NCBI GenBank assembly: GCA_016215445.1
Contig: JACRJL010000001.1
Coordinates: 186,001-250,000 of the forward strand
Direction of reading: 5' to 3'
Source: Candidatus Roizmanbacteria bacterium
GTDB lineage: Bacteria; Patescibacteriota; Microgenomatia; UBA1406; GWC2-37-13
DNA: 64,000 nt
The translations under genes were made by a program, and so were the position numbers. The notes below the pieces were generated by a model. The model saw only the letters and a list, made by a program, of their open reading frames with translations, did not search any database and was not told the origin of the DNA. Below, one piece after another: positions 1 to 64,000 of the stretch (within the stretch, counting starts at the first letter, position 1; every line of letters begins with the position of its first letter).

Positions 1-384
1 GTCGATAGAAATCAATCAAACTATAAAATTATTTCTTTAGACAAGGCTCTATTTGATCAAGATCAGTTTAATAAAGACTTCCAGGGAAGTTTTTATAAAA
101 AGTCCTATAGAAAAATAGGTTCTAATGTTCAAATTATATATACAAAAAGCTATTCTACCGCCTATTTTATTAGCCAAATTATTAACGGGGAGGGAATTAG
201 GGTGGTTGATTTAAGTCAAAGCAATGAGAATGCTCATGGATGTCAAATAATTACAAAAAAAATTGACCTTGTCGGACAGGCGCTAAAGGATTTCTTCGGA
301 TGTTCGATCAAAGTGGGCGAGACACCTGTCTCTGATATAATATTAAAATTAGGAAGTTTGGAAAAAGACTGGGCAGTAAAGTAA
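1..384 (+). CDS. C-terminal part of an unidentified protein (5' end outside window)
   Basis: The frame is open from base 1 to a TAA at 382-384, giving the last 127 residues of a protein that starts left of the window. The part seen is a soluble alpha/beta-looking sequence with a stretch reading IINGEGIRVVDLSQSN followed by a short cysteine-containing segment (HGCQIITKK, FFGCSIKVG). The layout is loosely like the C-terminal LytR_C domain of envelope-associated proteins, but the typical VLNGTG core is not clear, so I do not assign it. The next small gene begins one base after its stop, suggesting co-transcription. Confidence 0.6.
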   Translation, partial: VDRNQSNYKIISLDKALFDQDQFNKDFQGSFYKKSYRKIGSNVQIIYTKSYSTAYFISQIINGEGIRVVDLSQSNENAHGCQIITKKIDLVGQALKDFFGCSIKVGETPVSDIILKLGSLEKDWAVK

Positions 385-385
385 T

Positions 386-574
386 ATGTTTTATTCCTTA
401 GTTTTAATTTTCATATTGGCTTTGATTCTGGCAGTCAGGTCGATGAAGGATTTTGGGATTCCTAAAGAAATAAGAGAGCTTTTAATATCGAGAAAAATAA
501 AAGGAACAATCGTATTTCTTAAAGGGAAGATTAAACACTATTCGTCGCCTTCGTCTTTTTCCTCAGGTTCGTAA
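386..574 (+). CDS. Small single-pass membrane protein
   Basis: A 62-residue protein starting with ATG one base after the stop of the preceding gene. Residues about 3-17 form a hydrophobic helix (FYSLVLIFILALILAV), followed by a basic segment rich in Lys and Arg and a short Ser-rich tail. It looks like a small inner-membrane protein with a cytoplasmic basic tail. Its last 37 bases overlap the end of the convergent TPR gene. No known family is recognised. The tight spacing to the upstream gene is the main support for it being real. Confidence 0.45.
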   Translation: MFYSLVLIFILALILAVRSMKDFGIPKEIRELLISRKIKGTIVFLKGKIKHYSSPSSFSSGS

Positions 575-1323
575 GGAAGATACTCTTTATCATCGGAAGA
601 CAGGGTTTCTGCCAATCTTTCCAAGTCATTATCCGATATCTCTTCAGTGTCGTCATCCTTGCCTTCTTCGTCACTTAAATTGATGTTGGCTAGGTTACCC
701 TGGGTATTGATTGGAAAAGAAGCATAACGGGCAACTCTTTTACCCCTTTTTTCTTCCTTGAGGAAGACTGAGACGGTTTTCAAACTGGCTTCTTTTATAA
801 AACAGGTAAACTGACTGCCGGCTTTAATAAAGATGTTTAAACGTTTTGAAATGTCATCAGGCAGGCAACCTATGTATTCTTTGTTTTTTGTTCTGATTTC
901 GACGCGTCTTTTTTTGGGAAGTAACAAGACTTCCTGACCAATGGATAGTCCGGCCAGGACGATTTTTTGTCCGTTATTTACCAACGTAACTGTTTTGGTT
1001 TTTCCAGGAATTTCAATAAAGGCATAAGGGTTGAGGTTGGTAGGGGAAAGGCGAGAAATTTTTTTAGATTCGAGAATCTTGATTCTTTCAAGATTTTCGG
1101 AAATCAAATAATTGCCTGGTTGGAGTTTTTGAGCTTTACGGTAGCTTTCTTTGGCTTTTTTAATTTTTCCTCTTTGAAGATAGGCAAATCCCAATCTAAG
1201 ATGGGCGTCGACATTTTTTTTATCGTGAGTGAGAATTTTTTCGTTTGATTTTATAGCCAGATCCCAGTCTGAAGTGATCGCAGAATTTATAGCTATCTGT
1301 TCAAGGTTTTGAATATTTTCCAT
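538..1323 (-). CDS. TPR-repeat protein with acidic tail
   Basis: A 261-residue soluble protein. Residues about 6-75 carry two tetratricopeptide-like helical repeats (WDLAIKSNEKIL, AHLRLGFAYLQRGKIKKA, YRKAQKLQPGN), a scaffold for protein-protein contacts. A central beta-rich region (about 90-205) contains PKKRRVEIRTKNKEYIGCLP. The C-terminal 45 residues are strongly acidic (many Asp and Glu). No catalytic motif is visible. It is transcribed away from yebC, whose start lies 60 bases upstream, and its 3' end overlaps the small membrane gene by 37 bases. The family is plausible as a general TPR protein; the specific role is unknown. Confidence 0.7.
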   Translation of the reverse strand: MENIQNLEQIAINSAITSDWDLAIKSNEKILTHDKKNVDAHLRLGFAYLQRGKIKKAKESYRKAQKLQPGNYLISENLERIKILESKKISRLSPTNLNPYAFIEIPGKTKTVTLVNNGQKIVLAGLSIGQEVLLLPKKRRVEIRTKNKEYIGCLPDDISKRLNIFIKAGSQFTCFIKEASLKTVSVFLKEEKRGKRVARYASFPINTQGNLANINLSDEEGKDDDTEEISDNDLERLAETLSSDDKEYLPYEPEEKDEGDE

Positions 1324-1382
1324 AAAGGATTAAGGTTTAGTATATTTCAAATTATTTATTTGTCAAGTATAATTAACTCAAT

Positions 1383-2099
1383 ATGTCGGGTCACTCCAAA
1401 TGGGCTAATATCAAAAGGCAGAAAATGGCCAATGATAAAATCAAGGGTAATGTTTTTTCCAAACTCTCTCGGTTAATTACAATGGCTGTAGTTGAAGGCG
1501 GAGGAATAGTCGACCCAGAAAACAACGTTAAATTAAGACTTGCTATTGAAAAGGCTCATGTTTCGAATATGCCTAAAGATAATATTAAAAGAGCAATTGA
1601 TAAAGGAGTTGGACCTGACCAAAATCACATAAAGGAGATTATCTACGAAGCTTTTGTTCCTTATGGCGTTTCCATGATTATCCATGGTGCCACAGACAAT
1701 CCAAATCGGACTATGAGCGAAATCAGAAATATCATAGAGAAACACCAAGGCAAACTTGGGAGCAAAGGATCAGTCGCCTATCTTTTCACAAAATGCGGCT
1801 TAATAACTTTTGAGAAGTCTCAAATCGACCAGGATAAGTTGTTGACAATCGGAGACCAATTGGGGGCTTTCGATATTGCCGATGATCATGAAAAGTTTTA
1901 CGTTTATTTTCCTTATGAACAGTTAGGTCATATAAAAAATATCTTGAAAGATTTGAAATATGATTCAGCCGAGATTGATTTTAAGCCTCAAACCACAATA
2001 CCACTCGACGATGACGAAAAAATAAAAAAAATATCTGAATTAGTTAATTTATTGGAGGATCTGGACGATGTACAAAAAGTATTTACAAATATTGCTTAA
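1383..2099 (+). CDS. yebC: YebC/PmpR family regulator
   Basis: A full-length (238 residues; family about 240-250) YebC/PmpR protein. The hallmark N-terminus MSGHSKWANIKRQK is present, followed by the helical domain with LAIEKAHVSNMPKDNIKRAI and the central YGVSMIIHGATDNPNRT region. Members bind DNA as transcriptional regulators and are also reported as translation factors that help ribosomes at proline stretches. A TATAAT lies 9 bases before the ATG (1368-1373), so the transcript leader is probably only a few bases. The 3' end overlaps the next gene, whose ribosome binding site lies inside yebC. Confidence 0.95.
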   Translation: MSGHSKWANIKRQKMANDKIKGNVFSKLSRLITMAVVEGGGIVDPENNVKLRLAIEKAHVSNMPKDNIKRAIDKGVGPDQNHIKEIIYEAFVPYGVSMIIHGATDNPNRTMSEIRNIIEKHQGKLGSKGSVAYLFTKCGLITFEKSQIDQDKLLTIGDQLGAFDIADDHEKFYVYFPYEQLGHIKNILKDLKYDSAEIDFKPQTTIPLDDDEKIKKISELVNLLEDLDDVQKVFTNIA

Positions 2100-2889
2100 A
2101 TTTTTTGAAAAAAGAGCGATTAGAGTCGAAAAAAGATTAAGGCTAGTGACATCAGTAGTAGTTTTGAGTTTTTTAATGCTTTTTTCCACATTTTTTTATT
2201 TTGATAAAGCCTTAATCTTTATTCCGGTTCTTTTTTTGGTCAGTTATATTTTGACATATTTTTCCCTACTTGAAGGAATCGAAAAAATGGGTTGGTTTGG
2301 GCTTTTTTTCATGCCCGTTACCCTGACAGTCTTTTTCTACATGTTTTATTTTTTGTTTCCAGGCCGATGGTTGACAAGGATTTCTTTTATGTTCGTTTAC
2401 GCCATTTCTTTATATGCTGTACTGCTTTGTGCCAATATTTTTAACGTCGGAGTCGAGAAGAACCTTCAGCTTTACCGGGCAGGCTTTTCCATCAATTTTT
2501 TTTATCAGGCTTTCGTTGCTTTTCTCATTTTTAACATCCTTTTTTCTTTAAAGGCTTTTTTCTTAATCAACATGGTTGTCGTTGGGGGAGCAGGTTTTTT
2601 ATTGGGTCTTCATCTCTTTTGGACGATCAGGCTGAAAAAACACCTGGAAAGTCAAGTTCTGCACTATGCTTTATTTGTTTCAATATTATTGGCAGAGGTG
2701 ACAGGATTGATTAGCTTCATTCCTTTAAGGTCAACCATTGCCTCGCTTTTCGTTACTGCCACCTATTACAGCCTTGGTGGGGTCGTTTACAATCATATCG
2801 ACGAAAAACTCTTCAAAGAGACAGTTCGTGAGTATGCGTTTGTTTGGATATTTGTCCTGGCTATAACTCTTTTATCCATTACATGGTAA
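2068..2889 (+). CDS. Multi-pass membrane protein of unknown function
   Basis: A 273-residue protein with about seven to eight hydrophobic helices spread from residue 25 to the C-terminus and a basic N-terminal segment (KRAIRVEKRLRL). The start at 2068 lies 32 bases inside yebC and is supported by a good Shine-Dalgarno sequence, GGAGG at 2054-2058, nine bases upstream. It is therefore probably translated from the yebC mRNA. I recognise no catalytic motif; the topology resembles uncharacterised membrane proteins common in Microgenomates genomes. Confidence 0.7.
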   Translation: MYKKYLQILLKFFEKRAIRVEKRLRLVTSVVVLSFLMLFSTFFYFDKALIFIPVLFLVSYILTYFSLLEGIEKMGWFGLFFMPVTLTVFFYMFYFLFPGRWLTRISFMFVYAISLYAVLLCANIFNVGVEKNLQLYRAGFSINFFYQAFVAFLIFNILFSLKAFFLINMVVVGGAGFLLGLHLFWTIRLKKHLESQVLHYALFVSILLAEVTGLISFIPLRSTIASLFVTATYYSLGGVVYNHIDEKLFKETVREYAFVWIFVLAITLLSITW

Positions 2890-2948
2890 AAATACTTCCT
2901 TAAAATATGACATCCTAAGATAGGGAAGAGGGAAGTGGTAAATCTTAC

Positions 2949-3011
2949 ACGGACGTGCATTGAATATCCTATAGTATAAATATTTACGGACGTGATAAAA
3001 ACTATAGGATA
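2949..3011. repeat. Inverted repeat with internal direct repeat
   Basis: TATCCTATAGT at 2965-2975 is matched perfectly by its reverse complement at 3001-3011 (11 bp arms, 25-base loop). A 9-base direct repeat, ACGGACGTG, occurs at 2949-2957, just outside the left arm, and again at 2986-2994, inside the loop. The arrangement lies about 60 bases after the stop of the membrane gene. Confidence 0.6.
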
Positions 3012-3018
3012 AATAATC

Positions 3019-3046
3019 AAATATTAAATTGTAAATATTAAATGTT
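3019..3046. repeat. 14-bp tandem duplication
   Basis: AAATATTAAATTGT (3019-3032) is followed directly by AAATATTAAATGTT (3033-3046). This is one of several short tandem repeats with 7-, 9- or 14-base periods in the window. Confidence 0.6.
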
Positions 3047-3060
3047 AAAACAAAACCTCC

Positions 3061-3352
3061 CTTTGAGGCTAAAATTCGATGTTTAGAGCACCGTTATACT
3101 CCAGAGAGTATGTAGATACATTGTGGATAGTTGCGGAAATTCGAGGCTAAAATATTAATTTAGATTGATATTACGCTCTAAAAAAGAGTGGGTATCATAG
3201 GTTAAAATATAGAAATCAGCCTCAAAAATAGATGTTTGGAAAGATATGACAATCTAAATTGACTTAGCGCCTCATTCTTCCTAAAGCGCTATTGCCATTT
3301 TCCTTGTTTTTAGCCTCAAAAGATACAGTTTAGAGCATATATTTGCTCTAAA
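3061..3352. repeat. Family of short inverted repeats (GAGGCT/AGCCTC and TTTAGAGC motifs)
   Basis: GAGGCTAAAAT occurs at 3065-3075 and 3143-3153. Its inverse AGCCTCAAAA occurs at 3218 and 3312. CTTTGAGGCTAAAA at 3061-3074 pairs with TTTTAGCCTCAAA at 3308-3320. TTTAGAGCA occurs at 3082 and 3329; the inverse GCTCTAAA occurs at 3175 and 3345. The pair 3329-3337 and 3344-3352 forms a perfect 9-bp hairpin with a 6-base loop. The copies alternate in orientation and nest, so the whole stretch could fold as one structure. Confidence 0.6.
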
Positions 3353-3622
3353 AATAAAGATACTCAATCTGTTGGGAGAGAAGGGTTTGTTCAAATCAGA
3401 AACACCTTAATTATTCACATTAAGAGTAAGCTAGTTGACCGGTTAATGGTCAATGAATTATAGAGGACTGTTGTCTTTATTCTCCAATGATTATTTATGG
3501 AAAAAACCGAAAAATCCAAACTGGCAAATTAATGACACGAATGCTTAGAGGAATAAGTATACATAACGTCGTAAATTATATCTTTTACGATGTTACCCAC
3601 GTTTGGCAGAAGAGGAGAGTGT

Positions 3623-3638
3623 GATTGTTATAACAATC
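3623..3638. promoter_or_regulatory. 16-bp perfect palindrome, possible operator
   Basis: GATTGTTATAACAATC is a perfect 16-bp palindrome about 230 bases upstream of the ABC transporter start. Its size suits a dimeric repressor site (TetR- or GntR-like), but no regulator gene is adjacent, so the role is only a suggestion. Confidence 0.35.
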
Positions 3639-3742
3639 CAAATATTAAAATTAATCTTAAAATAAAAACCTTTAAAATTAATTAATTCTTAATTAATTCT
3701 CTATTATCCTCCTTATACTTCCTGGATGTTTTTGTAACTTTT

Positions 3743-3768
3743 ATAGGGGTCTCCCCGACTCTATTTTT
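3743..3768 (+). terminator. Possible Rho-independent terminator
   Basis: ATAGGGGTC (3743-3751) and GACTCTAT (3757-3764) form an 8-bp stem with one G-U pair and one bulged G around the loop TCCCC, followed by TTTT. On the + strand this would end a transcript coming from the non-coding region before the ABC transporter gene. Confidence 0.4.
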
Positions 3769-3868
3769 GGTGGTTTAGATTATTTTGACAATATAAACCA
3801 TGTCACTTCCCTATTTTTTTGAACGGTGGGTGAGCGGATTATTCTTACAATATGCTAAAATTGAGTTT

Positions 3869-4792
3869 ATGGACATTTTGAAGGTAAACAATCTTACCAA
3901 GAAATTCGGCAAATTCACCGCAGTCAATAACATTTCCTTTTCTTTGAAGGAAGGTGAAATATTGGGCTTGCTTGGTCCAAACGGAGCCGGAAAGACTACA
4001 ACTATTCAGATGCTTTTGGGTGTTTTGACACCAACACAGGGCGAAGTCAAATATTTTGGAAAAAATCTTGTTGATAACAGGGAAGAAATTCTGGAGAAGG
4101 TTAACTTTTCTTCGACCTACACGCAGCTGCCTTGGCTTTTGACTGTTGAAGAAAATCTAAAGTACTCATCTTATCTCTATGACATAAAAAACAGGGATCA
4201 ACGCGTGAAGAAATTAATCGAGGTTTTCCGGTTGAAAAAATTGGTCAAAGAACAGATGAAGGATTTATCGTCGGGTGAAGTAACTAGGGTTAATTTGACT
4301 AAAGCTTTTATAAACTATCCAAAAGTGTTATTACTTGATGAACCGACGGCCTCGCTTGACCCTGAGACTTCCGATTACATAAGGAAATTTTTGATCAGGG
4401 AAAGAAATCAATTCAATGTTTCCATAATCTGGACTTCCCACAACATGGCGGAAGTCGAAGAGGTCTGTGATCGGGTGGTATTTATAAACCATGGAAAGAT
4501 AATCGCCGACGACACGCCGGAAAAATTGGCGAAAACCATTGAGATCTGTCATGTCGTTCTCAATGTTCCTGATGGACTGAAAAGAACCATCGAAGTCTGT
4601 GAAAACAAAAAGGTCGATTATAAACTGAAAGGAAGAGGGATTGTTATTGATCTTAAGGAAAAAGACATTCCGGTTTTTTTACACGAACTGATGGATCGTG
4701 GAGTCGTTTATGACCAGATAAGCATAGATAAACCCACTCTTGAAGACTATTTCTTACAAGTTGCCCCAAAGAAATCAAAAGATGAAGTTTAA
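3869..4792 (+). CDS. ABC transporter ATP-binding protein
   Basis: A 307-residue ABC ATPase of the ABC-2 exporter class. Walker A is GPNGAGKT at about residues 36-43, the signature is LSSGE, Walker B is LLLDEPTASLD, and the switch His follows in WTSHN. A C-terminal extension of about 80 residues after the ATPase core is usual for drug- or polysaccharide-exporter ATPases. The frame is open upstream to 3800, but the ATG at 3869 (MDILKVNNLTKKF) matches the family start and is preferred. The gene overlaps the permease by 11 bases, so the two proteins form one transporter. The substrate cannot be told. Confidence 0.92.
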   Translation: MDILKVNNLTKKFGKFTAVNNISFSLKEGEILGLLGPNGAGKTTTIQMLLGVLTPTQGEVKYFGKNLVDNREEILEKVNFSSTYTQLPWLLTVEENLKYSSYLYDIKNRDQRVKKLIEVFRLKKLVKEQMKDLSSGEVTRVNLTKAFINYPKVLLLDEPTASLDPETSDYIRKFLIRERNQFNVSIIWTSHNMAEVEEVCDRVVFINHGKIIADDTPEKLAKTIEICHVVLNVPDGLKRTIEVCENKKVDYKLKGRGIVIDLKEKDIPVFLHELMDRGVVYDQISIDKPTLEDYFLQVAPKKSKDEV

Positions 4793-5567
4793 CAGGATCT
4801 ATGCACTTGTGCTTCGGTTTTACTATCTGTTTAGACACAGTTGGGACAGAATTGGTGATGCTTTTTATTGGCCGACAATTGATCTTATGATCTGGGGTTT
4901 GACAAGTACTTATTTCAGGTCATTCGCCCCGGACGCATCACAGATCATTCTCATTGTTTTATCGGGTCATATGTTCTGGTTGATAGTTTGGCGGGCACAG
5001 TATGAGATTACAGTTAATCTTTTGGAGGAGTTATGGAATAGGAATATGATCAATATTTTTGTCTCGCCTATAAAGTTTTCCGAATGGGTGACATCATTTA
5101 TAATTGTCGGTCTTTCCAAGGCGGCGATGAGTTTTCCTTTTGCTATGCTGGTTGTTTACCTGGCTTATAAAATAGAGATACTTTTTTTCAGTTGGTACTT
5201 TATTCCGATTATCCTCTTGATGTTTATGACAGGTTGGTGGGTGGGATTTTTTGTTTCGGGATTAATATTAAGATTTGGTACTAAGGTACAGACTTTGGCC
5301 TGGACTTTTGCTTGGTTGATTGGGCCTTTTGCCGCCATATATTATCCTGTTTCGACCCTTCCCGGGTGGGCGCAGACAGTTGCCCTGTTTGTACCGGCTT
5401 CTTATGTCTTTGAAGGCGCCAGAGAAATCATATATAAGGGTTACACCGATCCGACCAAGTTTTACATAAGTTTCGCGGTTAATTTAGTCTACCTGGTGCT
5501 GTCGATTGCTTTTCTTTATTCAAGCTACAAGAAGGTATTGGAAAAAGGATTGGTTAAGGTGTATTAA
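4782..5567 (+). CDS. ABC-2 type transporter permease
   Basis: A 261-residue membrane protein with about six helices, fitting the ABC-2 permease fold: an amphipathic N-terminus (MKFNRIYALVLRFYYLFR), a central helix-rich region (GWWVGFFVSGLILRFG) and a C-terminal pair of helices. The frame is open further upstream, but the ATG at 4782, overlapping the ATPase gene by 11 bases, gives the normal family start. It is the membrane half of the exporter encoded with the preceding gene. The substrate is unknown. Confidence 0.88.
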   Translation: MKFNRIYALVLRFYYLFRHSWDRIGDAFYWPTIDLMIWGLTSTYFRSFAPDASQIILIVLSGHMFWLIVWRAQYEITVNLLEELWNRNMINIFVSPIKFSEWVTSFIIVGLSKAAMSFPFAMLVVYLAYKIEILFFSWYFIPIILLMFMTGWWVGFFVSGLILRFGTKVQTLAWTFAWLIGPFAAIYYPVSTLPGWAQTVALFVPASYVFEGAREIIYKGYTDPTKFYISFAVNLVYLVLSIAFLYSSYKKVLEKGLVKVY

Positions 5568-5616
5568 TCTTTGACTTGACATAGGAATTTAAATCTAATA
5601 AGATTTTCGCAATCTC

Positions 5617-5751
5617 ATGGAGGAAAACTTATATAGGAATTTAGTAAGAAATCATAATACTTTCGTTGTAAGAGGAAGTTTTCTAAACAGTCAATCTTGG
5701 AGAGAGGATTTCAATTTAATTCCTGCTTTAGATTTCGTAAATTTAAAGTAA
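5617..5751 (+). CDS. Short ORF, possibly a gene remnant
   Basis: A 44-codon open frame starting with ATG at 5617 in the 187-base gap between the permease and the convergent aminotransferase. The product contains TFVVRGSFLNSQSWREDF, which loosely resembles the strand-loop region of class 3 lipase-like or DUF2974 proteins (VVAFRGT...DWLTD). It is too short to be such an enzyme and there is no clear ribosome binding site, so it is either a small unknown protein or a leftover piece. Confidence 0.22.
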   Translation: MEENLYRNLVRNHNTFVVRGSFLNSQSWREDFNLIPALDFVNLK

Positions 5752-5754
5752 TTA

Positions 5755-7386
5755 TTAATTATTTTTATTGATCCATCTTGCAAGAGCTTTAGGTGATTTT
5801 TTTAAAATATCAAATGTTGAAATTACTCCTAGCGAAAAACGCATATGGTTTGGATCACCAAATATGGTACCTGGAGCACCAATAATTTCTTCGTCTTTAA
5901 AGATATCAAAACATTTTCTTAGAAATTCGTTTTTAGCAGGATTGTGATTAACTTCGGGCCATAGGTATAATGGAACATCTTGAATACTGGCATTATCAGG
6001 TAATTCTTCTGGAATTTCGCCGTTTTCATCTAGGATAACAATGCTGTCAAGATTTTTAAAATATTCTCTTTTTGGATCCAAATCACTTAAAACTTCTAAA
6101 AGAGCTCTTTGTCTTTGTCTTAATAGTTCATTATATTGAAATAGAACTGTTTGATCGATTTCTTGATTCAATGCTTGATATATAAGATCAGAATCAATAT
6201 TATAACTAGGAAAACATCTTGTAGCATCTTTTTGAAAAAATTCTTGTAAACCTTTTTCTTTTCCATCTTCGGCATCAAGGAATTTTATTCCTTCATAAAT
6301 TATGGCGGCTCCGAATCTAGCTCTGGGACGACCAAGTCTTTTTGAGTCAGACCAAGCAAATATAGCCTGTTTTTCGGCGCCACTCTCTGTGATTGCCTTT
6401 GTGATTTCTTTGGCTTTACTTTCGGGAATTAATTTCATATAAGCCATATCAAAAACGAAAACTATATTAGGGTTGGCTTTTTTAGCTTCGAGTAATAATT
6501 CTTTAAATTTTATCGGATCGACTGACCTGGCGGTTGGATTATCAGCTGGAGTTAGATATAAAACATCAGGCATGGGATTGCCTGAATCCAAATAATTTCT
6601 TAGTCTTTCCGCTGTCAATTCTTGATTAGGAAGATCATCAACTTTGACAGTGTTCACATTCATTAAATGTTGATCGGCAGAATTTATAGCCATTTTAAAA
6701 CAAACTGATGGAGCCAAGAGATTTGCGTGCCTTTTTTCATTGTGCCAGTATAAACTATTTAGAGTTCTCCAAGTTCTATTTAAGGCACCCATTCCACCAT
6801 CAGCAAACCAAACATTATTTGGTTCTTCTGTAGTTTTTGCCACTTTTGTTTCGGCAAAACCTAGAGATTCGGCTTGACTGGCAAATATTTTTCGAGATTC
6901 AACTGAACCTTGGCTAGTCGTATCATAGGAATCAAGAGCTTCTCCTTCATTCCAAGCCTTTTTCTTTAATGTGTCAACTCTCTTGCTTACTCTTTTATAA
7001 GTTTCACCATTTGGATCAAGCGCTAAATCTTTTGCTAAATTTGAAAATCTACTTTCAAATGGATCATTATTACCAATATTAAAGCCAATTTCAGCTCCGG
7101 TTGACATAGCTTCTTTAAGAAGTTCAACATCATTTGTGAGTAACTGACGACCCATTGTTAAACCAGAAACATCACCAATAGTAGCTCTTAAGGGTTCATA
7201 ATCACGGCATCGATCGACAAACTCCATAAAAAGTTCTCTATGAATTTTTACGGCTGCTTGTTCAATAAAACGAAGTGGATTTGCAGCTTCGGACAAATCT
7301 AAAAATGTTTTGTCTAATATTCCAGAAATAATTGATTTTGCCCTTATTTTTTCAACCTGTCTTACGGCAGGCTCAATTGATGGCAT
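5755..7386 (-). CDS. PLP-dependent aminotransferase class I/II family
   Basis: A 543-residue fold-type I PLP enzyme. The cofactor motifs are visible: YLTPADNPTA (Asn region), FVFDMAY with Asp313, and SDSKRLGRPRARFG with Lys349 as the likely Schiff-base lysine. The Asp-Lys spacing of 36 residues equals that of aspartate aminotransferase. Near the C-terminus Arg516 (HMRFSLG) fits the carboxylate-binding arginine. The protein is about 130 residues longer than a typical class I enzyme, mostly at the N-terminus. The substrate cannot be deduced. It reads divergently from the MurF-like gene and stands alone on its strand. Confidence 0.8.
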   Translation of the reverse strand: MPSIEPAVRQVEKIRAKSIISGILDKTFLDLSEAANPLRFIEQAAVKIHRELFMEFVDRCRDYEPLRATIGDVSGLTMGRQLLTNDVELLKEAMSTGAEIGFNIGNNDPFESRFSNLAKDLALDPNGETYKRVSKRVDTLKKKAWNEGEALDSYDTTSQGSVESRKIFASQAESLGFAETKVAKTTEEPNNVWFADGGMGALNRTWRTLNSLYWHNEKRHANLLAPSVCFKMAINSADQHLMNVNTVKVDDLPNQELTAERLRNYLDSGNPMPDVLYLTPADNPTARSVDPIKFKELLLEAKKANPNIVFVFDMAYMKLIPESKAKEITKAITESGAEKQAIFAWSDSKRLGRPRARFGAAIIYEGIKFLDAEDGKEKGLQEFFQKDATRCFPSYNIDSDLIYQALNQEIDQTVLFQYNELLRQRQRALLEVLSDLDPKREYFKNLDSIVILDENGEIPEELPDNASIQDVPLYLWPEVNHNPAKNEFLRKCFDIFKDEEIIGAPGTIFGDPNHMRFSLGVISTFDILKKSPKALARWINKNN

Positions 7387-7396
7387 ATAATTTGTA

Positions 7397-7448
7397 ATTA
7401 TATCACCACAAGGCTCTTTTTAAAAGACGTTAAAGAAATTGATATAAT
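7397..7448. promoter_or_regulatory. Divergent extended -10 promoters
   Basis: TATAAT on the minus strand (7402-7397), preceded by TGA, lies 10 bases before the aminotransferase start at 7386. TATAAT on the plus strand (7443-7448), also preceded by TGA, lies 7 bases before the MurF-like start at 7456. Both read TGATATAAT, the extended -10 form, and neither has a clear -35 box. The transcripts would have almost no leader. Confidence 0.55.
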
Positions 7449-7455
7449 ATAAGAG

Positions 7456-8778
7456 ATGAAAACACTTGTTCTTTATTATCTGCGTTTTTTTGCCAGAGTG
7501 TCGCTGTTTTTACACAAACCGAAAATAATCGGAATTACAGGTTCAGTCGGAAAATCTTCAACCAGAAACGCCGTCTTCGCCATGATGAAAGACTACTTCA
7601 AGGTTAAGGTTGTCAAAGAGGGTAATTCGGAGACGGGGATACCGCTTGGGATCTTGGGTATTTCTCCCGGACACTATCGCCTACTAGACTGGTTGAGAGT
7701 TATGATTTCTGCGCCTTTTAAACTCAATAACCTGAAAAAAATTGATTATCTGATTGTCGAAATGGGAATTGATTCTCCCCTGCCCCCAAAAAACATGGAC
7801 TATCTTCTGACGATTGTCAAACCGGATATTTCTGTTGTTTTAAATGTTTATCCTGTTCACACTATGCAGTTTGACGAACTGTTTCAAAAAGACTTGTCAG
7901 GCGAAAAAAGGTTGGAATATATCGTGAAAAGAATTGCCAAAGAAAAACTGAAAATTATCAATAAAGCTAATCCAGGGGTCGGTATTTATAATGAGAATCT
8001 TAAACCTCAAATCGCAAATCTCAAAAATAAAACTATAAACACAAAGCTTATTAGTTTTGGAAAAAGCGATGAAGCAGACATTAAATTTTTAAACTATCAA
8101 GTTGATCTTAAAAAAACTTCTTTTAAATATTTGTTGACAGAGGAGAATGACGAGTTGGAAATAAGCATTAAAAATTTTGTTCTACCAAAAGGTTATCTCG
8201 AGGTTTTTGCTGCTACGATTTCGATAGGAAAAAATCTCGGGTTGACTGACAAGCAAATTATTAAGGGCTTAAGTGACAACTTTTCTGTACCTTCAAGTCG
8301 AGGCAGTATTTTTGAAGGAATAAATTCGTCAATCATTATAGACTCTTCATACAATGCATCTCGAGCATCTGTAATGACTTTTTTGGAAATGACAGAAGAA
8401 CTGTCTGAGAAAGAAAACCGGCCTTTTATTTTACTATTGGGCGATATGAGAGAACTCGGCCAAGAAGCAGAGATTGAACATGAAGCTGTCGCCAAAGAAA
8501 TTATTGCTTTAAAGGCTGATCAGGTTTATTGTGTTGGCTCCAATACGAAGGAGTACATAAAGTATACGAAGTGGTTTAAAACCTCAGTTGAAGCCGGTGA
8601 TTATCTTCGTAAATCCTTGCCGTACAGGTCAATAATTTTAGTCAAGGGATCGCAAAACGAAATCTTCTTAGAAGAGGCGGTCAAAAAAATGTTGAAAAAC
8701 AGATCGGATGAAAGAAAACTTTGTCGACAGAATGATTTTTGGCTTAAGAAAAAAGCTGATTTTTTTCAAGGTGTGTAG
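7456..8778 (+). CDS. MurF-like Mur ligase without the N-terminal substrate domain
   Basis: A 440-residue Mur ligase family protein. The ATP loop GITGSVGKSST begins near residue 26, the central domain has VEMGI and IIDSSYNAS, and the C-terminal domain has LLGDMRELG and VKGSQNE, typical of MurF (UDP-MurNAc-tripeptide:D-Ala-D-Ala ligase). MurF usually carries about 80-100 residues for UDP-MurNAc binding before the loop; here only a hydrophobic, basic segment (TLVLYYLRFFARVSLFLHKP) precedes it. Ddl, the enzyme making D-Ala-D-Ala, is convergent and overlaps its end by 13 bases, which fits a cell-wall role. A leaderless-type promoter lies just upstream. Confidence 0.8.
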   Translation: MKTLVLYYLRFFARVSLFLHKPKIIGITGSVGKSSTRNAVFAMMKDYFKVKVVKEGNSETGIPLGILGISPGHYRLLDWLRVMISAPFKLNNLKKIDYLIVEMGIDSPLPPKNMDYLLTIVKPDISVVLNVYPVHTMQFDELFQKDLSGEKRLEYIVKRIAKEKLKIINKANPGVGIYNENLKPQIANLKNKTINTKLISFGKSDEADIKFLNYQVDLKKTSFKYLLTEENDELEISIKNFVLPKGYLEVFAATISIGKNLGLTDKQIIKGLSDNFSVPSSRGSIFEGINSSIIIDSSYNASRASVMTFLEMTEELSEKENRPFILLLGDMRELGQEAEIEHEAVAKEIIALKADQVYCVGSNTKEYIKYTKWFKTSVEAGDYLRKSLPYRSIILVKGSQNEIFLEEAVKKMLKNRSDERKLCRQNDFWLKKKADFFQGV

Positions 8779-9869
8779 CTTCTTTTTAATTTATCTTTCT
8801 CTTTTTTCTTTTCGATAGCGAGATTTATTAATCGGTCAAGAATCTCCTGATATGAAATTCCTGTAGCATTAAAAAGTTTTGGAAACATGCTGATTTTAGT
8901 AAATCCGGGAAGGGTGTTGATTTCGTTGACAAAAACTTTATTTTTAGGAGTTAAAAAGAAATCTACTCGGGCAAATCCAAAACACTCCAAAGTTGTAAAA
9001 ACTTTGATGGCGGTTTTTTGTACTTCCTCAATCATAATTTTCGGAAGGTCGGCCGGAATCTTGAGTCCGGCGCCATTTTCATCAATATATTTTGCCTCAT
9101 AAGAATAGAATTCGTGATGAGGTATTACTTCTCCCGGGACAGAGGCGATAGGTTTGTCGTTACCCATGACAGAACATTCGATTTCCCTACCTTTGATGTA
9201 TTCCTCGATTAAAATCTTCGTATCATATTTGAAAGCGTCTTCAACGGATTTTTTCAGTTCTGAAATGTTTTGTGCCTTTGAAATACCAACAGATGATCCC
9301 ATATTGGCTGGTTTGACAAAAACAGGAAAAGAAAATGTTTTGGAAACCTCGCTTATGACTTTTTCATCAAATTGGTTTTTTTTAATTACCATAAATTTAG
9401 CCACATTTATACCGGCAAGATGGAGAAGGCGTTTTTGGACGTCTTTATCCATACCAAGAGCTGAGCCCAAAACACCAGCGCCAACGTAGGCACTATTTAT
9501 CATTTCAAACATTCCTTGGAGTGATCCGTCCTCGCCGTAGGTGCCATGAATGATTGGGAAAAAAACGTCAATTTTACCCAATTCTTTCCCCGACTCCAAA
9601 GCAATGATTTCGGAGTTGTTAGATTTGTTAACAGGAACAATACTTGTAGAGGCCGATTTATTGAGAGCGATTAATTTCGGATTAGTGCTGTTGAGAAGAT
9701 AGTCAGCAGGGTTTCCAAGTAACCAGCGGCCTTGTTTGTCAACGCCTATAAGAAAGACGTTGTATTTGTTTTTATCCAAAGCTTCGTAGATCGATTTTGC
9801 CGACAGTAAGGAAACTTCGTGTTCTCCGCTTCTGCCTCCGAAGATCAACCCGACGTTTATTTTTTTCAT
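8766..9869 (-). CDS. ddl: D-alanine--D-alanine ligase
   Basis: A full-length (367 residues) ATP-grasp enzyme joining two D-alanines for peptidoglycan. The N-terminal motif FGGRSGEHEVSLLSA is diagnostic, followed by MDKDVQKRLL, the ATP-grasp segment FPVFVKPANMGSSVGI, the lid region EEYIKGREIECSV, and the metal-binding end RVDFFLTPKN with EINTLPGF. Its ATG overlaps the TGA of the DsbA-like gene upstream by 4 bases, indicating one operon with translational coupling. It converges with the MurF-like gene. Confidence 0.96.
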   Translation of the reverse strand: MKKINVGLIFGGRSGEHEVSLLSAKSIYEALDKNKYNVFLIGVDKQGRWLLGNPADYLLNSTNPKLIALNKSASTSIVPVNKSNNSEIIALESGKELGKIDVFFPIIHGTYGEDGSLQGMFEMINSAYVGAGVLGSALGMDKDVQKRLLHLAGINVAKFMVIKKNQFDEKVISEVSKTFSFPVFVKPANMGSSVGISKAQNISELKKSVEDAFKYDTKILIEEYIKGREIECSVMGNDKPIASVPGEVIPHHEFYSYEAKYIDENGAGLKIPADLPKIMIEEVQKTAIKVFTTLECFGFARVDFFLTPKNKVFVNEINTLPGFTKISMFPKLFNATGISYQEILDRLINLAIEKKKEKDKLKRSYTP

Positions 9870-10513
9870 AAAGATAAGAGCAATTTCTTGAAATCGTCGA
9901 TCGATTTGACTTCGACCTTTTTGCTGTTGAGAAAGAAAGTCGGCGTCGCGTCAACGCCAATTTTTTCACCTTCTGTCAGATTCAGCTGGACTATGTCTTT
10001 GACGTTTTGTGAATCAATATCTTTTTTGAATTTATCCAAATCAAGATTAAGCTCTTTGGCGACTCCGGCAAAAAAATCTTTCGGATCGGTCAGTTCAGAC
10101 CACTGACTCTGTCGGGCAAACAATATATCTGCCATCTCCCAGAACTTTCCTTGAAGGGAGGCGGCCTCGGCTGCATAAGCGGCGTTAAAAGCGTTTTTGT
10201 GAAGTTGATAGAGAGGAAAATGACGGTAAACTAGGGTTACTTTTTTGGTTATAGCAAAGTCCGGGCTGGTAGAAGCTTCAAAACTTTTGAAAAGGTCGTG
10301 AAAGCCTTTGCAGGCTGGACATTGGATGTCGCTATATTCGACGAGTAAATCTTTGCTATTTTTTGACCAGGTAACATGGTCTTCTTTTCTCAACTGCCCG
10401 GCTTCCGGAAATTCCGTTATGATCGGTTTATTTACTAGTTGGTAGATGAAAAATAAAAGTCCAAAGGTGAACGCGACTATACCTGCGCCGACAAGAATAT
10501 TTTTAACATTCAT
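9866..10513 (-). CDS. Membrane-anchored DsbA-like thioredoxin-fold protein
   Basis: A 215-residue protein with an N-terminal anchor helix (residues about 5-26: ILVGAGIVAFTFGLLFFIY) and an extracytoplasmic thioredoxin-fold domain. The redox motif is Cys65-Pro-Ala-Cys68 in YSDIQCPACKGFHDLF, as in DsbA/BdbD-type oxidoreductases. The cis-Pro region is GVDATPTFFLN. It likely forms or swaps disulfides in exported proteins; the exported product of the gene upstream has two neighbouring cysteines (EECC). It lies in an operon with ddl (4-base overlap). Confidence 0.88.
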   Translation of the reverse strand: MNVKNILVGAGIVAFTFGLLFFIYQLVNKPIITEFPEAGQLRKEDHVTWSKNSKDLLVEYSDIQCPACKGFHDLFKSFEASTSPDFAITKKVTLVYRHFPLYQLHKNAFNAAYAAEAASLQGKFWEMADILFARQSQWSELTDPKDFFAGVAKELNLDLDKFKKDIDSQNVKDIVQLNLTEGEKIGVDATPTFFLNSKKVEVKSIDDFKKLLLSL

Positions 10514-10525
10514 GTTGTTATTTTA

Positions 10526-12148
10526 TCATAAACTAATTTTAAACAAAGGTAGAAACCTTGGAAAAAGATAGATCTGTTTGACGATTTTTTTATCGGAAAT
10601 TATGTCTATAGTCAAAGAATCAAGTTTGTCATTGGGAATGATATAAGAATGTTTTGATGAATCAGGTTGGTATTTTATATTATCTATTCTTGGGTCGGTT
10701 CTTATAGATAAAGGCGATGAAATATTAACAGGATAACCGAATTGGTCTTTGGCGAAAAAATCTATATTTATTGTCCGGTCGATTTTAATATCAGTCAGAC
10801 TTTTAAATCGGTTGATTTCCCTTTCAAATGGTTCGGGAAGATAAAGAGGATAGTTGGCGAATCTTTTCTCGTTGAATTTTTTCGGGTCAGTCTTTCCTAT
10901 TTTGAATGTTGGTTGTTTGTCGATAATAAAGTCATTTCTAGTTTCCGGAAAAATTGAATTAACGTGGTAGGTATGGGAATAGTCGATTGCATAAGGGACT
11001 ATCCAGTAGCCGTATTTTTTGGCTACATAATCTGTGTATGGATCGGAAAATCCTGAATCAAAATAACGGTAGTCTGTCGTAAAAACTTTGCCGCCAGATG
11101 TTCTAACTCTTTTCCGAAACTCCGGCGTCGTAACGAATTCTGCTTGATTGTCGGAATTATTAATAAGATCTTTTCCAGAATAAAAAGTCGTTTGTTGTTT
11201 TATCCAGTAAGTTAACAGTTGTTTTAAATCCGGAAAAACAACCTGACTTTTTAGTTGACTCACATATTCTATTTGTTTCAAATATTCGTTTTGGTAGTTT
11301 TCCTCCATAGAGTTTTCCAGCCCGAGCAGGGCAAACCCACTATTTTTCTGTTTAAAAAGAGCCTGATTAATCAATTTTTGGAAATAGTTAAAATCCAAGC
11401 CGCTGCCAATATAGTCGTTGGGTTGACTTGTAAATGCTTTTTTGGTTTCCCCGTAGTTATACAAAGGATCTGTGACTGTCTGTCTCAAAATCAAAGCCGG
11501 ATTTTTTTCCTTGAAGTCCGGAATGAAAGCCCAATTTCTTGAGGCTGGATAAGGGTAGTGAGGAGGACCGCCATAGAGAGTGTAACTGTCCTGGCCCCAT
11601 TGTTCCCGCGTAATCTGCTGAGCCAGGACTTTATATCGGTCGTGAATATAGTTAAGAGTTTCTGTATCTATAAGCCATGAGGAAGTGATGCTTGGATAGT
11701 AACCGAAGGTTTTTTTGAAAGTCGAGAAAAGCCGATCGATGATTTTTTTCCTGTCATCTTTTTGGTAGCCGACCGTAAAAGAATTTTGAGCTTCGAACCA
11801 TCTTTCCTCAGTGTCTTTATATTTGACTCCGGAATGTGCGGCAAGATTTGGCGTGATTTCTATCATCAGTCCAAGTTTGATAAGAGGACTGTTTGCGGTT
11901 TTTTGTTTCAGATAATCGACATATTCCGGGTTGGCCAAAGCGTCGTAACGAATGACAAAAAAAGCCGGAATCTGATATTGGATGAAAGCGTTAACTTGTT
12001 TTTCCAGGTTGTCTAGGTTTCCCTTGGAACAACACTCCTCTCCCCTAACCTGGTTGATGAAAATCACTTGCGGTTTTTCTTTGGCAAAAGACAAAACCGG
12101 GAGGAAAAAAAATAAAAGAGATATAAGAAGAATTTTTAAGAATTTCAT
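10526..12148 (-). CDS. Exported protein, possible polysaccharide-deacetylase-like barrel
   Basis: A 540-residue protein with a clear signal peptide (KILLISLLFFFLPVLSFAKE, cleavage near residue 22). The first 280 residues have the alternating strand-helix pattern of a (beta/alpha) barrel of the glycoside hydrolase/deacetylase type (VIFINQVRGEECC, AFFVIRYDALA, KLGLMIEITPNLAAHSG, FGYYPSITSSWLIDTETL). A beta-rich C-terminal part follows. The metal-binding residues of known deacetylases are not obvious, so activity is uncertain. It is 12 bases upstream of the DsbA-like gene in the same operon, consistent with an envelope role. Confidence 0.6.
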   Translation of the reverse strand: MKFLKILLISLLFFFLPVLSFAKEKPQVIFINQVRGEECCSKGNLDNLEKQVNAFIQYQIPAFFVIRYDALANPEYVDYLKQKTANSPLIKLGLMIEITPNLAAHSGVKYKDTEERWFEAQNSFTVGYQKDDRKKIIDRLFSTFKKTFGYYPSITSSWLIDTETLNYIHDRYKVLAQQITREQWGQDSYTLYGGPPHYPYPASRNWAFIPDFKEKNPALILRQTVTDPLYNYGETKKAFTSQPNDYIGSGLDFNYFQKLINQALFKQKNSGFALLGLENSMEENYQNEYLKQIEYVSQLKSQVVFPDLKQLLTYWIKQQTTFYSGKDLINNSDNQAEFVTTPEFRKRVRTSGGKVFTTDYRYFDSGFSDPYTDYVAKKYGYWIVPYAIDYSHTYHVNSIFPETRNDFIIDKQPTFKIGKTDPKKFNEKRFANYPLYLPEPFEREINRFKSLTDIKIDRTINIDFFAKDQFGYPVNISSPLSIRTDPRIDNIKYQPDSSKHSYIIPNDKLDSLTIDIISDKKIVKQIYLFPRFLPLFKISL

Positions 12149-12183
12149 TTATACAATTATACCAATAAGTCTGTTTTTTATTC

Positions 12184-12212
12184 TTGACAGTGAACAAATG
12201 TTCAATTAAGAT
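12184..12212 (+). promoter_or_regulatory. Consensus promoter with embedded LexA-like box
   Basis: TTGACA (12184-12189), a 17-base spacer and TAAGAT (12207-12212) form a strong promoter. The spacer contains GAACAAATGTTC (12192-12203), an inverted repeat of the GAAC-N4-GTTC form recognised by LexA in Gram-positive and some other bacteria. Transcription would begin about at the ATG at 12220. The genes behind it are of DNA-repair type, which supports SOS-like control. Confidence 0.6.
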
Positions 12213-12219
12213 ATTAATC

Positions 12220-13110
12220 ATGGAGTTTAAAGAGATTGAGGCTAAGACGATTCTTAACCCTTGTGGAATTCCAGGAATAGACTATGTTATCAATCCATAT
12301 ATTGGTTGCCGATTCGCCTGCAAGTATTGTTACGCTTCATTCATGGGTAGATTTGTCAAAAAAACCATCTACGACTGGGGTGAATATGTTTACGCTAAAG
12401 TCAATGCACCTGAACTTTTAAAAAAGGAAATAAGGAAGCTGAAAAATAAAGGTCGAGGTAAGGAAATATTTTTGAGTTCCGTAACCGATCCTTATCAGGA
12501 AACAGAGGGAAAATATAAACTGACAAGACAGTGTTTAGAGATTCTTGCTGATTACGGATTCGAAGGAGTGGTTTCGATTCTGACAAAATCAAACAGAGTA
12601 ACCCGTGATATAGATGTTTTCAAAAAATTAAAAAATATAGTTGTGGGACTGACAGTAACATCGACTTCGGATAAAATCTCCAGGTATTTTGAAAAATACG
12701 CCCCACCAGTTTCTGCACGTCTTAAAGCTTTGAAAATCCTTAATGATAATGGGATAAAAACTTATGCTTTCATCGGGCCGCTTCTCCCCCACTTTGTTGT
12801 TCAGACAGAAGAGTTGGAAAAATTATTTAAGAGTCTGTCTGAAACTGGAACGGAGGATCTTTTTATCGAGCACTTGAATCTGGCAAAATATATAAGAAAC
12901 CGATTGCTTGTTGAAATGAAAGACGTTGATAAAAAAGTCCTCGAGACGTTTTATTCGTCCCAGTCGGAAAACTACCGGGAAGAACTGGAACGTAAAATAA
13001 AAAAACTAATAAAAAAATATAAAATGAATTTACTTTTAGACATGGTAATTTTTCATAAAGAATTTCAAGTAAGACCACCAAATGGACAAAAAAATCCTAA
13101 ACCATTTTAA
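12220..13110 (+). CDS. SPL-type radical SAM protein (COG1533-like)
   Basis: A 296-residue radical SAM enzyme with the cluster-binding motif CRFACKYCYASF (CxxxCxxC) after NPYIGC near residue 25, followed by SSVTDPYQETE and a TIM-barrel-like body. This is the pattern of the spore-photoproduct-lyase-like group, often called DNA repair photolyase, though many members have no proven substrate. The frame is open from 12184, but the ATG at 12220 is preferred because the promoter places the transcript start there. It overlaps the AlkA-type glycosylase gene by 29 bases, so the two form an operon. Confidence 0.85.
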   Translation: MEFKEIEAKTILNPCGIPGIDYVINPYIGCRFACKYCYASFMGRFVKKTIYDWGEYVYAKVNAPELLKKEIRKLKNKGRGKEIFLSSVTDPYQETEGKYKLTRQCLEILADYGFEGVVSILTKSNRVTRDIDVFKKLKNIVVGLTVTSTSDKISRYFEKYAPPVSARLKALKILNDNGIKTYAFIGPLLPHFVVQTEELEKLFKSLSETGTEDLFIEHLNLAKYIRNRLLVEMKDVDKKVLETFYSSQSENYREELERKIKKLIKKYKMNLLLDMVIFHKEFQVRPPNGQKNPKPF

Positions 13111-13687
13111 AAAAAACGATCCTCTTCTTCACGCGATTGCCCTAAAAATCGGGGTTCTTAAAATTATGACAAAGGAGAGTCCGGAAAATTATTTTATAAA
13201 ACTTTGTAACGAAATTACCGGGCAGCAACTGTCAGGAGCGTCGGCGGACGCAATATTTAAACGTTTTAAACAACTTTATCCAAAAGGTATTACGCCAAAG
13301 GGCGTTTTAAATACGAGCCATGAAAAATTGAGGGCGGTTGGAATGTCCAATGCCAAGGCAAAATATTTAAGGTATCTCGCAAAAGCCGTCGTTGACAAAA
13401 AGCTCCAATTAGACAAATTAGACTCACTGTCCGACGAAGAAGTAAAAAGGCAGTTGACGCAGGTTAAAGGCATCGGCCCTTGGACGGCCGAAATGTTTCT
13501 CATGTTTACTTTAAGTCGCTCTAATGTTTTTTCCCATGGGGATTTAGGATTGAGAAAAGGCTTGAAAAAAATATATGGATTTAAAAAAGATCCAAGTATA
13601 AAAACCGTAGAAAAGATCATAAAAAAATGGTCGCCCTACAAAACTTTCGGGGCGAGAATTTTATGGAAAAGTTTGGAAATTGAATAG
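13082..13687 (+). CDS. DNA-3-methyladenine glycosylase, AlkA/HhH-GPD type
   Basis: A 201-residue helix-hairpin-helix GPD base-excision glycosylase that removes alkylated bases. The hairpin is VKGIGPWTAEMFLMF and the catalytic aspartate lies about 20 residues later in FSHGDLGLRKG. ITGQQLSG near residue 45 is typical of AlkA-type enzymes. It is shorter than E. coli AlkA because the N-terminal TBP-like domain is absent, which is common. It overlaps the radical SAM gene by 29 bases and so shares the LexA-box promoter. Confidence 0.92.
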   Translation: MDKKILNHFKKNDPLLHAIALKIGVLKIMTKESPENYFIKLCNEITGQQLSGASADAIFKRFKQLYPKGITPKGVLNTSHEKLRAVGMSNAKAKYLRYLAKAVVDKKLQLDKLDSLSDEEVKRQLTQVKGIGPWTAEMFLMFTLSRSNVFSHGDLGLRKGLKKIYGFKKDPSIKTVEKIIKKWSPYKTFGARILWKSLEIE

Positions 13688-13688
13688 C

Positions 13689-13955
13689 TTATTTTCTATA
13701 TATATATTTTCTCCAAAGATTTTTGAAGAAAGGTAAGGTCAATGTTGAAAGCAGAAAACCAAAACTGGGAACTATGGCGTTTAGCCAGGGCTTCTCTACT
13801 CCGATAGCATCTATATAAAGTCCAATTGCCAGATAAGTAAAGATAAACAGAAGAATTTTCCGTGTCCAACTGGTTTCCCATGATTTGTCTGTTTCTACCT
13901 TTTCGTTTCTTTCCTTTATTTTCAATATTTCCTTTTCCAGTTCTTCAAGTTTCAT
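13689..13955 (-). CDS. Small two-helix membrane protein
   Basis: An 88-residue protein: an acidic/basic coiled N-terminus (LEELEKEILKIKERNEKVE), then two hydrophobic helices (ILLFIFTYLAIGLYIDAIGV and AIVPSFGFLLSTLTLPFF) and a basic tail. The same layout is common in small hypothetical membrane proteins of candidate-phyla genomes. It converges with the glycosylase gene, one base apart. Confidence 0.6.
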   Translation of the reverse strand: MKLEELEKEILKIKERNEKVETDKSWETSWTRKILLFIFTYLAIGLYIDAIGVEKPWLNAIVPSFGFLLSTLTLPFFKNLWRKYIYRK

Positions 13956-13987
13956 TAAAAGAATTATATCAGTTTGAAGTTGTTATT

Positions 13988-15181
13988 TTATTCTTCGACA
14001 AAAGTGAGGGCTATACCTGGAGTATTGGCACGTCCGGTCCGTCCTATTCTATGAATGTAGTCTTCATATGTCATAGGAATGTCATAGTTTATGACGTGGG
14101 AGACGTTGGCGATATCGAGTCCGCGGGCGGCCACGTCTGTTGCCACCATTATTTTGACGACGTCTTCTTTGAACATGCGGACTGCCTGTTGGCGTTGGAA
14201 CTGGGCTTTGTTTCCGTGGATTGACGTGACTTTGAATCCTTTTTGAAACAAGTCTCTGGAAAGTCTGTCGACACCGTGTTTGGTACGGCCAAAAACTAGA
14301 ACCTTCTTAAATTCTTCTTGTTGCAAAAGAGAAACAAGTTTTTCTATTTTGGGAGTGTTACTAGATAATTTGACTATATCTTGACGAATATGGCTGACTG
14401 TCTCTTGGGTTTTAACGGAAATCGTTACCGGGTTTTTTACAAACGAGGCAATCAGTTGATTAACTTTTGGTGAAACCGTGGCCGAAAAAAACAAAGACTG
14501 ACGGACTTGTGGCAGATAAGAAATGATTTCCTTTATATCGTGGATAAATCCCATGTCAAGCATCTGGTCTGTTTCGTCTAGTATGATCATTTTAAACGAA
14601 CCGAGTTTCAAAATTCCCCGGTTTATAAGATCTTTGATTCTTCCTGGCGTGCCGACGACGACATGAGGATTGTGTCTGACTTGGTAGATCTGATCCCTGA
14701 TCGACATCTGGCCGACGCAGAAAGCGCTGAAAATTGGCATGCTGCCGGCGAACTTTCTCAGCTCGTCCCTTGTTTGCATAGCCAACTCCCGTGTCGGGCT
14801 TATGATCAAGGCTTTATACGTTTTGTCCTTAATAATCTTTTCGACAAGAGGAATAAGAAACGCTGCTGTTTTTCCTGTACCTGTATTGGCAATACCAATA
14901 ACATCTTTTCCATCGCGAATCGCGGGAATACCCTGCGCCTGAATCGGCGTTAAAGTTGTATACCCATGACTTGATATAGTCATTTTGAGTGATTCCGGTA
15001 GGTCGAGGTTGCTAAACAGTACTTCATCTACAGGCATAGGCAAAACATCAGCTGTTTTGACTGTGGCTTTTCTTATGAATTGGTGGATGTCTCCGACACG
15101 TCCAAATCTGGATTGATTTCGAGATCCGAATCTATTGATGCGGTTGCTGCGATATGGTGTACGGAAACGTCTTGAATACAT
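13988..15181 (-). CDS. DEAD-box type ATP-dependent RNA helicase (DETD variant)
   Basis: A 397-residue helicase. The order of motifs is complete: Q motif (LTPIQAQGIP), Walker A (ANTGTGKT), PTRELA, TPGR, motif II, SAT, VATDVAARGLDI and HRIGRTGR. Motif II reads Asp202-Glu-Thr-Asp205 (DETD) rather than DEAD. The N-terminus (first 45 residues) is Arg- and Ser-rich and probably binds RNA. Length is near RhlE-type minimal helicases. It likely unwinds RNA in ribosome assembly or mRNA turnover. Its 5' leader contains a hairpin (15204-15232). Confidence 0.92.
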   Translation of the reverse strand: MYSRRFRTPYRSNRINRFGSRNQSRFGRVGDIHQFIRKATVKTADVLPMPVDEVLFSNLDLPESLKMTISSHGYTTLTPIQAQGIPAIRDGKDVIGIANTGTGKTAAFLIPLVEKIIKDKTYKALIISPTRELAMQTRDELRKFAGSMPIFSAFCVGQMSIRDQIYQVRHNPHVVVGTPGRIKDLINRGILKLGSFKMIILDETDQMLDMGFIHDIKEIISYLPQVRQSLFFSATVSPKVNQLIASFVKNPVTISVKTQETVSHIRQDIVKLSSNTPKIEKLVSLLQQEEFKKVLVFGRTKHGVDRLSRDLFQKGFKVTSIHGNKAQFQRQQAVRMFKEDVVKIMVATDVAARGLDIANVSHVINYDIPMTYEDYIHRIGRTGRANTPGIALTFVEE

Positions 15182-15203
15182 AAGATAAACTCACGTAATT
15201 AGT

Positions 15204-15232
15204 AAAAAGATAGTAAGAGCTCAGTAGCTCTT
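15204..15232 (-). terminator. Hairpin followed by a T run, upstream of the helicase
   Basis: On the minus strand AAGAGCT (15232-15226) and AGCTCTT (15221-15215) form a 7-bp stem around a 4-base loop, followed after 6 bases by TTTTT (15208-15204). It lies between tRNA-Leu and the helicase start, both on this strand. It could end the tRNA transcript or act as a leader structure for the helicase. Confidence 0.4.
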
Positions 15233-15352
15233 CTAAAAAATTAAGAAGAACTTAAAAATTGAAAAATTTAAAAGTAGAACTTACGATCTTGTGTAACAGT
15301 ATAGCAGGTTTATTTTTTATTACAAGTGTATTATTATTGAACTCACAATTTG

Positions 15353-15436
15353 TGCCGCAGAGAGGACTTGAACCTCTACGCCTTATTCAGGCACAGGATC
15401 CTAAATCCTGCGTGTATGCCATTTCACCACTGCGGC
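15353..15436 (-). tRNA. tRNA-Leu (anticodon TAG)
   Basis: Reading the minus strand from 15436: acceptor GCCGCAG pairs with CTGCGGC, the anticodon arm is CAGGA-TTTAGGA-TCCTG with anticodon TAG, a long variable arm follows as expected for leucine tRNA, and the T arm contains GGTTCAAGTCC. Length is 84 bases. The CCA end is not encoded (CAA follows the discriminator A). Confidence 0.95.
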
Positions 15437-15457
15437 GCTTATTTAAGTAGAATTATA

Positions 15458-15907
15458 TCAAGAAGTCAGCTTCTTTGCCCATTCGGTAATTGTAGTGTTG
15501 TTTTTTTCCATGTCAAAAAGATAACCATCGATTTTCAATGATTCGGCTTTTAGTTTTCCTCCGGCTGTAGTGATAAAACTTTCCATTATTTCTACGGCGC
15601 CGCAAAAATGAGCATAGGATGAGTCCCCTAGTCCGAGAACAGCGCAGTTTTTAGCGTCCATTTTTTTGCCGGCTGACTTTTCAAGAAAAGCAATGAAATC
15701 CTGGTGGGGTTGGCCTTCTTTGCCGTCAAAGTCCCAGCTCGGAGAGGCAAAGATAATCAGGTCGTAGTTTAAGGTATCTTCGAAGGCGACTTCGGAGATC
15801 ATTTTCATGGTGACTTGGTGGCCTGATCCTTGGAGAGACTGGGTCAAAAACTCGCTGGCCGCCTGCGTTCCTCCGGAATATGTAGCATAAAAAATACCGA
15901 TGTTCAT
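15458..15907 (-). CDS. Flavodoxin
   Basis: A 149-residue flavodoxin, a small FMN electron carrier in the cytoplasm. The phosphate loop is YATYSGGTQAA near residues 8-18, the first aromatic isoalloxazine loop is ASPSWDFDG, and the second is GLGDSSYAHFCGA. The length matches short-chain flavodoxins. Partners cannot be told; the radical SAM protein 2.3 kb away would need an electron donor of this kind. It sits 18 bases after the DUF1189-like gene on the same strand. Confidence 0.92.
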   Translation of the reverse strand: MNIGIFYATYSGGTQAASEFLTQSLQGSGHQVTMKMISEVAFEDTLNYDLIIFASPSWDFDGKEGQPHQDFIAFLEKSAGKKMDAKNCAVLGLGDSSYAHFCGAVEIMESFITTAGGKLKAESLKIDGYLFDMEKNNTTITEWAKKLTS

Positions 15908-15925
15908 AAATAATATGATAGCAAA

Positions 15926-16786
15926 TTAAGAAAACAATATCACGAAAATAAAAATAAAGAAAATGATCGCATATACGCCTGGGATGACAAAACCTAGATA
16001 GTTCAAAGTTTCGCTTATTATTATCGGCCAGGTGACGGCGTGCATTCCAATTTTAAATAAAGCCCCATAGCTGTATTTCTTTTTGAAAATTAGATTTACG
16101 ATCCAGGTGAAAAAAGTCAGGAATAACAAACCGAACATGACCGAACTTGCCCAAAAGAGCGATCCAAAGACAAGGAACAGAAACAGGCCGGCCAAAACAA
16201 AAGAGTCAATAAGTAAAAGTGCCCGATTAGTATATGGTTTTATTAACTTAAGAAAGTCATTGTAGACGTTTTTATTCATGGTGAAGTCCTGTTTTAAGTC
16301 GCGGAAGTAAAATACCGATGTTTGTTCTATGTCACTATTTCTGGCTTTTGAAGGATAGACGACGGCGTTTTTTGTCGCCAAAACATAGGTGTCATAATTA
16401 GGATAATTTTCAATAGAGCCTTTTGTATCAATGATTAGTAAATGGCGGGAACCAGGCGCAAAATCTTTTGTATCCCGTTTTAGATCGAAGATATAAGGTT
16501 CTTTGACATTGGTGGAAAGCTGATTATTTCTCATTCTTAATTCAAGTTCCTTCGGATAAAAAGTCTGGGCGTAGTTCATGAACTTGTCTATTCCCGGCTT
16601 GATATGGGGTCTGTTTTTTAGATATAAGGCGCCAACTGTCAGGCTTCTGAAAAAAACAAAGATAAAAAGGAGAAATAAAAGATATTTGTAGGAAAACCAA
16701 AAATTCGTCTTAGCAATTTCTTTATAATACTTTGGTTCGAAAAGGGATTTTTTGAGAGAGTAGAAGAAAGTTTTTAGAGGGTTCAT
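15926..16786 (-). CDS. DUF1189-like membrane protein
   Basis: A 286-residue protein with one helix near residue 35 (YLLFLLFIFVFFRSLTVGAL), an extracytoplasmic domain of about 130 residues (TKGSIENYPNYDTYVLATKNAVVYPS in two parts), and four helices in the C-terminal third. This layout, and the opening MNPLKTFFYSLKKSLFEPKYY, match the DUF1189 family. Function is unknown. It lies just upstream of flavodoxin. Confidence 0.7.
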   Translation of the reverse strand: MNPLKTFFYSLKKSLFEPKYYKEIAKTNFWFSYKYLLFLLFIFVFFRSLTVGALYLKNRPHIKPGIDKFMNYAQTFYPKELELRMRNNQLSTNVKEPYIFDLKRDTKDFAPGSRHLLIIDTKGSIENYPNYDTYVLATKNAVVYPSKARNSDIEQTSVFYFRDLKQDFTMNKNVYNDFLKLIKPYTNRALLLIDSFVLAGLFLFLVFGSLFWASSVMFGLLFLTFFTWIVNLIFKKKYSYGALFKIGMHAVTWPIIISETLNYLGFVIPGVYAIIFFIFIFVILFS

Positions 16787-16826
16787 AGGATAATGATAAC
16801 ATAAACCTTAGTTTAATCGGAGTTTA

Positions 16827-16854
16827 TTGACTTATTTTAGCCTTAGGTTATAAT
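16827..16854 (+). promoter_or_regulatory. Consensus-like promoter
   Basis: TTGACT (16827-16832), a 16-base spacer and TATAAT (16849-16854). The ATG of the next gene is at 16865, so the leader is only about four bases. Confidence 0.6.
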
Positions 16855-16864
16855 AGCAATTAAA

Positions 16865-17392
16865 ATGCATGAAATTAGTTTGTTTAAGGGAACTGATTGG
16901 GCAAAAAAAGATAAAGCCCACGAAGTTGTATGGGATGAAAACCATGAAAGAAAATACCGGTTCGAATCAGGAGAATCAATCCTTGTAGAAGATAGAGGGT
17001 TCATGACAGTCAGCAATAGATATTCATATAAATCCTTGAGTCTTGTTTCGGCGCTGCATCTCGATATCATCAGATATGAAGAAAGATATTTTCCTGATGA
17101 GAAACGCTTTGAATCAGTAATTATTCTTGGAGTTGTTCCCGACACAGGAGCCGACTATTTAGATTATGGAAGTTTTTTCACAGCTGTATACAACCATCAT
17201 GGTCAGTTGCAGCAACCAATAAATACAGATCACTCAATAGGTTGCTATGATGATAGGTCTGGTTTACTCATGGTAGGACATCTATCTGTCCGGGATCTTC
17301 CCGCGAAAATAAATTTTAAGAGGGTGGCGCAAAAAATTATTCATCAAGCGAAGAACAAAAACTTCAGCAATCCAAGTTTAGCAGCTCGATAA
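16865..17392 (+). CDS. Hypothetical soluble protein
   Basis: A 175-residue soluble protein of unknown family. It contains VVWDENHERKYRFESGES, VIILGVVPDTGADYLDYG and a Tyr/His-rich segment near residue 110 (AVYNHHGQL). No signal peptide, membrane helix or known catalytic motif is visible. It has its own promoter (16827-16854) and is followed by the convergent tRNA-Ser. Confidence 0.55.
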   Translation: MHEISLFKGTDWAKKDKAHEVVWDENHERKYRFESGESILVEDRGFMTVSNRYSYKSLSLVSALHLDIIRYEERYFPDEKRFESVIILGVVPDTGADYLDYGSFFTAVYNHHGQLQQPINTDHSIGCYDDRSGLLMVGHLSVRDLPAKINFKRVAQKIIHQAKNKNFSNPSLAAR

Positions 17393-17480
17393 TCCCAAAG
17401 TATTTCCACCTTTGAGGTGTAAACTTAACAAATTCGATCTCACGAATCCTTCCGTCCTTCTTTGATTTAGAAATTTTTTG

Positions 17481-17567
17481 CGGAGAGGGGGGGATTCGAA
17501 CCCCCGAAGACCTTTCAGCCTTATACGCTTTCCAAGCGTACGCATTCGGCCACTCTGCCACCTCTCC
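17481..17567 (-). tRNA. tRNA-Ser (anticodon GGA)
   Basis: Reading the minus strand from 17567: acceptor GGAGAGG with CCTCTCC, anticodon arm TACGC-TTGGAAA-GCGTA with anticodon GGA, a long variable arm, and T arm GGGGGTTCGAATCCCCC. Length is 87 bases with discriminator G. CCA is not encoded. Confidence 0.95.
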
Positions 17568-17626
17568 TAAGCACTAAAATTATATCACGTTGCAATAGAA
17601 CAGTCTGCTAAAATAATGTTCATATT

Positions 17627-18715
17627 ATGATGTCGTTAAAACCAATTTTTCTTTTTAGATATTTGAAATTCAAAAAAAACACTGTACCTGAAAATATCAA
17701 AAGACTCTTTTATTTATCTTATGAAGATGCCCTTTGGGATATTTTAGATAAAAAACAAGTTGGAAAAAACAGCGTTATATTGGTTCCGGAACTTTTTTGC
17801 GGAGACGTTGAAAATAATATAATAAATCATGGGTACAAAATTGCCTATTATCCAGTTTCAAATAAATTAAAAACCACTGATGAGCAGTTAGTCAGAAGTA
17901 TAAAAAAATATAAACCCGCGGTTTTGATTATTTTTCATGCGGTTGGTATTACTAATAACCTTTTTAGAAAAACAAGCTGGTTAAAGAATATAGACGAGAA
18001 CGTTATTCTTATTGAAGATTGTGTACATAAAATAGTTGATCAACACAAAACAAAGTTCCTTAAGAAAAACCACTTTATTATCGATTCTTTAAGAAAAGTT
18101 GTTCCATTACAGGGAAGCGTTGTTTACGGCCAAAAAGATGATTTAAATTTTGCCGAGCCATCCTTTTTCCAATCATCCGTTTATGCCACAAAAATAACTG
18201 TTCTTTGGATGACAATGAATATTTTTTGGGTTTTAACACAGATTTTTAGTGGAACAAGATTATCAGTCTGGTTTGCCGATAAAGCCAATAGATCGATGAA
18301 AATTGGATATGATTTAATCGGTGACAATTTCTTACCGGCCCGAGGCTCTTTTGTTTTCAGCTTTCTTCAACAATTTATCGATTTTGAAAAGATAAAAAAA
18401 ACAAAAAAGAGACAGGTTGAATTTTACGAAAAAAAGCTATCAAATTTGTCAAGTAAAATCTTTCAAAAGGTGCCTTACTCAAAAAGCGACAAAAGTGAAT
18501 TGATTGCTTATCCATTGATACTGCCAATTGATAACGCGAGTAAGATTTTAAGATTAATTCATCATCAGGGGTTGATGTTTAATTTTGAGTTAAATGATTC
18601 CGTATGGAGTAGGAAACAAAAAATGATCTATCTACCTTTGGGTCCTCATATTACGGAACGTAATTTTGAACTAGTAGTTTCTACCATACTTAAATTCAAT
18701 CATTTTTTGCTTTGA
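17627..18715 (+). CDS. DegT/DnrJ-like PLP-fold protein (divergent)
   Basis: A 362-residue protein with the fold pattern of DegT/DnrJ/EryC1 aminotransferases: an N-terminal VILVPELFCGDVENNI (substrate loop), PAVLIIFHAVG, ILIEDCVH at the place of the PLP-binding Asp, and FIIDSLRKVVPLQGSVV where a lysine follows Ser as in the catalytic SxxK region. It is more divergent than the true DegT enzyme at 42.7 kb. It may transaminate a sugar or be an altered member. A TAAAAT (17609-17614) preceded by TGC forms a possible extended -10. A GDSL-type hydrolase follows with its own promoter. Confidence 0.55.
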   Translation: MMSLKPIFLFRYLKFKKNTVPENIKRLFYLSYEDALWDILDKKQVGKNSVILVPELFCGDVENNIINHGYKIAYYPVSNKLKTTDEQLVRSIKKYKPAVLIIFHAVGITNNLFRKTSWLKNIDENVILIEDCVHKIVDQHKTKFLKKNHFIIDSLRKVVPLQGSVVYGQKDDLNFAEPSFFQSSVYATKITVLWMTMNIFWVLTQIFSGTRLSVWFADKANRSMKIGYDLIGDNFLPARGSFVFSFLQQFIDFEKIKKTKKRQVEFYEKKLSNLSSKIFQKVPYSKSDKSELIAYPLILPIDNASKILRLIHHQGLMFNFELNDSVWSRKQKMIYLPLGPHITERNFELVVSTILKFNHFLL

Positions 18716-18727
18716 TATAATGAATTG

Positions 18728-19357
18728 ATGAAGAAGTTTCAGATAATGATATTTGGGGCTAGCACTACCCACGGTAACTGGGATGAAATGGGTGGATGGT
18801 CTACTCGCATCAGATTCTATGTTATAAAAAAAATATTGGCTTTCCCCGAAAAATATCACGGCCACGTTTTCAATCTTGGCGTGCCAGGAGACAATACTGA
18901 AAAGCTTCTAAAAAGGATGGAGTCGGAAATTAAAGTAAGGCTATTTTATCCTGAGACGATTATTTTAGTCAGCGTGGGTACAAACGATTCCAGTATAATC
19001 TACAACGACAAAAAAGCTTTTATAACAGATGAAGAATTTTCAGATAATCAGAACAAAATAGCCCAGATCGCCAAAAAATATTCACAAAAAGTATTATTTC
19101 TGGGTTTTACTCCGGTCGATGAAAAGCGAACCAATCCTTGGTATGACAACTCTTATTTAAATGAAAGGCTAAAGAGATTTAACGACCTGGTTAAATCGAT
19201 CTGTGAAAAAAATAAAATTGAATTCCTCGATTTATTTTCGTTATTCAATAAGAAAGATTTTTTAAAATACATTTACGACGGACTCCACCCTAACTCTTCA
19301 GGCCACGAAGAAATATTTAAACTGACTAAATCCTATATAGATAAGTTTTTGGGTTAA
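18728..19357 (+). CDS. SGNH/GDSL-family hydrolase
   Basis: A 209-residue esterase-like enzyme. The catalytic block I is IMIFGASTTHG (Ser in GAST), block II Gly is in FNLGVPGDN, block III Asn is in VGTNDSS, and the catalytic Asp-His pair is in YDGLHPNSSGH. The frame is open from a TTG at 18725, but TATAAT at 18716-18721, preceded by TGA, lies 6 bases before the ATG at 18728, the usual spacing in this window. No signal peptide is seen, so it likely acts in the cytoplasm, perhaps on acyl or acetyl esters. Confidence 0.85.
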   Translation: MKKFQIMIFGASTTHGNWDEMGGWSTRIRFYVIKKILAFPEKYHGHVFNLGVPGDNTEKLLKRMESEIKVRLFYPETIILVSVGTNDSSIIYNDKKAFITDEEFSDNQNKIAQIAKKYSQKVLFLGFTPVDEKRTNPWYDNSYLNERLKRFNDLVKSICEKNKIEFLDLFSLFNKKDFLKYIYDGLHPNSSGHEEIFKLTKSYIDKFLG

Positions 19358-19401
19358 AATTCATTCAACAAAACTTGGTCATAGAAAGATAGTTGATGCA
19401 G

Positions 19402-20196
19402 TTAAGGAATCCCAAGGAAGAAGCGTTCAACTTGAGCAGTCTTTTCACCTTTAGGGTCTAAAAACATCGTAAAGAGTTTTAATCTTTCACTGATCTTCCA
19501 TTCTTCGTTCTTGGATGCGTTTTGCCTTAGTATGCCGATCATTTCATGAGGGTTATGCATTCTGATAAGCTGTTCGACGGTAATGACTCTGGCGTTTATT
19601 TTTTTAATTTTTAATAAAGCTTCGGTTCTTATCCTATGAAATTCATCAGTGACAATAATGGCAGTATCAATGTTGTTTTCTTTCATATACTCTTTAAGGG
19701 CATCAAGATTGGTGGCGGTGCTCGTCGATTTTGTTTCAACCATAATATTTGTTTCAGGCATGTCATAGTTACCTTGAGATAATGAATTTACCTGCTCCAT
19801 AAAAAAGAACCGGCTAATATTAACGTTAATTCCATCAGGCTTAAGTCCGTCAAGAAGTAGAACTTTGTCAGACATATCCAATTCGACGATTCCGATCGCC
19901 GCTGCTCTTTCCCGTCTCTTTTGGAATCTATTAATATCAGCGGTACTTTCATCTAGACCACCTCCCAGGACAGCCAAAATAGGGGCGTGAGGAATATTGC
20001 TCTCAGTCAAAAACATTGGTCTTGATTTTGAGGCTTCGCCCCAAAGGGCATCAGCAACGATTCCGTTTGTTTTGTGATTGGAAATTGTCAATAAAGTTGG
20101 AAAAGCAATCGCTGTTAAAAGCAGACTTTTTAAGATGATTTTAGAAAGCTCTCGCCTTGGGATAAAAGGATGATGTGGTCTCATGTCTTTTCTCAT
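19402..20196 (-). CDS. YdcF/ElyC-like DUF218 protein
   Basis: A 264-residue protein with an N-terminal anchor helix (residues about 23-40) and a DUF218 domain: ILAVLGGGLDES near residue 73, then ETKSTSTATNLDALKEYM with TAIIVTDEFHRIRTEAL, the usual E-S-x-N and D-x-x-H motifs of the family (ElyC, SanA, YdcF). Members are linked to envelope integrity. The protein probably faces the outside. A good promoter, TTGCAA-17-TAATAT (20232-20204), fills the 37-base gap before it, with the ATG 7 bases after the -10. Confidence 0.75.
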   Translation of the reverse strand: MRKDMRPHHPFIPRRELSKIILKSLLLTAIAFPTLLTISNHKTNGIVADALWGEASKSRPMFLTESNIPHAPILAVLGGGLDESTADINRFQKRRERAAAIGIVELDMSDKVLLLDGLKPDGINVNISRFFFMEQVNSLSQGNYDMPETNIMVETKSTSTATNLDALKEYMKENNIDTAIIVTDEFHRIRTEALLKIKKINARVITVEQLIRMHNPHEMIGILRQNASKNEEWKISERLKLFTMFLDPKGEKTAQVERFFLGIP

Positions 20197-20203
20197 TTAT
20201 GGA

Positions 20204-20232
20204 ATATTACCGCCATAAATAAGAAATTGCAA
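20204..20232 (-). promoter_or_regulatory. Promoter of the DUF218 gene
   Basis: On the minus strand TTGCAA (20232-20227), a 17-base spacer, then TAATAT (20209-20204); the ATG at 20196 follows 7 bases later. It lies in the 37 bases after the glutamine synthetase stop, so the DUF218 gene can be read independently. Confidence 0.55.
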
Positions 20233-20233
20233 A

Positions 20234-21676
20234 TTAAAAATCATTCCACAAAACCTGATTGTAAACCTCGTGGTGGTAAAGGACTTCCCCGTTTTTGACT
20301 CGTGTTCCTAAATCCAGGGGGCTCCGGTTGGCAGCGGTTTGTTTCAAATCTATAAACTTTCTTTTGAACTCTTCGCCCAAAATTTTTGTTAACGTATCGC
20401 TGTTGCGGAATCTTTGGATGGCGACGTCTATGTTACTTGGAAGGTAGCTGATCCTGCTTCTTTTATTTTCTTCATCTTTTCTGATCGGTCCCTCAAGAGC
20501 AATTTTTGAAAGAGCGTACATTACTAGATAAGGATTGGAATCGGGGGCGACGCTTCTCACTTCGATCCGGCTGGACTTTTCGTTAAAAAGCGGAATTCTT
20601 ATCATGGCTCCGCGGTCAACTTCGGAGACCTTGATTTCGTTGGGCGCTTCAAAGTGGGGATCGAGCCGACGGAAAGCATTGACGCTGCTATTTAGAATTA
20701 AGCAGACGTCGTTGGCGCTCCCAAGAATCCGGTTTACGACATCCCAACCAAGTTTAGAAAGCTGTCCCTGGCCTTTCTTGTCGTAGAAAAGATTCTTGCC
20801 GTTTTTCGCGATTGACAGATTGGTGTGCATGCCGCTGCCGTTTATCCCGACGACGGGCTTGGGAAGAAAAGTGGCGGTTAATCCCAAATTCCTGGCGATC
20901 TGTCTGGCAGTCAACTTATAGATCTGGATCTGGTCGGCGGCGTTGACCATCTCGGAGTAGGAATAGTTCAGTTCGAACTGGGAGGGAGCCACTTCCGGGT
21001 GGTCTTTTTCATTTTCAAAACCCATTGCTCTCTGCGCCTCGGCTGTCCTGTCTATAAAAGTCCTTAGAATATCGTTTGGCAGGGAATGGTAATAGCCGCC
21101 CCTGGCCGCCAGTTCAAAACCGATTCTTTCGTTGAAATTTTTTTCGGCGTCCTCGCCTTTGACTAAAAAACCTTCAACTTCGTTTGAAGTGTAAATAGTA
21201 TAACCTTTTTCAGACTTAAGTTTTTTTGCGTATGATTTTAGTAAACCGCGCGAATCCATTTCGTAGGGTTCATCTTTCTGGGAATAAATATCTGCCATCA
21301 TCAAAACCTTTCCAGGTCCAAAGACGTCACTCGGCAGCCACCAAAAAGCCCGCCAGTCAACTCTTAGTCTTAGGTCTGATTCGGCCTGTCTGGAAAAACC
21401 TCTGATCGACGAACCATCAAAGGTTAGATTATCGAAGCTCCCCAAGAAGAATTTTTTGTCGTAATCGAGCATGTGAAATCGTCCCTCCATATCGGAAAAG
21501 CCGATTGTAACCGCTTTTAATCTTTTTTCTTTTTTTAGATAGTCCAGATAGTATTTCTTTAATTCACTGTCGGAAGTGTCGGAAGCGCGTTTTTTTTTGG
21601 ATTCTAAGTTTAGTTCTTCGAGGCGGTCGTAGGGAATTTCTAAGAAGTTCCTTAAAGAATCAGTATCTTTATTCAT
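20234..21676 (-). CDS. glnA: Glutamine synthetase
   Basis: A 480-residue glutamine synthetase, which makes glutamine from glutamate, ammonia and ATP. The N-terminal beta-grasp part has FDGSSIRGF; the catalytic domain has EVEGFL and the metal-ligand region HPEVAPSQFELNY, NGSGMHTNLS with the metal-binding His, RLDPHFEAPNEI and the arginine-rich RIEVRSVAPDSNPYLV. Length is near GSI enzymes. No clear adenylylation loop is seen. Its start is preceded by two TATACT boxes. Glutamine here may also feed amino-sugar synthesis. Confidence 0.94.
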   Translation of the reverse strand: MNKDTDSLRNFLEIPYDRLEELNLESKKKRASDTSDSELKKYYLDYLKKEKRLKAVTIGFSDMEGRFHMLDYDKKFFLGSFDNLTFDGSSIRGFSRQAESDLRLRVDWRAFWWLPSDVFGPGKVLMMADIYSQKDEPYEMDSRGLLKSYAKKLKSEKGYTIYTSNEVEGFLVKGEDAEKNFNERIGFELAARGGYYHSLPNDILRTFIDRTAEAQRAMGFENEKDHPEVAPSQFELNYSYSEMVNAADQIQIYKLTARQIARNLGLTATFLPKPVVGINGSGMHTNLSIAKNGKNLFYDKKGQGQLSKLGWDVVNRILGSANDVCLILNSSVNAFRRLDPHFEAPNEIKVSEVDRGAMIRIPLFNEKSSRIEVRSVAPDSNPYLVMYALSKIALEGPIRKDEENKRSRISYLPSNIDVAIQRFRNSDTLTKILGEEFKRKFIDLKQTAANRSPLDLGTRVKNGEVLYHHEVYNQVLWNDF

Positions 21677-21681
21677 TTTTT

Positions 21682-21708
21682 AGTATAAAAATGATAATTT
21701 TTAGTATA
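21682..21708 (-). promoter_or_regulatory. Duplicated -10 element upstream of glutamine synthetase
   Basis: On the minus strand TATACT occurs at 21708-21703 and again at 21687-21682, each inside the repeated block TTTTTATACTAAAAA, 21 bases apart. The proximal copy is 5 bases before the ATG at 21676. Confidence 0.4.
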
Positions 21709-21756
21709 AAAAATAGTAATTTAATAATCAAGTAGGTATAAGCAAGTCTAAAGAGA

Positions 21757-22605
21757 TCAAAGTATCCCTGTTTTCACTAGTCGCTTAATATTAATCCGGT
21801 TTCTCTGCTTCTGTTTTTTGAGCATTGATTTTGTTGAATATATCAATCCAAGATTTTTTACTTGGTTTTCAATGACCAGGCGGTCGAGGTATGGAGTAAT
21901 TTTTTCGGCGAAAAGTTCAAGCATCTGGTCACTCATTTCCTCAATCGGAAGCGAGTCAGAAAGTCTTGTCCCAATTGGGAAATGGACGGCGTTGAAATAC
22001 GGTTGATTTTTTTTATCCTTCAATTTAAAGAACTTTTCAAGCTCGTTGACGATTGCGGTCCAGTTGGTTTTTATAAATTCGGTTGGTAGAGCGTAAACAT
22101 AATGGTAGATGTCGATCAGGCCGAAAACATTTATACCCTTCTGTCGGTAATAAGAGATCTGTTTTATAGTATCATCTATGCCAGCCTTGCCGATCCGGTG
22201 ATTTTCAAAGAGAAGCTTTTTAGGAGGGAACCTCAAGATCATTTTTTCCACAAGTGGATTTTGGCTGTAAGGGGTATGAAAAAGAATGTCCTTTTTAGAA
22301 AAATTGGCTAGAGTCTCTTTAGCGTTGAGAAGAGTTTTGTTGACGCCAACCATCATAACGTGATAAATGAAAGGCAGGAGGTTCTCTCCTCCGGTGCGGC
22401 CGTGGAGGGAGATAACTTTGATTCTATTTTTTTTCAAAACGGAAATAAGATTTACCAATTTGGAAACAGGACGAAAGGCAATTGCTTCGGCTCCGTTGAA
22501 AGTGCCGTCTTCAAAATAATTTTTATAAAGGTAAACAAACTGTTCGGGTCTACCAAGCAATCCGATACTGTCGGTGGAAATTAATTTTAAGTATTTTTTC
22601 CTCAT
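21757..22605 (-). CDS. Hypothetical protein, possible TIM-barrel sugar isomerase-like fold
   Basis: A 282-residue soluble protein. The pattern of short strands ending in charged residues fits a xylose-isomerase-like TIM barrel: VISLHGRTGGENL, KKLLFENHRIG, INVFGLIDIYHYVY, FNAVHFPIGTRLSD and DRLVIENQ. Candidate metal ligands (His, Glu, Asp) lie at strand ends, but I cannot assign a substrate. TATAAT lies 8 bases before its start on the minus strand. It is divergent from the xer gene. Confidence 0.5.
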   Translation of the reverse strand: MRKKYLKLISTDSIGLLGRPEQFVYLYKNYFEDGTFNGAEAIAFRPVSKLVNLISVLKKNRIKVISLHGRTGGENLLPFIYHVMMVGVNKTLLNAKETLANFSKKDILFHTPYSQNPLVEKMILRFPPKKLLFENHRIGKAGIDDTIKQISYYRQKGINVFGLIDIYHYVYALPTEFIKTNWTAIVNELEKFFKLKDKKNQPYFNAVHFPIGTRLSDSLPIEEMSDQMLELFAEKITPYLDRLVIENQVKNLGLIYSTKSMLKKQKQRNRINIKRLVKTGIL

Positions 22606-22627
22606 GAACCTAAATTATACTCTAAAC

Positions 22628-22656
22628 TTGATAAACATTCCTTCGTCGTTTAATAT
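22628..22656 (+). promoter_or_regulatory. Promoter of the xer operon
   Basis: TTGATA (22628-22633), a 17-base spacer, TAATAT (22651-22656), and the xer ATG at 22663 after 6 bases. This predicts a leaderless mRNA for an operon of four overlapping genes. Confidence 0.55.
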
Positions 22657-22662
22657 AAGGCT

Positions 22663-23601
22663 ATGGAGATAAACGAGGCTGTATTACGCTTTCTTGAGTA
22701 TTGTGAGCTCGATAAGAATCTTTCTTTGAAAACAGTCAGGATGTACGGATATTATTTAAATTTTTTCAAGCAATGGTTATTACAGAGCCAAAAGGTTGAA
22801 AATTTCCAGGTTGAAAAGATTGACGATAATATTGTCAGAAACTTCCGTCTGTTCATTTCCCATACCTATAAAAATCCCTATAAAGGCTCACTCAAAAGAC
22901 AAACTCAAAATTACTTTTTGGTAGCACTCAGGAGTTTCTTCCGCTATTTAATAAGGCAAAAGGTGGCTGTTCTCTCTCCGGAGATGATAGAACTTGGTAA
23001 AAGCCGAGATCGTAATATTAAGATTCTCCAGCCTATAGAATTGGAGAAACTCTTTCGATCGGTTGAACTTAAAGATGAAGCCGGGCTTAGGGATAGGGCG
23101 ATATTGGAAGTGTTGTTTTCTACAGGTCTACGCGTTTCCGAACTGGCATCCTTAAATCGGGAGCAGATCAATATAGAGGCTGGAGAGTTTGGAGTCATCG
23201 GCAAGGGAGGCAAAGGCAGAGTAGTTTTTCTTTCTCGTCATGCCAAAGATTGGCTTCAGAAATACCTAAGAGGCCGGACCGATGCTTATCAGCCTCTTTT
23301 TATCCGTTATTCCGGCCCCAAGATCAAAGGTGGACTGAATAATGAAAGTTTGAGGCTTTCGGTTCGCTCGATTGAAAGAATGATTGACAAATATCGCAAG
23401 AAAGCAGGGATCCTTTTTAGGATCGGCCCCCATGTTCTCCGCCATTCTTATGCAACCGATCTTTTGTCGCATGGAGCTGATCTAAGGAGCGTCCAAGAAA
23501 TGCTTGGTCACAAGAACATCGCCACTACTCAAATTTATACCCATGTGACAAATTTCAGGTTAAAGGAAGTTCATGAAAAATATCATTCTGGAAACAAATG
23601 A
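22663..23601 (+). CDS. Xer-type tyrosine recombinase
   Basis: A 312-residue site-specific recombinase of the XerC/XerD class that resolves chromosome dimers at a dif site. The N-terminal SAM-like DNA-binding domain (about 1-105) is followed by the catalytic domain with Arg157 (TGLRVSEL), a lysine in GKGGKGR (181 or 184), His257 and Arg260 (HVLRHSYATD), His283 (LGHKN) and the nucleophile Tyr292 (QIYTHV). All catalytic residues are present. It is the only Xer seen here, and small genomes often use one Xer. Its TGA overlaps the next ATG by 4 bases. I found no dif site by eye. Confidence 0.93.
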   Translation: MEINEAVLRFLEYCELDKNLSLKTVRMYGYYLNFFKQWLLQSQKVENFQVEKIDDNIVRNFRLFISHTYKNPYKGSLKRQTQNYFLVALRSFFRYLIRQKVAVLSPEMIELGKSRDRNIKILQPIELEKLFRSVELKDEAGLRDRAILEVLFSTGLRVSELASLNREQINIEAGEFGVIGKGGKGRVVFLSRHAKDWLQKYLRGRTDAYQPLFIRYSGPKIKGGLNNESLRLSVRSIERMIDKYRKKAGILFRIGPHVLRHSYATDLLSHGADLRSVQEMLGHKNIATTQIYTHVTNFRLKEVHEKYHSGNK

Positions 23602-25019
23602 ATAAACTAATTGTTTGGATATCAATAATATTATTTATTATTTCCTTTTCTTGGTTTAGTATAAGAAGGTACCAAACCCTTAATTCATATTATTACGATC
23701 TTGGCATAATGAATCAGGTGGTTTACAATACATCGCAGGGCCGGTTTCTTGAGATGTCCAACCCTGACTTGAAAAGGAACGTTTCCCGATTGGCGATTCA
23801 CTTTGACCCGATCTTGGCGGTTTTCGCCCCCTTCTACAAAATTTATCCAGGCCCTGAAGTCCTTCTTATTGGTCAGGCAGTTATTCTCGGCTTGGGAGCT
23901 TGGATAATATATCTTCTCGCTGAGAAAAAACTTAAGGATAAATTTACCGTTTTAATTTTTTCGCTGACCTATCTTTTATACTTTCCCGTGCAGCGGGTAG
24001 TCCTATTTGATTTCCACGGCGTTGCTTTAGCAACGACTTTTTTACTCGCCTCGATATATTTTCAGGAAACAAAAAAATGGCACTGGTTTTTCATTTTTAT
24101 ATTTTTATCCCTCCTGACAAAAGAGCATATTGGTTTGGTAGTTTTTATTTACGGTATCTATCTATTTATAATCAAAAAGGAAAAGAAGTTTGGATTAATA
24201 ACAGGATTTTTAGGCTTGGGCTTTTTTATCTCGACAGTCTATTTTATTATTCCTTATTTTAGAGGAGAGGCTCATTTTGCTAGCAACTATTTTGTTGATA
24301 TAAAGCTAAGACTTAAATCGATTATTTTAGACGGATTTCCGTACGTCAAATCTTTAATCCTTCCAAATTTCTATGCGTTGTTTTCTCCCCTAACTCTTCT
24401 TATCAGTCTGCCTGAATGGGCAATAAACATTTTGAGTATTAATAACAACCAAAGATCGGTTTTCTTTCATTACAATTCGGTGATAGTACCTTTCGTTTCC
24501 TATTCGTCAATTTTGGGTTATAGGAATTTTGACAACTTCGTCAAGAACAAAAAAGTAAAAAGTCTGATTCTTATATTATTTATTTTGCTTACTTTAAAAT
24601 CGGCTTATTTATATAACCCAATCCCCTACTTTGTCAAAAATCCTGTCAAATATAAGGAGTTAAATCCAATTACAAAAAAATCTCTTAAAATTTGGATTGA
24701 AAAATTGAAGGACGACAAGATTAGAGTTTCGACGACGCCGAAACTCGCGCCTTTTTTTACAAGTAGGCGGTTTTATCATAACTTTCTTTTTGACTCGGCT
24801 TATGCCTCAATGGGTTTGACGGACGTTGATATAATAGAAACAATTGATGAGTATGAAACGGCAGACTACGTAATTATTTACAGACCGGAGATTGGTAACC
24901 TTGATAAAATCAGCTTACCAGTTAAATTTTATACTCGGTTAAAAGACGACAGGAATTTTCAAATAGTTTATTCTGACGACAGAAACGAAAAAAGTATAGA
25001 AGTTTATAAAAGAATATGA
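23598..25019 (+). CDS. DUF2079-like multi-pass membrane protein
   Basis: A 473-residue membrane protein with about nine helices in the first 350 residues and a soluble C-terminal part. The N-terminal motif YYYDLGIMNQVVYNT followed by a histidine in LAIHFDPILAVFAPFY is the mark of the DUF2079 family, GT-C-like membrane proteins thought to act on lipid-linked sugars. It starts in a 4-base overlap with xer and ends in a 4-base overlap with the GT2 gene, so it probably works with that glycosyltransferase. Confidence 0.82.
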   Translation: MNKLIVWISIILFIISFSWFSIRRYQTLNSYYYDLGIMNQVVYNTSQGRFLEMSNPDLKRNVSRLAIHFDPILAVFAPFYKIYPGPEVLLIGQAVILGLGAWIIYLLAEKKLKDKFTVLIFSLTYLLYFPVQRVVLFDFHGVALATTFLLASIYFQETKKWHWFFIFIFLSLLTKEHIGLVVFIYGIYLFIIKKEKKFGLITGFLGLGFFISTVYFIIPYFRGEAHFASNYFVDIKLRLKSIILDGFPYVKSLILPNFYALFSPLTLLISLPEWAINILSINNNQRSVFFHYNSVIVPFVSYSSILGYRNFDNFVKNKKVKSLILILFILLTLKSAYLYNPIPYFVKNPVKYKELNPITKKSLKIWIEKLKDDKIRVSTTPKLAPFFTSRRFYHNFLFDSAYASMGLTDVDIIETIDEYETADYVIIYRPEIGNLDKISLPVKFYTRLKDDRNFQIVYSDDRNEKSIEVYKRI

Positions 25020-25894
25020 TTTCAGTAATAATACCTTTTTATAACGAAAAAGAAAACCTACCAACGCTTATCGATGGTCTCACCAAAGTTTTAAAAGGGA
25101 GAGATTATGAAATATTATTAATAGATGATGGTTCGGTTGATAAATATCAAATATCAAATATCAAATACCAAATAAATATTAAACTTGTTAAACATAAAAA
25201 ACGATTGGGAAAAGGGCAGGCGTTGAAGACGGGGATAGAAAATTCATCGGGAGACACGATTATTTTCATGGATGCTGATTTACAGGATGAACCGAAGGAT
25301 CTACCCGCATTCATAGAGAAAATCGACCAGGGTTACGATTTTGTCAATGGAATAAGAAAAAAAAGGGAAGACAATGAATTAGTGAAATTTTATTCCCGGT
25401 TAGCCAAGAATTTTCTCCAGTTCTTTCTTCACTCTCCTTATACGGATATAAACTGTGGGTTTAAAGCATTCAGGCGAGAGGTTATCAAAGACTTTGTTTT
25501 CTATGGAAACAATTTCCGTTTTTTTCCCCTTTATGTTTCTTATAATGGATATAAGGTGACAGAAATTGAAGTAAAGAATAATCCAAGACGGTTTGGCAAG
25601 TCAAAGTTCGGACCTAGCAAATTGGTAACCGGGGTTTTTGATACATTGACAGCCTATTTCCTTTATAAATTTGCCGAAAAGCCTCTTCACTTCTTCGGGA
25701 CGATCGGTGGAATTATTTTCTTTGTTGGTTTTTTTATCTCTTTTTATTTGACGATAGAGCGGTTATTTTTTGGCGTCCTTTTGGTGACTAGGCCGCTTCT
25801 TTGGCTTGGAATTCTACTCATTATTATCGGCATCCAAGTAGGAATGACCGGAATTATAGGCGAACTAATTGTCTATCTTAGCAAAAAGAAATGA
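25016..25894 (+). CDS. GT2 glycosyltransferase, polyprenyl-phosphate sugar synthase type
   Basis: A 292-residue family 2 glycosyltransferase with two C-terminal membrane helices (GTIGGIIFFVGFFISFYLT and the last 40 residues), like dolichol-phosphate-mannose synthase or GtrB proteins. The nucleotide-binding start is VIIPFYNEKENL, DDGS follows near residue 40, and the metal motif is MDADLQDEP. It likely loads a sugar on a lipid carrier used by GT-C enzymes such as the overlapping DUF2079 protein. Just after DDGS the gene carries four tandem 7-base repeats (25143-25170) encoding KYQISNIKYQ. Confidence 0.9.
   Translation: MISVIIPFYNEKENLPTLIDGLTKVLKGRDYEILLIDDGSVDKYQISNIKYQINIKLVKHKKRLGKGQALKTGIENSSGDTIIFMDADLQDEPKDLPAFIEKIDQGYDFVNGIRKKREDNELVKFYSRLAKNFLQFFLHSPYTDINCGFKAFRREVIKDFVFYGNNFRFFPLYVSYNGYKVTEIEVKNNPRRFGKSKFGPSKLVTGVFDTLTAYFLYKFAEKPLHFFGTIGGIIFFVGFFISFYLTIERLFFGVLLVTRPLLWLGILLIIIGIQVGMTGIIGELIVYLSKKK
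25143..25170 (+). repeat. Four tandem 7-base repeats inside a GT2 gene
   Basis: AATATCA occurs three times in a row (25143-25163), followed by AATACCA (25164-25170). The insert lies between the DDGS motif and the next conserved block, in a loop of the protein. Confidence 0.7.
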
Positions 25895-26796
25895 ATCCAA
25901 TTTTGGCTTTAATAATCGCAAACATCATCTGGGGAGCGGCATCGCCTATTTTCAAATTCTCTCTTGAAAATATTCCTCCTTTTACTTTGGCTTTTATAAG
26001 ATTTTTTTTTGCCGGGCTGATTATCATTCCTTTTGCTTTACGACAAAGGCAGAAAATTAGTCTTCAACAGTATTTACATATTTTTTGGATTGGATTTTTC
26101 GGGATTACTATCAATATTGCCTTTTTCTTTTTGGGTCTGCAAAGAACCGAAAGCATCAATGTACCTGTGATTGCTTCTTCCGGTCCTTTATTCATCTATC
26201 TTCTCTCTCTCGTTTTTTTAAAGGAAAAACCGAATCTAAAAATAGCCTTGGGAATGCTTACCGGGTTAGCGGGAGTTTTGATCATTATTCTTTCCCCTGT
26301 CTTGATAGATGGAAAAGCAATTAGTTTGGGACAGATCGAGGGGAATTTGTTTATTCTTCTGGCGACCTTTGGTACTGTTTTTCAGACCGTATTCAGCAAA
26401 AATATTTTGAAGAAAGTAAACCCTTATACGGTTTCTCTGATTTCTTTTTTCTTTGGCAGTTTTACATTTTTGCCTTTGGCTTTGAAAGAATTGAATACCT
26501 GGGGTTTTAACCAGTTGAATTTTCAAGGATGGACTGGAATTATTTTCGGAGTATTTTTCTCTTCAGCACTGGCTTACTTTTTGTACTATTACGGGATTTC
26601 CAAACTGGCCGCCCAAGAAGTTGGCCTTTTTACCTATATCGATCCCGTGGTTGCCGTACTGATAGCCGCGCCACTTTTAGGAGAAATCCCCAGCCTTTAT
26701 TACGCGATTGGTTCTGTACTAGTTTTCGGAGGAATTTATTTGGCTGAGGGAAGAATCCACTGGCACCCTTGGCACAAATTAAAAGTGAAAAGTTAA
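25891..26796 (+). CDS. EamA/DMT family transporter
   Basis: A 301-residue ten-helix membrane protein with two EamA repeats. The first opens with ALIIANIIWGAASPIFKFSL and PPFTLAFIRFFFAGLIIIP, the second contains GVFFSSALAYFLYYYGISKL and ends with YIDPVVAVLIAAPLLGE. These are typical of drug/metabolite transporters, which move amino acids, nucleotides or other small molecules. It overlaps the GT2 gene by 4 bases. The substrate is not evident. Confidence 0.9.
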   Translation: MNPILALIIANIIWGAASPIFKFSLENIPPFTLAFIRFFFAGLIIIPFALRQRQKISLQQYLHIFWIGFFGITINIAFFFLGLQRTESINVPVIASSGPLFIYLLSLVFLKEKPNLKIALGMLTGLAGVLIIILSPVLIDGKAISLGQIEGNLFILLATFGTVFQTVFSKNILKKVNPYTVSLISFFFGSFTFLPLALKELNTWGFNQLNFQGWTGIIFGVFFSSALAYFLYYYGISKLAAQEVGLFTYIDPVVAVLIAAPLLGEIPSLYYAIGSVLVFGGIYLAEGRIHWHPWHKLKVKS

Positions 26797-26808
26797 AAGT
26801 GAAAAGTT
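26781..26808. repeat. 14-bp perfect tandem duplication
   Basis: AAAAGTGAAAAGTT occurs twice in a row (26781-26794 and 26795-26808), covering the last codons of the EamA gene and running into TATAAT (26808-26813), the likely -10 of galE. Confidence 0.75.
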
Positions 26809-26819
26809 ATAATACAAAT

Positions 26820-27827
26820 ATGGCTAAAATATTAATTACAGGATGTGCTGGATACATTGGTTCGATTGCCGCTGATCTATTTTTAAAATCTGGTTATGAA
26901 GTTGTTGGTTTTGACAACTTCCAAACAGGTTACAAAAGACCAATTGAGATATTGCAGGAAAGATATAAAGATAAATTTAAATTTTATGGGGTTGATTTAA
27001 AGTCAGATCTCTCTCCTATTTTTTCAAAAGAACAAGATATAAAAGTAGTTGTTCATTATGCCGCATCATGTGTTGTTGATGAATCAATGAATAATCCCCA
27101 TAAATACTTTTTAAACAATCCAAGCTCGACTCTGAACCTTCTCGAGACTATGAGTAAGTATCAAATAAAAAAAATAGTTTTCTCTTCAACTTGCGCTCTT
27201 TATGGTGAAGCTCAGTACGTTCCAATTGACGAAAAACACCCAACACTACCAAATAATGTCTACGGAGAGTCGAAATTGATGGCGGAAAAGATTGTTAAAT
27301 GGTATGGTAAGTTAAGGGGAATTGATTATATTGTTTTCCGTTATTTTAATGTTTCAGGCGCTTCTGAGGATGGGGTTTTTGGTTATTCAAAGAGTCCGTC
27401 AACTCATTTGACAGAAAATGCGGTTAAATCAGCTCTTGGGATCGTTCCTTTTTTTCTAACATACCAAAAAGCCGAGACTCCTGACGGATCACCAATAAGA
27501 GACTACGTTAACGTACTTGATCTGAACGAAGCGCACATGAAAGCAGTTGATTATTTAATAAATAATAGCAAAAGTGAAGTCATTAACCTTGGAACAGGCT
27601 CAGGAAATAGCGTTTTGGAAATAGTCAACAAAGTTCAGGAATTGACCGGTAAAAAGTTTGATGTCAAACCGGCAGATAATCCTCGTGAAGGAGAAGCGCC
27701 GAAGTTAGTCGCCTCAATCGAAAAAGCAAAAAATATTTTGGGTTGGTCTCCGAGAAAAACCATTGAAGATTCGGTGAAGTCTCTCCTTATCTGGTACAAA
27801 AATCATCCTAACGGGTGGGAGAAATAG
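26820..27827 (+). CDS. galE: UDP-glucose 4-epimerase family protein
   Basis: A 335-residue extended short-chain dehydrogenase/reductase of the GalE type, which interconverts UDP-glucose and UDP-galactose (or the N-acetyl forms). The NAD-binding loop is GCAGYIGS (GGAGYIGS in most), then FDNFQTGYKRP, HYAASCVVDES, the catalytic Ser region SSTCALYG, the YGESK motif with Tyr and Lys, and RYFNVSGA. The frame is open from 26769, but TATAAT at 26808-26813 lies 6 bases before this ATG. The 3' end overlaps the giant surface protein by 20 bases. Confidence 0.88.
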   Translation: MAKILITGCAGYIGSIAADLFLKSGYEVVGFDNFQTGYKRPIEILQERYKDKFKFYGVDLKSDLSPIFSKEQDIKVVVHYAASCVVDESMNNPHKYFLNNPSSTLNLLETMSKYQIKKIVFSSTCALYGEAQYVPIDEKHPTLPNNVYGESKLMAEKIVKWYGKLRGIDYIVFRYFNVSGASEDGVFGYSKSPSTHLTENAVKSALGIVPFFLTYQKAETPDGSPIRDYVNVLDLNEAHMKAVDYLINNSKSEVINLGTGSGNSVLEIVNKVQELTGKKFDVKPADNPREGEAPKLVASIEKAKNILGWSPRKTIEDSVKSLLIWYKNHPNGWEK

Positions 27828-30800
27828 ACGGAGTCTTAAATTCCCGATAGGCGTCATAGACATAGTTTATTCCGTACGACATAACCTCGAAATAATAAAT
27901 AGTATTAGGTTTCAGTTTCGTTAAGATAAACCCATGTTTTGTTACCCGTTTTTCTGACTGTACATCAAAAGGATATGTTCTGTCCGGTCCGTAATTTACT
28001 TTTCCATTTGCCGGTTGATTGGTTTCCCATGTGATTTTCACGGAAGTAGCCGAAAGTATTTTTACCTTAACATTAGAAATTGTCGTTGGTTGACTGATAA
28101 AATTTGACCCGAGCCCGACAATTGCGATGCCGATCGAATGAGAAATATCCTGCCTCTTTTTTTCGATTTTTAAAGTAATTTTAGCGATATTTTTGTTTGT
28201 ACTGGTTAAGGAATTTTGAAAAGAGACGGTAATGTATTTTTCTAACTGTTTTATGGCAATACTATTAGTCTGATCTATTTTTGAATCAATTGACTGAATT
28301 ATATTTATCGAGTTGATTACAACTATTTTTACTGTAAAAAATTCCTTACTAAATCCGGTCAGAATAGATTTTGTAACTTTCGGAGAATTATTAACCAAGT
28401 TGTTGAAAGCTTTTTCAACGAGCTTTCCGATATTATAGACGCCAGTATCAAGACCCCGTCCGCCATAGATGATTAAAGAGCGTGTTCCGCCATCGATTAA
28501 AGTAGCAATTTTAGCAACAGAATAATTTAAATCTGTAGCGACTTTTATAATTTTTTCTTCTAAATACAAAGAGGTATTTTTAATTAAATTTATAGACAAT
28601 CTTATATTGTTATCCAACTCGTTAATTATTTCACCAAAAAAATTTCCTGTTTGATTAAATATTTTTGTTATAAATCGGCTGAATTTTACTTCATTATTTT
28701 TTAGTTTATCCTGAATAACAGGCTTAGTAATTTTGAATTCTTTTTTTAATTTTTCTTTTTCAGAGGGATTAAGCGGTTTTATTTCTTTATTAACGATTGC
28801 TATTTCTTCAGGTGTAATAATCTGATCTAAAGAATCTATCTCTAAGGTCAAAACGGTTTTGTCGGAAGCGTTTTCCGTTTTATCTTTACCAATAATTGTA
28901 ATTCTGTAAGTTCCTAAACCCGTAGCTTCTCCGAAAGAATAATCAAACCGTGAATATTTATCACATTTTTGTTGGGAATTATCTAAAACTTCCACTCCGG
29001 ATTGGTCGGAAAAAGCAGAAGAGATATCGCAATTATAAAATAATTTATCGATATTGATTGTGTAGAGAGTAATTAATTTGTAATCCAAACCTTCTATTTT
29101 ATCGACTCTTATATTAATTAGTTTGGGCCCGTTTGAAACCCCGGGACCGTCAATATTTTGAATTTGGGATGAATCTCCTCCTGCAAGATGATCAACGATC
29201 TTGCCGTAAATTATCGGTTTAAGGTTGGTAGTTACGTATCTGTCTGCGATTAACTTAATATCGTTTACCTTAATCAACTCGATTTTAGGATTAGTTCTAT
29301 CTACAAATATATTTCTTGAAGCGCTTGTTTGATTTCCCGCGTTGTCAACCGCCCTTATTCTCCAGGTAACTGTTCCTTCTCTTAATTTACCGTCATTTTC
29401 CGACGGTGCCCAGAAGATTGAAGACTTGGTGTGGACGGAAATATAATTATTCTCGAGGTCGGAATCAGAAAAGTTTTCGTAATGAACCACATATTGATTT
29501 GCTTCATAATCTAATTCACTGGAAGGAGGAATATTATCGATCTTAAAGTCGCCGCTCATTTGGTTGTTACCGATTGAAGGATTATCTATTTCCAGAACAT
29601 ACTTTGAAAGTCCGCTTGTAGAGTCAGGGTTTGTCGCTGCCTTCCACTTGAAAATCTGTCTTTCGCTTTTAGTATAGTCGTCACTCCTCGGACTTATTAG
29701 TTCGAAATTATTTGGAATTGTAGTATCGATGACAAAACTATCAGAGGCAATACTTGATTCATTTGAAACATTATCTATCGTTTTAATATAGATTGTTTGA
29801 TTTCCATCGGAAAGGGTCGGAGTAGTACAGCTAAAACTTTCTACAAAATTATTAAATGATCCGTCATCGGCTTCGCAGTTTGACCAGGAACCTGACGTTG
29901 AATTCATCTGAAACTGAACATTTGTGATTGCTCCACCGATATCGGTTGCCGTACCTGTAATCGTTGGGGTGGTCTCATTTCCCGGATCAGGAGAAACCGC
30001 TATGATTGAAACTGTTGGCATAACGGTGTCGATTACGAAAGAATCAAAACCATAATCGGCAAGAGCGGTGGTATTATTTGCGGAATCCGTTGCCCTAATA
30101 TAAATCGTGTGTAAACCGTCGACCAAACTATTTGCTGTACAGGTAAATGGTTCTGATTGTTCGTCCGGTGTTCCTTCGTCAACCGAACAAGCGGTCCATG
30201 TACCCGATGTGGAATCTACCTGATATTGGATTAATGTCAAATTAGTTATTGTGTCATTGGATATCCCCGAAATTGAAGGAGTATTGTCACTGCCCGGATC
30301 CGGACTCAAAGGTATAACAATAACCGTGGGAGGAGTGACATCAATTGTAAAATTATCGGTCGACGCGCTAATATCATCGGTCGTATTTTCGTTGCTATCA
30401 GACGCCCTGACATAGATTGTGTGAGGACCATTAGTCATTGCCGGTGTAACATTGCAAGAAAAATTTTCCGAGGCAGAATTAAAGTTATCATCGTTTGCCG
30501 TACAATTTGTCCAAGTTCCGGAAATTCCATCAATTTGATATTCGACCGTATTAATTGTTCCCGAAACGTCAATCGCCGATCCGTCAATCGATGGCGTATT
30601 ATCGTTATTTGGATCAGGTGATAAAGCATTTAAAGAAATTGCAGGCGCTGTTGTATCGATGACAGTAGACCCGTTTGTTGAAAAGTTTGATTGATTTCCT
30701 ACGGCGTCACTTGTTTTTATTCTGAAGTACCAGGTTCCATCTGGTAAAGGGGTCGAATGGGTAAACGAACTGGAATTTGATGATGAAGAAGAGACTCCGC

Positions 30801-32991
30801 TTGAAAAATCGGAAGTTTGCGACCACTCGATCATGTAAGGCGTTGAAGCCAGACCGGAACCATTATCAGAACTGACATTCCACGACCATGTCGGGGTTGA
30901 ATCGTTTGCGGGACTACTGTTTGTCGGTGTACCGGGAATAGTTGGCGCCGTTGTGTCAACTTTAAATGCAATCGCACCGGAATTGGCTTCAGAATATGAG
31001 CTTTGAGCCAAACCGTTATCAATCGCTTTGACCTGCCAATAATAATTTTCGTCAGAAAGAGATTGTCCCGAATTACCGACAGAATAACTACCCGATCCGG
31101 CTGCTTGACCGACAGTGAAAGATGTTGCTCCTTGAACCGCAAGATCTGAAGTATAATCGACGACAGGGCTGCTGAAATTTACAGTGTCATCAATCTGAAT
31201 ATTATATCTTACCATATCGGACGAATCAGGATCCGAAATAGAAAATGTCAGTGTCGGGGTATTATCTGATGTAAAAGCACCTGATGTATGATCGCCCAAC
31301 AAACTAGGAATATTCGGATTATTGTTAAAAGTCAGAATGGTTTGATAACGGATCTTTGTAACGGCTATTTCGTTTTCTGTCCAAAGCCCATATATTCCGG
31401 AAGTCGTTGCCGCTAGACCGGCAAAACTAGGTAAAGGAATAGTTGTTATTTGTGTTCCTATCGGACCGGTTGTATATAATCCCGTAGTTCTATCTCTAAC
31501 ATAGTAGTAGGCGGATCCATCACCGTTTAGTTTTGAAGCTTGCCAGTCAACAGGAGGAGTGAAGGCCAGGAAGCCGTTTGCTTTCCAACCCGCATTGGAG
31601 GTAGTGGTAATTGTTAGAGAGCTCCACGTTGAGCAGATCACATTTCCATCAACGGCCGAACAGTATTCCCAGATATTTGTTCCTCCGCTGGAATTGGTTG
31701 AGATAGCCCAACTGATTGCGTCGAAGGTTGTGGATTTACCTAAAAAAATCATATCACCGTTGTCTTTAACTATCCTTCCGGAATCAGAGTGAGCGATATC
31801 AGCCGTGGTTGTGTTTCCCGAATCTGTCGTTTCATCCTGATAAGTATTAGCAGAAGCATCATAAAGCCAGACTTTATCAAAAGTTCCGTGATAAGAAGTG
31901 ACAGTTGTCGGGCTGGCGTCAAAATTTCCCGTAGCAAAAGGAGAAACACCTTTTTTATAAACAAGCTTTCTGTTGACGCCACCTGTAATACCGGTTGTAT
32001 CACCATATAAAACCCAAACACTAGTCCCGTCGGTATCAACTGAAGCAAACTGGTCGTTAATTACCGATGATGAAACTACGGCAATAGTTGACCAACTGGA
32101 AAGGTAATGGGAAAAATGTACTGCTCCGGCGCCGTTTGCCGCAAAATAAACATTACCGTTTGAGTCTCCGACTGCGGAGAATGATGCGGATCTTATTAAA
32201 TAAGTGGTACTCAAAATGGTTTCACTATTCCAAGTCGATAATCCGTCACTGTCACTTCTGAAGCGCCAAGCCATGTCGCTACCTGACTCGATATTATAAA
32301 TAACCCCGATTTTAGTACTAAATCTGACTTGGGTTGGGATGTGATATAAAGAATTTGTACCTGCCGTATCTATGGTGGCGGCTGATTGGGTCCATGATGG
32401 AGTTGTTCCTAATGAATCCGAGTAATAAACGGTGATACCATAATTAGTTCCGTCAAAATATCTTGTTGCCAGCCATACTCTAGTTGTCCCCTGAAGTTCA
32501 ATATTGGCATAGTGAAACGCCGTTTCTGTTCCCGATCCGTCTAAAACTGTTTGGGCTGAATTAACAGTCCAAGAAGAAGAGCCGTTGTAAGATATCTTCC
32601 GGTATAAGACGTCGTAAACATTATTTCTACCGGTGTTGGCTACAGAGTAAACAACATAAATATTATTTGAGGAATCTGCTCGGGCATCGGCATACATGAG
32701 GTTAGCGGTATCGGATGAAAGTTGACTTCCACAATTCCAACTTGTACCGGAGTTTGTAGAATTCATCCACCAAAGGCCTCCTGTTCCACAGGTAGACGTG
32801 TTGGTTCCCATTTGTACAAATGCGTGAAGCGTCGCTTCAGAGGTACGGACAATATGGCGCATCGTTGAAGGTTGAGTAGAGGAAGCGGTTGAAGAATTGG
32901 CAACAGAAGCACTTATTGCAAAGACATTATGAGTTTTTAGGCTAAATAACGACAAAAGAAAAATCAAAATAATTACGAATTTGCGCCACAT
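27808..32991 (-). CDS. Giant exported surface protein with Ig-like repeats
   Basis: A 1727-residue protein with a signal peptide (VIILIFLLSLFSLKTHNVFA, about residues 6-25). Residues about 30-560 are beta-rich with sialidase/propeller-like strands (TSWNCG, NNIYVVYSV, TPSWTQS). Ig-like modules follow from about 565; three near-identical units begin at about 778, 884 and 988, each opening with D-x-T/V-x-P, SPDP, a TW-x-x-C and a second Cys. After 1200 come helical segments, and the last 85 residues are a fibronectin III/phosphatase-N-like domain (VKITWETNQPANGKVNYG). Likely an adhesin or cell-surface layer component. No membrane anchor or sorting motif is seen at the C-terminus. Confidence 0.82.
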   Translation of the reverse strand: MWRKFVIILIFLLSLFSLKTHNVFAISASVANSSTASSTQPSTMRHIVRTSEATLHAFVQMGTNTSTCGTGGLWWMNSTNSGTSWNCGSQLSSDTANLMYADARADSSNNIYVVYSVANTGRNNVYDVLYRKISYNGSSSWTVNSAQTVLDGSGTETAFHYANIELQGTTRVWLATRYFDGTNYGITVYYSDSLGTTPSWTQSAATIDTAGTNSLYHIPTQVRFSTKIGVIYNIESGSDMAWRFRSDSDGLSTWNSETILSTTYLIRSASFSAVGDSNGNVYFAANGAGAVHFSHYLSSWSTIAVVSSSVINDQFASVDTDGTSVWVLYGDTTGITGGVNRKLVYKKGVSPFATGNFDASPTTVTSYHGTFDKVWLYDASANTYQDETTDSGNTTTADIAHSDSGRIVKDNGDMIFLGKSTTFDAISWAISTNSSGGTNIWEYCSAVDGNVICSTWSSLTITTTSNAGWKANGFLAFTPPVDWQASKLNGDGSAYYYVRDRTTGLYTTGPIGTQITTIPLPSFAGLAATTSGIYGLWTENEIAVTKIRYQTILTFNNNPNIPSLLGDHTSGAFTSDNTPTLTFSISDPDSSDMVRYNIQIDDTVNFSSPVVDYTSDLAVQGATSFTVGQAAGSGSYSVGNSGQSLSDENYYWQVKAIDNGLAQSSYSEANSGAIAFKVDTTAPTIPGTPTNSSPANDSTPTWSWNVSSDNGSGLASTPYMIEWSQTSDFSSGVSSSSSNSSSFTHSTPLPDGTWYFRIKTSDAVGNQSNFSTNGSTVIDTTAPAISLNALSPDPNNDNTPSIDGSAIDVSGTINTVEYQIDGISGTWTNCTANDDNFNSASENFSCNVTPAMTNGPHTIYVRASDSNENTTDDISASTDNFTIDVTPPTVIVIPLSPDPGSDNTPSISGISNDTITNLTLIQYQVDSTSGTWTACSVDEGTPDEQSEPFTCTANSLVDGLHTIYIRATDSANNTTALADYGFDSFVIDTVMPTVSIIAVSPDPGNETTPTITGTATDIGGAITNVQFQMNSTSGSWSNCEADDGSFNNFVESFSCTTPTLSDGNQTIYIKTIDNVSNESSIASDSFVIDTTIPNNFELISPRSDDYTKSERQIFKWKAATNPDSTSGLSKYVLEIDNPSIGNNQMSGDFKIDNIPPSSELDYEANQYVVHYENFSDSDLENNYISVHTKSSIFWAPSENDGKLREGTVTWRIRAVDNAGNQTSASRNIFVDRTNPKIELIKVNDIKLIADRYVTTNLKPIIYGKIVDHLAGGDSSQIQNIDGPGVSNGPKLINIRVDKIEGLDYKLITLYTINIDKLFYNCDISSAFSDQSGVEVLDNSQQKCDKYSRFDYSFGEATGLGTYRITIIGKDKTENASDKTVLTLEIDSLDQIITPEEIAIVNKEIKPLNPSEKEKLKKEFKITKPVIQDKLKNNEVKFSRFITKIFNQTGNFFGEIINELDNNIRLSINLIKNTSLYLEEKIIKVATDLNYSVAKIATLIDGGTRSLIIYGGRGLDTGVYNIGKLVEKAFNNLVNNSPKVTKSILTGFSKEFFTVKIVVINSINIIQSIDSKIDQTNSIAIKQLEKYITVSFQNSLTSTNKNIAKITLKIEKKRQDISHSIGIAIVGLGSNFISQPTTISNVKVKILSATSVKITWETNQPANGKVNYGPDRTYPFDVQSEKRVTKHGFILTKLKPNTIYYFEVMSYGINYVYDAYREFKTPSISPTR

Positions 32992-33100
32992 TAATATTTA
33001 TTTAAGATGAACAAACTAATACTATTTATGTAGTAATTAAATCAATTTTTTAGGATGAATTCAAACGTATAATGTAGGCGCGATTTAAGATCATTAAACT

Positions 33101-33174
33101 TGGAGCGGGATACGGGAATCGAACCCGTCCTATCTGATTGGAAATCAGATGTTCTACCGATGAACTAATCCCGC
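33101..33174 (-). tRNA. tRNA-Gly (anticodon TCC)
   Basis: Reading the minus strand from 33174: acceptor GCGGGAT with ATCCCGC, anticodon arm TCTGA-TTTCCAA-TCAGA with anticodon TCC, T arm GACGGGTTCGATTCCCGT. The discriminator T is followed by an encoded CCA (TGG at 33101-33103 on the + strand), unlike the other two tRNAs here. Confidence 0.95.
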
Positions 33175-33193
33175 AATTATATAATTATACTAA

Positions 33194-34546
33194 ATGAGCA
33201 AAAAATTAGCCCTGATTTTTTTATTCTCTTTCTTGATTCGTTTGCTAGCTTTAAATCAATCCCTTTGGCTCGATGAGGCGACGACTGCCCGGGTTGTTCA
33301 ACAGTTTAATTATCAGGAAATCATCAGCAAATTTTCTCCCCTAGATTTTCACCCGCCCCTTTACTATTTATTCATGAAACTATGGACTAATATTTTTGGC
33401 TACTCGGGAATTGCTTTACGAATGCCTTCCGTCTTGTTTAGTTTGGCAACTGGCTATATAGTTTATTTGATGGCAGGAATCTGGGGTATGGTATTTTTTT
33501 TATTCAATCCTCTAATCGTTTACTACTCACAAGAGGCAAGAATGTATATGATGACAACATTTTTTCTCACAGTGTCGTTATATTATTTTCTTTATCTCTG
33601 TCATCCTGAATTTATTTCAGGATCCCGAAACAAGTTCGGGATAACAAAATCAAACAATTTATTATTATTTAATTTGTTTACGATTCTCAGTTTTTTGACG
33701 TTTTACGGTTCAATATTTTTGATTGTTCCGATGGTTTTATACTTTTTCTTTACTCAGAGATATAAATACTTCATAGTAAATACTTTAAACTTTATACTGG
33801 CTTCTCTTTTTTTAAGTCCTCTTCTTTACCATCAGGTGATCAATGCCAAAGTTTCTCTGTCGAATGTGACTAATTGGTCGCTCGTTCTCGGCAAAGCAAA
33901 CATAAAAAACCTGCTTTTAATTCCAGTAAAGTTCAGTATCGGCAGGATAGACTTCTATCCTAAGTGGCTTTATTATGCAATTTCCGGTCTCTGGACTTCA
34001 TTTGTCTTATTTGTTTTATTTATAAATCTAAAATTGAAAATTGTTCTTGTTTATTTACTGGTTTTTCCGTTATTTTTGGGTTTTATTATTTCTTTTTTCA
34101 CTCCCCTGCTCCAATACTTTCGTTTTATTTACTTAGTTCCAATTGTGGCGATTTTATTAAGTTTCAGCTTATCACAAAAGGCCAAAATACAACCTTCGGG
34201 GTTAATATTGGTTGGTGGTTATTTGATTTTTTCTCTTTCCTATCTTTTGATTCCGCAGTTTCACCGTGAGGACTGGAAAAGTCTGGTAAAAAGTTTACCG
34301 GCTGATAAACCTATTTATATGGTATCTTCGTCGAGCGATCCGGTAAGGTATTACAACAGACATTTAAAAGTTAACGAGTTAAAAAGCTTATCAAGTTTGT
34401 CAGGTTTATCAAGAGAAGTTATTGTTATTCCTTACGTTGCCGATATTCATGGGGTGGATTATAAAAAAATACTAAATGAAAAAAATTACTTCCTTACAGG
34501 TAAAAAAACTTTCCGGGGTTTGACCTTAGAAGTCTATTCTAAGTAA
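33194..34546 (+). CDS. GT-C glycosyltransferase-like membrane protein (PMT/ArnT type)
   Basis: A 450-residue membrane protein with about ten helices. The first outer loop has QSLWLDEATTARVV with the acidic pair typical of GT-C enzymes that use lipid-linked sugars, followed by LDFHPPLYYLFMKLW and YYSQEARMYMM, which match the PMT/ArnT group. A C-terminal soluble domain follows. It probably glycosylates proteins or lipids on the outer face of the membrane. The gene contains two repeat inserts in frame: a double hairpin at 33604-33640 and a 9-base tandem repeat at 34384-34410. It begins right after tRNA-Gly and its end overlaps the flippase by 8 bases. Confidence 0.82.
   Translation: MSKKLALIFLFSFLIRLLALNQSLWLDEATTARVVQQFNYQEIISKFSPLDFHPPLYYLFMKLWTNIFGYSGIALRMPSVLFSLATGYIVYLMAGIWGMVFFLFNPLIVYYSQEARMYMMTTFFLTVSLYYFLYLCHPEFISGSRNKFGITKSNNLLLFNLFTILSFLTFYGSIFLIVPMVLYFFFTQRYKYFIVNTLNFILASLFLSPLLYHQVINAKVSLSNVTNWSLVLGKANIKNLLLIPVKFSIGRIDFYPKWLYYAISGLWTSFVLFVLFINLKLKIVLVYLLVFPLFLGFIISFFTPLLQYFRFIYLVPIVAILLSFSLSQKAKIQPSGLILVGGYLIFSLSYLLIPQFHREDWKSLVKSLPADKPIYMVSSSSDPVRYYNRHLKVNELKSLSSLSGLSREVIVIPYVADIHGVDYKKILNEKNYFLTGKKTFRGLTLEVYSK
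33604..33640. repeat. In-frame double-hairpin repeat in a GT-C gene
   Basis: TCCTGAA (33604-33610) pairs with TTCAGGA (33616-33622), and CCCGAA (33624-33629) pairs with TTCGGG (33635-33640). The translation reads CHPEFISGSRNKFGITK, a peptide of the kind seen where dispersed palindromic repeats have entered coding sequences. Confidence 0.75.
34384..34410 (+). repeat. Three tandem 9-base repeats in a GT-C gene
   Basis: AAGCTTATC, AAGTTTGTC and AGGTTTATC follow one another. They are translated as SLSSLSGLS. The same unit occurs in the GT2 gene at 57931-57957. Confidence 0.65.
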
Positions 34547-35819
34547 TTTTATTAAACTCCCTGATGCTTAGAGTGGTCATTATCACCAAACTGGTGAGGA
34601 AAGCAAAAGTGAGGGCGTATGGAGGTCCGAACATACCCAGTTTTGGAATGAGATAGTAGCAACCCAAAGTGACTATAATAAAAACCGCCAGGTTTCCGGC
34701 CAAAATATAGCCTGGTTTTTTAACTGTATAAAGAAGGAATAAAGTAGGAAGATTCAAAAAGACATAGAGAATGAAAGGAAGACTGAGCGCCCTTGTGACG
34801 ACAATTGCTTCGGCATATTTTTCAGTAAAGAAAAGGTCAAAAATCTGTTTCGGAATAAAACGAAGTATCAAAAACAGGGTAGTGGGAATAAGTAGATACG
34901 TAGCGCTGTGTTTTATTTCCGTAATTATTTCCGCCCTGGTTTTTATTTTTGAAAAATTGGGTGAGAGAACTTGAGTGACGCTGGCGATTGAAGCAATAAT
35001 AGTTAGAATGATTTTTTGCGCTAGACCGTAATACCCTACTTCGGCAGATTTTGACAGGAAGAAAGACAGTAAAAATAAATCCATTCTCATTGCCAGGTTA
35101 AAAAACTGAGAAGCAATGAAAAAAGTCATCGTATAACCGAATCTGAATTCTTCTTTGACTATAGGAGCCTGTAAAACCTTAAGAAATATGTGTTTTTTTT
35201 CAAAGAAAAGCAGGAGAAAGAACAGGCCCGGGCCTATGATTCCAAAAGTGAAGATAATAGTTCCGACTGTAACAGCTTTTAAGGGAATAAGAATAAGGAT
35301 TATAACTGTTTTTGTGACATTGGCCAGGTTTAAAAACAGATTGGCTTTAAGAAACTGTTTGGCGGCGTTAAGAGCGTTTATTGCGTAGTTTTGCCAGATG
35401 AAAAAGAGCACAGAAAAAGTAGTGATATAAAGTTCATATGCCGGGGCGCCTGTTTTAAAAAATATCTTGTCTAAATAGGGAAAAAATATGAAAAGTAGTG
35501 TAATGACAATTATAGAAAAACCGGTCTGGTAAGAAATGATTGTTTTTAAAAATATATAAAGATTCTTATGTTTTTTTTCTATCATCTGGGGCAGATAAGA
35601 ATAGATGCTGGCAGTGGTTCCGAAATCAAGAATGTTGGCCAATACATAGGCGATTCCGAGTAAGACGCTTAAGACTCCAAGGTCGGCAGGGCCCATGATT
35701 CTAACAAGCATGAAGTAAAAGAAAGCTGTGAAGAAAACGTTGAGATAGTTACCGATAGTGTTGATGAGAATGTCGCGGCTGGTGGGCTTTTTTATGAAAC
35801 CAAGAATTCTTTCAAGCAT
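34539..35819 (-). CDS. Wzx/RfbX-type polysaccharide flippase
   Basis: A 426-residue membrane protein with about twelve to fourteen helices of the MATE/MOP flippase fold. The N-terminus (INTIGNYLNVFFTAFFYFML, RIMGPADLGVLSVLL) is typical of oligosaccharide translocases that flip lipid-linked glycan units outward. On the minus strand TAAAAT (35831-35826), preceded by TGA, lies 6 bases before the ATG. It is convergent with the GT-C gene and divergent from gmd. Confidence 0.88.
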   Translation of the reverse strand: MLERILGFIKKPTSRDILINTIGNYLNVFFTAFFYFMLVRIMGPADLGVLSVLLGIAYVLANILDFGTTASIYSYLPQMIEKKHKNLYIFLKTIISYQTGFSIIVITLLFIFFPYLDKIFFKTGAPAYELYITTFSVLFFIWQNYAINALNAAKQFLKANLFLNLANVTKTVIILILIPLKAVTVGTIIFTFGIIGPGLFFLLLFFEKKHIFLKVLQAPIVKEEFRFGYTMTFFIASQFFNLAMRMDLFLLSFFLSKSAEVGYYGLAQKIILTIIASIASVTQVLSPNFSKIKTRAEIITEIKHSATYLLIPTTLFLILRFIPKQIFDLFFTEKYAEAIVVTRALSLPFILYVFLNLPTLFLLYTVKKPGYILAGNLAVFIIVTLGCYYLIPKLGMFGPPYALTFAFLTSLVIMTTLSIREFNKIT

Positions 35820-35887
35820 TCTATAATTTTATCATAAGAATAAATTAGAATTGACTCTTACGAAATATGTTATAATTTAAACTTAAT

Positions 35888-36865
35888 ATGGCAAAAACAG
35901 CTTTAGTGACGGGAATTTTAGGACAGGACGGACCCTATTTGGCCGATCTTTTAATCAAAAAAGGCTACAGGGTTTTTGGACTGATCCGCCGTTATTCCAA
36001 CCCCAATTTTTCTAATCTTGACTATGTCGGCGTCACAAATGAAATCGACTATGTCGAGGGCGATATGAACGACGAAGCTTCGCTTTTGAATTTGATCCGA
36101 ACTCTTCACCCGGACGAAGTTTATAACCTGGCAGCCCAGTCTTTTGTCAAAACGTCTTTTGACCAAGCCAAGTTGACAACAGAGGTTAATTCCCTTGGTC
36201 CGTTATATCTTTTGAACGCGATTAAGTTTTTTTCACCGACAACTAAATTTTATCAAGCCTCAACGAGCGAGATGTTTGGACTCCAGCATACAAACGGCTA
36301 TCAGGACGAGCAGACTCCTTTTCACCCACGCTCTCCTTATGGCGTTTCCAAAGTTTATGCTTATTGGATGACTGTAAATTACAGAGAATCTTATGGCCTC
36401 TTTACCGCAAACGGGATTCTTTTCAACCACGAGTCACCGATTCGGGGCATTCAGTTTGTTACCAGAAAAATCACCGACGGCGTTGCCAAAATCAAACTTG
36501 GTTTGGCTAAGGAACTGCGACTTGGAAATCTTGATGCCAAGCGTGACTGGGGATTTGCCGGCGACTATGTCGAGGCAATGTATTTGATGTTACAACAAAA
36601 AAATCCGGATGATTATGTCATTGGCACGGGTGAAAGCCATAGCGTTCGTGAATTCGTCGAAGCAGCTTTTAAGTCAATCGGTATTGCCGATTGGAAAAAA
36701 TATGTCGTCATTGATCCTCAATTCAAAAGACCGGCTGAAGTGCCTAATTTAAAAGCTAAGGCCGATAAAGCAAAAAGAAACCTCAATTGGAAGCCAAAAG
36801 TGTCTTTTGAGGAATTGGTGGAAATGATGGTCAAGGCGGATCTCAAACGCTATGGATCGAAATAA
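35888..36865 (+). CDS. gmd: GDP-mannose 4,6-dehydratase
   Basis: A 325-residue dehydratase turning GDP-mannose into GDP-4-keto-6-deoxy-mannose. The NADP-binding loop GILGQDGPYLADLL, VYNLAAQSFVKTSF, the catalytic Ser/Thr region STSEMFG, YGVSKVYAYW, and the strongly conserved NHESPIRG, VTRKITDG and LGNLDAKRDWGFAGDYVEAM are all GMD features. The product can be reduced by the fucose synthase type enzyme at 56.6 kb. TGTTATAAT (ending 35876) is an extended -10 eleven bases before the ATG. The last 14 bases overlap the acyltransferase gene. Confidence 0.95.
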   Translation: MAKTALVTGILGQDGPYLADLLIKKGYRVFGLIRRYSNPNFSNLDYVGVTNEIDYVEGDMNDEASLLNLIRTLHPDEVYNLAAQSFVKTSFDQAKLTTEVNSLGPLYLLNAIKFFSPTTKFYQASTSEMFGLQHTNGYQDEQTPFHPRSPYGVSKVYAYWMTVNYRESYGLFTANGILFNHESPIRGIQFVTRKITDGVAKIKLGLAKELRLGNLDAKRDWGFAGDYVEAMYLMLQQKNPDDYVIGTGESHSVREFVEAAFKSIGIADWKKYVVIDPQFKRPAEVPNLKAKADKAKRNLNWKPKVSFEELVEMMVKADLKRYGSK

Positions 36866-37832
36866 AGATATTGATAATCTTCGTGGACTCGCCATGTTGG
36901 CGATGATAATAGCTCATGCAACTGCTTATTTTTTGAAAGACAGGTTTGCTTTTTTGATCTGGGATTTCAGCGAATGGTCTGTTGTCACGTTTCTTTTTTG
37001 TTCGTCATATCTCTTTTATTCGAGAGACTTCATATTTAGTATCAAAAACATTGTTAATTATGTAAAAAAAAGATTGGTTCGTTTATATCTTCCCTATTTT
37101 TATTTTCTCTTGTTATTATTTCCTTTAAGATATTTTTTATATACAAAAAAAATAGACTTTGACTATATTTTTAAAAATGTTTTTTTTGTAGGAGGATTAG
37201 ATCTGAATTGGCTTGTCCTGATTTTTTTTCAACTCATGTTTATCTTTCCAATTATCTATTTTTTCAAAAAAAGAAGTAGTTTTCTTTACTACCTTTATTT
37301 TCTTGTCAGTCTTGCCTCCTCAATTTATTATCTCTATGTTCGCAATTGGGATTATAGGGTGATCATGTGGCTTCCATGGTCTATCACGATATATTTCACT
37401 ATTTTTTTTATAGATAATCAAAAAAAATGGGAAAAACTGGCTATAGCTGCCGTTGTTGGATTTCTTGTTTTCTTATGGTCAAGGTCTTTAGTATCAAACT
37501 TAGGCCATAATCTGACCCAGTTTTATAATAAATACCCGCCGAACATCTATCATATAAGCTACGGTATATTTTCTACGCTAGTTTTATATTTTATTTCCAA
37601 GAAGAATATTTTTAAAATTCTGGGCTTAGAAGGGTTTCTCAATTTTCTTAGCATCAATTCTTACCCGCTTTTTTTTGTTCACAATCTGGCCATTTTTGTA
37701 TTGCTTTGGGTAGGGGTAAAGTTTAGTAATTGGTTTAGTTTCTTTTTGGTAGTTTTTGGATTATCTTCAGCAGTTGTTCTGTTGATGCAGACCAGTCAAA
37801 TCGTTTTTTCACATTTTCGGGTTCGATCTTAA
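36852..37832 (+). CDS. Acyltransferase family 3 membrane protein
   Basis: A 326-residue membrane protein with about ten helices. The opening NLRGLAMLAMIIAHATAYF carries the R and H residues of the acyltransferase-3 active region, followed by FLFCSSYLFYSRD. Such proteins O-acylate (often O-acetylate) sugars of surface glycans. It overlaps gmd by 14 bases at its start. Its end overlaps the convergent GT4 gene by 98 bases, an unusually long overlap. Confidence 0.78.
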   Translation: MDRNKDIDNLRGLAMLAMIIAHATAYFLKDRFAFLIWDFSEWSVVTFLFCSSYLFYSRDFIFSIKNIVNYVKKRLVRLYLPYFYFLLLLFPLRYFLYTKKIDFDYIFKNVFFVGGLDLNWLVLIFFQLMFIFPIIYFFKKRSSFLYYLYFLVSLASSIYYLYVRNWDYRVIMWLPWSITIYFTIFFIDNQKKWEKLAIAAVVGFLVFLWSRSLVSNLGHNLTQFYNKYPPNIYHISYGIFSTLVLYFISKKNIFKILGLEGFLNFLSINSYPLFFVHNLAIFVLLWVGVKFSNWFSFFLVVFGLSSAVVLLMQTSQIVFSHFRVRS

Positions 37833-38877
37833 CATCATTTTCAAGCAAAAACTTCATTCTCTCCAGTATTTTATTTTTATCGTTCACATCGACCAGGAAT
37901 TTCATGTCAATTACCTCTTTGAGAGAAGAGTTGTCCCCGGCTATGACAGGCGTTCCGCATGACAAAGATTCCAAAGGCGGAAGTCCGAAACCTTCGTATG
38001 ATGATAGATAGACAGTAAGTTTGGCTGCGCAGTAAAGATAAGGTAGATCTTCGTCATAAACAAATCCCAAAAACCTGACCTTCTTTTCTAAGTTTAGGTC
38101 GAAGACTTTCTGAAAAACTTTTTCGTTCTTCCAGCCGGCGCGTCCGGCAATAAGGAACTGATAATTTTTAAATTTGTCATCATTGATCAATTCACTAAAC
38201 AGTTCGATTGATTTATCCAGATTTTTTCTAGGTTCTATGGCACCGACATAGAGCAAAAAATTACTAGGATACCCAACTCCGTATTTTTTTAAAACTACTA
38301 TCATTTTTTCATCTTTGGCTTTTGATTCGAATCGATCATCGACTCCCGGATAAATAATATGGACTTTATTTGTTTTGATCTGTGGGTAGTGCCTGAGAAG
38401 ATCGGCTTTCGTACTTTTAGAATCAACAATAATTTCGTCTTCGTATTTGATGGTTTTTTCGAGCTTCCGTTCGTGGGCATCTACTATTCTTTGCTCATGG
38501 TAGTTGGGAAAAAGTTTCCAAGTCAGGTCATGGATAGTCGTAATTCCTTTTGTTCCTTTGAGCAAAGGCGGCCGGAGAAAATCGGAAGAAAAAAATACGT
38601 CGACCTTGCCGATAAACCATTCTATCGGGACAATTTGCAGTTTGCCCCAGAAAATTTGCATTATGGTAGGAGGAAATCTAAAGTCGTAAACTTTTCCTCC
38701 GAGTTTTTCGAGTTCGCTTAAATAATAAAAATTAGCCGGTCTTCTTAGACTCGAATAAAAAAGCCTATATTCGTTTTCGCGGTCTACTTTAAGAAGGTTT
38801 TTAACTAGATTAAAAGTGTAGTTAGCGACTCCTGATCCAGCATAGACGAGCATCGTAATATCTACCCCGATTTTCAT
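37735..38877 (-). CDS. GT4 family glycosyltransferase
   Basis: A 380-residue GT-B fold glycosyltransferase of family 4 (Glyco_trans_1). The N-terminal domain has MLVYAGSGVANYTFNLV and TIHDLTWKLFP; the C-terminal nucleotide-sugar site has YVGAIEPRKNLD, RFLGFVYDEDLPYLYCAA and the E-x7-E motif in SSYEGFGLPPLESLSCGTPV. It adds a sugar to a lipid-linked glycan in the cytoplasm. The C-terminal FDWSASTEQLLKII is the usual family end, so its 98-base overlap with the acyltransferase gene seems real. Confidence 0.9.
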   Translation of the reverse strand: MKIGVDITMLVYAGSGVANYTFNLVKNLLKVDRENEYRLFYSSLRRPANFYYLSELEKLGGKVYDFRFPPTIMQIFWGKLQIVPIEWFIGKVDVFFSSDFLRPPLLKGTKGITTIHDLTWKLFPNYHEQRIVDAHERKLEKTIKYEDEIIVDSKSTKADLLRHYPQIKTNKVHIIYPGVDDRFESKAKDEKMIVVLKKYGVGYPSNFLLYVGAIEPRKNLDKSIELFSELINDDKFKNYQFLIAGRAGWKNEKVFQKVFDLNLEKKVRFLGFVYDEDLPYLYCAAKLTVYLSSYEGFGLPPLESLSCGTPVIAGDNSSLKEVIDMKFLVDVNDKNKILERMKFLLENDVKIEPENVKKRFDWSASTEQLLKIIQKLPKRN

Positions 38878-38895
38878 AACAATAAGTTTATCAAA

Positions 38896-40332
38896 TTACC
38901 TTTCCAAAAGGTAGACAGCCATTTCCGGATCAGGATAAAAATGAGAGATTTTTTTGACCTTTTTAAAATCAAATTGAGACATCTCCCAACTATTTAGCTT
39001 GCTTAGATCCACGTCTTTTTTTTCAGTGAAAACAATGAGTTTTTTGGATTCGCCATAAAGAAATTCGCTTTTCGGTTCGTATTGATTTTTAATGAAAAAA
39101 TAGCGGTATTCGAAACCGGCCGGAGTGGGGGCGTCGTCTTCACGTATCAATAAAACATTAAAGCTGTCGTTTTTCCTAAGCCAATTTTTGGTAAGCGTCT
39201 TCTCCACTCTATTCTTAATAGTCTGGAAATTTCTCGTACCCTGAAAATAGTAGCTCTTGGGAAAGAAAAAAACAGAGGTAGAAATTACCAGTATCAAAAG
39301 GGTTTTGCTGAATCGGGCGTTTAAAATAACAATCAAAAGAGTAAAAACCAAAAGAGTAATAAAAGGCGTCAGATAATGAGATGAGTATTGGAAACGAAGC
39401 ATTAAAACCAGAGAGGCAAAACCAAGAAAAGTGCTAAAAATAAAATATCTTTCTTTATTCTTCTTGATCCAGGAGAACGAAAGAGCCAAGAATCCAAACA
39501 TGAGAGTTAGGTTTATATTTATAAAAGGCGAAATCTTCCTTGATAGGTCCAAGGCATTGACAAAAATGTTTTTATTCAATTTGACGCCGTTTGGAAGATT
39601 GGTGTTATTAATGAACGATAGATACGATCTGTCCACAAAGGTATTTTTCAGCATGACAAAATTATTTTTTAATTCAAATAAAACAAGAGGTGAAAAAGCC
39701 GCCGCCATCCCGCCCAGGAAGAAAAGAAATAGTTTTTTGTCTTTTAAAAGTAAAAAAACAAGTAGTAAAATCGGCAAAGCAACCGTCGCATAAACAAATA
39801 GCATGGAAAGGATTAAGCCAAACGAAAAACCCAAGATAGAGATCTTTAACCAATTTAAATGACCTAAATCATAAAAATAAAGGATTGATAGAAAGACCAG
39901 AAACAAAGCTACTGGTGTAAAACCGTTACCTGGATTTCGGGCAGAAAAAATAAAAAACGGAAATAGCATTAGAGTTAATCCTGCCAAGAATCCCTTTAGG
40001 TTGTCGAATTTTTTTCCGGCTAAAAAGGCAAAATAAACTAAAGCCAAAGAAAAAATCAGGGTGTTGAAATATATGATTCCATTTAGCCCCCTGTCGCCTG
40101 CCAAAAAAGCCGGAACAAACATATAGAAATAATAAGGAGTCGTATAGATTCCACCGAAGCTACCCTTAGGGCCAAGTAAGGTTATATTGCCAAAGCTTAT
40201 TTTGGCTATTTCGTAAAGATCTCTTCCCAAATCACCCTGGAAAGACGTTGAGTGAGCTAGTTTCCAGGAAAACAGGATAAAACTAATAATAAATAGCGTC
40301 AACAAAAGCCAATACTTTTTAATAAGCCTCAT
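38896..40332 (-). CDS. GT-C-like multi-pass membrane protein
   Basis: A 478-residue protein with about ten to eleven hydrophobic helices and a soluble C-terminus of about 110 residues. The first outer loop has FQGDLGRDLYEIAK with acidic residues at the place of the GT-C catalytic Asp. It likely transfers sugars from lipid carriers on the outer face. TATAAT on the minus strand (40345-40340) lies 7 bases before the ATG. It is divergent from the GT2 gene at 40384 and lies 18 bases upstream of the GT4 gene. Confidence 0.72.
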   Translation of the reverse strand: MRLIKKYWLLLTLFIISFILFSWKLAHSTSFQGDLGRDLYEIAKISFGNITLLGPKGSFGGIYTTPYYFYMFVPAFLAGDRGLNGIIYFNTLIFSLALVYFAFLAGKKFDNLKGFLAGLTLMLFPFFIFSARNPGNGFTPVALFLVFLSILYFYDLGHLNWLKISILGFSFGLILSMLFVYATVALPILLLVFLLLKDKKLFLFFLGGMAAAFSPLVLFELKNNFVMLKNTFVDRSYLSFINNTNLPNGVKLNKNIFVNALDLSRKISPFININLTLMFGFLALSFSWIKKNKERYFIFSTFLGFASLVLMLRFQYSSHYLTPFITLLVFTLLIVILNARFSKTLLILVISTSVFFFPKSYYFQGTRNFQTIKNRVEKTLTKNWLRKNDSFNVLLIREDDAPTPAGFEYRYFFIKNQYEPKSEFLYGESKKLIVFTEKKDVDLSKLNSWEMSQFDFKKVKKISHFYPDPEMAVYLLER

Positions 40333-40383
40333 TAGTTATATTATACTTTGGTAGAATAACAAGTAAATAAATACCTAATAACT

Positions 40384-41376
40384 ATGAGTTTATTTAATAA
40401 ACCTTTGGTTTCGGTGGTTCTGGCATCATACAATCATGTTCGTTTTATAAGAAAGGCAGTTGAATCTGTATTGAATCAGACGATGAAAAGTTTAGAACTA
40501 CTGGTTTTGGATGACGGCTCGACGGACGGGACAGCGGATATTGTTGCCAAAATCAAGGATAAACGGTTGAAACTGATCCGGCTAAGTCCGAATAGAAGAT
40601 ATCACCCTCGAAATATCGGAATTAAAATGGCGCGAGGCAAATATATCGCTTTTCAAAATTCAGATGACGTTTGGCTAAAAGATAAACTTGCAAAACAACT
40701 AAAATACTTTAGTAACAATCCAGATACTGTCTTGTGTTTTACACGTTTAAATATGATCGACGAAAAAGGGAAAATAATTAAAAAATCATGGGCTCACGGA
40801 AATCTTGCAGGATCTAATATGAATAACGATGCTTGGTTGAGACAGTTATTTATAGCAGGTTACAATTTTGGTATTGCATCGGCTCTTGTTAGAAAAGACA
40901 AGATAAATAAACTGAAAGGTTTTAACGAAACCATGGTACAAATGTCAGATTATGACCTTTGGATAAGGTTACTTGGTCTTGGCCAACTTTATATAATTGA
41001 AGAACCACTGACGCAATTGAGGGCAACTAAAAATAATTACAGCTATCCAAGAAAAGAAGTTTTTCTTAGAAGTGCTTTAGAAAACGTTGATATTTTAAAT
41101 CGTTATACCGAATGGCCAATAAGTAAATATTTACCTAATATTTTTCCAGATATCATGCCAAAGAAAGAAGTCTCTTTAAATATTCAGTTGGTGGCTTTAG
41201 CCCGTTATGCTTGGCGTTTAAAAACCCCACATCATGCTTTTTTTTCCGACCAACTGTTGGCGCGTTTGTTTAACAATCCAAGATCAAGTCACGAAATTCT
41301 TGAGTATTTTGGAGCCGGTTTGAAGAAAGAATATATAGAAAACCGGGGAAAGTTAAAAGTAGAAATTAATAAATAA
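40384..41376 (+). CDS. GT2 family glycosyltransferase
   Basis: A 330-residue GT-A enzyme. The domain starts with VSVVLASYNHVRFIRKAVES, has LDDGSTDGTADIV, the metal motif FQNSDDVW and the acceptor helix region SDYDLWIRLLGLG. No membrane helices, so it is a cytoplasmic enzyme that probably extends the glycan. It is 2 bases upstream of the NDP-hexose 2,3-dehydratase gene, suggesting that it may transfer the sugar made by that pathway. Confidence 0.9.
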   Translation: MSLFNKPLVSVVLASYNHVRFIRKAVESVLNQTMKSLELLVLDDGSTDGTADIVAKIKDKRLKLIRLSPNRRYHPRNIGIKMARGKYIAFQNSDDVWLKDKLAKQLKYFSNNPDTVLCFTRLNMIDEKGKIIKKSWAHGNLAGSNMNNDAWLRQLFIAGYNFGIASALVRKDKINKLKGFNETMVQMSDYDLWIRLLGLGQLYIIEEPLTQLRATKNNYSYPRKEVFLRSALENVDILNRYTEWPISKYLPNIFPDIMPKKEVSLNIQLVALARYAWRLKTPHHAFFSDQLLARLFNNPRSSHEILEYFGAGLKKEYIENRGKLKVEINK

Positions 41377-41378
41377 GA

Positions 41379-42665
41379 GTGAATAAATTAATGAATCTTG
41401 ATGAATGGTTTAGCGAACTTATTAAAAAATCATCTTTTCATACGGAATGGATTTCCCTCTCGAAAAGTTCGTCATGGCATTTGAGGGACGGCAGAATTAG
41501 CCATAAGTCAGGTCGTTTTTTTAGCATAGTAGGTATTGAATATAAAGATAATCAAGGAATCACACAGTATCAGCCTTTTATAGAGCAGAAAGAAATAGGG
41601 ACTTTGGGTTTTTTAATGAGGGATACAAAGAAAGGAAAGGAAATTCTTGTTCAAGCAAAGATCGAGCCGGGAAACGTTGAAGTTGTCCAATTGGCTCCGA
41701 CCTGTCAAGCTACCAAAAGCAATCTGCTTCGGATTCACGGCGGAAAAAATCCACCTTTTTCCCACGTCTTTGCCGATAAACACCTTCAAATAATTAAATC
41801 GTCATTGCAGAGTGAACAAGGGAGTCGTTTCTTCGGAAAACAAAACAGCAATATTATTGCGTTAATCAAGCAGAAATTGAATCTTCCCGATACTCATCGT
41901 TGGTTATCAATTGATAATCTATTAAATTTGCTTTCGAAGGATTATCTTGTCAATACAGATGCCAGGTCGGTTTTAGTGACAAGCCCTTGGGATAAATTGG
42001 TTGACCGTCCGGTCTTTTCTCGTTATAAGGACGATTTTTCAAAAGACCTGGCAAGATCATATAAGGAAGAAATAAATACAGCGTATTTTAAGAGAATGAA
42101 AAATAACATAGTCTTTCTTAGACAAAAAGACAAAAAGGCCAGAATAATTCCATTAAATAAAATGAAAAACTGGGAGATCAAGGAAAAAGAAATTAAGCCT
42201 TTGACTAAAAAACCGTTCCGAGTGAGATTCTTGAAAGTAGTGGCCAAAAATCGCGAAGTCCCGGAATGGGATCAGCCAATTATTGATAGTTATTCTGAAG
42301 GTCGAGTCGATTTAGTTTGCGGAAGAATAAGAGGCGTTTTACATTTTCTTTTTAAGCCGGTCGAAGAAACAGGTTTATATAATAATATCGAGTTATCTCC
42401 TACCCTTTGTGTCGAGCCTGGAGAAAACAAAAAAATAAAAAATATCTATAAAGGCAGGGTCATGGTTTCAGTAAAACAATCAGATGAAGGTGGAAGATTT
42501 TACCAAGATTCAACCAGGTATAGCATTACAGATATGGGAGAGGCCAGCTTAAAATTAGGAGGCTATTGGCTAAATTTAAAGCAAATCCAAAATCTCCTGT
42601 TTGAAAATGGTTGGCTTACTAATGAAGCTCGTTCAGTACTTTCACTTCTTCTTTATTGGCTTTAA
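41379..42665 (+). CDS. NDP-hexose 2,3-dehydratase family protein
   Basis: A 428-residue protein with the two-copy architecture of NDP-hexose 2,3-dehydratases (Pfam Hexose_dehydrat; relatives of TylX3 and EvaA). The first half has FFSIVGIEYK, GTLGFLMRDTKKG and VEVVQLAPTCQATKSN; the second half repeats this as REVPEWDQPIID, GVLHFLFKPVEETG and ELSPTLC. These enzymes remove the C2 hydroxyl of NDP-4-keto-6-deoxyhexose in 2-deoxysugar synthesis. The start is GTG at 41379 (or ATG at 41391). Its end overlaps the convergent DegT gene by 4 bases, next to matching pathway genes. Confidence 0.85.
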   Translation: MNKLMNLDEWFSELIKKSSFHTEWISLSKSSSWHLRDGRISHKSGRFFSIVGIEYKDNQGITQYQPFIEQKEIGTLGFLMRDTKKGKEILVQAKIEPGNVEVVQLAPTCQATKSNLLRIHGGKNPPFSHVFADKHLQIIKSSLQSEQGSRFFGKQNSNIIALIKQKLNLPDTHRWLSIDNLLNLLSKDYLVNTDARSVLVTSPWDKLVDRPVFSRYKDDFSKDLARSYKEEINTAYFKRMKNNIVFLRQKDKKARIIPLNKMKNWEIKEKEIKPLTKKPFRVRFLKVVAKNREVPEWDQPIIDSYSEGRVDLVCGRIRGVLHFLFKPVEETGLYNNIELSPTLCVEPGENKKIKNIYKGRVMVSVKQSDEGGRFYQDSTRYSITDMGEASLKLGGYWLNLKQIQNLLFENGWLTNEARSVLSLLLYWL

Positions 42666-43798
42666 TCCGTTACAACATTATTTACTGATTTAATCACGTA
42701 GTTTATTTCCTTTTCAGTTAATTTTGGATAAAGTGGAATTGTAATTGTTGAGTCTCCTATTTTCTCGGCTATTGGGAAGGAATCCTTTTTGTATCCATAT
42801 TTATCTTTATAATATTTCATTAAGTGGATAACCCTGAAATTTACTGCGACGCCTATATTCTCGTTTTGGATTTTATGTAAATATTCATCTCTTTTTGAAG
42901 GATCTACCCAGATTGTATAAATATGTCTTGCGTGTTTGGTTTTTTCCAAAACCATTGGGAATTTAATATTTTCATTTTTTTGAAAACCTTTATTGTATTT
43001 TTTTGCGATAAGTTCTTTTTGGGAACGAAATTTTTCAACGTTGTCAAGCTGATTAAATAATAAAGAAGCCTGGATATTAGTCATATTACATTTAAATCCC
43101 AAAAATTCCATATCGTAATGTTCATATTTTTTTGAATATCTGTCGACTGCGTTTTTGCTCATTCCGTGTTGTCGGGCTTTTAACAGCCATTCGTACATTT
43201 TCTTGTCGTTTGTTGCTATAGCTCCACCTTCACCTGAGGCGATATTCTTTGTCGCATAAAAACTAAAACAGGAGGAATTTCCATATTGCCCAACTCTAAT
43301 ACCATCCCTTTTACCTTCAATACAGTGGGCAGCATCTTCTATAATTTTAAGAGAATATTTATTGGCAATTTTTCTAATTTTTTTCATATCACACATGTGA
43401 CCGTATAGGTGTACAGGCATGATTGCTTTTGTTTTAGAAGTTATTTTGGATTCGATTAGATCAGCATTTATGTTGCCGGTTGATTCCTCAACGTCAACGA
43501 AAACAGGTTTGGCTCCGCAATACTCAATTACGTTTGATGTAGCGATAAAAGATAACGGGGTCGTAATAACTTCATCGCCTTTTCCGATGTTAAAATATCT
43601 CAAAGAAAGTTCCAGAGCGTCAGTGCACGTATTAACAGTGACCACGTATTTTATATTCAAATATTTAGAAAACTTCTTTTCGAATTCCTTGACCCACTCT
43701 CCGGTTGTTAAAAATATGGAATCTAAGACTTTTCTGACATTATTCTTGTCAGTCAAGGATAAATTGTGTTTATAAAATTCAATCTTTTTATTTCTCAT
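42662..43798 (-). CDS. DegT/DnrJ/EryC1/StrS aminotransferase
   Basis: A 378-residue PLP-dependent sugar aminotransferase. Motifs: TGEWVKEFEKKF, VNTCTDALELSLR, VITTPLSFIATSN, the PLP Asp in IIEDAAHCIEG, and the Schiff-base Lys in SFYATKNIASGEGGAI. It transfers an amino group to a keto-sugar nucleotide. The frame is open to 43834, but the ATG at 43798, one base after the stop of the upstream epimerase gene, is preferred. With the 2,3-dehydratase it could act at C3 of a 3-keto-2,6-dideoxyhexose. Confidence 0.93.
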   Translation of the reverse strand: MRNKKIEFYKHNLSLTDKNNVRKVLDSIFLTTGEWVKEFEKKFSKYLNIKYVVTVNTCTDALELSLRYFNIGKGDEVITTPLSFIATSNVIEYCGAKPVFVDVEESTGNINADLIESKITSKTKAIMPVHLYGHMCDMKKIRKIANKYSLKIIEDAAHCIEGKRDGIRVGQYGNSSCFSFYATKNIASGEGGAIATNDKKMYEWLLKARQHGMSKNAVDRYSKKYEHYDMEFLGFKCNMTNIQASLLFNQLDNVEKFRSQKELIAKKYNKGFQKNENIKFPMVLEKTKHARHIYTIWVDPSKRDEYLHKIQNENIGVAVNFRVIHLMKYYKDKYGYKKDSFPIAEKIGDSTITIPLYPKLTEKEINYVIKSVNNVVTD

Positions 43799-43799
43799 A

Positions 43800-44822
43800 T
43801 TAGAATAAATTTTTGTCAATTTTAATTTCTTCAATTAATTTATGTGCATCCATAAGATACTGGTAATATTTTAATGTACTTGTTTTTAAATCATTTTTAA
43901 TTATACCTTCTTCTAAAGCTTTTTTTATTTCAATAATTCCGTCATCAATATTTTTTTTGGTAATGAATTTTAATACTTTTTTTATCTTTTTGAAAGATAC
44001 GTGATAACTTCTTTTGTCAGGGTCATCTGGAGTATCTTCTATTATTAAATTAGGAAAGAATTTTTTAAAGTTTAAAGCTACTTTAAAAACCTGGTAGTTC
44101 TCCGAATCAGAACCGACATTAAATACTTGCCCGTTTATTTTACTTAGATTATTCTCTTTTATAACAAGATAGAAAGCATTGATGCAATCGTCCAGATGCA
44201 TTAATGGTCGCCATTGCTTACCACCACCCATAATGAATATTTTATTATTTTTCCATGCGTGCAAAGTCATTATATTTATAATTAGGTCAAATCTCATTCT
44301 TTTCTCTGATAAGCCGTATAACGTTGATAATCTTAGTACTGTAACGCAAAAATTTTTCCCCGATAATTTCAAAATTTCCTTTTCAGCGTTTATTTTTGAT
44401 TTGGCATATTCAGAAATGGGAGCCAAGTCAGAATTTTCATTTAGGATTTTTTCCCCGTGACCGTAAACACTACAAGAAGAAGCAAATATATATTTTTTTA
44501 CTCCGGCTTCCTTAGAAAATTTTGCCAACCTTACTGCTCCTATATAGTTTACGTCTTTTGTGAGTTTTGGATCGAGTTCGCTGGCTGGATCGTTTGAGAT
44601 AGAAGCAAGGTTTATTACGACATCAATATTTTTAAGTATTGCTTTATCGAAAAACCTAATGTCGTTTTTTATAATCTTAAGGTTTTTGTTGACGTTGTCT
44701 TTGAATATATCTCCAAAATAAAATCTGTCGAGAACAGTTACTTGATAGTTATTATCAAGAAAGAATGAAGCCATTTTAGAACCTAAGTATCCTCCGCCCC
44801 CGACGATAATAACGCTTTTCAT
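43800..44822 (-). CDS. NAD-dependent sugar epimerase/dehydratase
   Basis: A 340-residue extended SDR protein. The NAD loop is VGGGGYLGSKMASFFL, followed by INLASISNDPAS, the catalytic ASSCSVYGHGE, YAKSK and the substrate region FDLIINIMTLHAWKN. The family includes nucleotide-sugar epimerases, 4,6-dehydratases and 4-ketoreductases. In this cluster a 4-ketoreductase or epimerase step of the amino-deoxysugar pathway is the natural guess. It lies 2 bases after the GNAT gene and 1 base before the DegT gene. Confidence 0.88.
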   Translation of the reverse strand: MKSVIIVGGGGYLGSKMASFFLDNNYQVTVLDRFYFGDIFKDNVNKNLKIIKNDIRFFDKAILKNIDVVINLASISNDPASELDPKLTKDVNYIGAVRLAKFSKEAGVKKYIFASSCSVYGHGEKILNENSDLAPISEYAKSKINAEKEILKLSGKNFCVTVLRLSTLYGLSEKRMRFDLIINIMTLHAWKNNKIFIMGGGKQWRPLMHLDDCINAFYLVIKENNLSKINGQVFNVGSDSENYQVFKVALNFKKFFPNLIIEDTPDDPDKRSYHVSFKKIKKVLKFITKKNIDDGIIEIKKALEEGIIKNDLKTSTLKYYQYLMDAHKLIEEIKIDKNLF

Positions 44823-44824
44823 AT

Positions 44825-45556
44825 TTAATTATTATGTTTATGATACACTAATTCTGTTTTTTGTAAAACGAATTGATTTCTTTGGTAAAAAGCATTAGCG
44901 GCTGTATTTTCACCTTCTGTGACGACGTATATTTTATCAATTCCGCGGCTTTTTAAATAATTAAAAGCTTTGTTAAGCAATACTGAACCTAATCCTTTAT
45001 TTTGATGAGGTTTTAAAACAGCTATAAGATCAATGAACCCGACACCTTCTTTGACTTTAACAGTTATAAAACCGACGGCTTTATCACCGCTTAGTGCAAA
45101 AATGCATTTGTCGGCATATTTATTGTAGAAACTATTATTAATCCAAGTCAAATAGATTTTCTCCCCAATTTTTCTGCTAATTCTTCTGTCTTTACTGTAT
45201 CTACTTGTTTGTAGTAATATCCGAATAAATTTATCTATATCATTACTATTTAGTTTTGATTTAACTTGGTCGGAGTGGGAAAACTTAAAAAATTTTGGCA
45301 TAGATATATTTTTATATTTATACTTTGAAGAAAGCTGATAGGTGTTCCTTATGCTAACCAGGTTGAATCCCAATTTTTCCAGAATTTCTATATTCTGATT
45401 GTCAAAAACAGTAAAGCAAAACACAACGTCAACGGGAAGTTTTTTTATTTTTGCAATAACTGATTTTTTATTTTTTAAAGTTTTCTCCAAATATAATTTA
45501 TAGACGTTTTTTCCGAACAGGCGGCTGTCGAATTCTTCCCTGAATAATTTAAACAT
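44825..45556 (-). CDS. GNAT N-acetyltransferase, WecD-like
   Basis: A 243-residue protein. The start (FREEFDSRLFGKNVYKLYL) resembles the N-terminal half of WecD (dTDP-fucosamine acetyltransferase), and the C-terminal half is a GNAT domain with the acetyl-CoA loop LKPHQNKGLGSVLLNKAF and AANAFYQRNQF. It probably acetylates the amino group added by the DegT enzyme. It lies between the GT2 gene (5 bases) and the epimerase (2 bases) in one operon. Confidence 0.82.
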   Translation of the reverse strand: MFKLFREEFDSRLFGKNVYKLYLEKTLKNKKSVIAKIKKLPVDVVFCFTVFDNQNIEILEKLGFNLVSIRNTYQLSSKYKYKNISMPKFFKFSHSDQVKSKLNSNDIDKFIRILLQTSRYSKDRRISRKIGEKIYLTWINNSFYNKYADKCIFALSGDKAVGFITVKVKEGVGFIDLIAVLKPHQNKGLGSVLLNKAFNYLKSRGIDKIYVVTEGENTAANAFYQRNQFVLQKTELVYHKHNN

Positions 45557-45561
45557 ATTAT

Positions 45562-46485
45562 TTATAACAGTTTTGTTTTTATAACATATAATGGTCTTTT
45601 TTTGGACTCGATATAGTTTTTTCCCAGATATTCCCCCATAATACCCAATAATATGATTTGGATCCCTCCGATTAAAATAATAGAGCTAAAAAGAGAAGTC
45701 CAGCCAATAATAGGTGTATTGTAAGCAAATTTTCTGAATATTATGTAAATGTTCAAAACAAATGAAGCCATAACCAATAACAAGCCTACTCTGTTGGCAA
45801 TTTTCAGTGGATAGTCGGAGAAAGAAGTGATGGCATTAATCGCCAAATCAAGTTGTTTAAAAAAATTATACTTTGTTTTTCCGTTTGACCTTTCACCGTG
45901 CTCTACAAAACAATAACCATGTTTAAAACCTACCCAGCCGACTAATCCGACGATGTATCTATTTGATTCCCTAAGCTGTCCAATGCTTTCTTTTACTTGT
46001 TTAGTCATGATTCTGAAAATAGTACTGTTAATGATTATATTTTCGTTGATTAAAAACTTGATTATGTAATTGAATAAAGAAGAGGAAAGTTTTTTCAAAA
46101 TCCCGAATTTTTTGTTTTTCCTTACCGCGTAAACAACATCATAGCCTTTTTTGAGCTTATTAAAAAGATTGACTATTTCTTCGGGCTGATCCTGCAAATC
46201 TCCATCCATCATAACTATATAATCTCCTGCCGCGTGATCAAGTCCGGCCGTAATTGCGATATGATGACCGAAGTTTCGACTGAACCCGATTATTTTTATG
46301 TTGTTGTCTTTTTTTCTTAGCTTCTTTAATAGTTCAAGCGTGATATCTTGGCTACCGTCATCGACAGCGATGATTTCATAACTGAAGTTTCTAAAATATT
46401 TTCTCAAGGTAACAGAGAGTCTTTTATATATTATATTTACATTTCCTCTTTCGTTATAGAAAGGGATGACGATTGAGATCTTCAT
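45562..46485 (-). CDS. GT2 glycosyltransferase, GtrB/DPM1 type
   Basis: A 307-residue GT-A enzyme with two C-terminal helices (VGLLLVMASFVLNIYIIF, SLFSSIILIGGIQIILLG). Motifs: IVIPFYNERGNV, AVDDGSQD, FSRNFGHHIAITAGLDHA, and MDGDLQDQPEE. It resembles polyprenyl-phosphate glycosyltransferases that make lipid-linked sugars. It is the first gene of the minus-strand operon with the acetyltransferase, epimerase and aminotransferase, so it may load the finished amino sugar onto a lipid carrier. Confidence 0.92.
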   Translation of the reverse strand: MKISIVIPFYNERGNVNIIYKRLSVTLRKYFRNFSYEIIAVDDGSQDITLELLKKLRKKDNNIKIIGFSRNFGHHIAITAGLDHAAGDYIVMMDGDLQDQPEEIVNLFNKLKKGYDVVYAVRKNKKFGILKKLSSSLFNYIIKFLINENIIINSTIFRIMTKQVKESIGQLRESNRYIVGLVGWVGFKHGYCFVEHGERSNGKTKYNFFKQLDLAINAITSFSDYPLKIANRVGLLLVMASFVLNIYIIFRKFAYNTPIIGWTSLFSSIILIGGIQIILLGIMGEYLGKNYIESKKRPLYVIKTKLL

Positions 46486-46546
46486 AATAAGGTTTAACTG
46501 TTTTTATTATATAATAATTTAGTCATTTTTTTAAAGATTTCCCTAA

Positions 46547-47656
46547 TTGACAGCCTTGAACAGCAAAAATCATTTTTACAACTTGGATTCTTTAAGGCTC
46601 TTCGCTTCTTTACTAATACTGATCCACCATGTGGAACAGTTTAAACTGTGGTCAAATTTACCCAATCTTTATGGGGATTATTGGATAAAAGAAATCGGTA
46701 GATTGGGAGTTTCCGTTTTTTTTGTATTAAGCGGATTTGTAGTTACAAACAGTTTTTTAAAATCGCTTAAAAAAAATAAAAATATCTCCATAAAGGAATA
46801 TATGCAAAAAAGATATTCCAAGCTTATGCCTTTATATTATTTGGTGCTTTTTTTAAGTTTACTTGTCATTCCCTTATTCAATAAAATGGTTGGAGTAAAC
46901 TTAGGATACACAAAGATTACAGTCTTTAACTTGCTATTTTACTTATTGTTTTTCCCAGACCTTCTTTTCATATTTGGTAAGCCCTTATTGGGGATATCAC
47001 AATCTTGGTTTCTTGGCGTTCAAGAACATTTATATATTTTTTGGCTTTTTATTTTAAAGAAGTTGAGAAAAATCAGTTTAAAGACAGTTATTTTCATAAT
47101 TGCCGGAAAATTGGTCTTATTAAATTCGTTTTATTTACTTTACTCTTTTATAAACTCCGATTTAATTTCAAAAATAATAACGGGCTTTATATTTGTGGAT
47201 TTTGAAAGCGTCATTATAGGAAGTTTCGGCGGCTACATGCTTTTTAGCAGTAGACAAATCAAAAGCAAAAAAATCATTTTTTTTCTTGGGTTAGCCTATT
47301 TGATTTTATCTACGGTTTTTAATTTTGCTGGTTTAGTAAAAACAGAGATAATCAGATACAATTTCCAAATAATTCTTTCAACTATCAGGGCCTTTTCACT
47401 TTTGTCAGTAATTTTTTACATTTCTTTCAATGAAAAATTATTTCCTTTTAATTTGAGTCTTTTTAGAAGGCTCGGTAACTATTCGTACGGAATTTACATG
47501 TTTCATCCTTTTGTTAGCGTTTTTTTAATCAATTACCTGAAGTTGAATAAAAGCCTTTTAGAGAACTATTTTTTTATTTATTCTTCCGTGATACTTTTAA
47601 CCGCGGGAGTATCGATTGTCTATTTCAGGTATGTTGAGTCCAGGCTGGTAAAATAG
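46547..47656 (+). CDS. Acyltransferase family 3 membrane protein
   Basis: A 369-residue protein with about ten helices. The N-terminus NLDSLRLFASLLILIHHVEQF is the acyltransferase-3 signature, with FVLSGFVVTNSFLKSL following, and the C-terminal YSYGIYMFHPFV is the second family mark. It would O-acylate a glycan, carrying acyl groups across the membrane. The start is not ATG: the frame begins with TTG at 46547 (or TTG at 46556). The 3' end overlaps the convergent gene by 37 bases. Confidence 0.88.
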   Translation: MTALNSKNHFYNLDSLRLFASLLILIHHVEQFKLWSNLPNLYGDYWIKEIGRLGVSVFFVLSGFVVTNSFLKSLKKNKNISIKEYMQKRYSKLMPLYYLVLFLSLLVIPLFNKMVGVNLGYTKITVFNLLFYLLFFPDLLFIFGKPLLGISQSWFLGVQEHLYIFWLFILKKLRKISLKTVIFIIAGKLVLLNSFYLLYSFINSDLISKIITGFIFVDFESVIIGSFGGYMLFSSRQIKSKKIIFFLGLAYLILSTVFNFAGLVKTEIIRYNFQIILSTIRAFSLLSVIFYISFNEKLFPFNLSLFRRLGNYSYGIYMFHPFVSVFLINYLKLNKSLLENYFFIYSSVILLTAGVSIVYFRYVESRLVK

Positions 47657-49533
47657 GATATTAAGACACTTTGTATATTGATGTTCGGAGCCTTTATCAC
47701 GGTTTTCAGAAGCGAATCACCCGGAAAATTCTTGTTTACTAAATAGGAAAAACCAAAACTGTTTGAGAAAATTTTTTGATCATCTATAAAAGCGCTCGGT
47801 TCATTATCGTTAACCTTGGTTTGAAAATTCAATAAATATTTTCTGTACTTGGAATATGTATATAGATTGACATTATTAGAAAAAAAACCGAAAAGTTCGC
47901 CTTCCTTTACTAAACTATCGATTTTAGATAAGGTTAGAAAAACGTTCGGATCTTTTTCTTCCTGATAATAACCTAGGTAATAAAGTTTACTTGTCAATTT
48001 TTCAGGCTCATCCTTATATTTTTTGTTGAATTCTTCTTTATTTATAATGAATTCTATATTTTTACCTGTTTTTATTTTTATATAGTTATCCCAATAGCCT
48101 TTATACGTAAAAAAAGTATTAAGATTCGGTGAATAAATATAACTATTATTGGGAATTTCGTTAAATTCAGGAGTTTTTAATAAGGGTTTTATTACATTCC
48201 ACATTAAAGTCATTTGTTTTTGGGAAAGGTTTATATGGTAGTTTGTGTAATCGATGATGATACTTAGAATTGACACTGTGATAATAATAAAAAAAAGAAT
48301 CAAAGATTTTAAAATATTTGGTCTAAATATTTCTTTTGCTTTATAAACTATCAGACTTAAAAGAAAGACACTGCCGAAATATGAAAAATAAGTAGTCGTA
48401 AAGCCAATGATTGATCCGCCCAAAACCCAAAATTGATATTTATCAGTTAAGGCAATTATTAATTGAGGTATAAAAACAAGGAGTATGGAAGTCAAAATTA
48501 GAAAAAAATAAGATTTATTATTGATAATCTTTTCTTTAAAGTTAGATATTAACCAGATTAGTAAAGACAACAGCAAAGCTTTAATTAACCAAATTAATTG
48601 AATGTTTCCCAATATAAATAAAATGTTTCTCCTGTCTCCGAATAACGAATATGAATGTTCAATAAAATAATTTGTATATAGTTTATTTAAATAGATATAT
48701 CCTGGAAACGAAGAAATCCCGAGTTGAAAGGCCGTTTGCATATATTTTACGGGTTCAAGTTTCCCTAGCATATTTCCTGCATATCCTCCGGCCGGATATC
48801 GGAGCTGAAATAAGGTATAAACTGAAAAATAGACAAAAATCGAAAACAGATGATAGCCAATATTTGTCAGTAACATTTTGGCTCTGTCTATTAGATGGAA
48901 TTTTGTTTTCAACGCTTCATTTAAAGCTATAAAAAAATAAAATATAAAATAAACGAGGAAAGTTTCATAAGTGAGTAAAGATAGGAAAAAGCAAAAAGCG
49001 CTAATTATCTTCCAAAACTTTTTAGGTGAGTAAAAATATTTTTTATAAAGTAATAGTCCTATTAAAGTAAAGTTGAAACTGGTTGTAAATACGAAGGGAT
49101 AAGCGGTAAGAAGGTTGTGTTCCCAGGAATTCTGCATAAAAGCGAAAAAAAGAGCCGCCATTATTAAAGACAGCTTTTTTGATTTGAAAAACTGAAAAAT
49201 CAGCAAACTAAAAAGCGTTATATTTAAAATAATAGGCAAAAAACCAATTATCCTTGTGTAGGTAACACTGTCGAACAGATAGGGAAAAAAAAGCAGAAGA
49301 CCACTATATATGAAAAAAAATCTTCCCTGTCCTTGAGCAAAAGAAAAAGCAGTCTTGAAAAGATTATTTTCTTTGTTGATGGCAAAAAGTTTATTAGTTA
49401 AGTCATCGTACGTAAGGATTCCTATTTGCGAAAAAGAGGAAAATACAATTAAAATTATCGTAACCAATAAAACAGTTATAACAATGTTTAAAGGGTCTTT
49501 AAGGAAATCGAGTTTCTTATTAAATAAAGTCAT
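47620..49533 (-). CDS. Large multi-pass membrane protein of the glycan island
   Basis: A 637-residue protein with about eleven hydrophobic helices in the first 430 residues and a soluble C-terminal domain of about 200 residues. The first outer loop (TYDDLTNKLFAINK) carries two adjacent aspartates, a layout seen in GT-C enzymes, but no firm motif allows assignment. It could be a glycosyltransferase or polymerase. The frame is open to 49608, but the ATG at 49533, which overlaps the end of the GT4 gene by 14 bases, is preferred. Confidence 0.6.
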   Translation of the reverse strand: MTLFNKKLDFLKDPLNIVITVLLVTIILIVFSSFSQIGILTYDDLTNKLFAINKENNLFKTAFSFAQGQGRFFFIYSGLLLFFPYLFDSVTYTRIIGFLPIILNITLFSLLIFQFFKSKKLSLIMAALFFAFMQNSWEHNLLTAYPFVFTTSFNFTLIGLLLYKKYFYSPKKFWKIISAFCFFLSLLTYETFLVYFIFYFFIALNEALKTKFHLIDRAKMLLTNIGYHLFSIFVYFSVYTLFQLRYPAGGYAGNMLGKLEPVKYMQTAFQLGISSFPGYIYLNKLYTNYFIEHSYSLFGDRRNILFILGNIQLIWLIKALLLSLLIWLISNFKEKIINNKSYFFLILTSILLVFIPQLIIALTDKYQFWVLGGSIIGFTTTYFSYFGSVFLLSLIVYKAKEIFRPNILKSLILFFIIITVSILSIIIDYTNYHINLSQKQMTLMWNVIKPLLKTPEFNEIPNNSYIYSPNLNTFFTYKGYWDNYIKIKTGKNIEFIINKEEFNKKYKDEPEKLTSKLYYLGYYQEEKDPNVFLTLSKIDSLVKEGELFGFFSNNVNLYTYSKYRKYLLNFQTKVNDNEPSAFIDDQKIFSNSFGFSYLVNKNFPGDSLLKTVIKAPNINIQSVLISYFTSLDSTYLK

Positions 49534-50869
49534 ATAATTTTTTAGCTGTTTTTTCCCATGAAAATTTCTGGCTTTGTACGATTCCATCCTTGGCCATAGT
49601 ACTAGCAATCGTTTTGTTTTTTATCAGATATGATATTTTATTCTTGATGTCCAGAAAATTATTAGGATCTACATAGAGAGGAGCGCTACCTCCAACTTCA
49701 GTCAAAGAAGAATTAGCCGAGGTAATGACAGGAGTTCCAAGATACATACTCTCCAAAACAGGAAGGCCGAACCCCTCATAAAAACTCGGGTAGACTAAGG
49801 CGTAGGCGTTTTTGATTATTTTCTTTAAATATTTATCGTTGATGTAATTTACAATTATGATTGGTGACTTTTCGTCGTTTGGATAATTTTCCCGCAAATA
49901 TTCTATAATTCTATTTCTGATATTTCCCCAGCCTTTTCCGCCAATCATCAATAGTTTATAATTCTCTGGAATTTTTTTAGTCTCTAATAGTTCAAGGAAA
50001 CCTTTAACCAAGTAACTCAAATTTTTCCTGGGTTCAAAAGTGCCATAGTAGAGTAAATACTTATTAGGTATGAGTGTGATTCTGCGGTTTGAAACGATGT
50101 TTGTAGTTTGAATCAGTGTACTTTTCTTAGTTTCTTTATTACTCTTGAAAGAGTCATCGATACCTGGATAAGCGATTATGATATTTTTGTTTTTAAATTC
50201 CGGTGAATACTTAAGAAGATCTCTCTTGGTGGATTGACTGATGCATATAATATCTTGGCAATATTTTCTTGCAAATTTAAGTTTTCTTGTCTGCAGATCT
50301 ATTGTTTCATTACGGTGAAACTCAGGAACAATAAAAGCGGTTAAATCATAGATAGTAATGATATTTCTATAATTATTTAATGGGTAAAAGCTGGTTTCCG
50401 AATGGACAATTGTCTTTATGGAGTTTTTTTTAAATTCTTTATCAAGAATTTTGAGGTAATTGTTAAATCTGAATCTATTAATTATTTGTTTATAAAAGCT
50501 CTTTATATTAAAAATTTTATCTGCCAGTTTCAATATTATTCTTAGAGGTGGAAAATCAAATAAGTCATTATAAATCATATTCTCTTGGTTAATATTTGGA
50601 AGCTTGTTTAGATAAATGACGTTTTTATTTTTTAATAAGCTGTAAAGTTCCGGATTGAGAGGTTGCTTGAGAAGGTCGTAATTAAAAGTAAATAAAAAAA
50701 TCGTCGCGTTTTTATCTTTTTTCTTAAGGAAACTACTCAAAGAAGAAATTAGGCCATAAGTATAACGGTAAACCCCGGATTTATCCCCAAACGTTCCGGA
50801 TGCTGTCATCAAAGGGCTAATCTCAAAAGCTATTTTGAACGCCTTATTTTTTAGTTTAAAATTCGACAT
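49520..50869 (-). CDS. GT4 family glycosyltransferase
   Basis: A 449-residue GT-B enzyme. N-terminal features include ASGTFGDKSGVYRYTYGL and TIYDLTAFIVPEFHR; the C-terminal nucleotide-sugar domain has LYYGTFEPRKNLSYLV, VNYINDKYLKKIIKNA and the E-x7-E motif in FYEGFGLPVLESMYLGTPV, then FSWEKTAKKLYDF at the end. It is about 70 residues longer than the GT4 at 37.7 kb because of inserts in the first domain. It overlaps the sulfatase-like gene by 14 bases and the membrane gene by 14 bases, so the three are coupled. Confidence 0.9.
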   Translation of the reverse strand: MSNFKLKNKAFKIAFEISPLMTASGTFGDKSGVYRYTYGLISSLSSFLKKKDKNATIFLFTFNYDLLKQPLNPELYSLLKNKNVIYLNKLPNINQENMIYNDLFDFPPLRIILKLADKIFNIKSFYKQIINRFRFNNYLKILDKEFKKNSIKTIVHSETSFYPLNNYRNIITIYDLTAFIVPEFHRNETIDLQTRKLKFARKYCQDIICISQSTKRDLLKYSPEFKNKNIIIAYPGIDDSFKSNKETKKSTLIQTTNIVSNRRITLIPNKYLLYYGTFEPRKNLSYLVKGFLELLETKKIPENYKLLMIGGKGWGNIRNRIIEYLRENYPNDEKSPIIIVNYINDKYLKKIIKNAYALVYPSFYEGFGLPVLESMYLGTPVITSANSSLTEVGGSAPLYVDPNNFLDIKNKISYLIKNKTIASTMAKDGIVQSQKFSWEKTAKKLYDFI

Positions 50870-52385
50870 ATTCCTTTATCTTTTCAAAAGATACTTTGTT
50901 TTCAGTGCTGACTCTGAGTATTTTATCAATTTCTAACCTTAATTTCATTAAATTCGTATTAATTTTATTTTCATCAAAATATTTTTTTTGAAAAAATGAG
51001 AAAAAGGGTTTTAATTTTTTTTCCTTTGAATTAATGAGAATTTCGATAAAAGCTTTTTTTGTTATTTCATTTTTCTTAAGTTTTCTAAGAAAAAGATTAT
51101 AGGCATTTTTTTCGGGTGATCTTCCGAAAAGAAAATGATACGATTTTTTTATAAGTCCAGCGATTTTTTTTTCTTTATATAGACTATCAACCTTTTCGGG
51201 CTGATTTTTGATAATTATTTTTGATTTTTCTCCTATAAGACCGCGATTATAAACAATACTTTCTGTATTTATAAATTTTCTATTAAGATTGACTAGTCTT
51301 GTGGTGTTATCGGTCATATGAGGATTATTTTTACCTAAATAATATATGAAAGTTTCGGCGTAAATATATTTTTCCTCTTTAAATAACTTTTTAAATTTAA
51401 AATAATCATAATCTATTCGAGATCTATTATTAACAGCGTTATTAATTATCAAATTCTTCAGGAAGGAGATTGAAAATAAATTTTCATTTAACGGAGTCCC
51501 TAATTTGGAAGTAGATAAAAATATCTTTGTCGTTTCTTCAGTCAATTCTCCGCTGTGGGCAAAATTAGTGTTATTTACAAACTCGGTTTTCCCTTCTCCG
51601 TGGTCACTTAAGAAAACGAAGAAAGTATTGTTATCATTAAAACCCATAGAATTTAAACGTTGATAGATTTTAGTTAATCTAAGGCGGTCAAATTTCTCTA
51701 TACCTTTTGAGTAGTATTGCATTAGTGTTCCCTCTTGATCAATTTTATTGATTTCTATGAAATTTCTTATTTCGCTCCAAGCATTGTGAGGTTTTTCTTT
51801 CTGATTTATTTTTGATTTTAAGTGGATTTTTTTTCTTATTTCTCTAATTGTATCGTAATAGTCTTCGTTTATTTTTTTGTTTTCAGACTTATCTTCTATT
51901 AATAGGTATGGTTCGTGAACGTCAAAGGTGTGAATAAAAATAAAATTACATTCAGCTTTTAAGTCTTCTACAGAATTCCAAAGCCAGTTCATTTTAGAGT
52001 GGGTTTTAATTTTGAACCCACGCCAGATATCCATGACAGAAAACAGTTCGGGTATATCAGAGTAAAAAAAAGTTTGGTAATTTAGACTATTGAGATTTTC
52101 CGAAAGAGTTTTTACTTTTGAGCTTAGTTGTTGTTCAAAATCAAAAAAAGATCTTATTCCATGAACAGGCGGATATTTCCCTGTAAAAAAAGAGGCATGT
52201 GCGGAAGTTGTGTAAGTATTGGTTGAATATGCATTTGTGAAGATAGTTCCCTTCTTAGAGAAATTATCTAGATTTGGAGTTTTAATTAAATCATGATTAC
52301 CTTTTCCGTAAATTAAATCCCGGCTGTAGTTAGTTCCGTCAGCTCGTAGGGAATCGATTAAAATTACGACAATATTTTTAAACAT
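50856..52385 (-). CDS. Sulfatase/phosphoglycerol-transferase-fold protein with DUF4214-like tail
   Basis: A 509-residue protein. The alkaline-phosphatase fold is shown by NIVVILIDSLRADGTN, a Thr/Ser-rich site TYTTSAHASFFTGKYPPVHG in place of the Cys/Ser-x-Pro-x-Arg of true sulfatases, and FVFLSDHGEGKTE. A Thr nucleophile is more like phospho- or phosphoglycerol transferases than sulfatases. Residues about 410-460 (YHFLFGRSPEKNAYNLFL, then ITKKAFIEILINS) resemble a DUF4214 domain. No membrane helix or signal peptide is seen, so it may act in the cytoplasm on a lipid-linked glycan. Confidence 0.75.
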   Translation of the reverse strand: MFKNIVVILIDSLRADGTNYSRDLIYGKGNHDLIKTPNLDNFSKKGTIFTNAYSTNTYTTSAHASFFTGKYPPVHGIRSFFDFEQQLSSKVKTLSENLNSLNYQTFFYSDIPELFSVMDIWRGFKIKTHSKMNWLWNSVEDLKAECNFIFIHTFDVHEPYLLIEDKSENKKINEDYYDTIREIRKKIHLKSKINQKEKPHNAWSEIRNFIEINKIDQEGTLMQYYSKGIEKFDRLRLTKIYQRLNSMGFNDNNTFFVFLSDHGEGKTEFVNNTNFAHSGELTEETTKIFLSTSKLGTPLNENLFSISFLKNLIINNAVNNRSRIDYDYFKFKKLFKEEKYIYAETFIYYLGKNNPHMTDNTTRLVNLNRKFINTESIVYNRGLIGEKSKIIIKNQPEKVDSLYKEKKIAGLIKKSYHFLFGRSPEKNAYNLFLRKLKKNEITKKAFIEILINSKEKKLKPFFSFFQKKYFDENKINTNLMKLRLEIDKILRVSTENKVSFEKIKEYVEF

Positions 52386-52409
52386 TACGAGGAAATTCTA
52401 ACAAATAAT

Positions 52410-53084
52410 TTACCAATAGCCAAGCTTACGAAGTCTGTCCATGGTTTTTTCCTTGGTAGCCTCTCTCCCCGCCCGTTCAGGAGCATTTTTGTCTTTCACA
52501 GGTTTGGTAAATGGTCTTTCTCCTAATGATTTATATCCCTTATCGTATAAATTTACATAGGGAACTTTATATTTTTTAATATATGCCCAAATATCTTTGA
52601 TTGTAAACTCAAGGATTGGATGGACGCGATCGTGTGTAGCTCTTTTTGAAAAAAATGTTTCTTTAGATCGGGCTTCGTGCTCATCCAATCTTATTCCAGA
52701 GATAAAAGCTTTTATATTATATTTAGAAATTGTATAGTTTATAGCGTTGATTTTGGCAATTCTCATTATTTCCATTTTCTCCTCTTTGTTTTTTGTTTTT
52801 TTATAAGATTCAAGATCTTCCTGCGTGTGTTTTTGCCAAATAAGATCTAATTTCCATTTTTTTGTCAATTTTTTGACAAAATCATACACTTCTGGAAATT
52901 CCAAGGTGGAGTCGTTAAACATAAGTTTGAAAGGGACTTTACCTTTAAATACTTTTCTTACTAAGTGGAGGACTACGGTCGAGTCTTTGCCACCTGTCCA
53001 GGCAATTGCAATAGACTCTTTCGGATATTTTTTTACAGCTTCCTTGATAATTTGGTGGGCCTTTTTTATTTTTTGATTGAGCAT
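52410..53084 (-). CDS. PAPS-reductase/CysD-family PP-loop protein without reductase cysteines
   Basis: A 224-residue PP-loop ATP pyrophosphatase-fold protein. The PP loop is AIAWTGGKDSTVVLHLV near residue 30, with ISGIRLDEHEARSKE and VHPILEFTIKDIWAYIKKY. It resembles PAPS/APS reductases, but the CPCT cluster site reads GERPFT and the C-terminal ECGLH is absent; the ending ERAGREATKEKTMDRLRKLGYW-like stretch recalls CysD. It may activate sulfate or insert sulfur in another molecule. It could also start at GTG 53087. It is divergent from metK and 24 bases upstream of the sulfatase-fold gene. Confidence 0.7.
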   Translation of the reverse strand: MLNQKIKKAHQIIKEAVKKYPKESIAIAWTGGKDSTVVLHLVRKVFKGKVPFKLMFNDSTLEFPEVYDFVKKLTKKWKLDLIWQKHTQEDLESYKKTKNKEEKMEIMRIAKINAINYTISKYNIKAFISGIRLDEHEARSKETFFSKRATHDRVHPILEFTIKDIWAYIKKYKVPYVNLYDKGYKSLGERPFTKPVKDKNAPERAGREATKEKTMDRLRKLGYW

Positions 53085-53165
53085 CACTTTATAATGATAT
53101 CAAAAGATTTCTTGAAAAGTTTGAAGGAAGACAAAAATTATAGTATTATTTGGCTAATTAACAAA

Positions 53166-53258
53166 ATATCAAGAGTGATGGAAAGAGAGCTATCTCGCGA
53201 TTATCCATCCAGCAGCCGATCCCAAAAGGGCCACGGTGCTAAATCTAGATACAGATAT
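53166..53258 (+). promoter_or_regulatory. SAM-I (S-box) riboswitch-like leader of metK
   Basis: The 93 bases before metK follow the S-box order: TATCAAGAG, P2 base GATGG (53177-53181) with CCATC (53205-53209), P2 tip GAG/CTC, a GA kink-turn, GCAGCC, P3 with CCG/CGG (53216-53218, 53234-53236) and CCC/GGG, then GGTGCTAAAT (53235-53244). Loop CTA (53190-53192) can pair with TAG (53246-53248) as the pseudoknot. P1 is ATATC (53166-53170) with GATAT (53254-53258), which includes the AT of the start codon at 53257. P4 is minimal or missing, and GCAACC reads GCAGCC. Confidence 0.8.
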
Positions 53259-54369
53259 GCCCAATACGAGAAAAACTTATACTTCAGAATCTGTTTGTGC
53301 AGGGCACCCGGATAAAATCTGCGATCAAATATCAGATGCGATACTGGACGAAGCCCTTAAAAAAGATAAATTCTCTCGCGTTGCCGTTGAGACATTAGTG
53401 ACAAAAAATTTTATTGCTTTGGCAGGGGAAGTCACGAGCAAGGCAAAACTGAACTATAAAATAATTGCCGGAAAAGTTATAAGGCAACTGGGTTACACAA
53501 ATCCAAAACTTAAATTCACCAATAAGTCTCCAATTATAGTTAAAATTCATACCCAGTCACCCGAGATTGCCGTTGGTGTTAACAAATTAGGCGCAGGAGA
53601 TCAGGGAATGATGTATGGATTTGCCACGGATGAAACAAAAGAATCTATGCCTCTTCCAATTATGCTGGCTCATAAATTAGCAATGAAGATTGATGAGTTA
53701 AGAGAGACAAAACGTCTTCCCTACCTCCGACCGGACGGCAAGACGCAGATTACAATGTCTTATGAAAATGGAAAACCGGTCAGTGTGGAAACGGTTGTAA
53801 TTGCGGTACCGCATTCGGAGGAAGTAAAACTAGAACAGATGAAAGAAGATCTTTATCAACAATTAATAATTAAAGAATTAACGAATTACGGATTACGGAT
53901 TAAGAGAGATCAATTGATAGTAAACGGTACGGGAGTATGGCATATTGGTGGTCCGGCAAGTGATACTGGAGTGACTGGAAGAAAGATCATCGTTGATTCA
54001 TATGGTTCGTTCGCCCATGTCGGCGGGGGGGCTTTTTCCGGCAAGGATCCGACCAAAGTCGACCGGTCGGGTGCTTATGCTGCTCGCTTTTTGGCTAAAA
54101 ATATCGTCGCAGCCGGTTTGGCGAAAAAGTGCGAAGTCAGGCTGGCTTATTTTATCGGCGCAAAAAAACCAGTCATGCAAGAGGTGGAAACTTTTGGAAC
54201 GGCGAAGAAAAGTGAAAAAATAATTAAGAGTTTTATGAAAAAGATTTTAGATACATCACTATCGGGAATTTTAGAAGGATTGAATCTTCGTAGGCCAATT
54301 TATTTTAAAACAGCCGTTTATGGACATTTCGGAAGAGATGGGTTTCCTTGGGAGAAAATTATTCTATAA
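53257..54369 (+). CDS. metK: S-adenosylmethionine synthetase
   Basis: A 370-residue enzyme making SAM from methionine and ATP. Motifs: YTSESVCAGHPDKICDQISD with the ATP-binding His, GAGDQGMMYGFATDET, then GGPASDTGVTGRK, and GGGAFSGKDPTKVDRSGAYAAR. The last region is nearly canonical. The frame is open to a GTG at 53236, but the ATG at 53257 gives the normal family start and is the codon locked in P1 of the riboswitch. The gene carries 7-base tandem repeats at 53883-53903 in a variable loop (LTNYGLRIK). Its end overlaps the convergent gene by 6 bases. Confidence 0.95.
   Translation: MPNTRKTYTSESVCAGHPDKICDQISDAILDEALKKDKFSRVAVETLVTKNFIALAGEVTSKAKLNYKIIAGKVIRQLGYTNPKLKFTNKSPIIVKIHTQSPEIAVGVNKLGAGDQGMMYGFATDETKESMPLPIMLAHKLAMKIDELRETKRLPYLRPDGKTQITMSYENGKPVSVETVVIAVPHSEEVKLEQMKEDLYQQLIIKELTNYGLRIKRDQLIVNGTGVWHIGGPASDTGVTGRKIIVDSYGSFAHVGGGAFSGKDPTKVDRSGAYAARFLAKNIVAAGLAKKCEVRLAYFIGAKKPVMQEVETFGTAKKSEKIIKSFMKKILDTSLSGILEGLNLRRPIYFKTAVYGHFGRDGFPWEKIIL
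53883..53903 (+). repeat. Tandem 7-base repeat inside metK
   Basis: GAATTAC, GGATTAC and GGATTAA follow each other. They are translated as part of ELTNYGLRIK, in a segment ahead of the conserved GGPASDTG block where MetK proteins vary in length. Confidence 0.5.
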
Positions 54370-55347
54370 TTTAGATACTTCATTTAAAAACGCATAACAT
54401 AATTTTAATTCTTTATCTGGGTTGCTAAGAAAACTACCTATTGATTTCCAGCATTTTAACAGATTGTTCTGAAGATCCTTTATATCAGATGATAAATCGC
54501 AACGGAGAAGTTTATTAACAATTTTATCGTTGTTAACAAAGCCTGGTATCTCGTCAATAAAATCCTTCAGGTAATCATGTGGATTACGAATCTGATATGA
54601 GTTTGGGGAAAAAAACGTAACGTGAGAATTAATCTTCCATAAGCAAACTTGAGCTACCAAGGATCTCCATATGTCGCAAGTTCTAAAACTTGAATAGCTA
54701 GGTAAATAAAGTAGCGGAAAGATTTTTTTAAACCATAAAGTTGATTGGGAATTAAATGGTGATACGGTTTTTTTTCCTAGTATAAGAGGAATCCTCTTAT
54801 TGAAATATACGTGTTTATCTAATATTAATCTATAAATAGCATCAACGTCTGGATCCTTATTAACTACGTACTGGTTTATATAGGATCTTTTCTCTTTTTC
54901 TTTTAGTTCGAACTTACTAATTTTAGATTTAGTATGATATAAGGACAAACCTCTGGGCCAAATTTTTTCCTTTGTAAAATAGGAATAAATATTAGTCCAC
55001 GAATTTTTATTTAGGAAATTACCTTTAATTAGTGAATTTTCGTTTAACCTAAAATTTGCGTAAGGAATATTATCATCGTCTGTTTCAAATATTTTATCAG
55101 CGCCGTTCTTAATCGCTAAAAGGTAGCCGAGATTTTTTCGGGAATAATTATTGTAAGGCAATAGTTTATTGAATTTAGGGAAAGATTCTTTTTGTGATTT
55201 TAAGTCAAAATAGTCTATTTTTTCATTTTTATTCAAATGAGGCGTTTTTAAATCAGAGACAACAATAAGTTTTTTTCCAAATAATTTGTTAAATTTCCTT
55301 ACGGCAATGGTCGGTTTTTGTATTGAAGTAATAACGCAATATGTCAT
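54364..55347 (-). CDS. STELLO/DUF288-like glycosyltransferase
   Basis: A 327-residue soluble protein. The start CVITSIQKPT, the segment SRKNLGYLLAIKNGADKIF, the acidic metal-binding motif ETDDDNIPY and WPRGLSL match the DUF288/STELLO family, GT-A-like putative glycosyltransferases known in plants, nematodes, viruses and some bacteria. Substrate is unknown. It overlaps the upstream glycosyltransferase gene by 4 bases (ATGA) and converges on metK with a 6-base overlap, so it belongs to the glycan operon rather than with metK. Confidence 0.75.
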   Translation of the reverse strand: MTYCVITSIQKPTIAVRKFNKLFGKKLIVVSDLKTPHLNKNEKIDYFDLKSQKESFPKFNKLLPYNNYSRKNLGYLLAIKNGADKIFETDDDNIPYANFRLNENSLIKGNFLNKNSWTNIYSYFTKEKIWPRGLSLYHTKSKISKFELKEKEKRSYINQYVVNKDPDVDAIYRLILDKHVYFNKRIPLILGKKTVSPFNSQSTLWFKKIFPLLYLPSYSSFRTCDIWRSLVAQVCLWKINSHVTFFSPNSYQIRNPHDYLKDFIDEIPGFVNNDKIVNKLLRCDLSSDIKDLQNNLLKCWKSIGSFLSNPDKELKLCYAFLNEVSKL

Positions 55348-56555
55348 TCTATTTTTTTGTAAAGAGCAAAGGCTAAAATTCTGTTATCAAGAAGATAAGT
55401 TTTGCCTTTTACTTTAGTTGCGAATTTAATAATATTTATTCCTTTTTTGATTGTCAGATTGGCGAGTTGCAGTTTATTATTCATACTGCTTAAAATTCCT
55501 AAACTTTTTTTATTAAAAAAAACCTCGATGGACTGTTTTTTATCCAATATAGTTAAGTTTAGGCTAATTGGAGAAACGATATCTTCTTTATAATCGTTGT
55601 TGATAAATATTTCTGCACTTCCTTTTGCCCAAATCCACCAAGAATCATTATTAAATTCTCTTTTATACCAATGATCGCTTAGTCTGTAATAAATATACTT
55701 TGATAAATTTAAATTTACGTCTTTAAATATTGACAATAAAGAATTTGACAGCATTTTCTTTAATGTTTTTAGCCATAGTCTGTAGTTCTTTTTTATTTTT
55801 TTGTAAGTATTTCTCAAAGGCTTAGAAAATTCATCGTTATATTTTAAGTAAGGGGGTATCTTTTTTACTTCTTCGCTGTTTCCGCAATTCAATAATTTTG
55901 AATGTTTGGTAGAAATCGTTAATAATCCAGCCTCATGATAAATGGCTGTTGCAAAAAGCCAATCCCATCCTAATTCTATACTCGGATGTTTGAGAGGGTT
56001 AATCGCCAAGTTCTTTAAGAGTTCTTTTCTGAAAGGATGAGCAATTGATACGGGTGGAATTTTATTCCAGGCTTCAGAAGTAAACAAACAACATGTTGCA
56101 CCAACTACATCGTTTATAAAATAATTTTTATTAGTTTGGATAGTCCAGCCTTTTATCGAAAAAGGGGTTACAGAACCAATTTTTCTTTTATCTATTTTAG
56201 CCTGTTTAACTGCCTTTAAACATTCATCCAGCCATTTATCCAGAAATAAACAATCGGATTCGAACATACCCAACCATTCGAAGTTGTCTATTTTTTTCAA
56301 TTTATTTATTCCTATTTGGGTGACGACGGCTGGGCCGAAATTACGAAAACCGGGTATTTTTATAAGATTAATATCTGGAAAAAATGCTTTATTAAAATAA
56401 TTTTTTGAATTGATTTCTACAGATCCGTCAAGCCATAAAATAGTTACTTTATATTTAGATGTATCGATTCCTTTGACAGCGCTTTCTAAACTAATGCGCG
56501 TCAACTCATATCTGTCTTGACTTGTAAATAGGAGACCTATTTTGACTTTATTCAT
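55344..56555 (-). CDS. GT-A glycosyltransferase with C-terminal beta domain
   Basis: A 403-residue protein. The first 250 residues look like a GT2-type domain: VKIGLLFTSQDRYELTRISL, ILWLDGSVE, GMFESDCLFLDKW as acidic metal site, and LGWDWLFATAIYHEAG. A linker and a beta-rich C-terminal domain of about 110 residues follow (GSAEIFINN, SIEVFFNKKSLGIL), which may bind sugar. The frame extends to 56585 but the ATG at 56555, four bases after the upstream stop, is preferred. It sits between fcl and the STELLO-like gene. Confidence 0.72.
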   Translation of the reverse strand: MNKVKIGLLFTSQDRYELTRISLESAVKGIDTSKYKVTILWLDGSVEINSKNYFNKAFFPDINLIKIPGFRNFGPAVVTQIGINKLKKIDNFEWLGMFESDCLFLDKWLDECLKAVKQAKIDKRKIGSVTPFSIKGWTIQTNKNYFINDVVGATCCLFTSEAWNKIPPVSIAHPFRKELLKNLAINPLKHPSIELGWDWLFATAIYHEAGLLTISTKHSKLLNCGNSEEVKKIPPYLKYNDEFSKPLRNTYKKIKKNYRLWLKTLKKMLSNSLLSIFKDVNLNLSKYIYYRLSDHWYKREFNNDSWWIWAKGSAEIFINNDYKEDIVSPISLNLTILDKKQSIEVFFNKKSLGILSSMNNKLQLANLTIKKGINIIKFATKVKGKTYLLDNRILAFALYKKIE

Positions 56556-56559
56556 ATAT

Positions 56560-57492
56560 TTAACTATTTTTAATATACCAATCAACAGTTTTCTTAAGTC
56601 CTTTTGTTAGTTTGGTTTTAGCTTTAAAGCCGAATTCCTTATTCGCCTTTGAGACGTCCAGGCAACGTCTCGGTTGACCATTAGGCATTTCTTTGTTCCA
56701 AATTAATTGACCCTTAAAACCTACCGCCTTTTTTATTTTTTCTGCCAGTTTTTTTATAGAAATTTCCTTTCCTACTCCTAGATTTATTGGGTCACTTTTA
56801 TTATATTTTTTAAGTGCTTTGACTATACCCAAGGCTGCGTCTTCAACATAAAGAAACTCCCTTGTCGCTGTACCGTTACCCCAAATTTCAACAGATTTGA
56901 GTTTATTTTCTTTCGCCCAAACCATTTTTTTGATCAAAGCGGCAATAACATGCGATTTTTTTGGGTCAAAATTATCTCCCGGTCCATACATATTGACTGG
57001 CAAAAGGTAAATCCCGTTAAAGCCATATTGTTTACGATACGCCTGAAGCATAACTAATAAGGATAATTTAGCAATGGCATATGGCGCATTAGTTTCATCA
57101 GGGTAGCCCAACCATAGATTTTCTTCTGCAAATGGTATAGGAGATAGTTTCGGATAAGAACAGATTGTTCCTATACAGAGAAATTTTTTTACCTTATTTC
57201 TTCGAGCAGCTTCAATTAGGTTTACACCGATGGTAATATTGTCGTAGAACATTTCACCCGGGTAGAGTTGATTATGTTTTATTCCCCCGACATTACCAGC
57301 CAAATGAATTACATAATCTATTTTTTTTGTTACAATAATTGCTTTATTTTTATCTCTTAGGTCGTATTCTGATTTTTTGGGAATAAAAATATTTTCTTTG
57401 GCAAAACCGCCTAATATCAACTTTTTAAAAACGTGAGCACCGACAAATCCGCTGCCACCGGTCAATAATATTCGTTTGTCAGTTAAATTCAT
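56560..57492 (-). CDS. fcl: GDP-L-fucose synthase type epimerase/reductase
   Basis: A 310-residue SDR enzyme that epimerises and reduces GDP-4-keto-6-deoxy-mannose to GDP-L-fucose. NADP loop LLTGGSGFVGAHV, IHLAGNVGGI, then the family-specific LCIGTICSYPK, the block PIPFAEENLWLGYPDETN, catalytic YAIAK, and RRCLDVSKANKEFGF near the end. The partner dehydratase gmd lies 20 kb away at 35.9 kb. It is the first gene of a three-gene minus operon with two glycosyltransferases. Confidence 0.93.
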   Translation of the reverse strand: MNLTDKRILLTGGSGFVGAHVFKKLILGGFAKENIFIPKKSEYDLRDKNKAIIVTKKIDYVIHLAGNVGGIKHNQLYPGEMFYDNITIGVNLIEAARRNKVKKFLCIGTICSYPKLSPIPFAEENLWLGYPDETNAPYAIAKLSLLVMLQAYRKQYGFNGIYLLPVNMYGPGDNFDPKKSHVIAALIKKMVWAKENKLKSVEIWGNGTATREFLYVEDAALGIVKALKKYNKSDPINLGVGKEISIKKLAEKIKKAVGFKGQLIWNKEMPNGQPRRCLDVSKANKEFGFKAKTKLTKGLKKTVDWYIKNS

Positions 57493-57577
57493 GAATGTAA
57501 ATATTTTACTATTTTAAATTTCATATTCAAGATTAGAAGAAGATGAAGGTCTTAGAATAATCTATTATAATATTGAA

Positions 57578-58297
57578 ATGAAGACGAATTTGACTGTTGT
57601 TATTCCCACTCTAAACAATGTTAAAGGTTTGAGTTATCTTCATGAATATTTTAAAGACAAACAATATAAAGTTGTTGTAATTGACAATAGCAAAAAGAAT
57701 CTAGGATTTGCTGGAGGAGTTAATAAGGGAGTAAGGGGTACTAAAACAAAATGGCTTTTAATTTTAAATGATGATATTGAATTTAGTAACGACAGTACGA
57801 TTGATCAGTTGATCGCCGAGGTAGAAAAGGAAAAACTAGATTCTCTCTCCCCTATTTTGAGAAATCCAAATGGAAAAGTTGAGAATTTTGGATATAGAGT
57901 ACTTCCGTATGGCAAGATAGAATTAATTAAAAGTTTGTCAAGTTTATCAAGTTCATTAAGGAATTTGGACGGGTTGACAGCTGCGTGTTTATTGATTAAG
58001 ACAGATATTTTTAAGAAGCTAAAAGGGTTTGACGAAAATTTTTTTGCCTATCTTGAAGACGTGGATTTTTTCCTTCGCTTCAAGAAGGCTGGTTACAAAA
58101 TGGGAATATCAGATATTCAAGTACTCCACAATCATATGACGACAACAAAAACCATGGGAAATTTCAAATCAAAACAGGATATGGTCAATTGGTGGAGACT
58201 TTATATAAAACATCCTGATAAATTTAAATTTGATTTGAAATTTATTATTGAAAGATTAAGGAATGTTTCTGGTTTTATAAAAGCTACTTTCTTTTAA
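57578..58297 (+). CDS. GT2 glycosyltransferase, rhamnosyltransferase-like
   Basis: A 239-residue GT-A enzyme. It starts TVVIPTLNNVKGL, has NLGFAGGVNKGV, the acidic site LILNDDIEF, GLTAACLLIKTDIFKKLKGF and FFAYLEDVDFFLRFKKAGY, typical of rhamnosyltransferases such as WbbL. It is short (usual about 290) and no membrane helices are seen. TATAAT at 57566-57571 lies 6 bases before the ATG. Three 9-base repeats at 57931-57957 encode SLSSLSSSL in a variable loop. It converges with the ABC ATPase gene (4-base overlap). Confidence 0.88.
   Translation: MKTNLTVVIPTLNNVKGLSYLHEYFKDKQYKVVVIDNSKKNLGFAGGVNKGVRGTKTKWLLILNDDIEFSNDSTIDQLIAEVEKEKLDSLSPILRNPNGKVENFGYRVLPYGKIELIKSLSSLSSSLRNLDGLTAACLLIKTDIFKKLKGFDENFFAYLEDVDFFLRFKKAGYKMGISDIQVLHNHMTTTKTMGNFKSKQDMVNWWRLYIKHPDKFKFDLKFIIERLRNVSGFIKATFF
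57931..57957 (+). repeat. Three tandem 9-base repeats in a GT2 gene
   Basis: AAGTTTGTC, AAGTTTATC and AAGTTCATT follow one another, read in the same phase (Ser-Leu-Ser) as the matching repeat at 34384-34410. Confidence 0.65.
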
Positions 58298-59016
58298 ATT
58301 CCCAAAGTTTCTTTGTATTTTTCTATACCTGCTTTTGCTTCACCGAAATAAATCTGCTTTCCTTTATCAAGAACAAGGACTTTTTCACAGTAATTTTGGA
58401 TTTGTTCAGGTGAATGAGTCACTAAAATAAGGGTTGATCCAAGGTTTTGGAACTCCTTGATTCTTCTTAGGCATTTTTCCTGGAATTTACTGTCACCGAC
58501 AGCCAGAATTTCGTCAACTAACAAGATATCGGGTTTTTCGGCAACGGCAACGGAAAATGCCAAACGCATATACATTCCGGAAGAATAGAATTTTACTGGT
58601 TGATCCATAAATTCCTCCAGCTCGGAAAACTTTACGATTTCCGGATAAAGCTTATCCATCTGTTTTTTGCGGAGACCCAAAATCGATCCGTTAAGATAGG
58701 TGTTTTCCCTGCCGGTTAGTTCTGGATGAAAACCTGCCCCAAGTTCAATAAGAGGGGCAACTCGGCCATTTACGGTTATCCGGCCGTCCGATGGTTTTGT
58801 GACCCCGGCAATAATTTTCAATAGTGTAGATTTGCCCGAACCATTTTTTCCAAGCACTCCTAGGGATTCACCTTTTTTTATTTCAAAGTTAAGATGGGAA
58901 AGAGCAAGTAGGTTGGTTTTAGTTTCCTGACCTGAGAATAGAGCGGGAAGGAATTCCTTAAAGGTGCGTTGTTTTGCCAAGCTATATTTTTTTGTTAAAT
59001 TTTCTGCTTCTATCAT
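58294..59016 (-). CDS. Polysaccharide ABC exporter ATPase (Wzt type)
   Basis: A 240-residue ATPase. Walker A GKNGSGKST near residue 57, the polysaccharide-exporter features LIELGAGFHPELTGREN and YSSGMYMRLAFSVAV (signature), Walker B ILLVDEILAVGD, and LVTHS. These mark the Wzt/TagH/RfbB group that exports O-antigens or teichoic acids. The C-terminal glycan-binding domain of long Wzt proteins is absent. The start may be ATG 59016 (MIEAENLTKKY, the family norm), ATG 59025 or TTG 59034. It follows the permease by one base. Confidence 0.93.
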   Translation of the reverse strand: MIEAENLTKKYSLAKQRTFKEFLPALFSGQETKTNLLALSHLNFEIKKGESLGVLGKNGSGKSTLLKIIAGVTKPSDGRITVNGRVAPLIELGAGFHPELTGRENTYLNGSILGLRKKQMDKLYPEIVKFSELEEFMDQPVKFYSSGMYMRLAFSVAVAEKPDILLVDEILAVGDSKFQEKCLRRIKEFQNLGSTLILVTHSPEQIQNYCEKVLVLDKGKQIYFGEAKAGIEKYKETLGI

Positions 59017-59017
59017 A

Positions 59018-59818
59018 TTAGACATAATCGGCAAACTTACCTTCTGATTTTTTGAAAATCAAAAAGGAAACTATAAAAAATAAAATCGAGGTGACAGTGG
59101 CTATACCTAAACTATTTAAATTCGGTTCCCCTCCTCCAAGGACGGTTTGCCTATAAGCATTGATGATTACAGACATCGGATTAAAAATAAAAATCCAACG
59201 GTATTTTTCAGGAAACTGTTCGACAGGATATAAAATCGGTGTCAAATAGAACCAAAGCGAAATAACCAAATTTAAAAGATACTGGATGTCGCGATAAAAA
59301 AGATTGAAAGTTGATATCAAAAGCGAGAGGCCGGCGGTGAAAATGAGTTGGATAATAAAAATTGGGATAACCCAAAGAATCTGAGAGTTTAGTGGAACCT
59401 TAAAGTAAATGAAAAAGAGAATCAGGACCAAACACGAATAAAAAAAATCGACAATTTTTGCCATAATGGTGCCGTAAACAAGAATTTCCCGCGGAAAATA
59501 AATTTTTGTTATCAGGGAAGAGTTGCTCGTTAAGGCATTAACTGAAGAGCTCAAAGATTGGGCAAAAAAATTCCAGGGCAAGAGTCCGACAATGAGAAAA
59601 ATGGCATAAGGGACGTTAAAAGAAGATACGCGAAATATGGTCGAAAAAACAAAGGTCAGAACCAAAAGCTGGAAAAGTGGGTTGAGAATAACCCAGGCAT
59701 AACCGAGGATCGACTGTTTATATCTCTGGCTGATTTCCCGTCTTGCGAGATTAAAAAGCAGTTCACGATAGGAAAAGAAAAGTTTGATGTTATTAATTAG
59801 TTTTTGAACCTCGTTCAT
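59018..59818 (-). CDS. Polysaccharide ABC exporter permease (Wzm type)
   Basis: A 266-residue ABC-2 membrane protein with six helices. The N-terminus has LFFSYRELLFNLARREISQRYKQ-type features of Wzm/TagG proteins, followed by GYAWVILNPLFQLLVLTFVF and the C-terminal YPVEQFPEKYRWIFIFNPM. With the ATPase it would export a finished, lipid-linked polysaccharide. The window therefore holds both an ABC-type and a flippase-type export route. Confidence 0.93.
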   Translation of the reverse strand: MNEVQKLINNIKLFFSYRELLFNLARREISQRYKQSILGYAWVILNPLFQLLVLTFVFSTIFRVSSFNVPYAIFLIVGLLPWNFFAQSLSSSVNALTSNSSLITKIYFPREILVYGTIMAKIVDFFYSCLVLILFFIYFKVPLNSQILWVIPIFIIQLIFTAGLSLLISTFNLFYRDIQYLLNLVISLWFYLTPILYPVEQFPEKYRWIFIFNPMSVIINAYRQTVLGGGEPNLNSLGIATVTSILFFIVSFLIFKKSEGKFADYV

Positions 59819-59869
59819 ATTAATATTTTAACATAAAAAGCTCGTGCAAAAAATTTGATATCTTCGCTT

Positions 59870-61138
59870 TCAATTTAAATTGAACATTTTTCCTATGAAG
59901 GTAATCAAGACGGCGCAGGTGATTATGAAAGCGGCGGCGATGATTATAAATCTCGATATTCCTGTAACGCGATATTTTCCCATAATTTCCTGGTTTCCGG
60001 AAAACTTGATAAGGAAATAGAAGATAATAGGTAGCATGGCACCATTTAAGAAGTCGGCATAAAGAGTAAGTTTAAAAAGCGAAGTCTGTGGGAAAAGAGA
60101 TACGATTAGTGCTAAGGCAATCTGGATGATAAAAAACCCGTAAAAAAGCCGACCTTTTTTGAAGTCGGCGTCGAGCGAGCCTTCAAAGCCAAACATCTCG
60201 GAGAAGACGTAGGCCGTCGCCAGAGGGACGATAGTAAGGCCAAGAATTGAGGCTCCAAGTAAACCGAAGGAAAATAAGAGTGTCGAGAGTTTTCCCGCTA
60301 GAGGTGTCATAGCTAGGGCGGCTGAATAACCGTCCAAAACCTTGATATTATTGTTAAATAAAGTATAGGTGACGGCGATTGCCATCATCCAGGAAAAAAA
60401 ACTCGTGACGACAGAGCCGAGAAAAATCTCCGTTCTTTCTGCTTTTAGATGAGTTGGAGTTAGATTTTTATCCAGAATGAAACTGGAAATAAAAAACTGG
60501 CCCCAGGCTGTAATGGTTGTTCCCATGACAGCGATTCTGGAAAACCAAAAACGGAAATCATTGAGGTTAATCTTAGTTGGCAAGATGAGACTTTCCCTCA
60601 TTGCTTCACCCCAATTAGGGTGAGAAAGAATAGCGGAAATTACATAAGCAAAATAGAAAAAGATCATGAAAAGGAAAATATTTTGCAGTTTTTTATAATT
60701 GAAATTGACGACAATAAATATTAAACCGGCGCAGGTGATAATTAACATCAATTGCCAGTTTAAATTGAAAAGCTGGAAAGTCGATTTTAATCCGGAGACA
60801 TTTTGGAGAACGACACCTTGGTTTGTAACGAAATAAAGAGCAAAGAAGATCATAGAGACTGTTACTCCGTATCTTTCCCTGATTAAACTACCCAGACCTT
60901 TACGAGTGACAATGGCTATTCTAGAGCCAATATCCTGCGTAACAGCAAGTAGAATCGTTTCTGGAATAATTAAAAATCTGGACGCCATTCCGTAAAGTGA
61001 GGCAGCAACAGTATAAGTTGCGACCCCTCCTGCGTCATTGTCGGCAACAGCCGTGATAATTCCCGGTCCTAAAACTGCGAGAAAAATTAGTATTCTATAA
61101 CGGAATTTTTTTAATAAACTGCCCAGCTTGGCAATCAT
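59870..61138 (-). CDS. NRAMP-related metal ion transporter
   Basis: A 422-residue protein with about eleven helices. Helix 1 has LGPGIITAVADNDAGGVATYTVAA, where classical NRAMP transporters have a DPGN motif; the D-N-D-A-G-G form belongs to the related DDDPSGIATY branch. Helix 6 has GTTITAWGQFF in place of the metal-binding MPHN. It probably moves a divalent cation, but the altered motifs make Mn2+/Fe2+ specificity uncertain. It is 8 bases downstream of the next gene on the same strand. Confidence 0.85.
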   Translation of the reverse strand: MIAKLGSLLKKFRYRILIFLAVLGPGIITAVADNDAGGVATYTVAASLYGMASRFLIIPETILLAVTQDIGSRIAIVTRKGLGSLIRERYGVTVSMIFFALYFVTNQGVVLQNVSGLKSTFQLFNLNWQLMLIITCAGLIFIVVNFNYKKLQNIFLFMIFFYFAYVISAILSHPNWGEAMRESLILPTKINLNDFRFWFSRIAVMGTTITAWGQFFISSFILDKNLTPTHLKAERTEIFLGSVVTSFFSWMMAIAVTYTLFNNNIKVLDGYSAALAMTPLAGKLSTLLFSFGLLGASILGLTIVPLATAYVFSEMFGFEGSLDADFKKGRLFYGFFIIQIALALIVSLFPQTSLFKLTLYADFLNGAMLPIIFYFLIKFSGNQEIMGKYRVTGISRFIIIAAAFIITCAVLITFIGKMFNLN

Positions 61139-61145
61139 TTATTTA

Positions 61146-61685
61146 TTATACACCTCTCCATTTTCTTTTTTTCCCAAAAAAATCCTCCGGGATGGAGATT
61201 TGCGCCCAGTGAATCCACCACTCTTGGACGATTTTGACTATAAAGACAAATATTAAAGAAAAATAGAGATTATTCGGTCTAACCAAAAAATTCATATTTG
61301 AGAAATAATTACTAAAAAAGAAAAGAAAAAATGAATTTTCGAAAAAGTTTGGAAATAATATGAGAATTTTTCTATTTCCTCTTAAAAAAAATAACATATC
61401 TCCTATAAGTCGGAACAGGAAAAGAATCAATAAAAAACCAAACCATCTACTAAGATTGAAATAGGAATAAAGAAGACTCACTATATACCACCAAAGATCG
61501 AATATTTTGTCTATATTTTCATATTCTTTAAGTGTGGTGACGCCTCGGGAGGCAAATTCGATATCAATAACGTCAAGAAGAAATGATACAATTATTGATG
61601 TCAAAGGCCAAATAAAAATAAGCGGCGCAAAAATAAAACGCAGAATTAATATAAAAATATACCTTATTTTTGCCATAAATTCCAT
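61146..61685 (-). CDS. Hypothetical multi-pass membrane protein
   Basis: A 179-residue protein with about four to five hydrophobic helices (FILILRFIFAPLIFIWPLTS, WFGFLLILFLFRLIGDMLFF, NLYFSLIFVFIVKIV) and a short charged C-terminus. No family is recognised. It may share a transcript with the NRAMP gene 7 bases downstream. Its ATG is only 3 bases from the divergent ATG of the GT4 gene; an internal ATG at 61676 is the alternative start. Confidence 0.6.
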   Translation of the reverse strand: MEFMAKIRYIFILILRFIFAPLIFIWPLTSIIVSFLLDVIDIEFASRGVTTLKEYENIDKIFDLWWYIVSLLYSYFNLSRWFGFLLILFLFRLIGDMLFFLRGNRKILILFPNFFENSFFLFFFSNYFSNMNFLVRPNNLYFSLIFVFIVKIVQEWWIHWAQISIPEDFFGKKRKWRGV

Positions 61686-61688
61686 TAT

Positions 61689-62813
61689 ATGAAAAAACGA
61701 CTAAAAATTGCCATGTTTTTTTCTAGTGATCCGTCGACTGCCGGAGGCGTCCAGGAGCATATTCTTTTTTTAACAAAGGAACTAAGAAAAAGAGGCCACA
61801 AGATAACTATTTTTGGCCCCGAAAAAAACGTCCTCCCCTATATCAACTATCGAGTAATTGCAAAATCGGTTATTCTCCCTGTTCCTAATGGAAATTGGGG
61901 AAACATTACGCTTGAGAAAAAGGATAAGATTATTTCTAAAATAATCAAACAGGGCGGTTTTGACCTGATTCATATTCATGAGCCATATATTCCTTTTATA
62001 AATTGGGAGATCATAAAAGATGTTACTTTGCCCAAGGTTGCTACTTTTCATACTGCTTGGGATAACGATTCTATAGTCAATTTTATTAATCCTTTTATCT
62101 CTCTTTTTAAAGAAGGATTCTCTAAAAGTTTTTCTGGAGTCATTTTTGTTTCAAAAATAGCCAAAAAAAGATGGCAAGACTTATGCAAAAAAAACGTAAT
62201 TAAACAAGTAATCCATAATGCAGTTGATAGATCTTTTTTCCCAATTAAAAAAGAAAAAACTAAAATAGTAAATCTCTTATATGTGGGTAGAATTGTTAGC
62301 AGAAAAGGATTACAGTATTTGTTGAAAGCCTTTAACAAAATAAAAAAGGATTTGCCGAAAATAAAATTGACGATATTAGGAGAAGGGCCTTTGAGAGAAA
62401 GTTTGAAAGAATATGTGCGAAACAATAGTCTTGGAAGATTGGTGGATTTCAAAGGGGAGATAATCGGTAAGGAAAAAATAAGATATTATCAGAATGCCGA
62501 CATTTTTTGTGCTCCTTATTCTGACGAATCTTTTGCTTTGACTGTTCTTGAGGCGATGGCTTGCGGTCTTCCGATTGTTGGTTTTAAAAATGAAGCGTTT
62601 AAGGAAATTTTGAAGGATTATCCTTATAAGCAATTTCTCGTTGAACCCAAAGATACTGGTGAACTGGCCAAAGCTTTGAAAAAATTAATTTATGATGAAA
62701 AAATCCGTAGTGTCATATCTTCTTGGTCAATAAAAGAAAGCAAGAAGTATAGTTGGGAAAAGGTCGCCGAAGAAACGGAAAAATTATATTTTCAGATTCT
62801 TAAATATGAATAA
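61689..62813 (+). CDS. GT4 glycosyltransferase, PimA-like
   Basis: A 374-residue GT-B enzyme. The N-terminus has MFFSSDPSTAGGVQEHILFL, the mannosyl acceptor region LIHIHEPYIPF and ATFHTAWDN; the C-terminal domain has LLYVGRIVSRKGLQYLL, LGEGPLRESL, FCAPYSDESFALTVLEAMAC with E-x7-E, and GFKNEAFKEIL. It resembles phosphatidylinositol mannosyltransferases that begin membrane glycolipids. Its last 8 bases overlap the lepA start. A Shine-Dalgarno sequence is not obvious. Confidence 0.9.
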   Translation: MKKRLKIAMFFSSDPSTAGGVQEHILFLTKELRKRGHKITIFGPEKNVLPYINYRVIAKSVILPVPNGNWGNITLEKKDKIISKIIKQGGFDLIHIHEPYIPFINWEIIKDVTLPKVATFHTAWDNDSIVNFINPFISLFKEGFSKSFSGVIFVSKIAKKRWQDLCKKNVIKQVIHNAVDRSFFPIKKEKTKIVNLLYVGRIVSRKGLQYLLKAFNKIKKDLPKIKLTILGEGPLRESLKEYVRNNSLGRLVDFKGEIIGKEKIRYYQNADIFCAPYSDESFALTVLEAMACGLPIVGFKNEAFKEILKDYPYKQFLVEPKDTGELAKALKKLIYDEKIRSVISSWSIKESKKYSWEKVAEETEKLYFQILKYE

Positions 62814-64000
62814 TATTCGGAATTTTGCCATTATTGCCCACGTTGACCACGGTAAATCAACCTTGGCCGATCGTTTACTTGAATTGACTGGAATGGTTGA
62901 AGCGGGTAAACATGATGAGCAGATGCTTGATCGTAATCCGATCTCGAGGGAAAGAGGGATTACGATAAAGTTGGCGCCTGTTAGAATGAGACATCAGTAT
63001 AGAGTATCCAGTATCCAGTATCCAGGGAAAGAAAATAAAACCTCGATACTCGATACTCAATACTGGATACTTAATCTCATTGATACTCCCGGACACGTTG
63101 ATTTTTCCTACGAAGTGGATCGTACTTTAGCTTGTGTTGAAGGAGTAATTTTGTTGGTCGATGCTACGCAAGGAATCCAAGCCCAAACGATTGCCAATGC
63201 TTACAAGGCAATTGAGAAGAATTTAGTAATCATTCCTGTTGTTAACAAAATTGATCTGCCATCGGCTCAAGTTGAAGAAACAAAAAAACAAATAGTGGCT
63301 TTTCTTGGAATAAAAGAAGAAGAAATATTTTCAGTCTCTGCAAAAACTGGACAAGGGGTAAAAGAATTATTGGAGACTGTGGTAGAAAAAATTCCCTCAC
63401 CGGAAGAAAATATACAACATCATGTTTTCTCAAACGTTTCAGAATCATTAATTTTCGATTCTTATTATGATTCTCACCGGGGAGTAATTGCCTTTGCGAG
63501 AGTTTTTGCAGGGGAATTGAAAAAAGGAGATAAAGTCAAATTAGCCAATTCGGAAGTGGAGTTTATTGTCAACGAAGTTGGTTATTTTAATCCCGAATTG
63601 ATTCCTTCTGAAAAATTAAACCAAAGTGAAATTGGCTATGTTGTGACAAACCTAAAAGACATCCATCAGGTTAATGTCGGAGACAGTATTGTTGATCTAA
63701 AAGGAATTGGAAAGCCCTTGCCGGGATACAAAAAAGTTAAACCGATGGTGTTTGCGTCGATTTTTCCGACTATCAGCGCTGATTATCTCAATTTAAAAAA
63801 AGCCCTAGAAAAGCTCTATCTCAACGATTCGGCCTTACAATTTTCAGGAATATACAGCAAAGCCTTGGGAGCTGGCTTCAGAGTCGGGTTTTTGGGCTTA
63901 CTCCATGCCGATGTTGTCAGAGAAAGGTTGGAGAGAGAGTTTAATTTGAGCTTAATATTGACACCGCCCCAGGTTGAATACAAAGGTGAACAAGGTCAAA
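62806..64000 (+). CDS. lepA: Elongation factor 4 (LepA), 3' end outside window
   Basis: 398 codons of a translational GTPase running off the right edge. ATG at 62806 overlaps the GT4 gene by 8 bases. GTPase motifs: G1 IIAHVDHGKST, G2 RERGIT, G3 LIDTPGHVDF, G4 NKID, G5 SAK; then the LepA-type FIVNEVGYFNPEL, GYVVTNLKDI, LPGYKKVKPMVFASIFP and GFRVGFLGLLHADVV. EF4 back-translocates ribosomes or helps assembly. Between VRMRH and LNLIDTPG the protein has about 16 extra residues encoded by a palindromic repeat (63004-63070). Confidence 0.95.
   Translation, partial: MNNIRNFAIIAHVDHGKSTLADRLLELTGMVEAGKHDEQMLDRNPISRERGITIKLAPVRMRHQYRVSSIQYPGKENKTSILDTQYWILNLIDTPGHVDFSYEVDRTLACVEGVILLVDATQGIQAQTIANAYKAIEKNLVIIPVVNKIDLPSAQVEETKKQIVAFLGIKEEEIFSVSAKTGQGVKELLETVVEKIPSPEENIQHHVFSNVSESLIFDSYYDSHRGVIAFARVFAGELKKGDKVKLANSEVEFIVNEVGYFNPELIPSEKLNQSEIGYVVTNLKDIHQVNVGDSIVDLKGIGKPLPGYKKVKPMVFASIFPTISADYLNLKKALEKLYLNDSALQFSGIYSKALGAGFRVGFLGLLHADVVRERLEREFNLSLILTPPQVEYKGEQGQ
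63004..63070. repeat. In-frame palindromic repeat inside lepA
   Basis: The left arm starts GTATCCAGTAT (63004-63014) and the right arm ends ATACTGGATAC (63060-63070), perfectly complementary over 11 bases. The arms extend inwards imperfectly for about 10 more bases because both contain repeated GTATCCA/GATACTC units. The reading frame stays open and the insert is translated as RVSSIQYPGKENKTSILDTQ. Confidence 0.8.

Follow-up and report, generated by a model that had tools for sequence, protein, structure and literature searches.

Gene organization of the locus

The window, the 64-kb stretch of DNA analysed here (bases 186001-250000 of contig 2), belongs to a patescibacterial genome of 940,317 bases in three contigs, which is 97% complete and shares its phylum with Candidatus Dojkabacteria. 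The surroundings are devoted to surface glycans and encode a Wzx-like flippase, an ABC-2 exporter, acyltransferases and several glycosyltransferases. Within this region, two operons meet tail to tail, their last genes sharing 4 bases across the stop codons (Table 1). The plus-strand operon, module B, joins a glycosyltransferase (GT2a) to an EvaA-like dehydratase across a 2-base gap, and the minus-strand operon, module A, runs from a second glycosyltransferase (GT2b) through a GNAT and an SDR to an aminotransferase. A first-pass annotation had listed five of these genes, and all five open reading frames hold at their coordinates with strong family matches, but it had missed GT2a directly upstream and a GDP-mannose 4,6-dehydratase gene (Gmd). 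The gaps of 1-5 bases that it described come to 1, 2 and 5 bases once the later aminotransferase start, likely the ATG at 43798, is taken. Module B has a GC content of 0.35-0.365 and module A one of 0.30-0.33; the step is small, and GC over 1-kb pieces of the 64 kb has a standard deviation of 0.04.

Table 1. Features of the two operons and related genes, in window coordinates.
Feature	Position	Strand	Remarks
Gmd, GDP-mannose 4,6-dehydratase	35888..36865	+	possible source of 4-keto-6-deoxy sugar; 419 bits vs cut-off 415
GT2a, GT-A glycosyltransferase	40384..41376	+	opens module B; L087 and L088 show this GT2 type and gene order at the dehydratase
PF03559 two-domain EvaA-like dehydratase	41379..42665	+	second gene of module B; 318.7 bits in two stretches
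DegT/DnrJ/EryC1/StrS-family aminotransferase, C-4 type by motifs and tree	42662..43798	-	last gene of module A; 391 bits; ORF open to 43834
SDR, NAD-type Rossmann fold	43800..44822	-	module A; nearest solved relative Cj1427 C4-dehydrogenase
GNAT N-acyltransferase, WecD-like	44825..45556	-	module A; WecD model aligned end to end, under cut-off
GT2b, ArnC/PgfS/GtrB-like polyprenyl-phosphate glycosyltransferase	45562..46485	-	first gene of module A; family matches
Acyltransferase family 3 membrane protein	46547..47656	+	divergent neighbour

Fold and catalytic residues of the dehydratase

Both PF03559 domains of an EvaA-type dehydratase are present. An AlphaFold2 model of the protein (pLDDT 91.2, pTM 0.91) superposes on EvaA of Amycolatopsis orientalis (PDB 4J7G), a dTDP-4-keto-6-deoxyglucose 2,3-dehydratase, with a Z-score of 43.2 and an rmsd of 2.2 over 392 residues at 30% identity, and the next Nudix-fold proteins follow at a Z-score of 10. 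In EvaA, mutants at E139 and E190 lose all activity (review, PMC8987622). These glutamates correspond to E96 (KIEPGN) and E146 (QSEQGS) of the window protein, and both are kept in all 84 PF03559 proteins that we compared. The two-domain Nudix-like fold and the pocket A glutamates are common to the window dehydratase, EvaA and the EvaA relatives TylX3, SpnO and UrdS. The enzyme is predicted to be intact by sequence and fold, and a loss of family active-site residues in a structural model, which had been named as grounds for abandoning the assignment, did not occur.

A dehydratase clade linked to GT2 genes

A scan of 84,980 species yielded 564 relatives, from which 80 public loci were kept, and their neighbours were labelled by BLAST against a small reference set within 5 kb. 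In a tree of 84 full-length PF03559 proteins, the window protein falls within a long-stemmed clade of support 100/100 to which neither EvaA nor any canonical member belongs; its 15 members are no census, since the loci were picked for their likeness to the window and its relatives. The tree follows the earlier suggestion to place the 2,3-dehydratase alongside EvaA, and it puts the protein in a separate clade. Hosts of the clade include Pseudomonadota, Acidobacteriota, Myxococcota, Balneolota and Patescibacteria, and its members carry specific substitutions at several otherwise conserved positions, such as threonine at EvaA M237 and N450.

Gene context separates the clade from canonical dehydratases. 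A GT2 gene is directly adjacent at 14 of the 15 clade loci (13 by BLAST and L092 by reading) and at 3 of the 68 canonical loci. Conversely, Gfo/Idh genes lie within 5 kb at 53 of 68 canonical loci and at none of the 15 (Fisher p 1e-8), and aminotransferase genes at 47 of 68 versus one of 15, the window itself; every canonical locus (68/68) has one or both beside the dehydratase. At least two types of GT2 partner occur in the clade, and L087 and L088 reproduce the GT2 type and gene order of the window at 38-41% identity.

Family searches of the 97% complete host genome returned no match to a Gfo/Idh or aldo-keto reductase. Because neither reductase is found there, no Gfo/Idh gene occurs in the clade loci, and the adjacent aminotransferase is of C-4 type on the evidence given below, the window dehydratase stands apart from its usual partner, a Gfo/Idh 3-ketoreductase or C-3 aminotransferase, which is a feature of context and not of catalysis. 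Compared with EvaA and its relatives, which fall in another part of the tree, it is paired with a GT2, also has no RmlC or C-methyltransferase partner, and lies outside any recognisable deoxysugar or antibiotic cluster. The GT2-PF03559 pair places an EvaA-like enzyme in a cassette that stands alone, a variant arrangement for this enzyme family.

The aminotransferase is assigned to the C-4 type

The aminotransferase best matches the NCBIfam model of PseC, a C-4 enzyme, although it scores under the cut-offs of PseC, ArnB and WecE alike, and phmmer against the PDB ranks the C-3 enzyme QdtB first (238 bits). As these scores alone leave the position of amination unsettled, the assignment here draws on sequence motifs and a tree. 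In antibiotic pathways, the aminotransferases encoded next to actinobacterial 2,3-dehydratases work at C-3, as EvaB does, and DesV, QdtB and WlaRG have solved structures that we take to be those of C-3 aminotransferases. In this set the K-loop carries one extra residue (KNLGxxGDGG or KVLGAYG), and a Y-P-x-P-x-H motif is present whose first residues in QdtB are H309-Y310. The window enzyme has the K-loop KNIASGEGG, which is without the extra residue as in ArnB, PseC and GDP-perosamine synthase, and N-F-R-V-I-H at the second motif, so that QdtB H309 and Y310 are replaced by N and F. The five-residue spacing before the second histidine is common to ArnB (HFRAAH) and the window enzyme (NFRVIH); Helicobacter pylori PseC lacks this histidine.

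In the aminotransferase tree, the window protein lies outside the C-3 clade (26 rows, 100/100), which holds DesV, QdtB, WlaRG and the enzymes beside actinobacterial dehydratases; it groups next to ArnB (81/91), with PseC on a separate branch. The enzyme therefore lacks the HYPxPxH motif, the long K-loop and the clade membership of the C-3 type, and has the catalytic lysine, short K-loop, five-residue spacing and grouping with ArnB that mark the C-4 type. Judged by these two motifs and its position in the tree it is a C-4 type aminotransferase, which speaks against the 3-transamination that had been proposed for it.

It is the sole DegT aminotransferase above 100 bits in the host genome. Relatives occur in other genomes (63% in G199 and 50% in G269), and G343 encodes an SDR-aminotransferase pair; PF03559 was not found in any of these three. 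Across a sample of Patescibacteria, a relative is present in 5 of 8 genomes with PF03559 and in 187 of 380 overall, with no clear enrichment.

The remaining genes of module A

The best solved relative of the SDR is Cj1427 of Campylobacter jejuni, a GDP-D-glycero-D-manno-heptose C4-dehydrogenase (residues 2-304, 139 bits); the relationship is distant, and the SDR adjoins aminotransferase and GNAT genes rather than heptose genes. The GNAT scores 63.6 bits against the WecD equivalog cut-off of 219 and finds only weak, short GNAT matches in a PDB sequence search. GT2b aligns over nearly its full length with the ArnC and PgfS equivalogs, at 172 and 233 bits against cut-offs of 529 and 500, and so falls outside both. 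Together, the WecD-like GNAT and ArnC-like GT2 suggest a lipid-linked 4-amino sugar. The order of chemistry is shared in part with the WecE-WecD (dTDP-Fuc4NAc) and ArnB-ArnC (Und-P-Ara4N) routes, namely C-4 amination, N-acylation and loading onto polyprenyl phosphate through an ArnC-like GT2, and module A differs in its Cj1427-related SDR, in having no visible formyltransferase and in family scores that all lie under the equivalog cut-offs. Module A is an ordinary variant of this chemistry. The minus-strand operon is in keeping with an N-acylated amino sugar placed on a polyprenyl carrier, and to that extent with the earlier idea of an acetylated amino sugar on the surface glycan.

Supply of 4-keto-6-deoxy sugars

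RmlA and RmlB had been reported absent from the window, which is correct, and the suggested search for them elsewhere in the genome located both, RmlA with less certainty. RmlB lies on contig 3 (371152-372111), scores 492 bits where the cut-off is 365, and has an RmlD-like gene next to it. A 246-residue protein covered over nearly its full length by TIGR01207 (253 bits against a cut-off of 361) is a probable short RmlA. No clear RmlC match was found in the host genome, where the sole cupin reaches 31 bits. With Gmd encoded in the window as well, the genome can very probably supply the dehydratase substrate, and the inability to make an NDP-4-keto-6-deoxyhexose that would have undermined the first-pass annotation did not materialize.

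Two other carriers of the dehydratase differ in this respect. In the one-contig genome of Ca. Dojkabacteria G297, no DegT aminotransferase match, no RmlB and no Gmd over cut-off was found, and Pseudomonas neustonica (G384) likewise has no RmlB or Gmd over cut-off; the remaining SDRs of both presumably resemble GalE, a UXS-like enzyme and UDP-GlcNAc dehydratases. The 2,3-dehydratases are known from antibiotic sugars, and their reactive diketo product must pass to a reductase or an aminotransferase. A clade that stands beside a glycosyltransferase without either usual partner, and for which two host genomes show no obvious supply of the customary substrate, raises the question of which sugar is made and where it goes.

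Two proposed sugar modules and competing readings

We favour, with moderate confidence, two independent sugar modules placed tail to tail in a surface-glycan region. This reading builds on family membership, predicted fold, catalytic residues, clade and gene order across species, from which we infer the reactions of the two modules, what module B acts on and the separateness of their intermediates. In module A, a 4-keto sugar, provided by RmlB or Gmd or through the SDR as a C-4 oxidase, would be aminated at C-4 by the DegT aminotransferase, acylated by the WecD-like GNAT and moved onto polyprenyl phosphate by GT2b; the nucleotide sugar formed would be N-acylated and of 4-amino-4-deoxy, probably 4,6-dideoxy, type. 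In module B, the EvaA-like protein would use its glutamates to catalyse an elimination on a nucleotide sugar, and the adjoining GT2a would transfer the product, with no dedicated 3-ketoreductase or aminotransferase. The modules probably share no intermediate, since neither depends on the other in further genomes: the dehydratase occurs in G297 without the aminotransferase, and relatives of the aminotransferase occur without PF03559. The small GC difference between the two operons also speaks for separate modules. The recurrence of the GT2-dehydratase pair on its own in unrelated bacteria likewise places it probably outside an amino-sugar pathway. Two observations stand against separate modules: the operons abut, and the family searches of this genome gave neither a Gfo/Idh nor an aldo-keto reductase. 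Should the dehydratase yield a 3,4-diketo sugar with no such reductase present, the nearby SDR or aminotransferase would be the obvious enzyme to take it up.

These same two observations favour a single pathway with C-4 amination, in which the dehydratase would form a 3,4-diketo-2,6-dideoxy sugar, the SDR would reduce C-3, the aminotransferase would act at C-4, the GNAT would give a 4-acylamido-2,4,6-trideoxyhexose and GT2b would load it onto the lipid carrier. A dehydratase, a Gfo/Idh protein and a non-C-3 aminotransferase do occur together in many Bacteroidota and on phage contigs. However, the clade of the window dehydratase has no aminotransferase at any other locus, the best solved relative of the SDR is a C-4 dehydrogenase, and relatives of the aminotransferase, including the SDR-aminotransferase pair, lie in genomes where PF03559 was not found. 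We regard this pathway as possible, though distinctly less probable than separate modules. The earlier assumption of a single sugar shared by dehydratase and aminotransferase finds no support for the same reasons, the clade being tied to a GT2 and joined by an aminotransferase in the window alone.

It is also conceivable, if rather doubtful, that the GT2-linked clade has ceased to dehydrate NDP-4-keto-6-deoxyhexoses and acts on another sugar nucleotide. The carriers G297 and G384 and the conserved clade-specific substitutions are consistent with such a change; the retained fold and catalytic glutamates and the presence of RmlB or Gmd in most other carriers argue against it, and the absences in G297 and G384 could reflect assembly gaps or unrecognised enzymes. 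Least probable by far is the route first proposed, in which 2,3-dehydration is followed by transamination at C-3, reduction of the 4-keto group by the SDR and N-acetylation to give 3-acetamido-2,3,6-trideoxyhexose: all enzyme classes are adjacent, no second DegT candidate above 100 bits is at hand and QdtB is the best single PDB match by sequence, but the K-loop, the H-motif with its N and F substitutions, the tree and the top family model all point away from C-3. A 3-amino-2,3,6-trideoxyhexose of the antibiotic type is unlikely here, because the aminotransferase is of C-4 type and the dehydratase clade is not linked to aminotransferases. It can be misleading to name a pathway after the enzyme families that lie side by side, and the neighbours here most likely belong to different modules.

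Distribution of the GT2-dehydratase cassette

Returning to separate modules, we tentatively suggest that the GT2-PF03559 cassette could be an undescribed glycosylation module that has moved between phyla as a unit, its Nudix-fold eliminase either handing a keto-deoxy product directly to the GT2 or using a sugar other than NDP-4-keto-6-deoxyhexose. No published description of the pair was found in the open literature, which leaves subscription papers aside. In other species the cassette is often found amid housekeeping genes, beside genes that we take, from names read off their sequences, to be dnaK and cas9, cysS, secA or beta-oxidation genes. PF03559 of any kind occurs in 8 of 380 Patescibacteria genomes sampled, a figure that shows rarity and is no census. 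When 398 genomes of G385's phylum were searched with the profile of this clade, G385 alone matched (1/398), and the cassette is therefore rare.

No match to the dehydratase was found in phage records. IMG/VR contains 16 dehydratase loci, none with a GT2 of the window's type beside the gene and most with a Gfo/Idh gene and an aminotransferase alongside. Plasmid matches to the dehydratase number 85 records, mostly from Streptomyces.

Variant dehydratases and neighbouring glycan genes

Single-domain members of the NDP-hexose 2,3-dehydratase family (PF03559) occur in Patescibacteria. In the alignment, the position of the second catalytic glutamate is occupied by lysine in the diverged L036 protein and by glutamine in its L037 counterpart, so that both may, judging from sequence, have a function differing from the canonical one. 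At the L033 locus, two single-domain genes separated by a Gfo/Idh oxidoreductase gene take the place of one; the second retains both catalytic glutamates, and the first is more diverged. In the Dojkabacteria locus, a putative sulfotransferase-like gene extends into the start of the dehydratase, whose linked GT2 lies on the opposite strand.

A 2,3-dehydratase is also present on predicted viral contigs (L167–L182 from IMG/VR, up to 405 kb). In most of them its neighbours include a DegT aminotransferase and a Gfo/Idh gene; some have a C-methyltransferase or Gmd as well.

The 63% relative of the window aminotransferase is adjoined by an RmlD-like SDR and faced by a cluster containing a C-methyltransferase, a setting whose product is possibly a C-methylated amino sugar.

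Within the window, GC is reduced to about 0.27–0.33 across 42600–52000, compared with a mean of 0.356, and this stretch starts near where the two operons meet. The glycan region also holds genes of the sulfatase/phosphodiesterase and PAPS-reductase families, adjoining an S-adenosylmethionine synthetase gene.

Coordinates of the features described, counted within each locus or the window
Feature	Locus	Coordinates	Source
PF03559 gene 1, single-domain	L033	8639–9337	G183, Patescibacteria
Gfo/Idh oxidoreductase gene	L033	9334–10350	G183
PF03559 gene 2, single-domain	L033	10352–11119	G183, Patescibacteria
GT2-linked dehydratase region	L035	8216–10226	Ca. Dojkabacteria, CP129477.1
Diverged single-domain PF03559	L036	8664–9281	G056, Patescibacteria
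Diverged single-domain PF03559	L037	8991–9782	G142, Patescibacteria
Diverged single-domain PF03559 match	L038		G147, Patescibacteria
63% aminotransferase relative and surroundings	L073	4368–9977	G199
Sulfatase/phosphodiesterase-family and PAPS-reductase-family genes	Window	50856–54369
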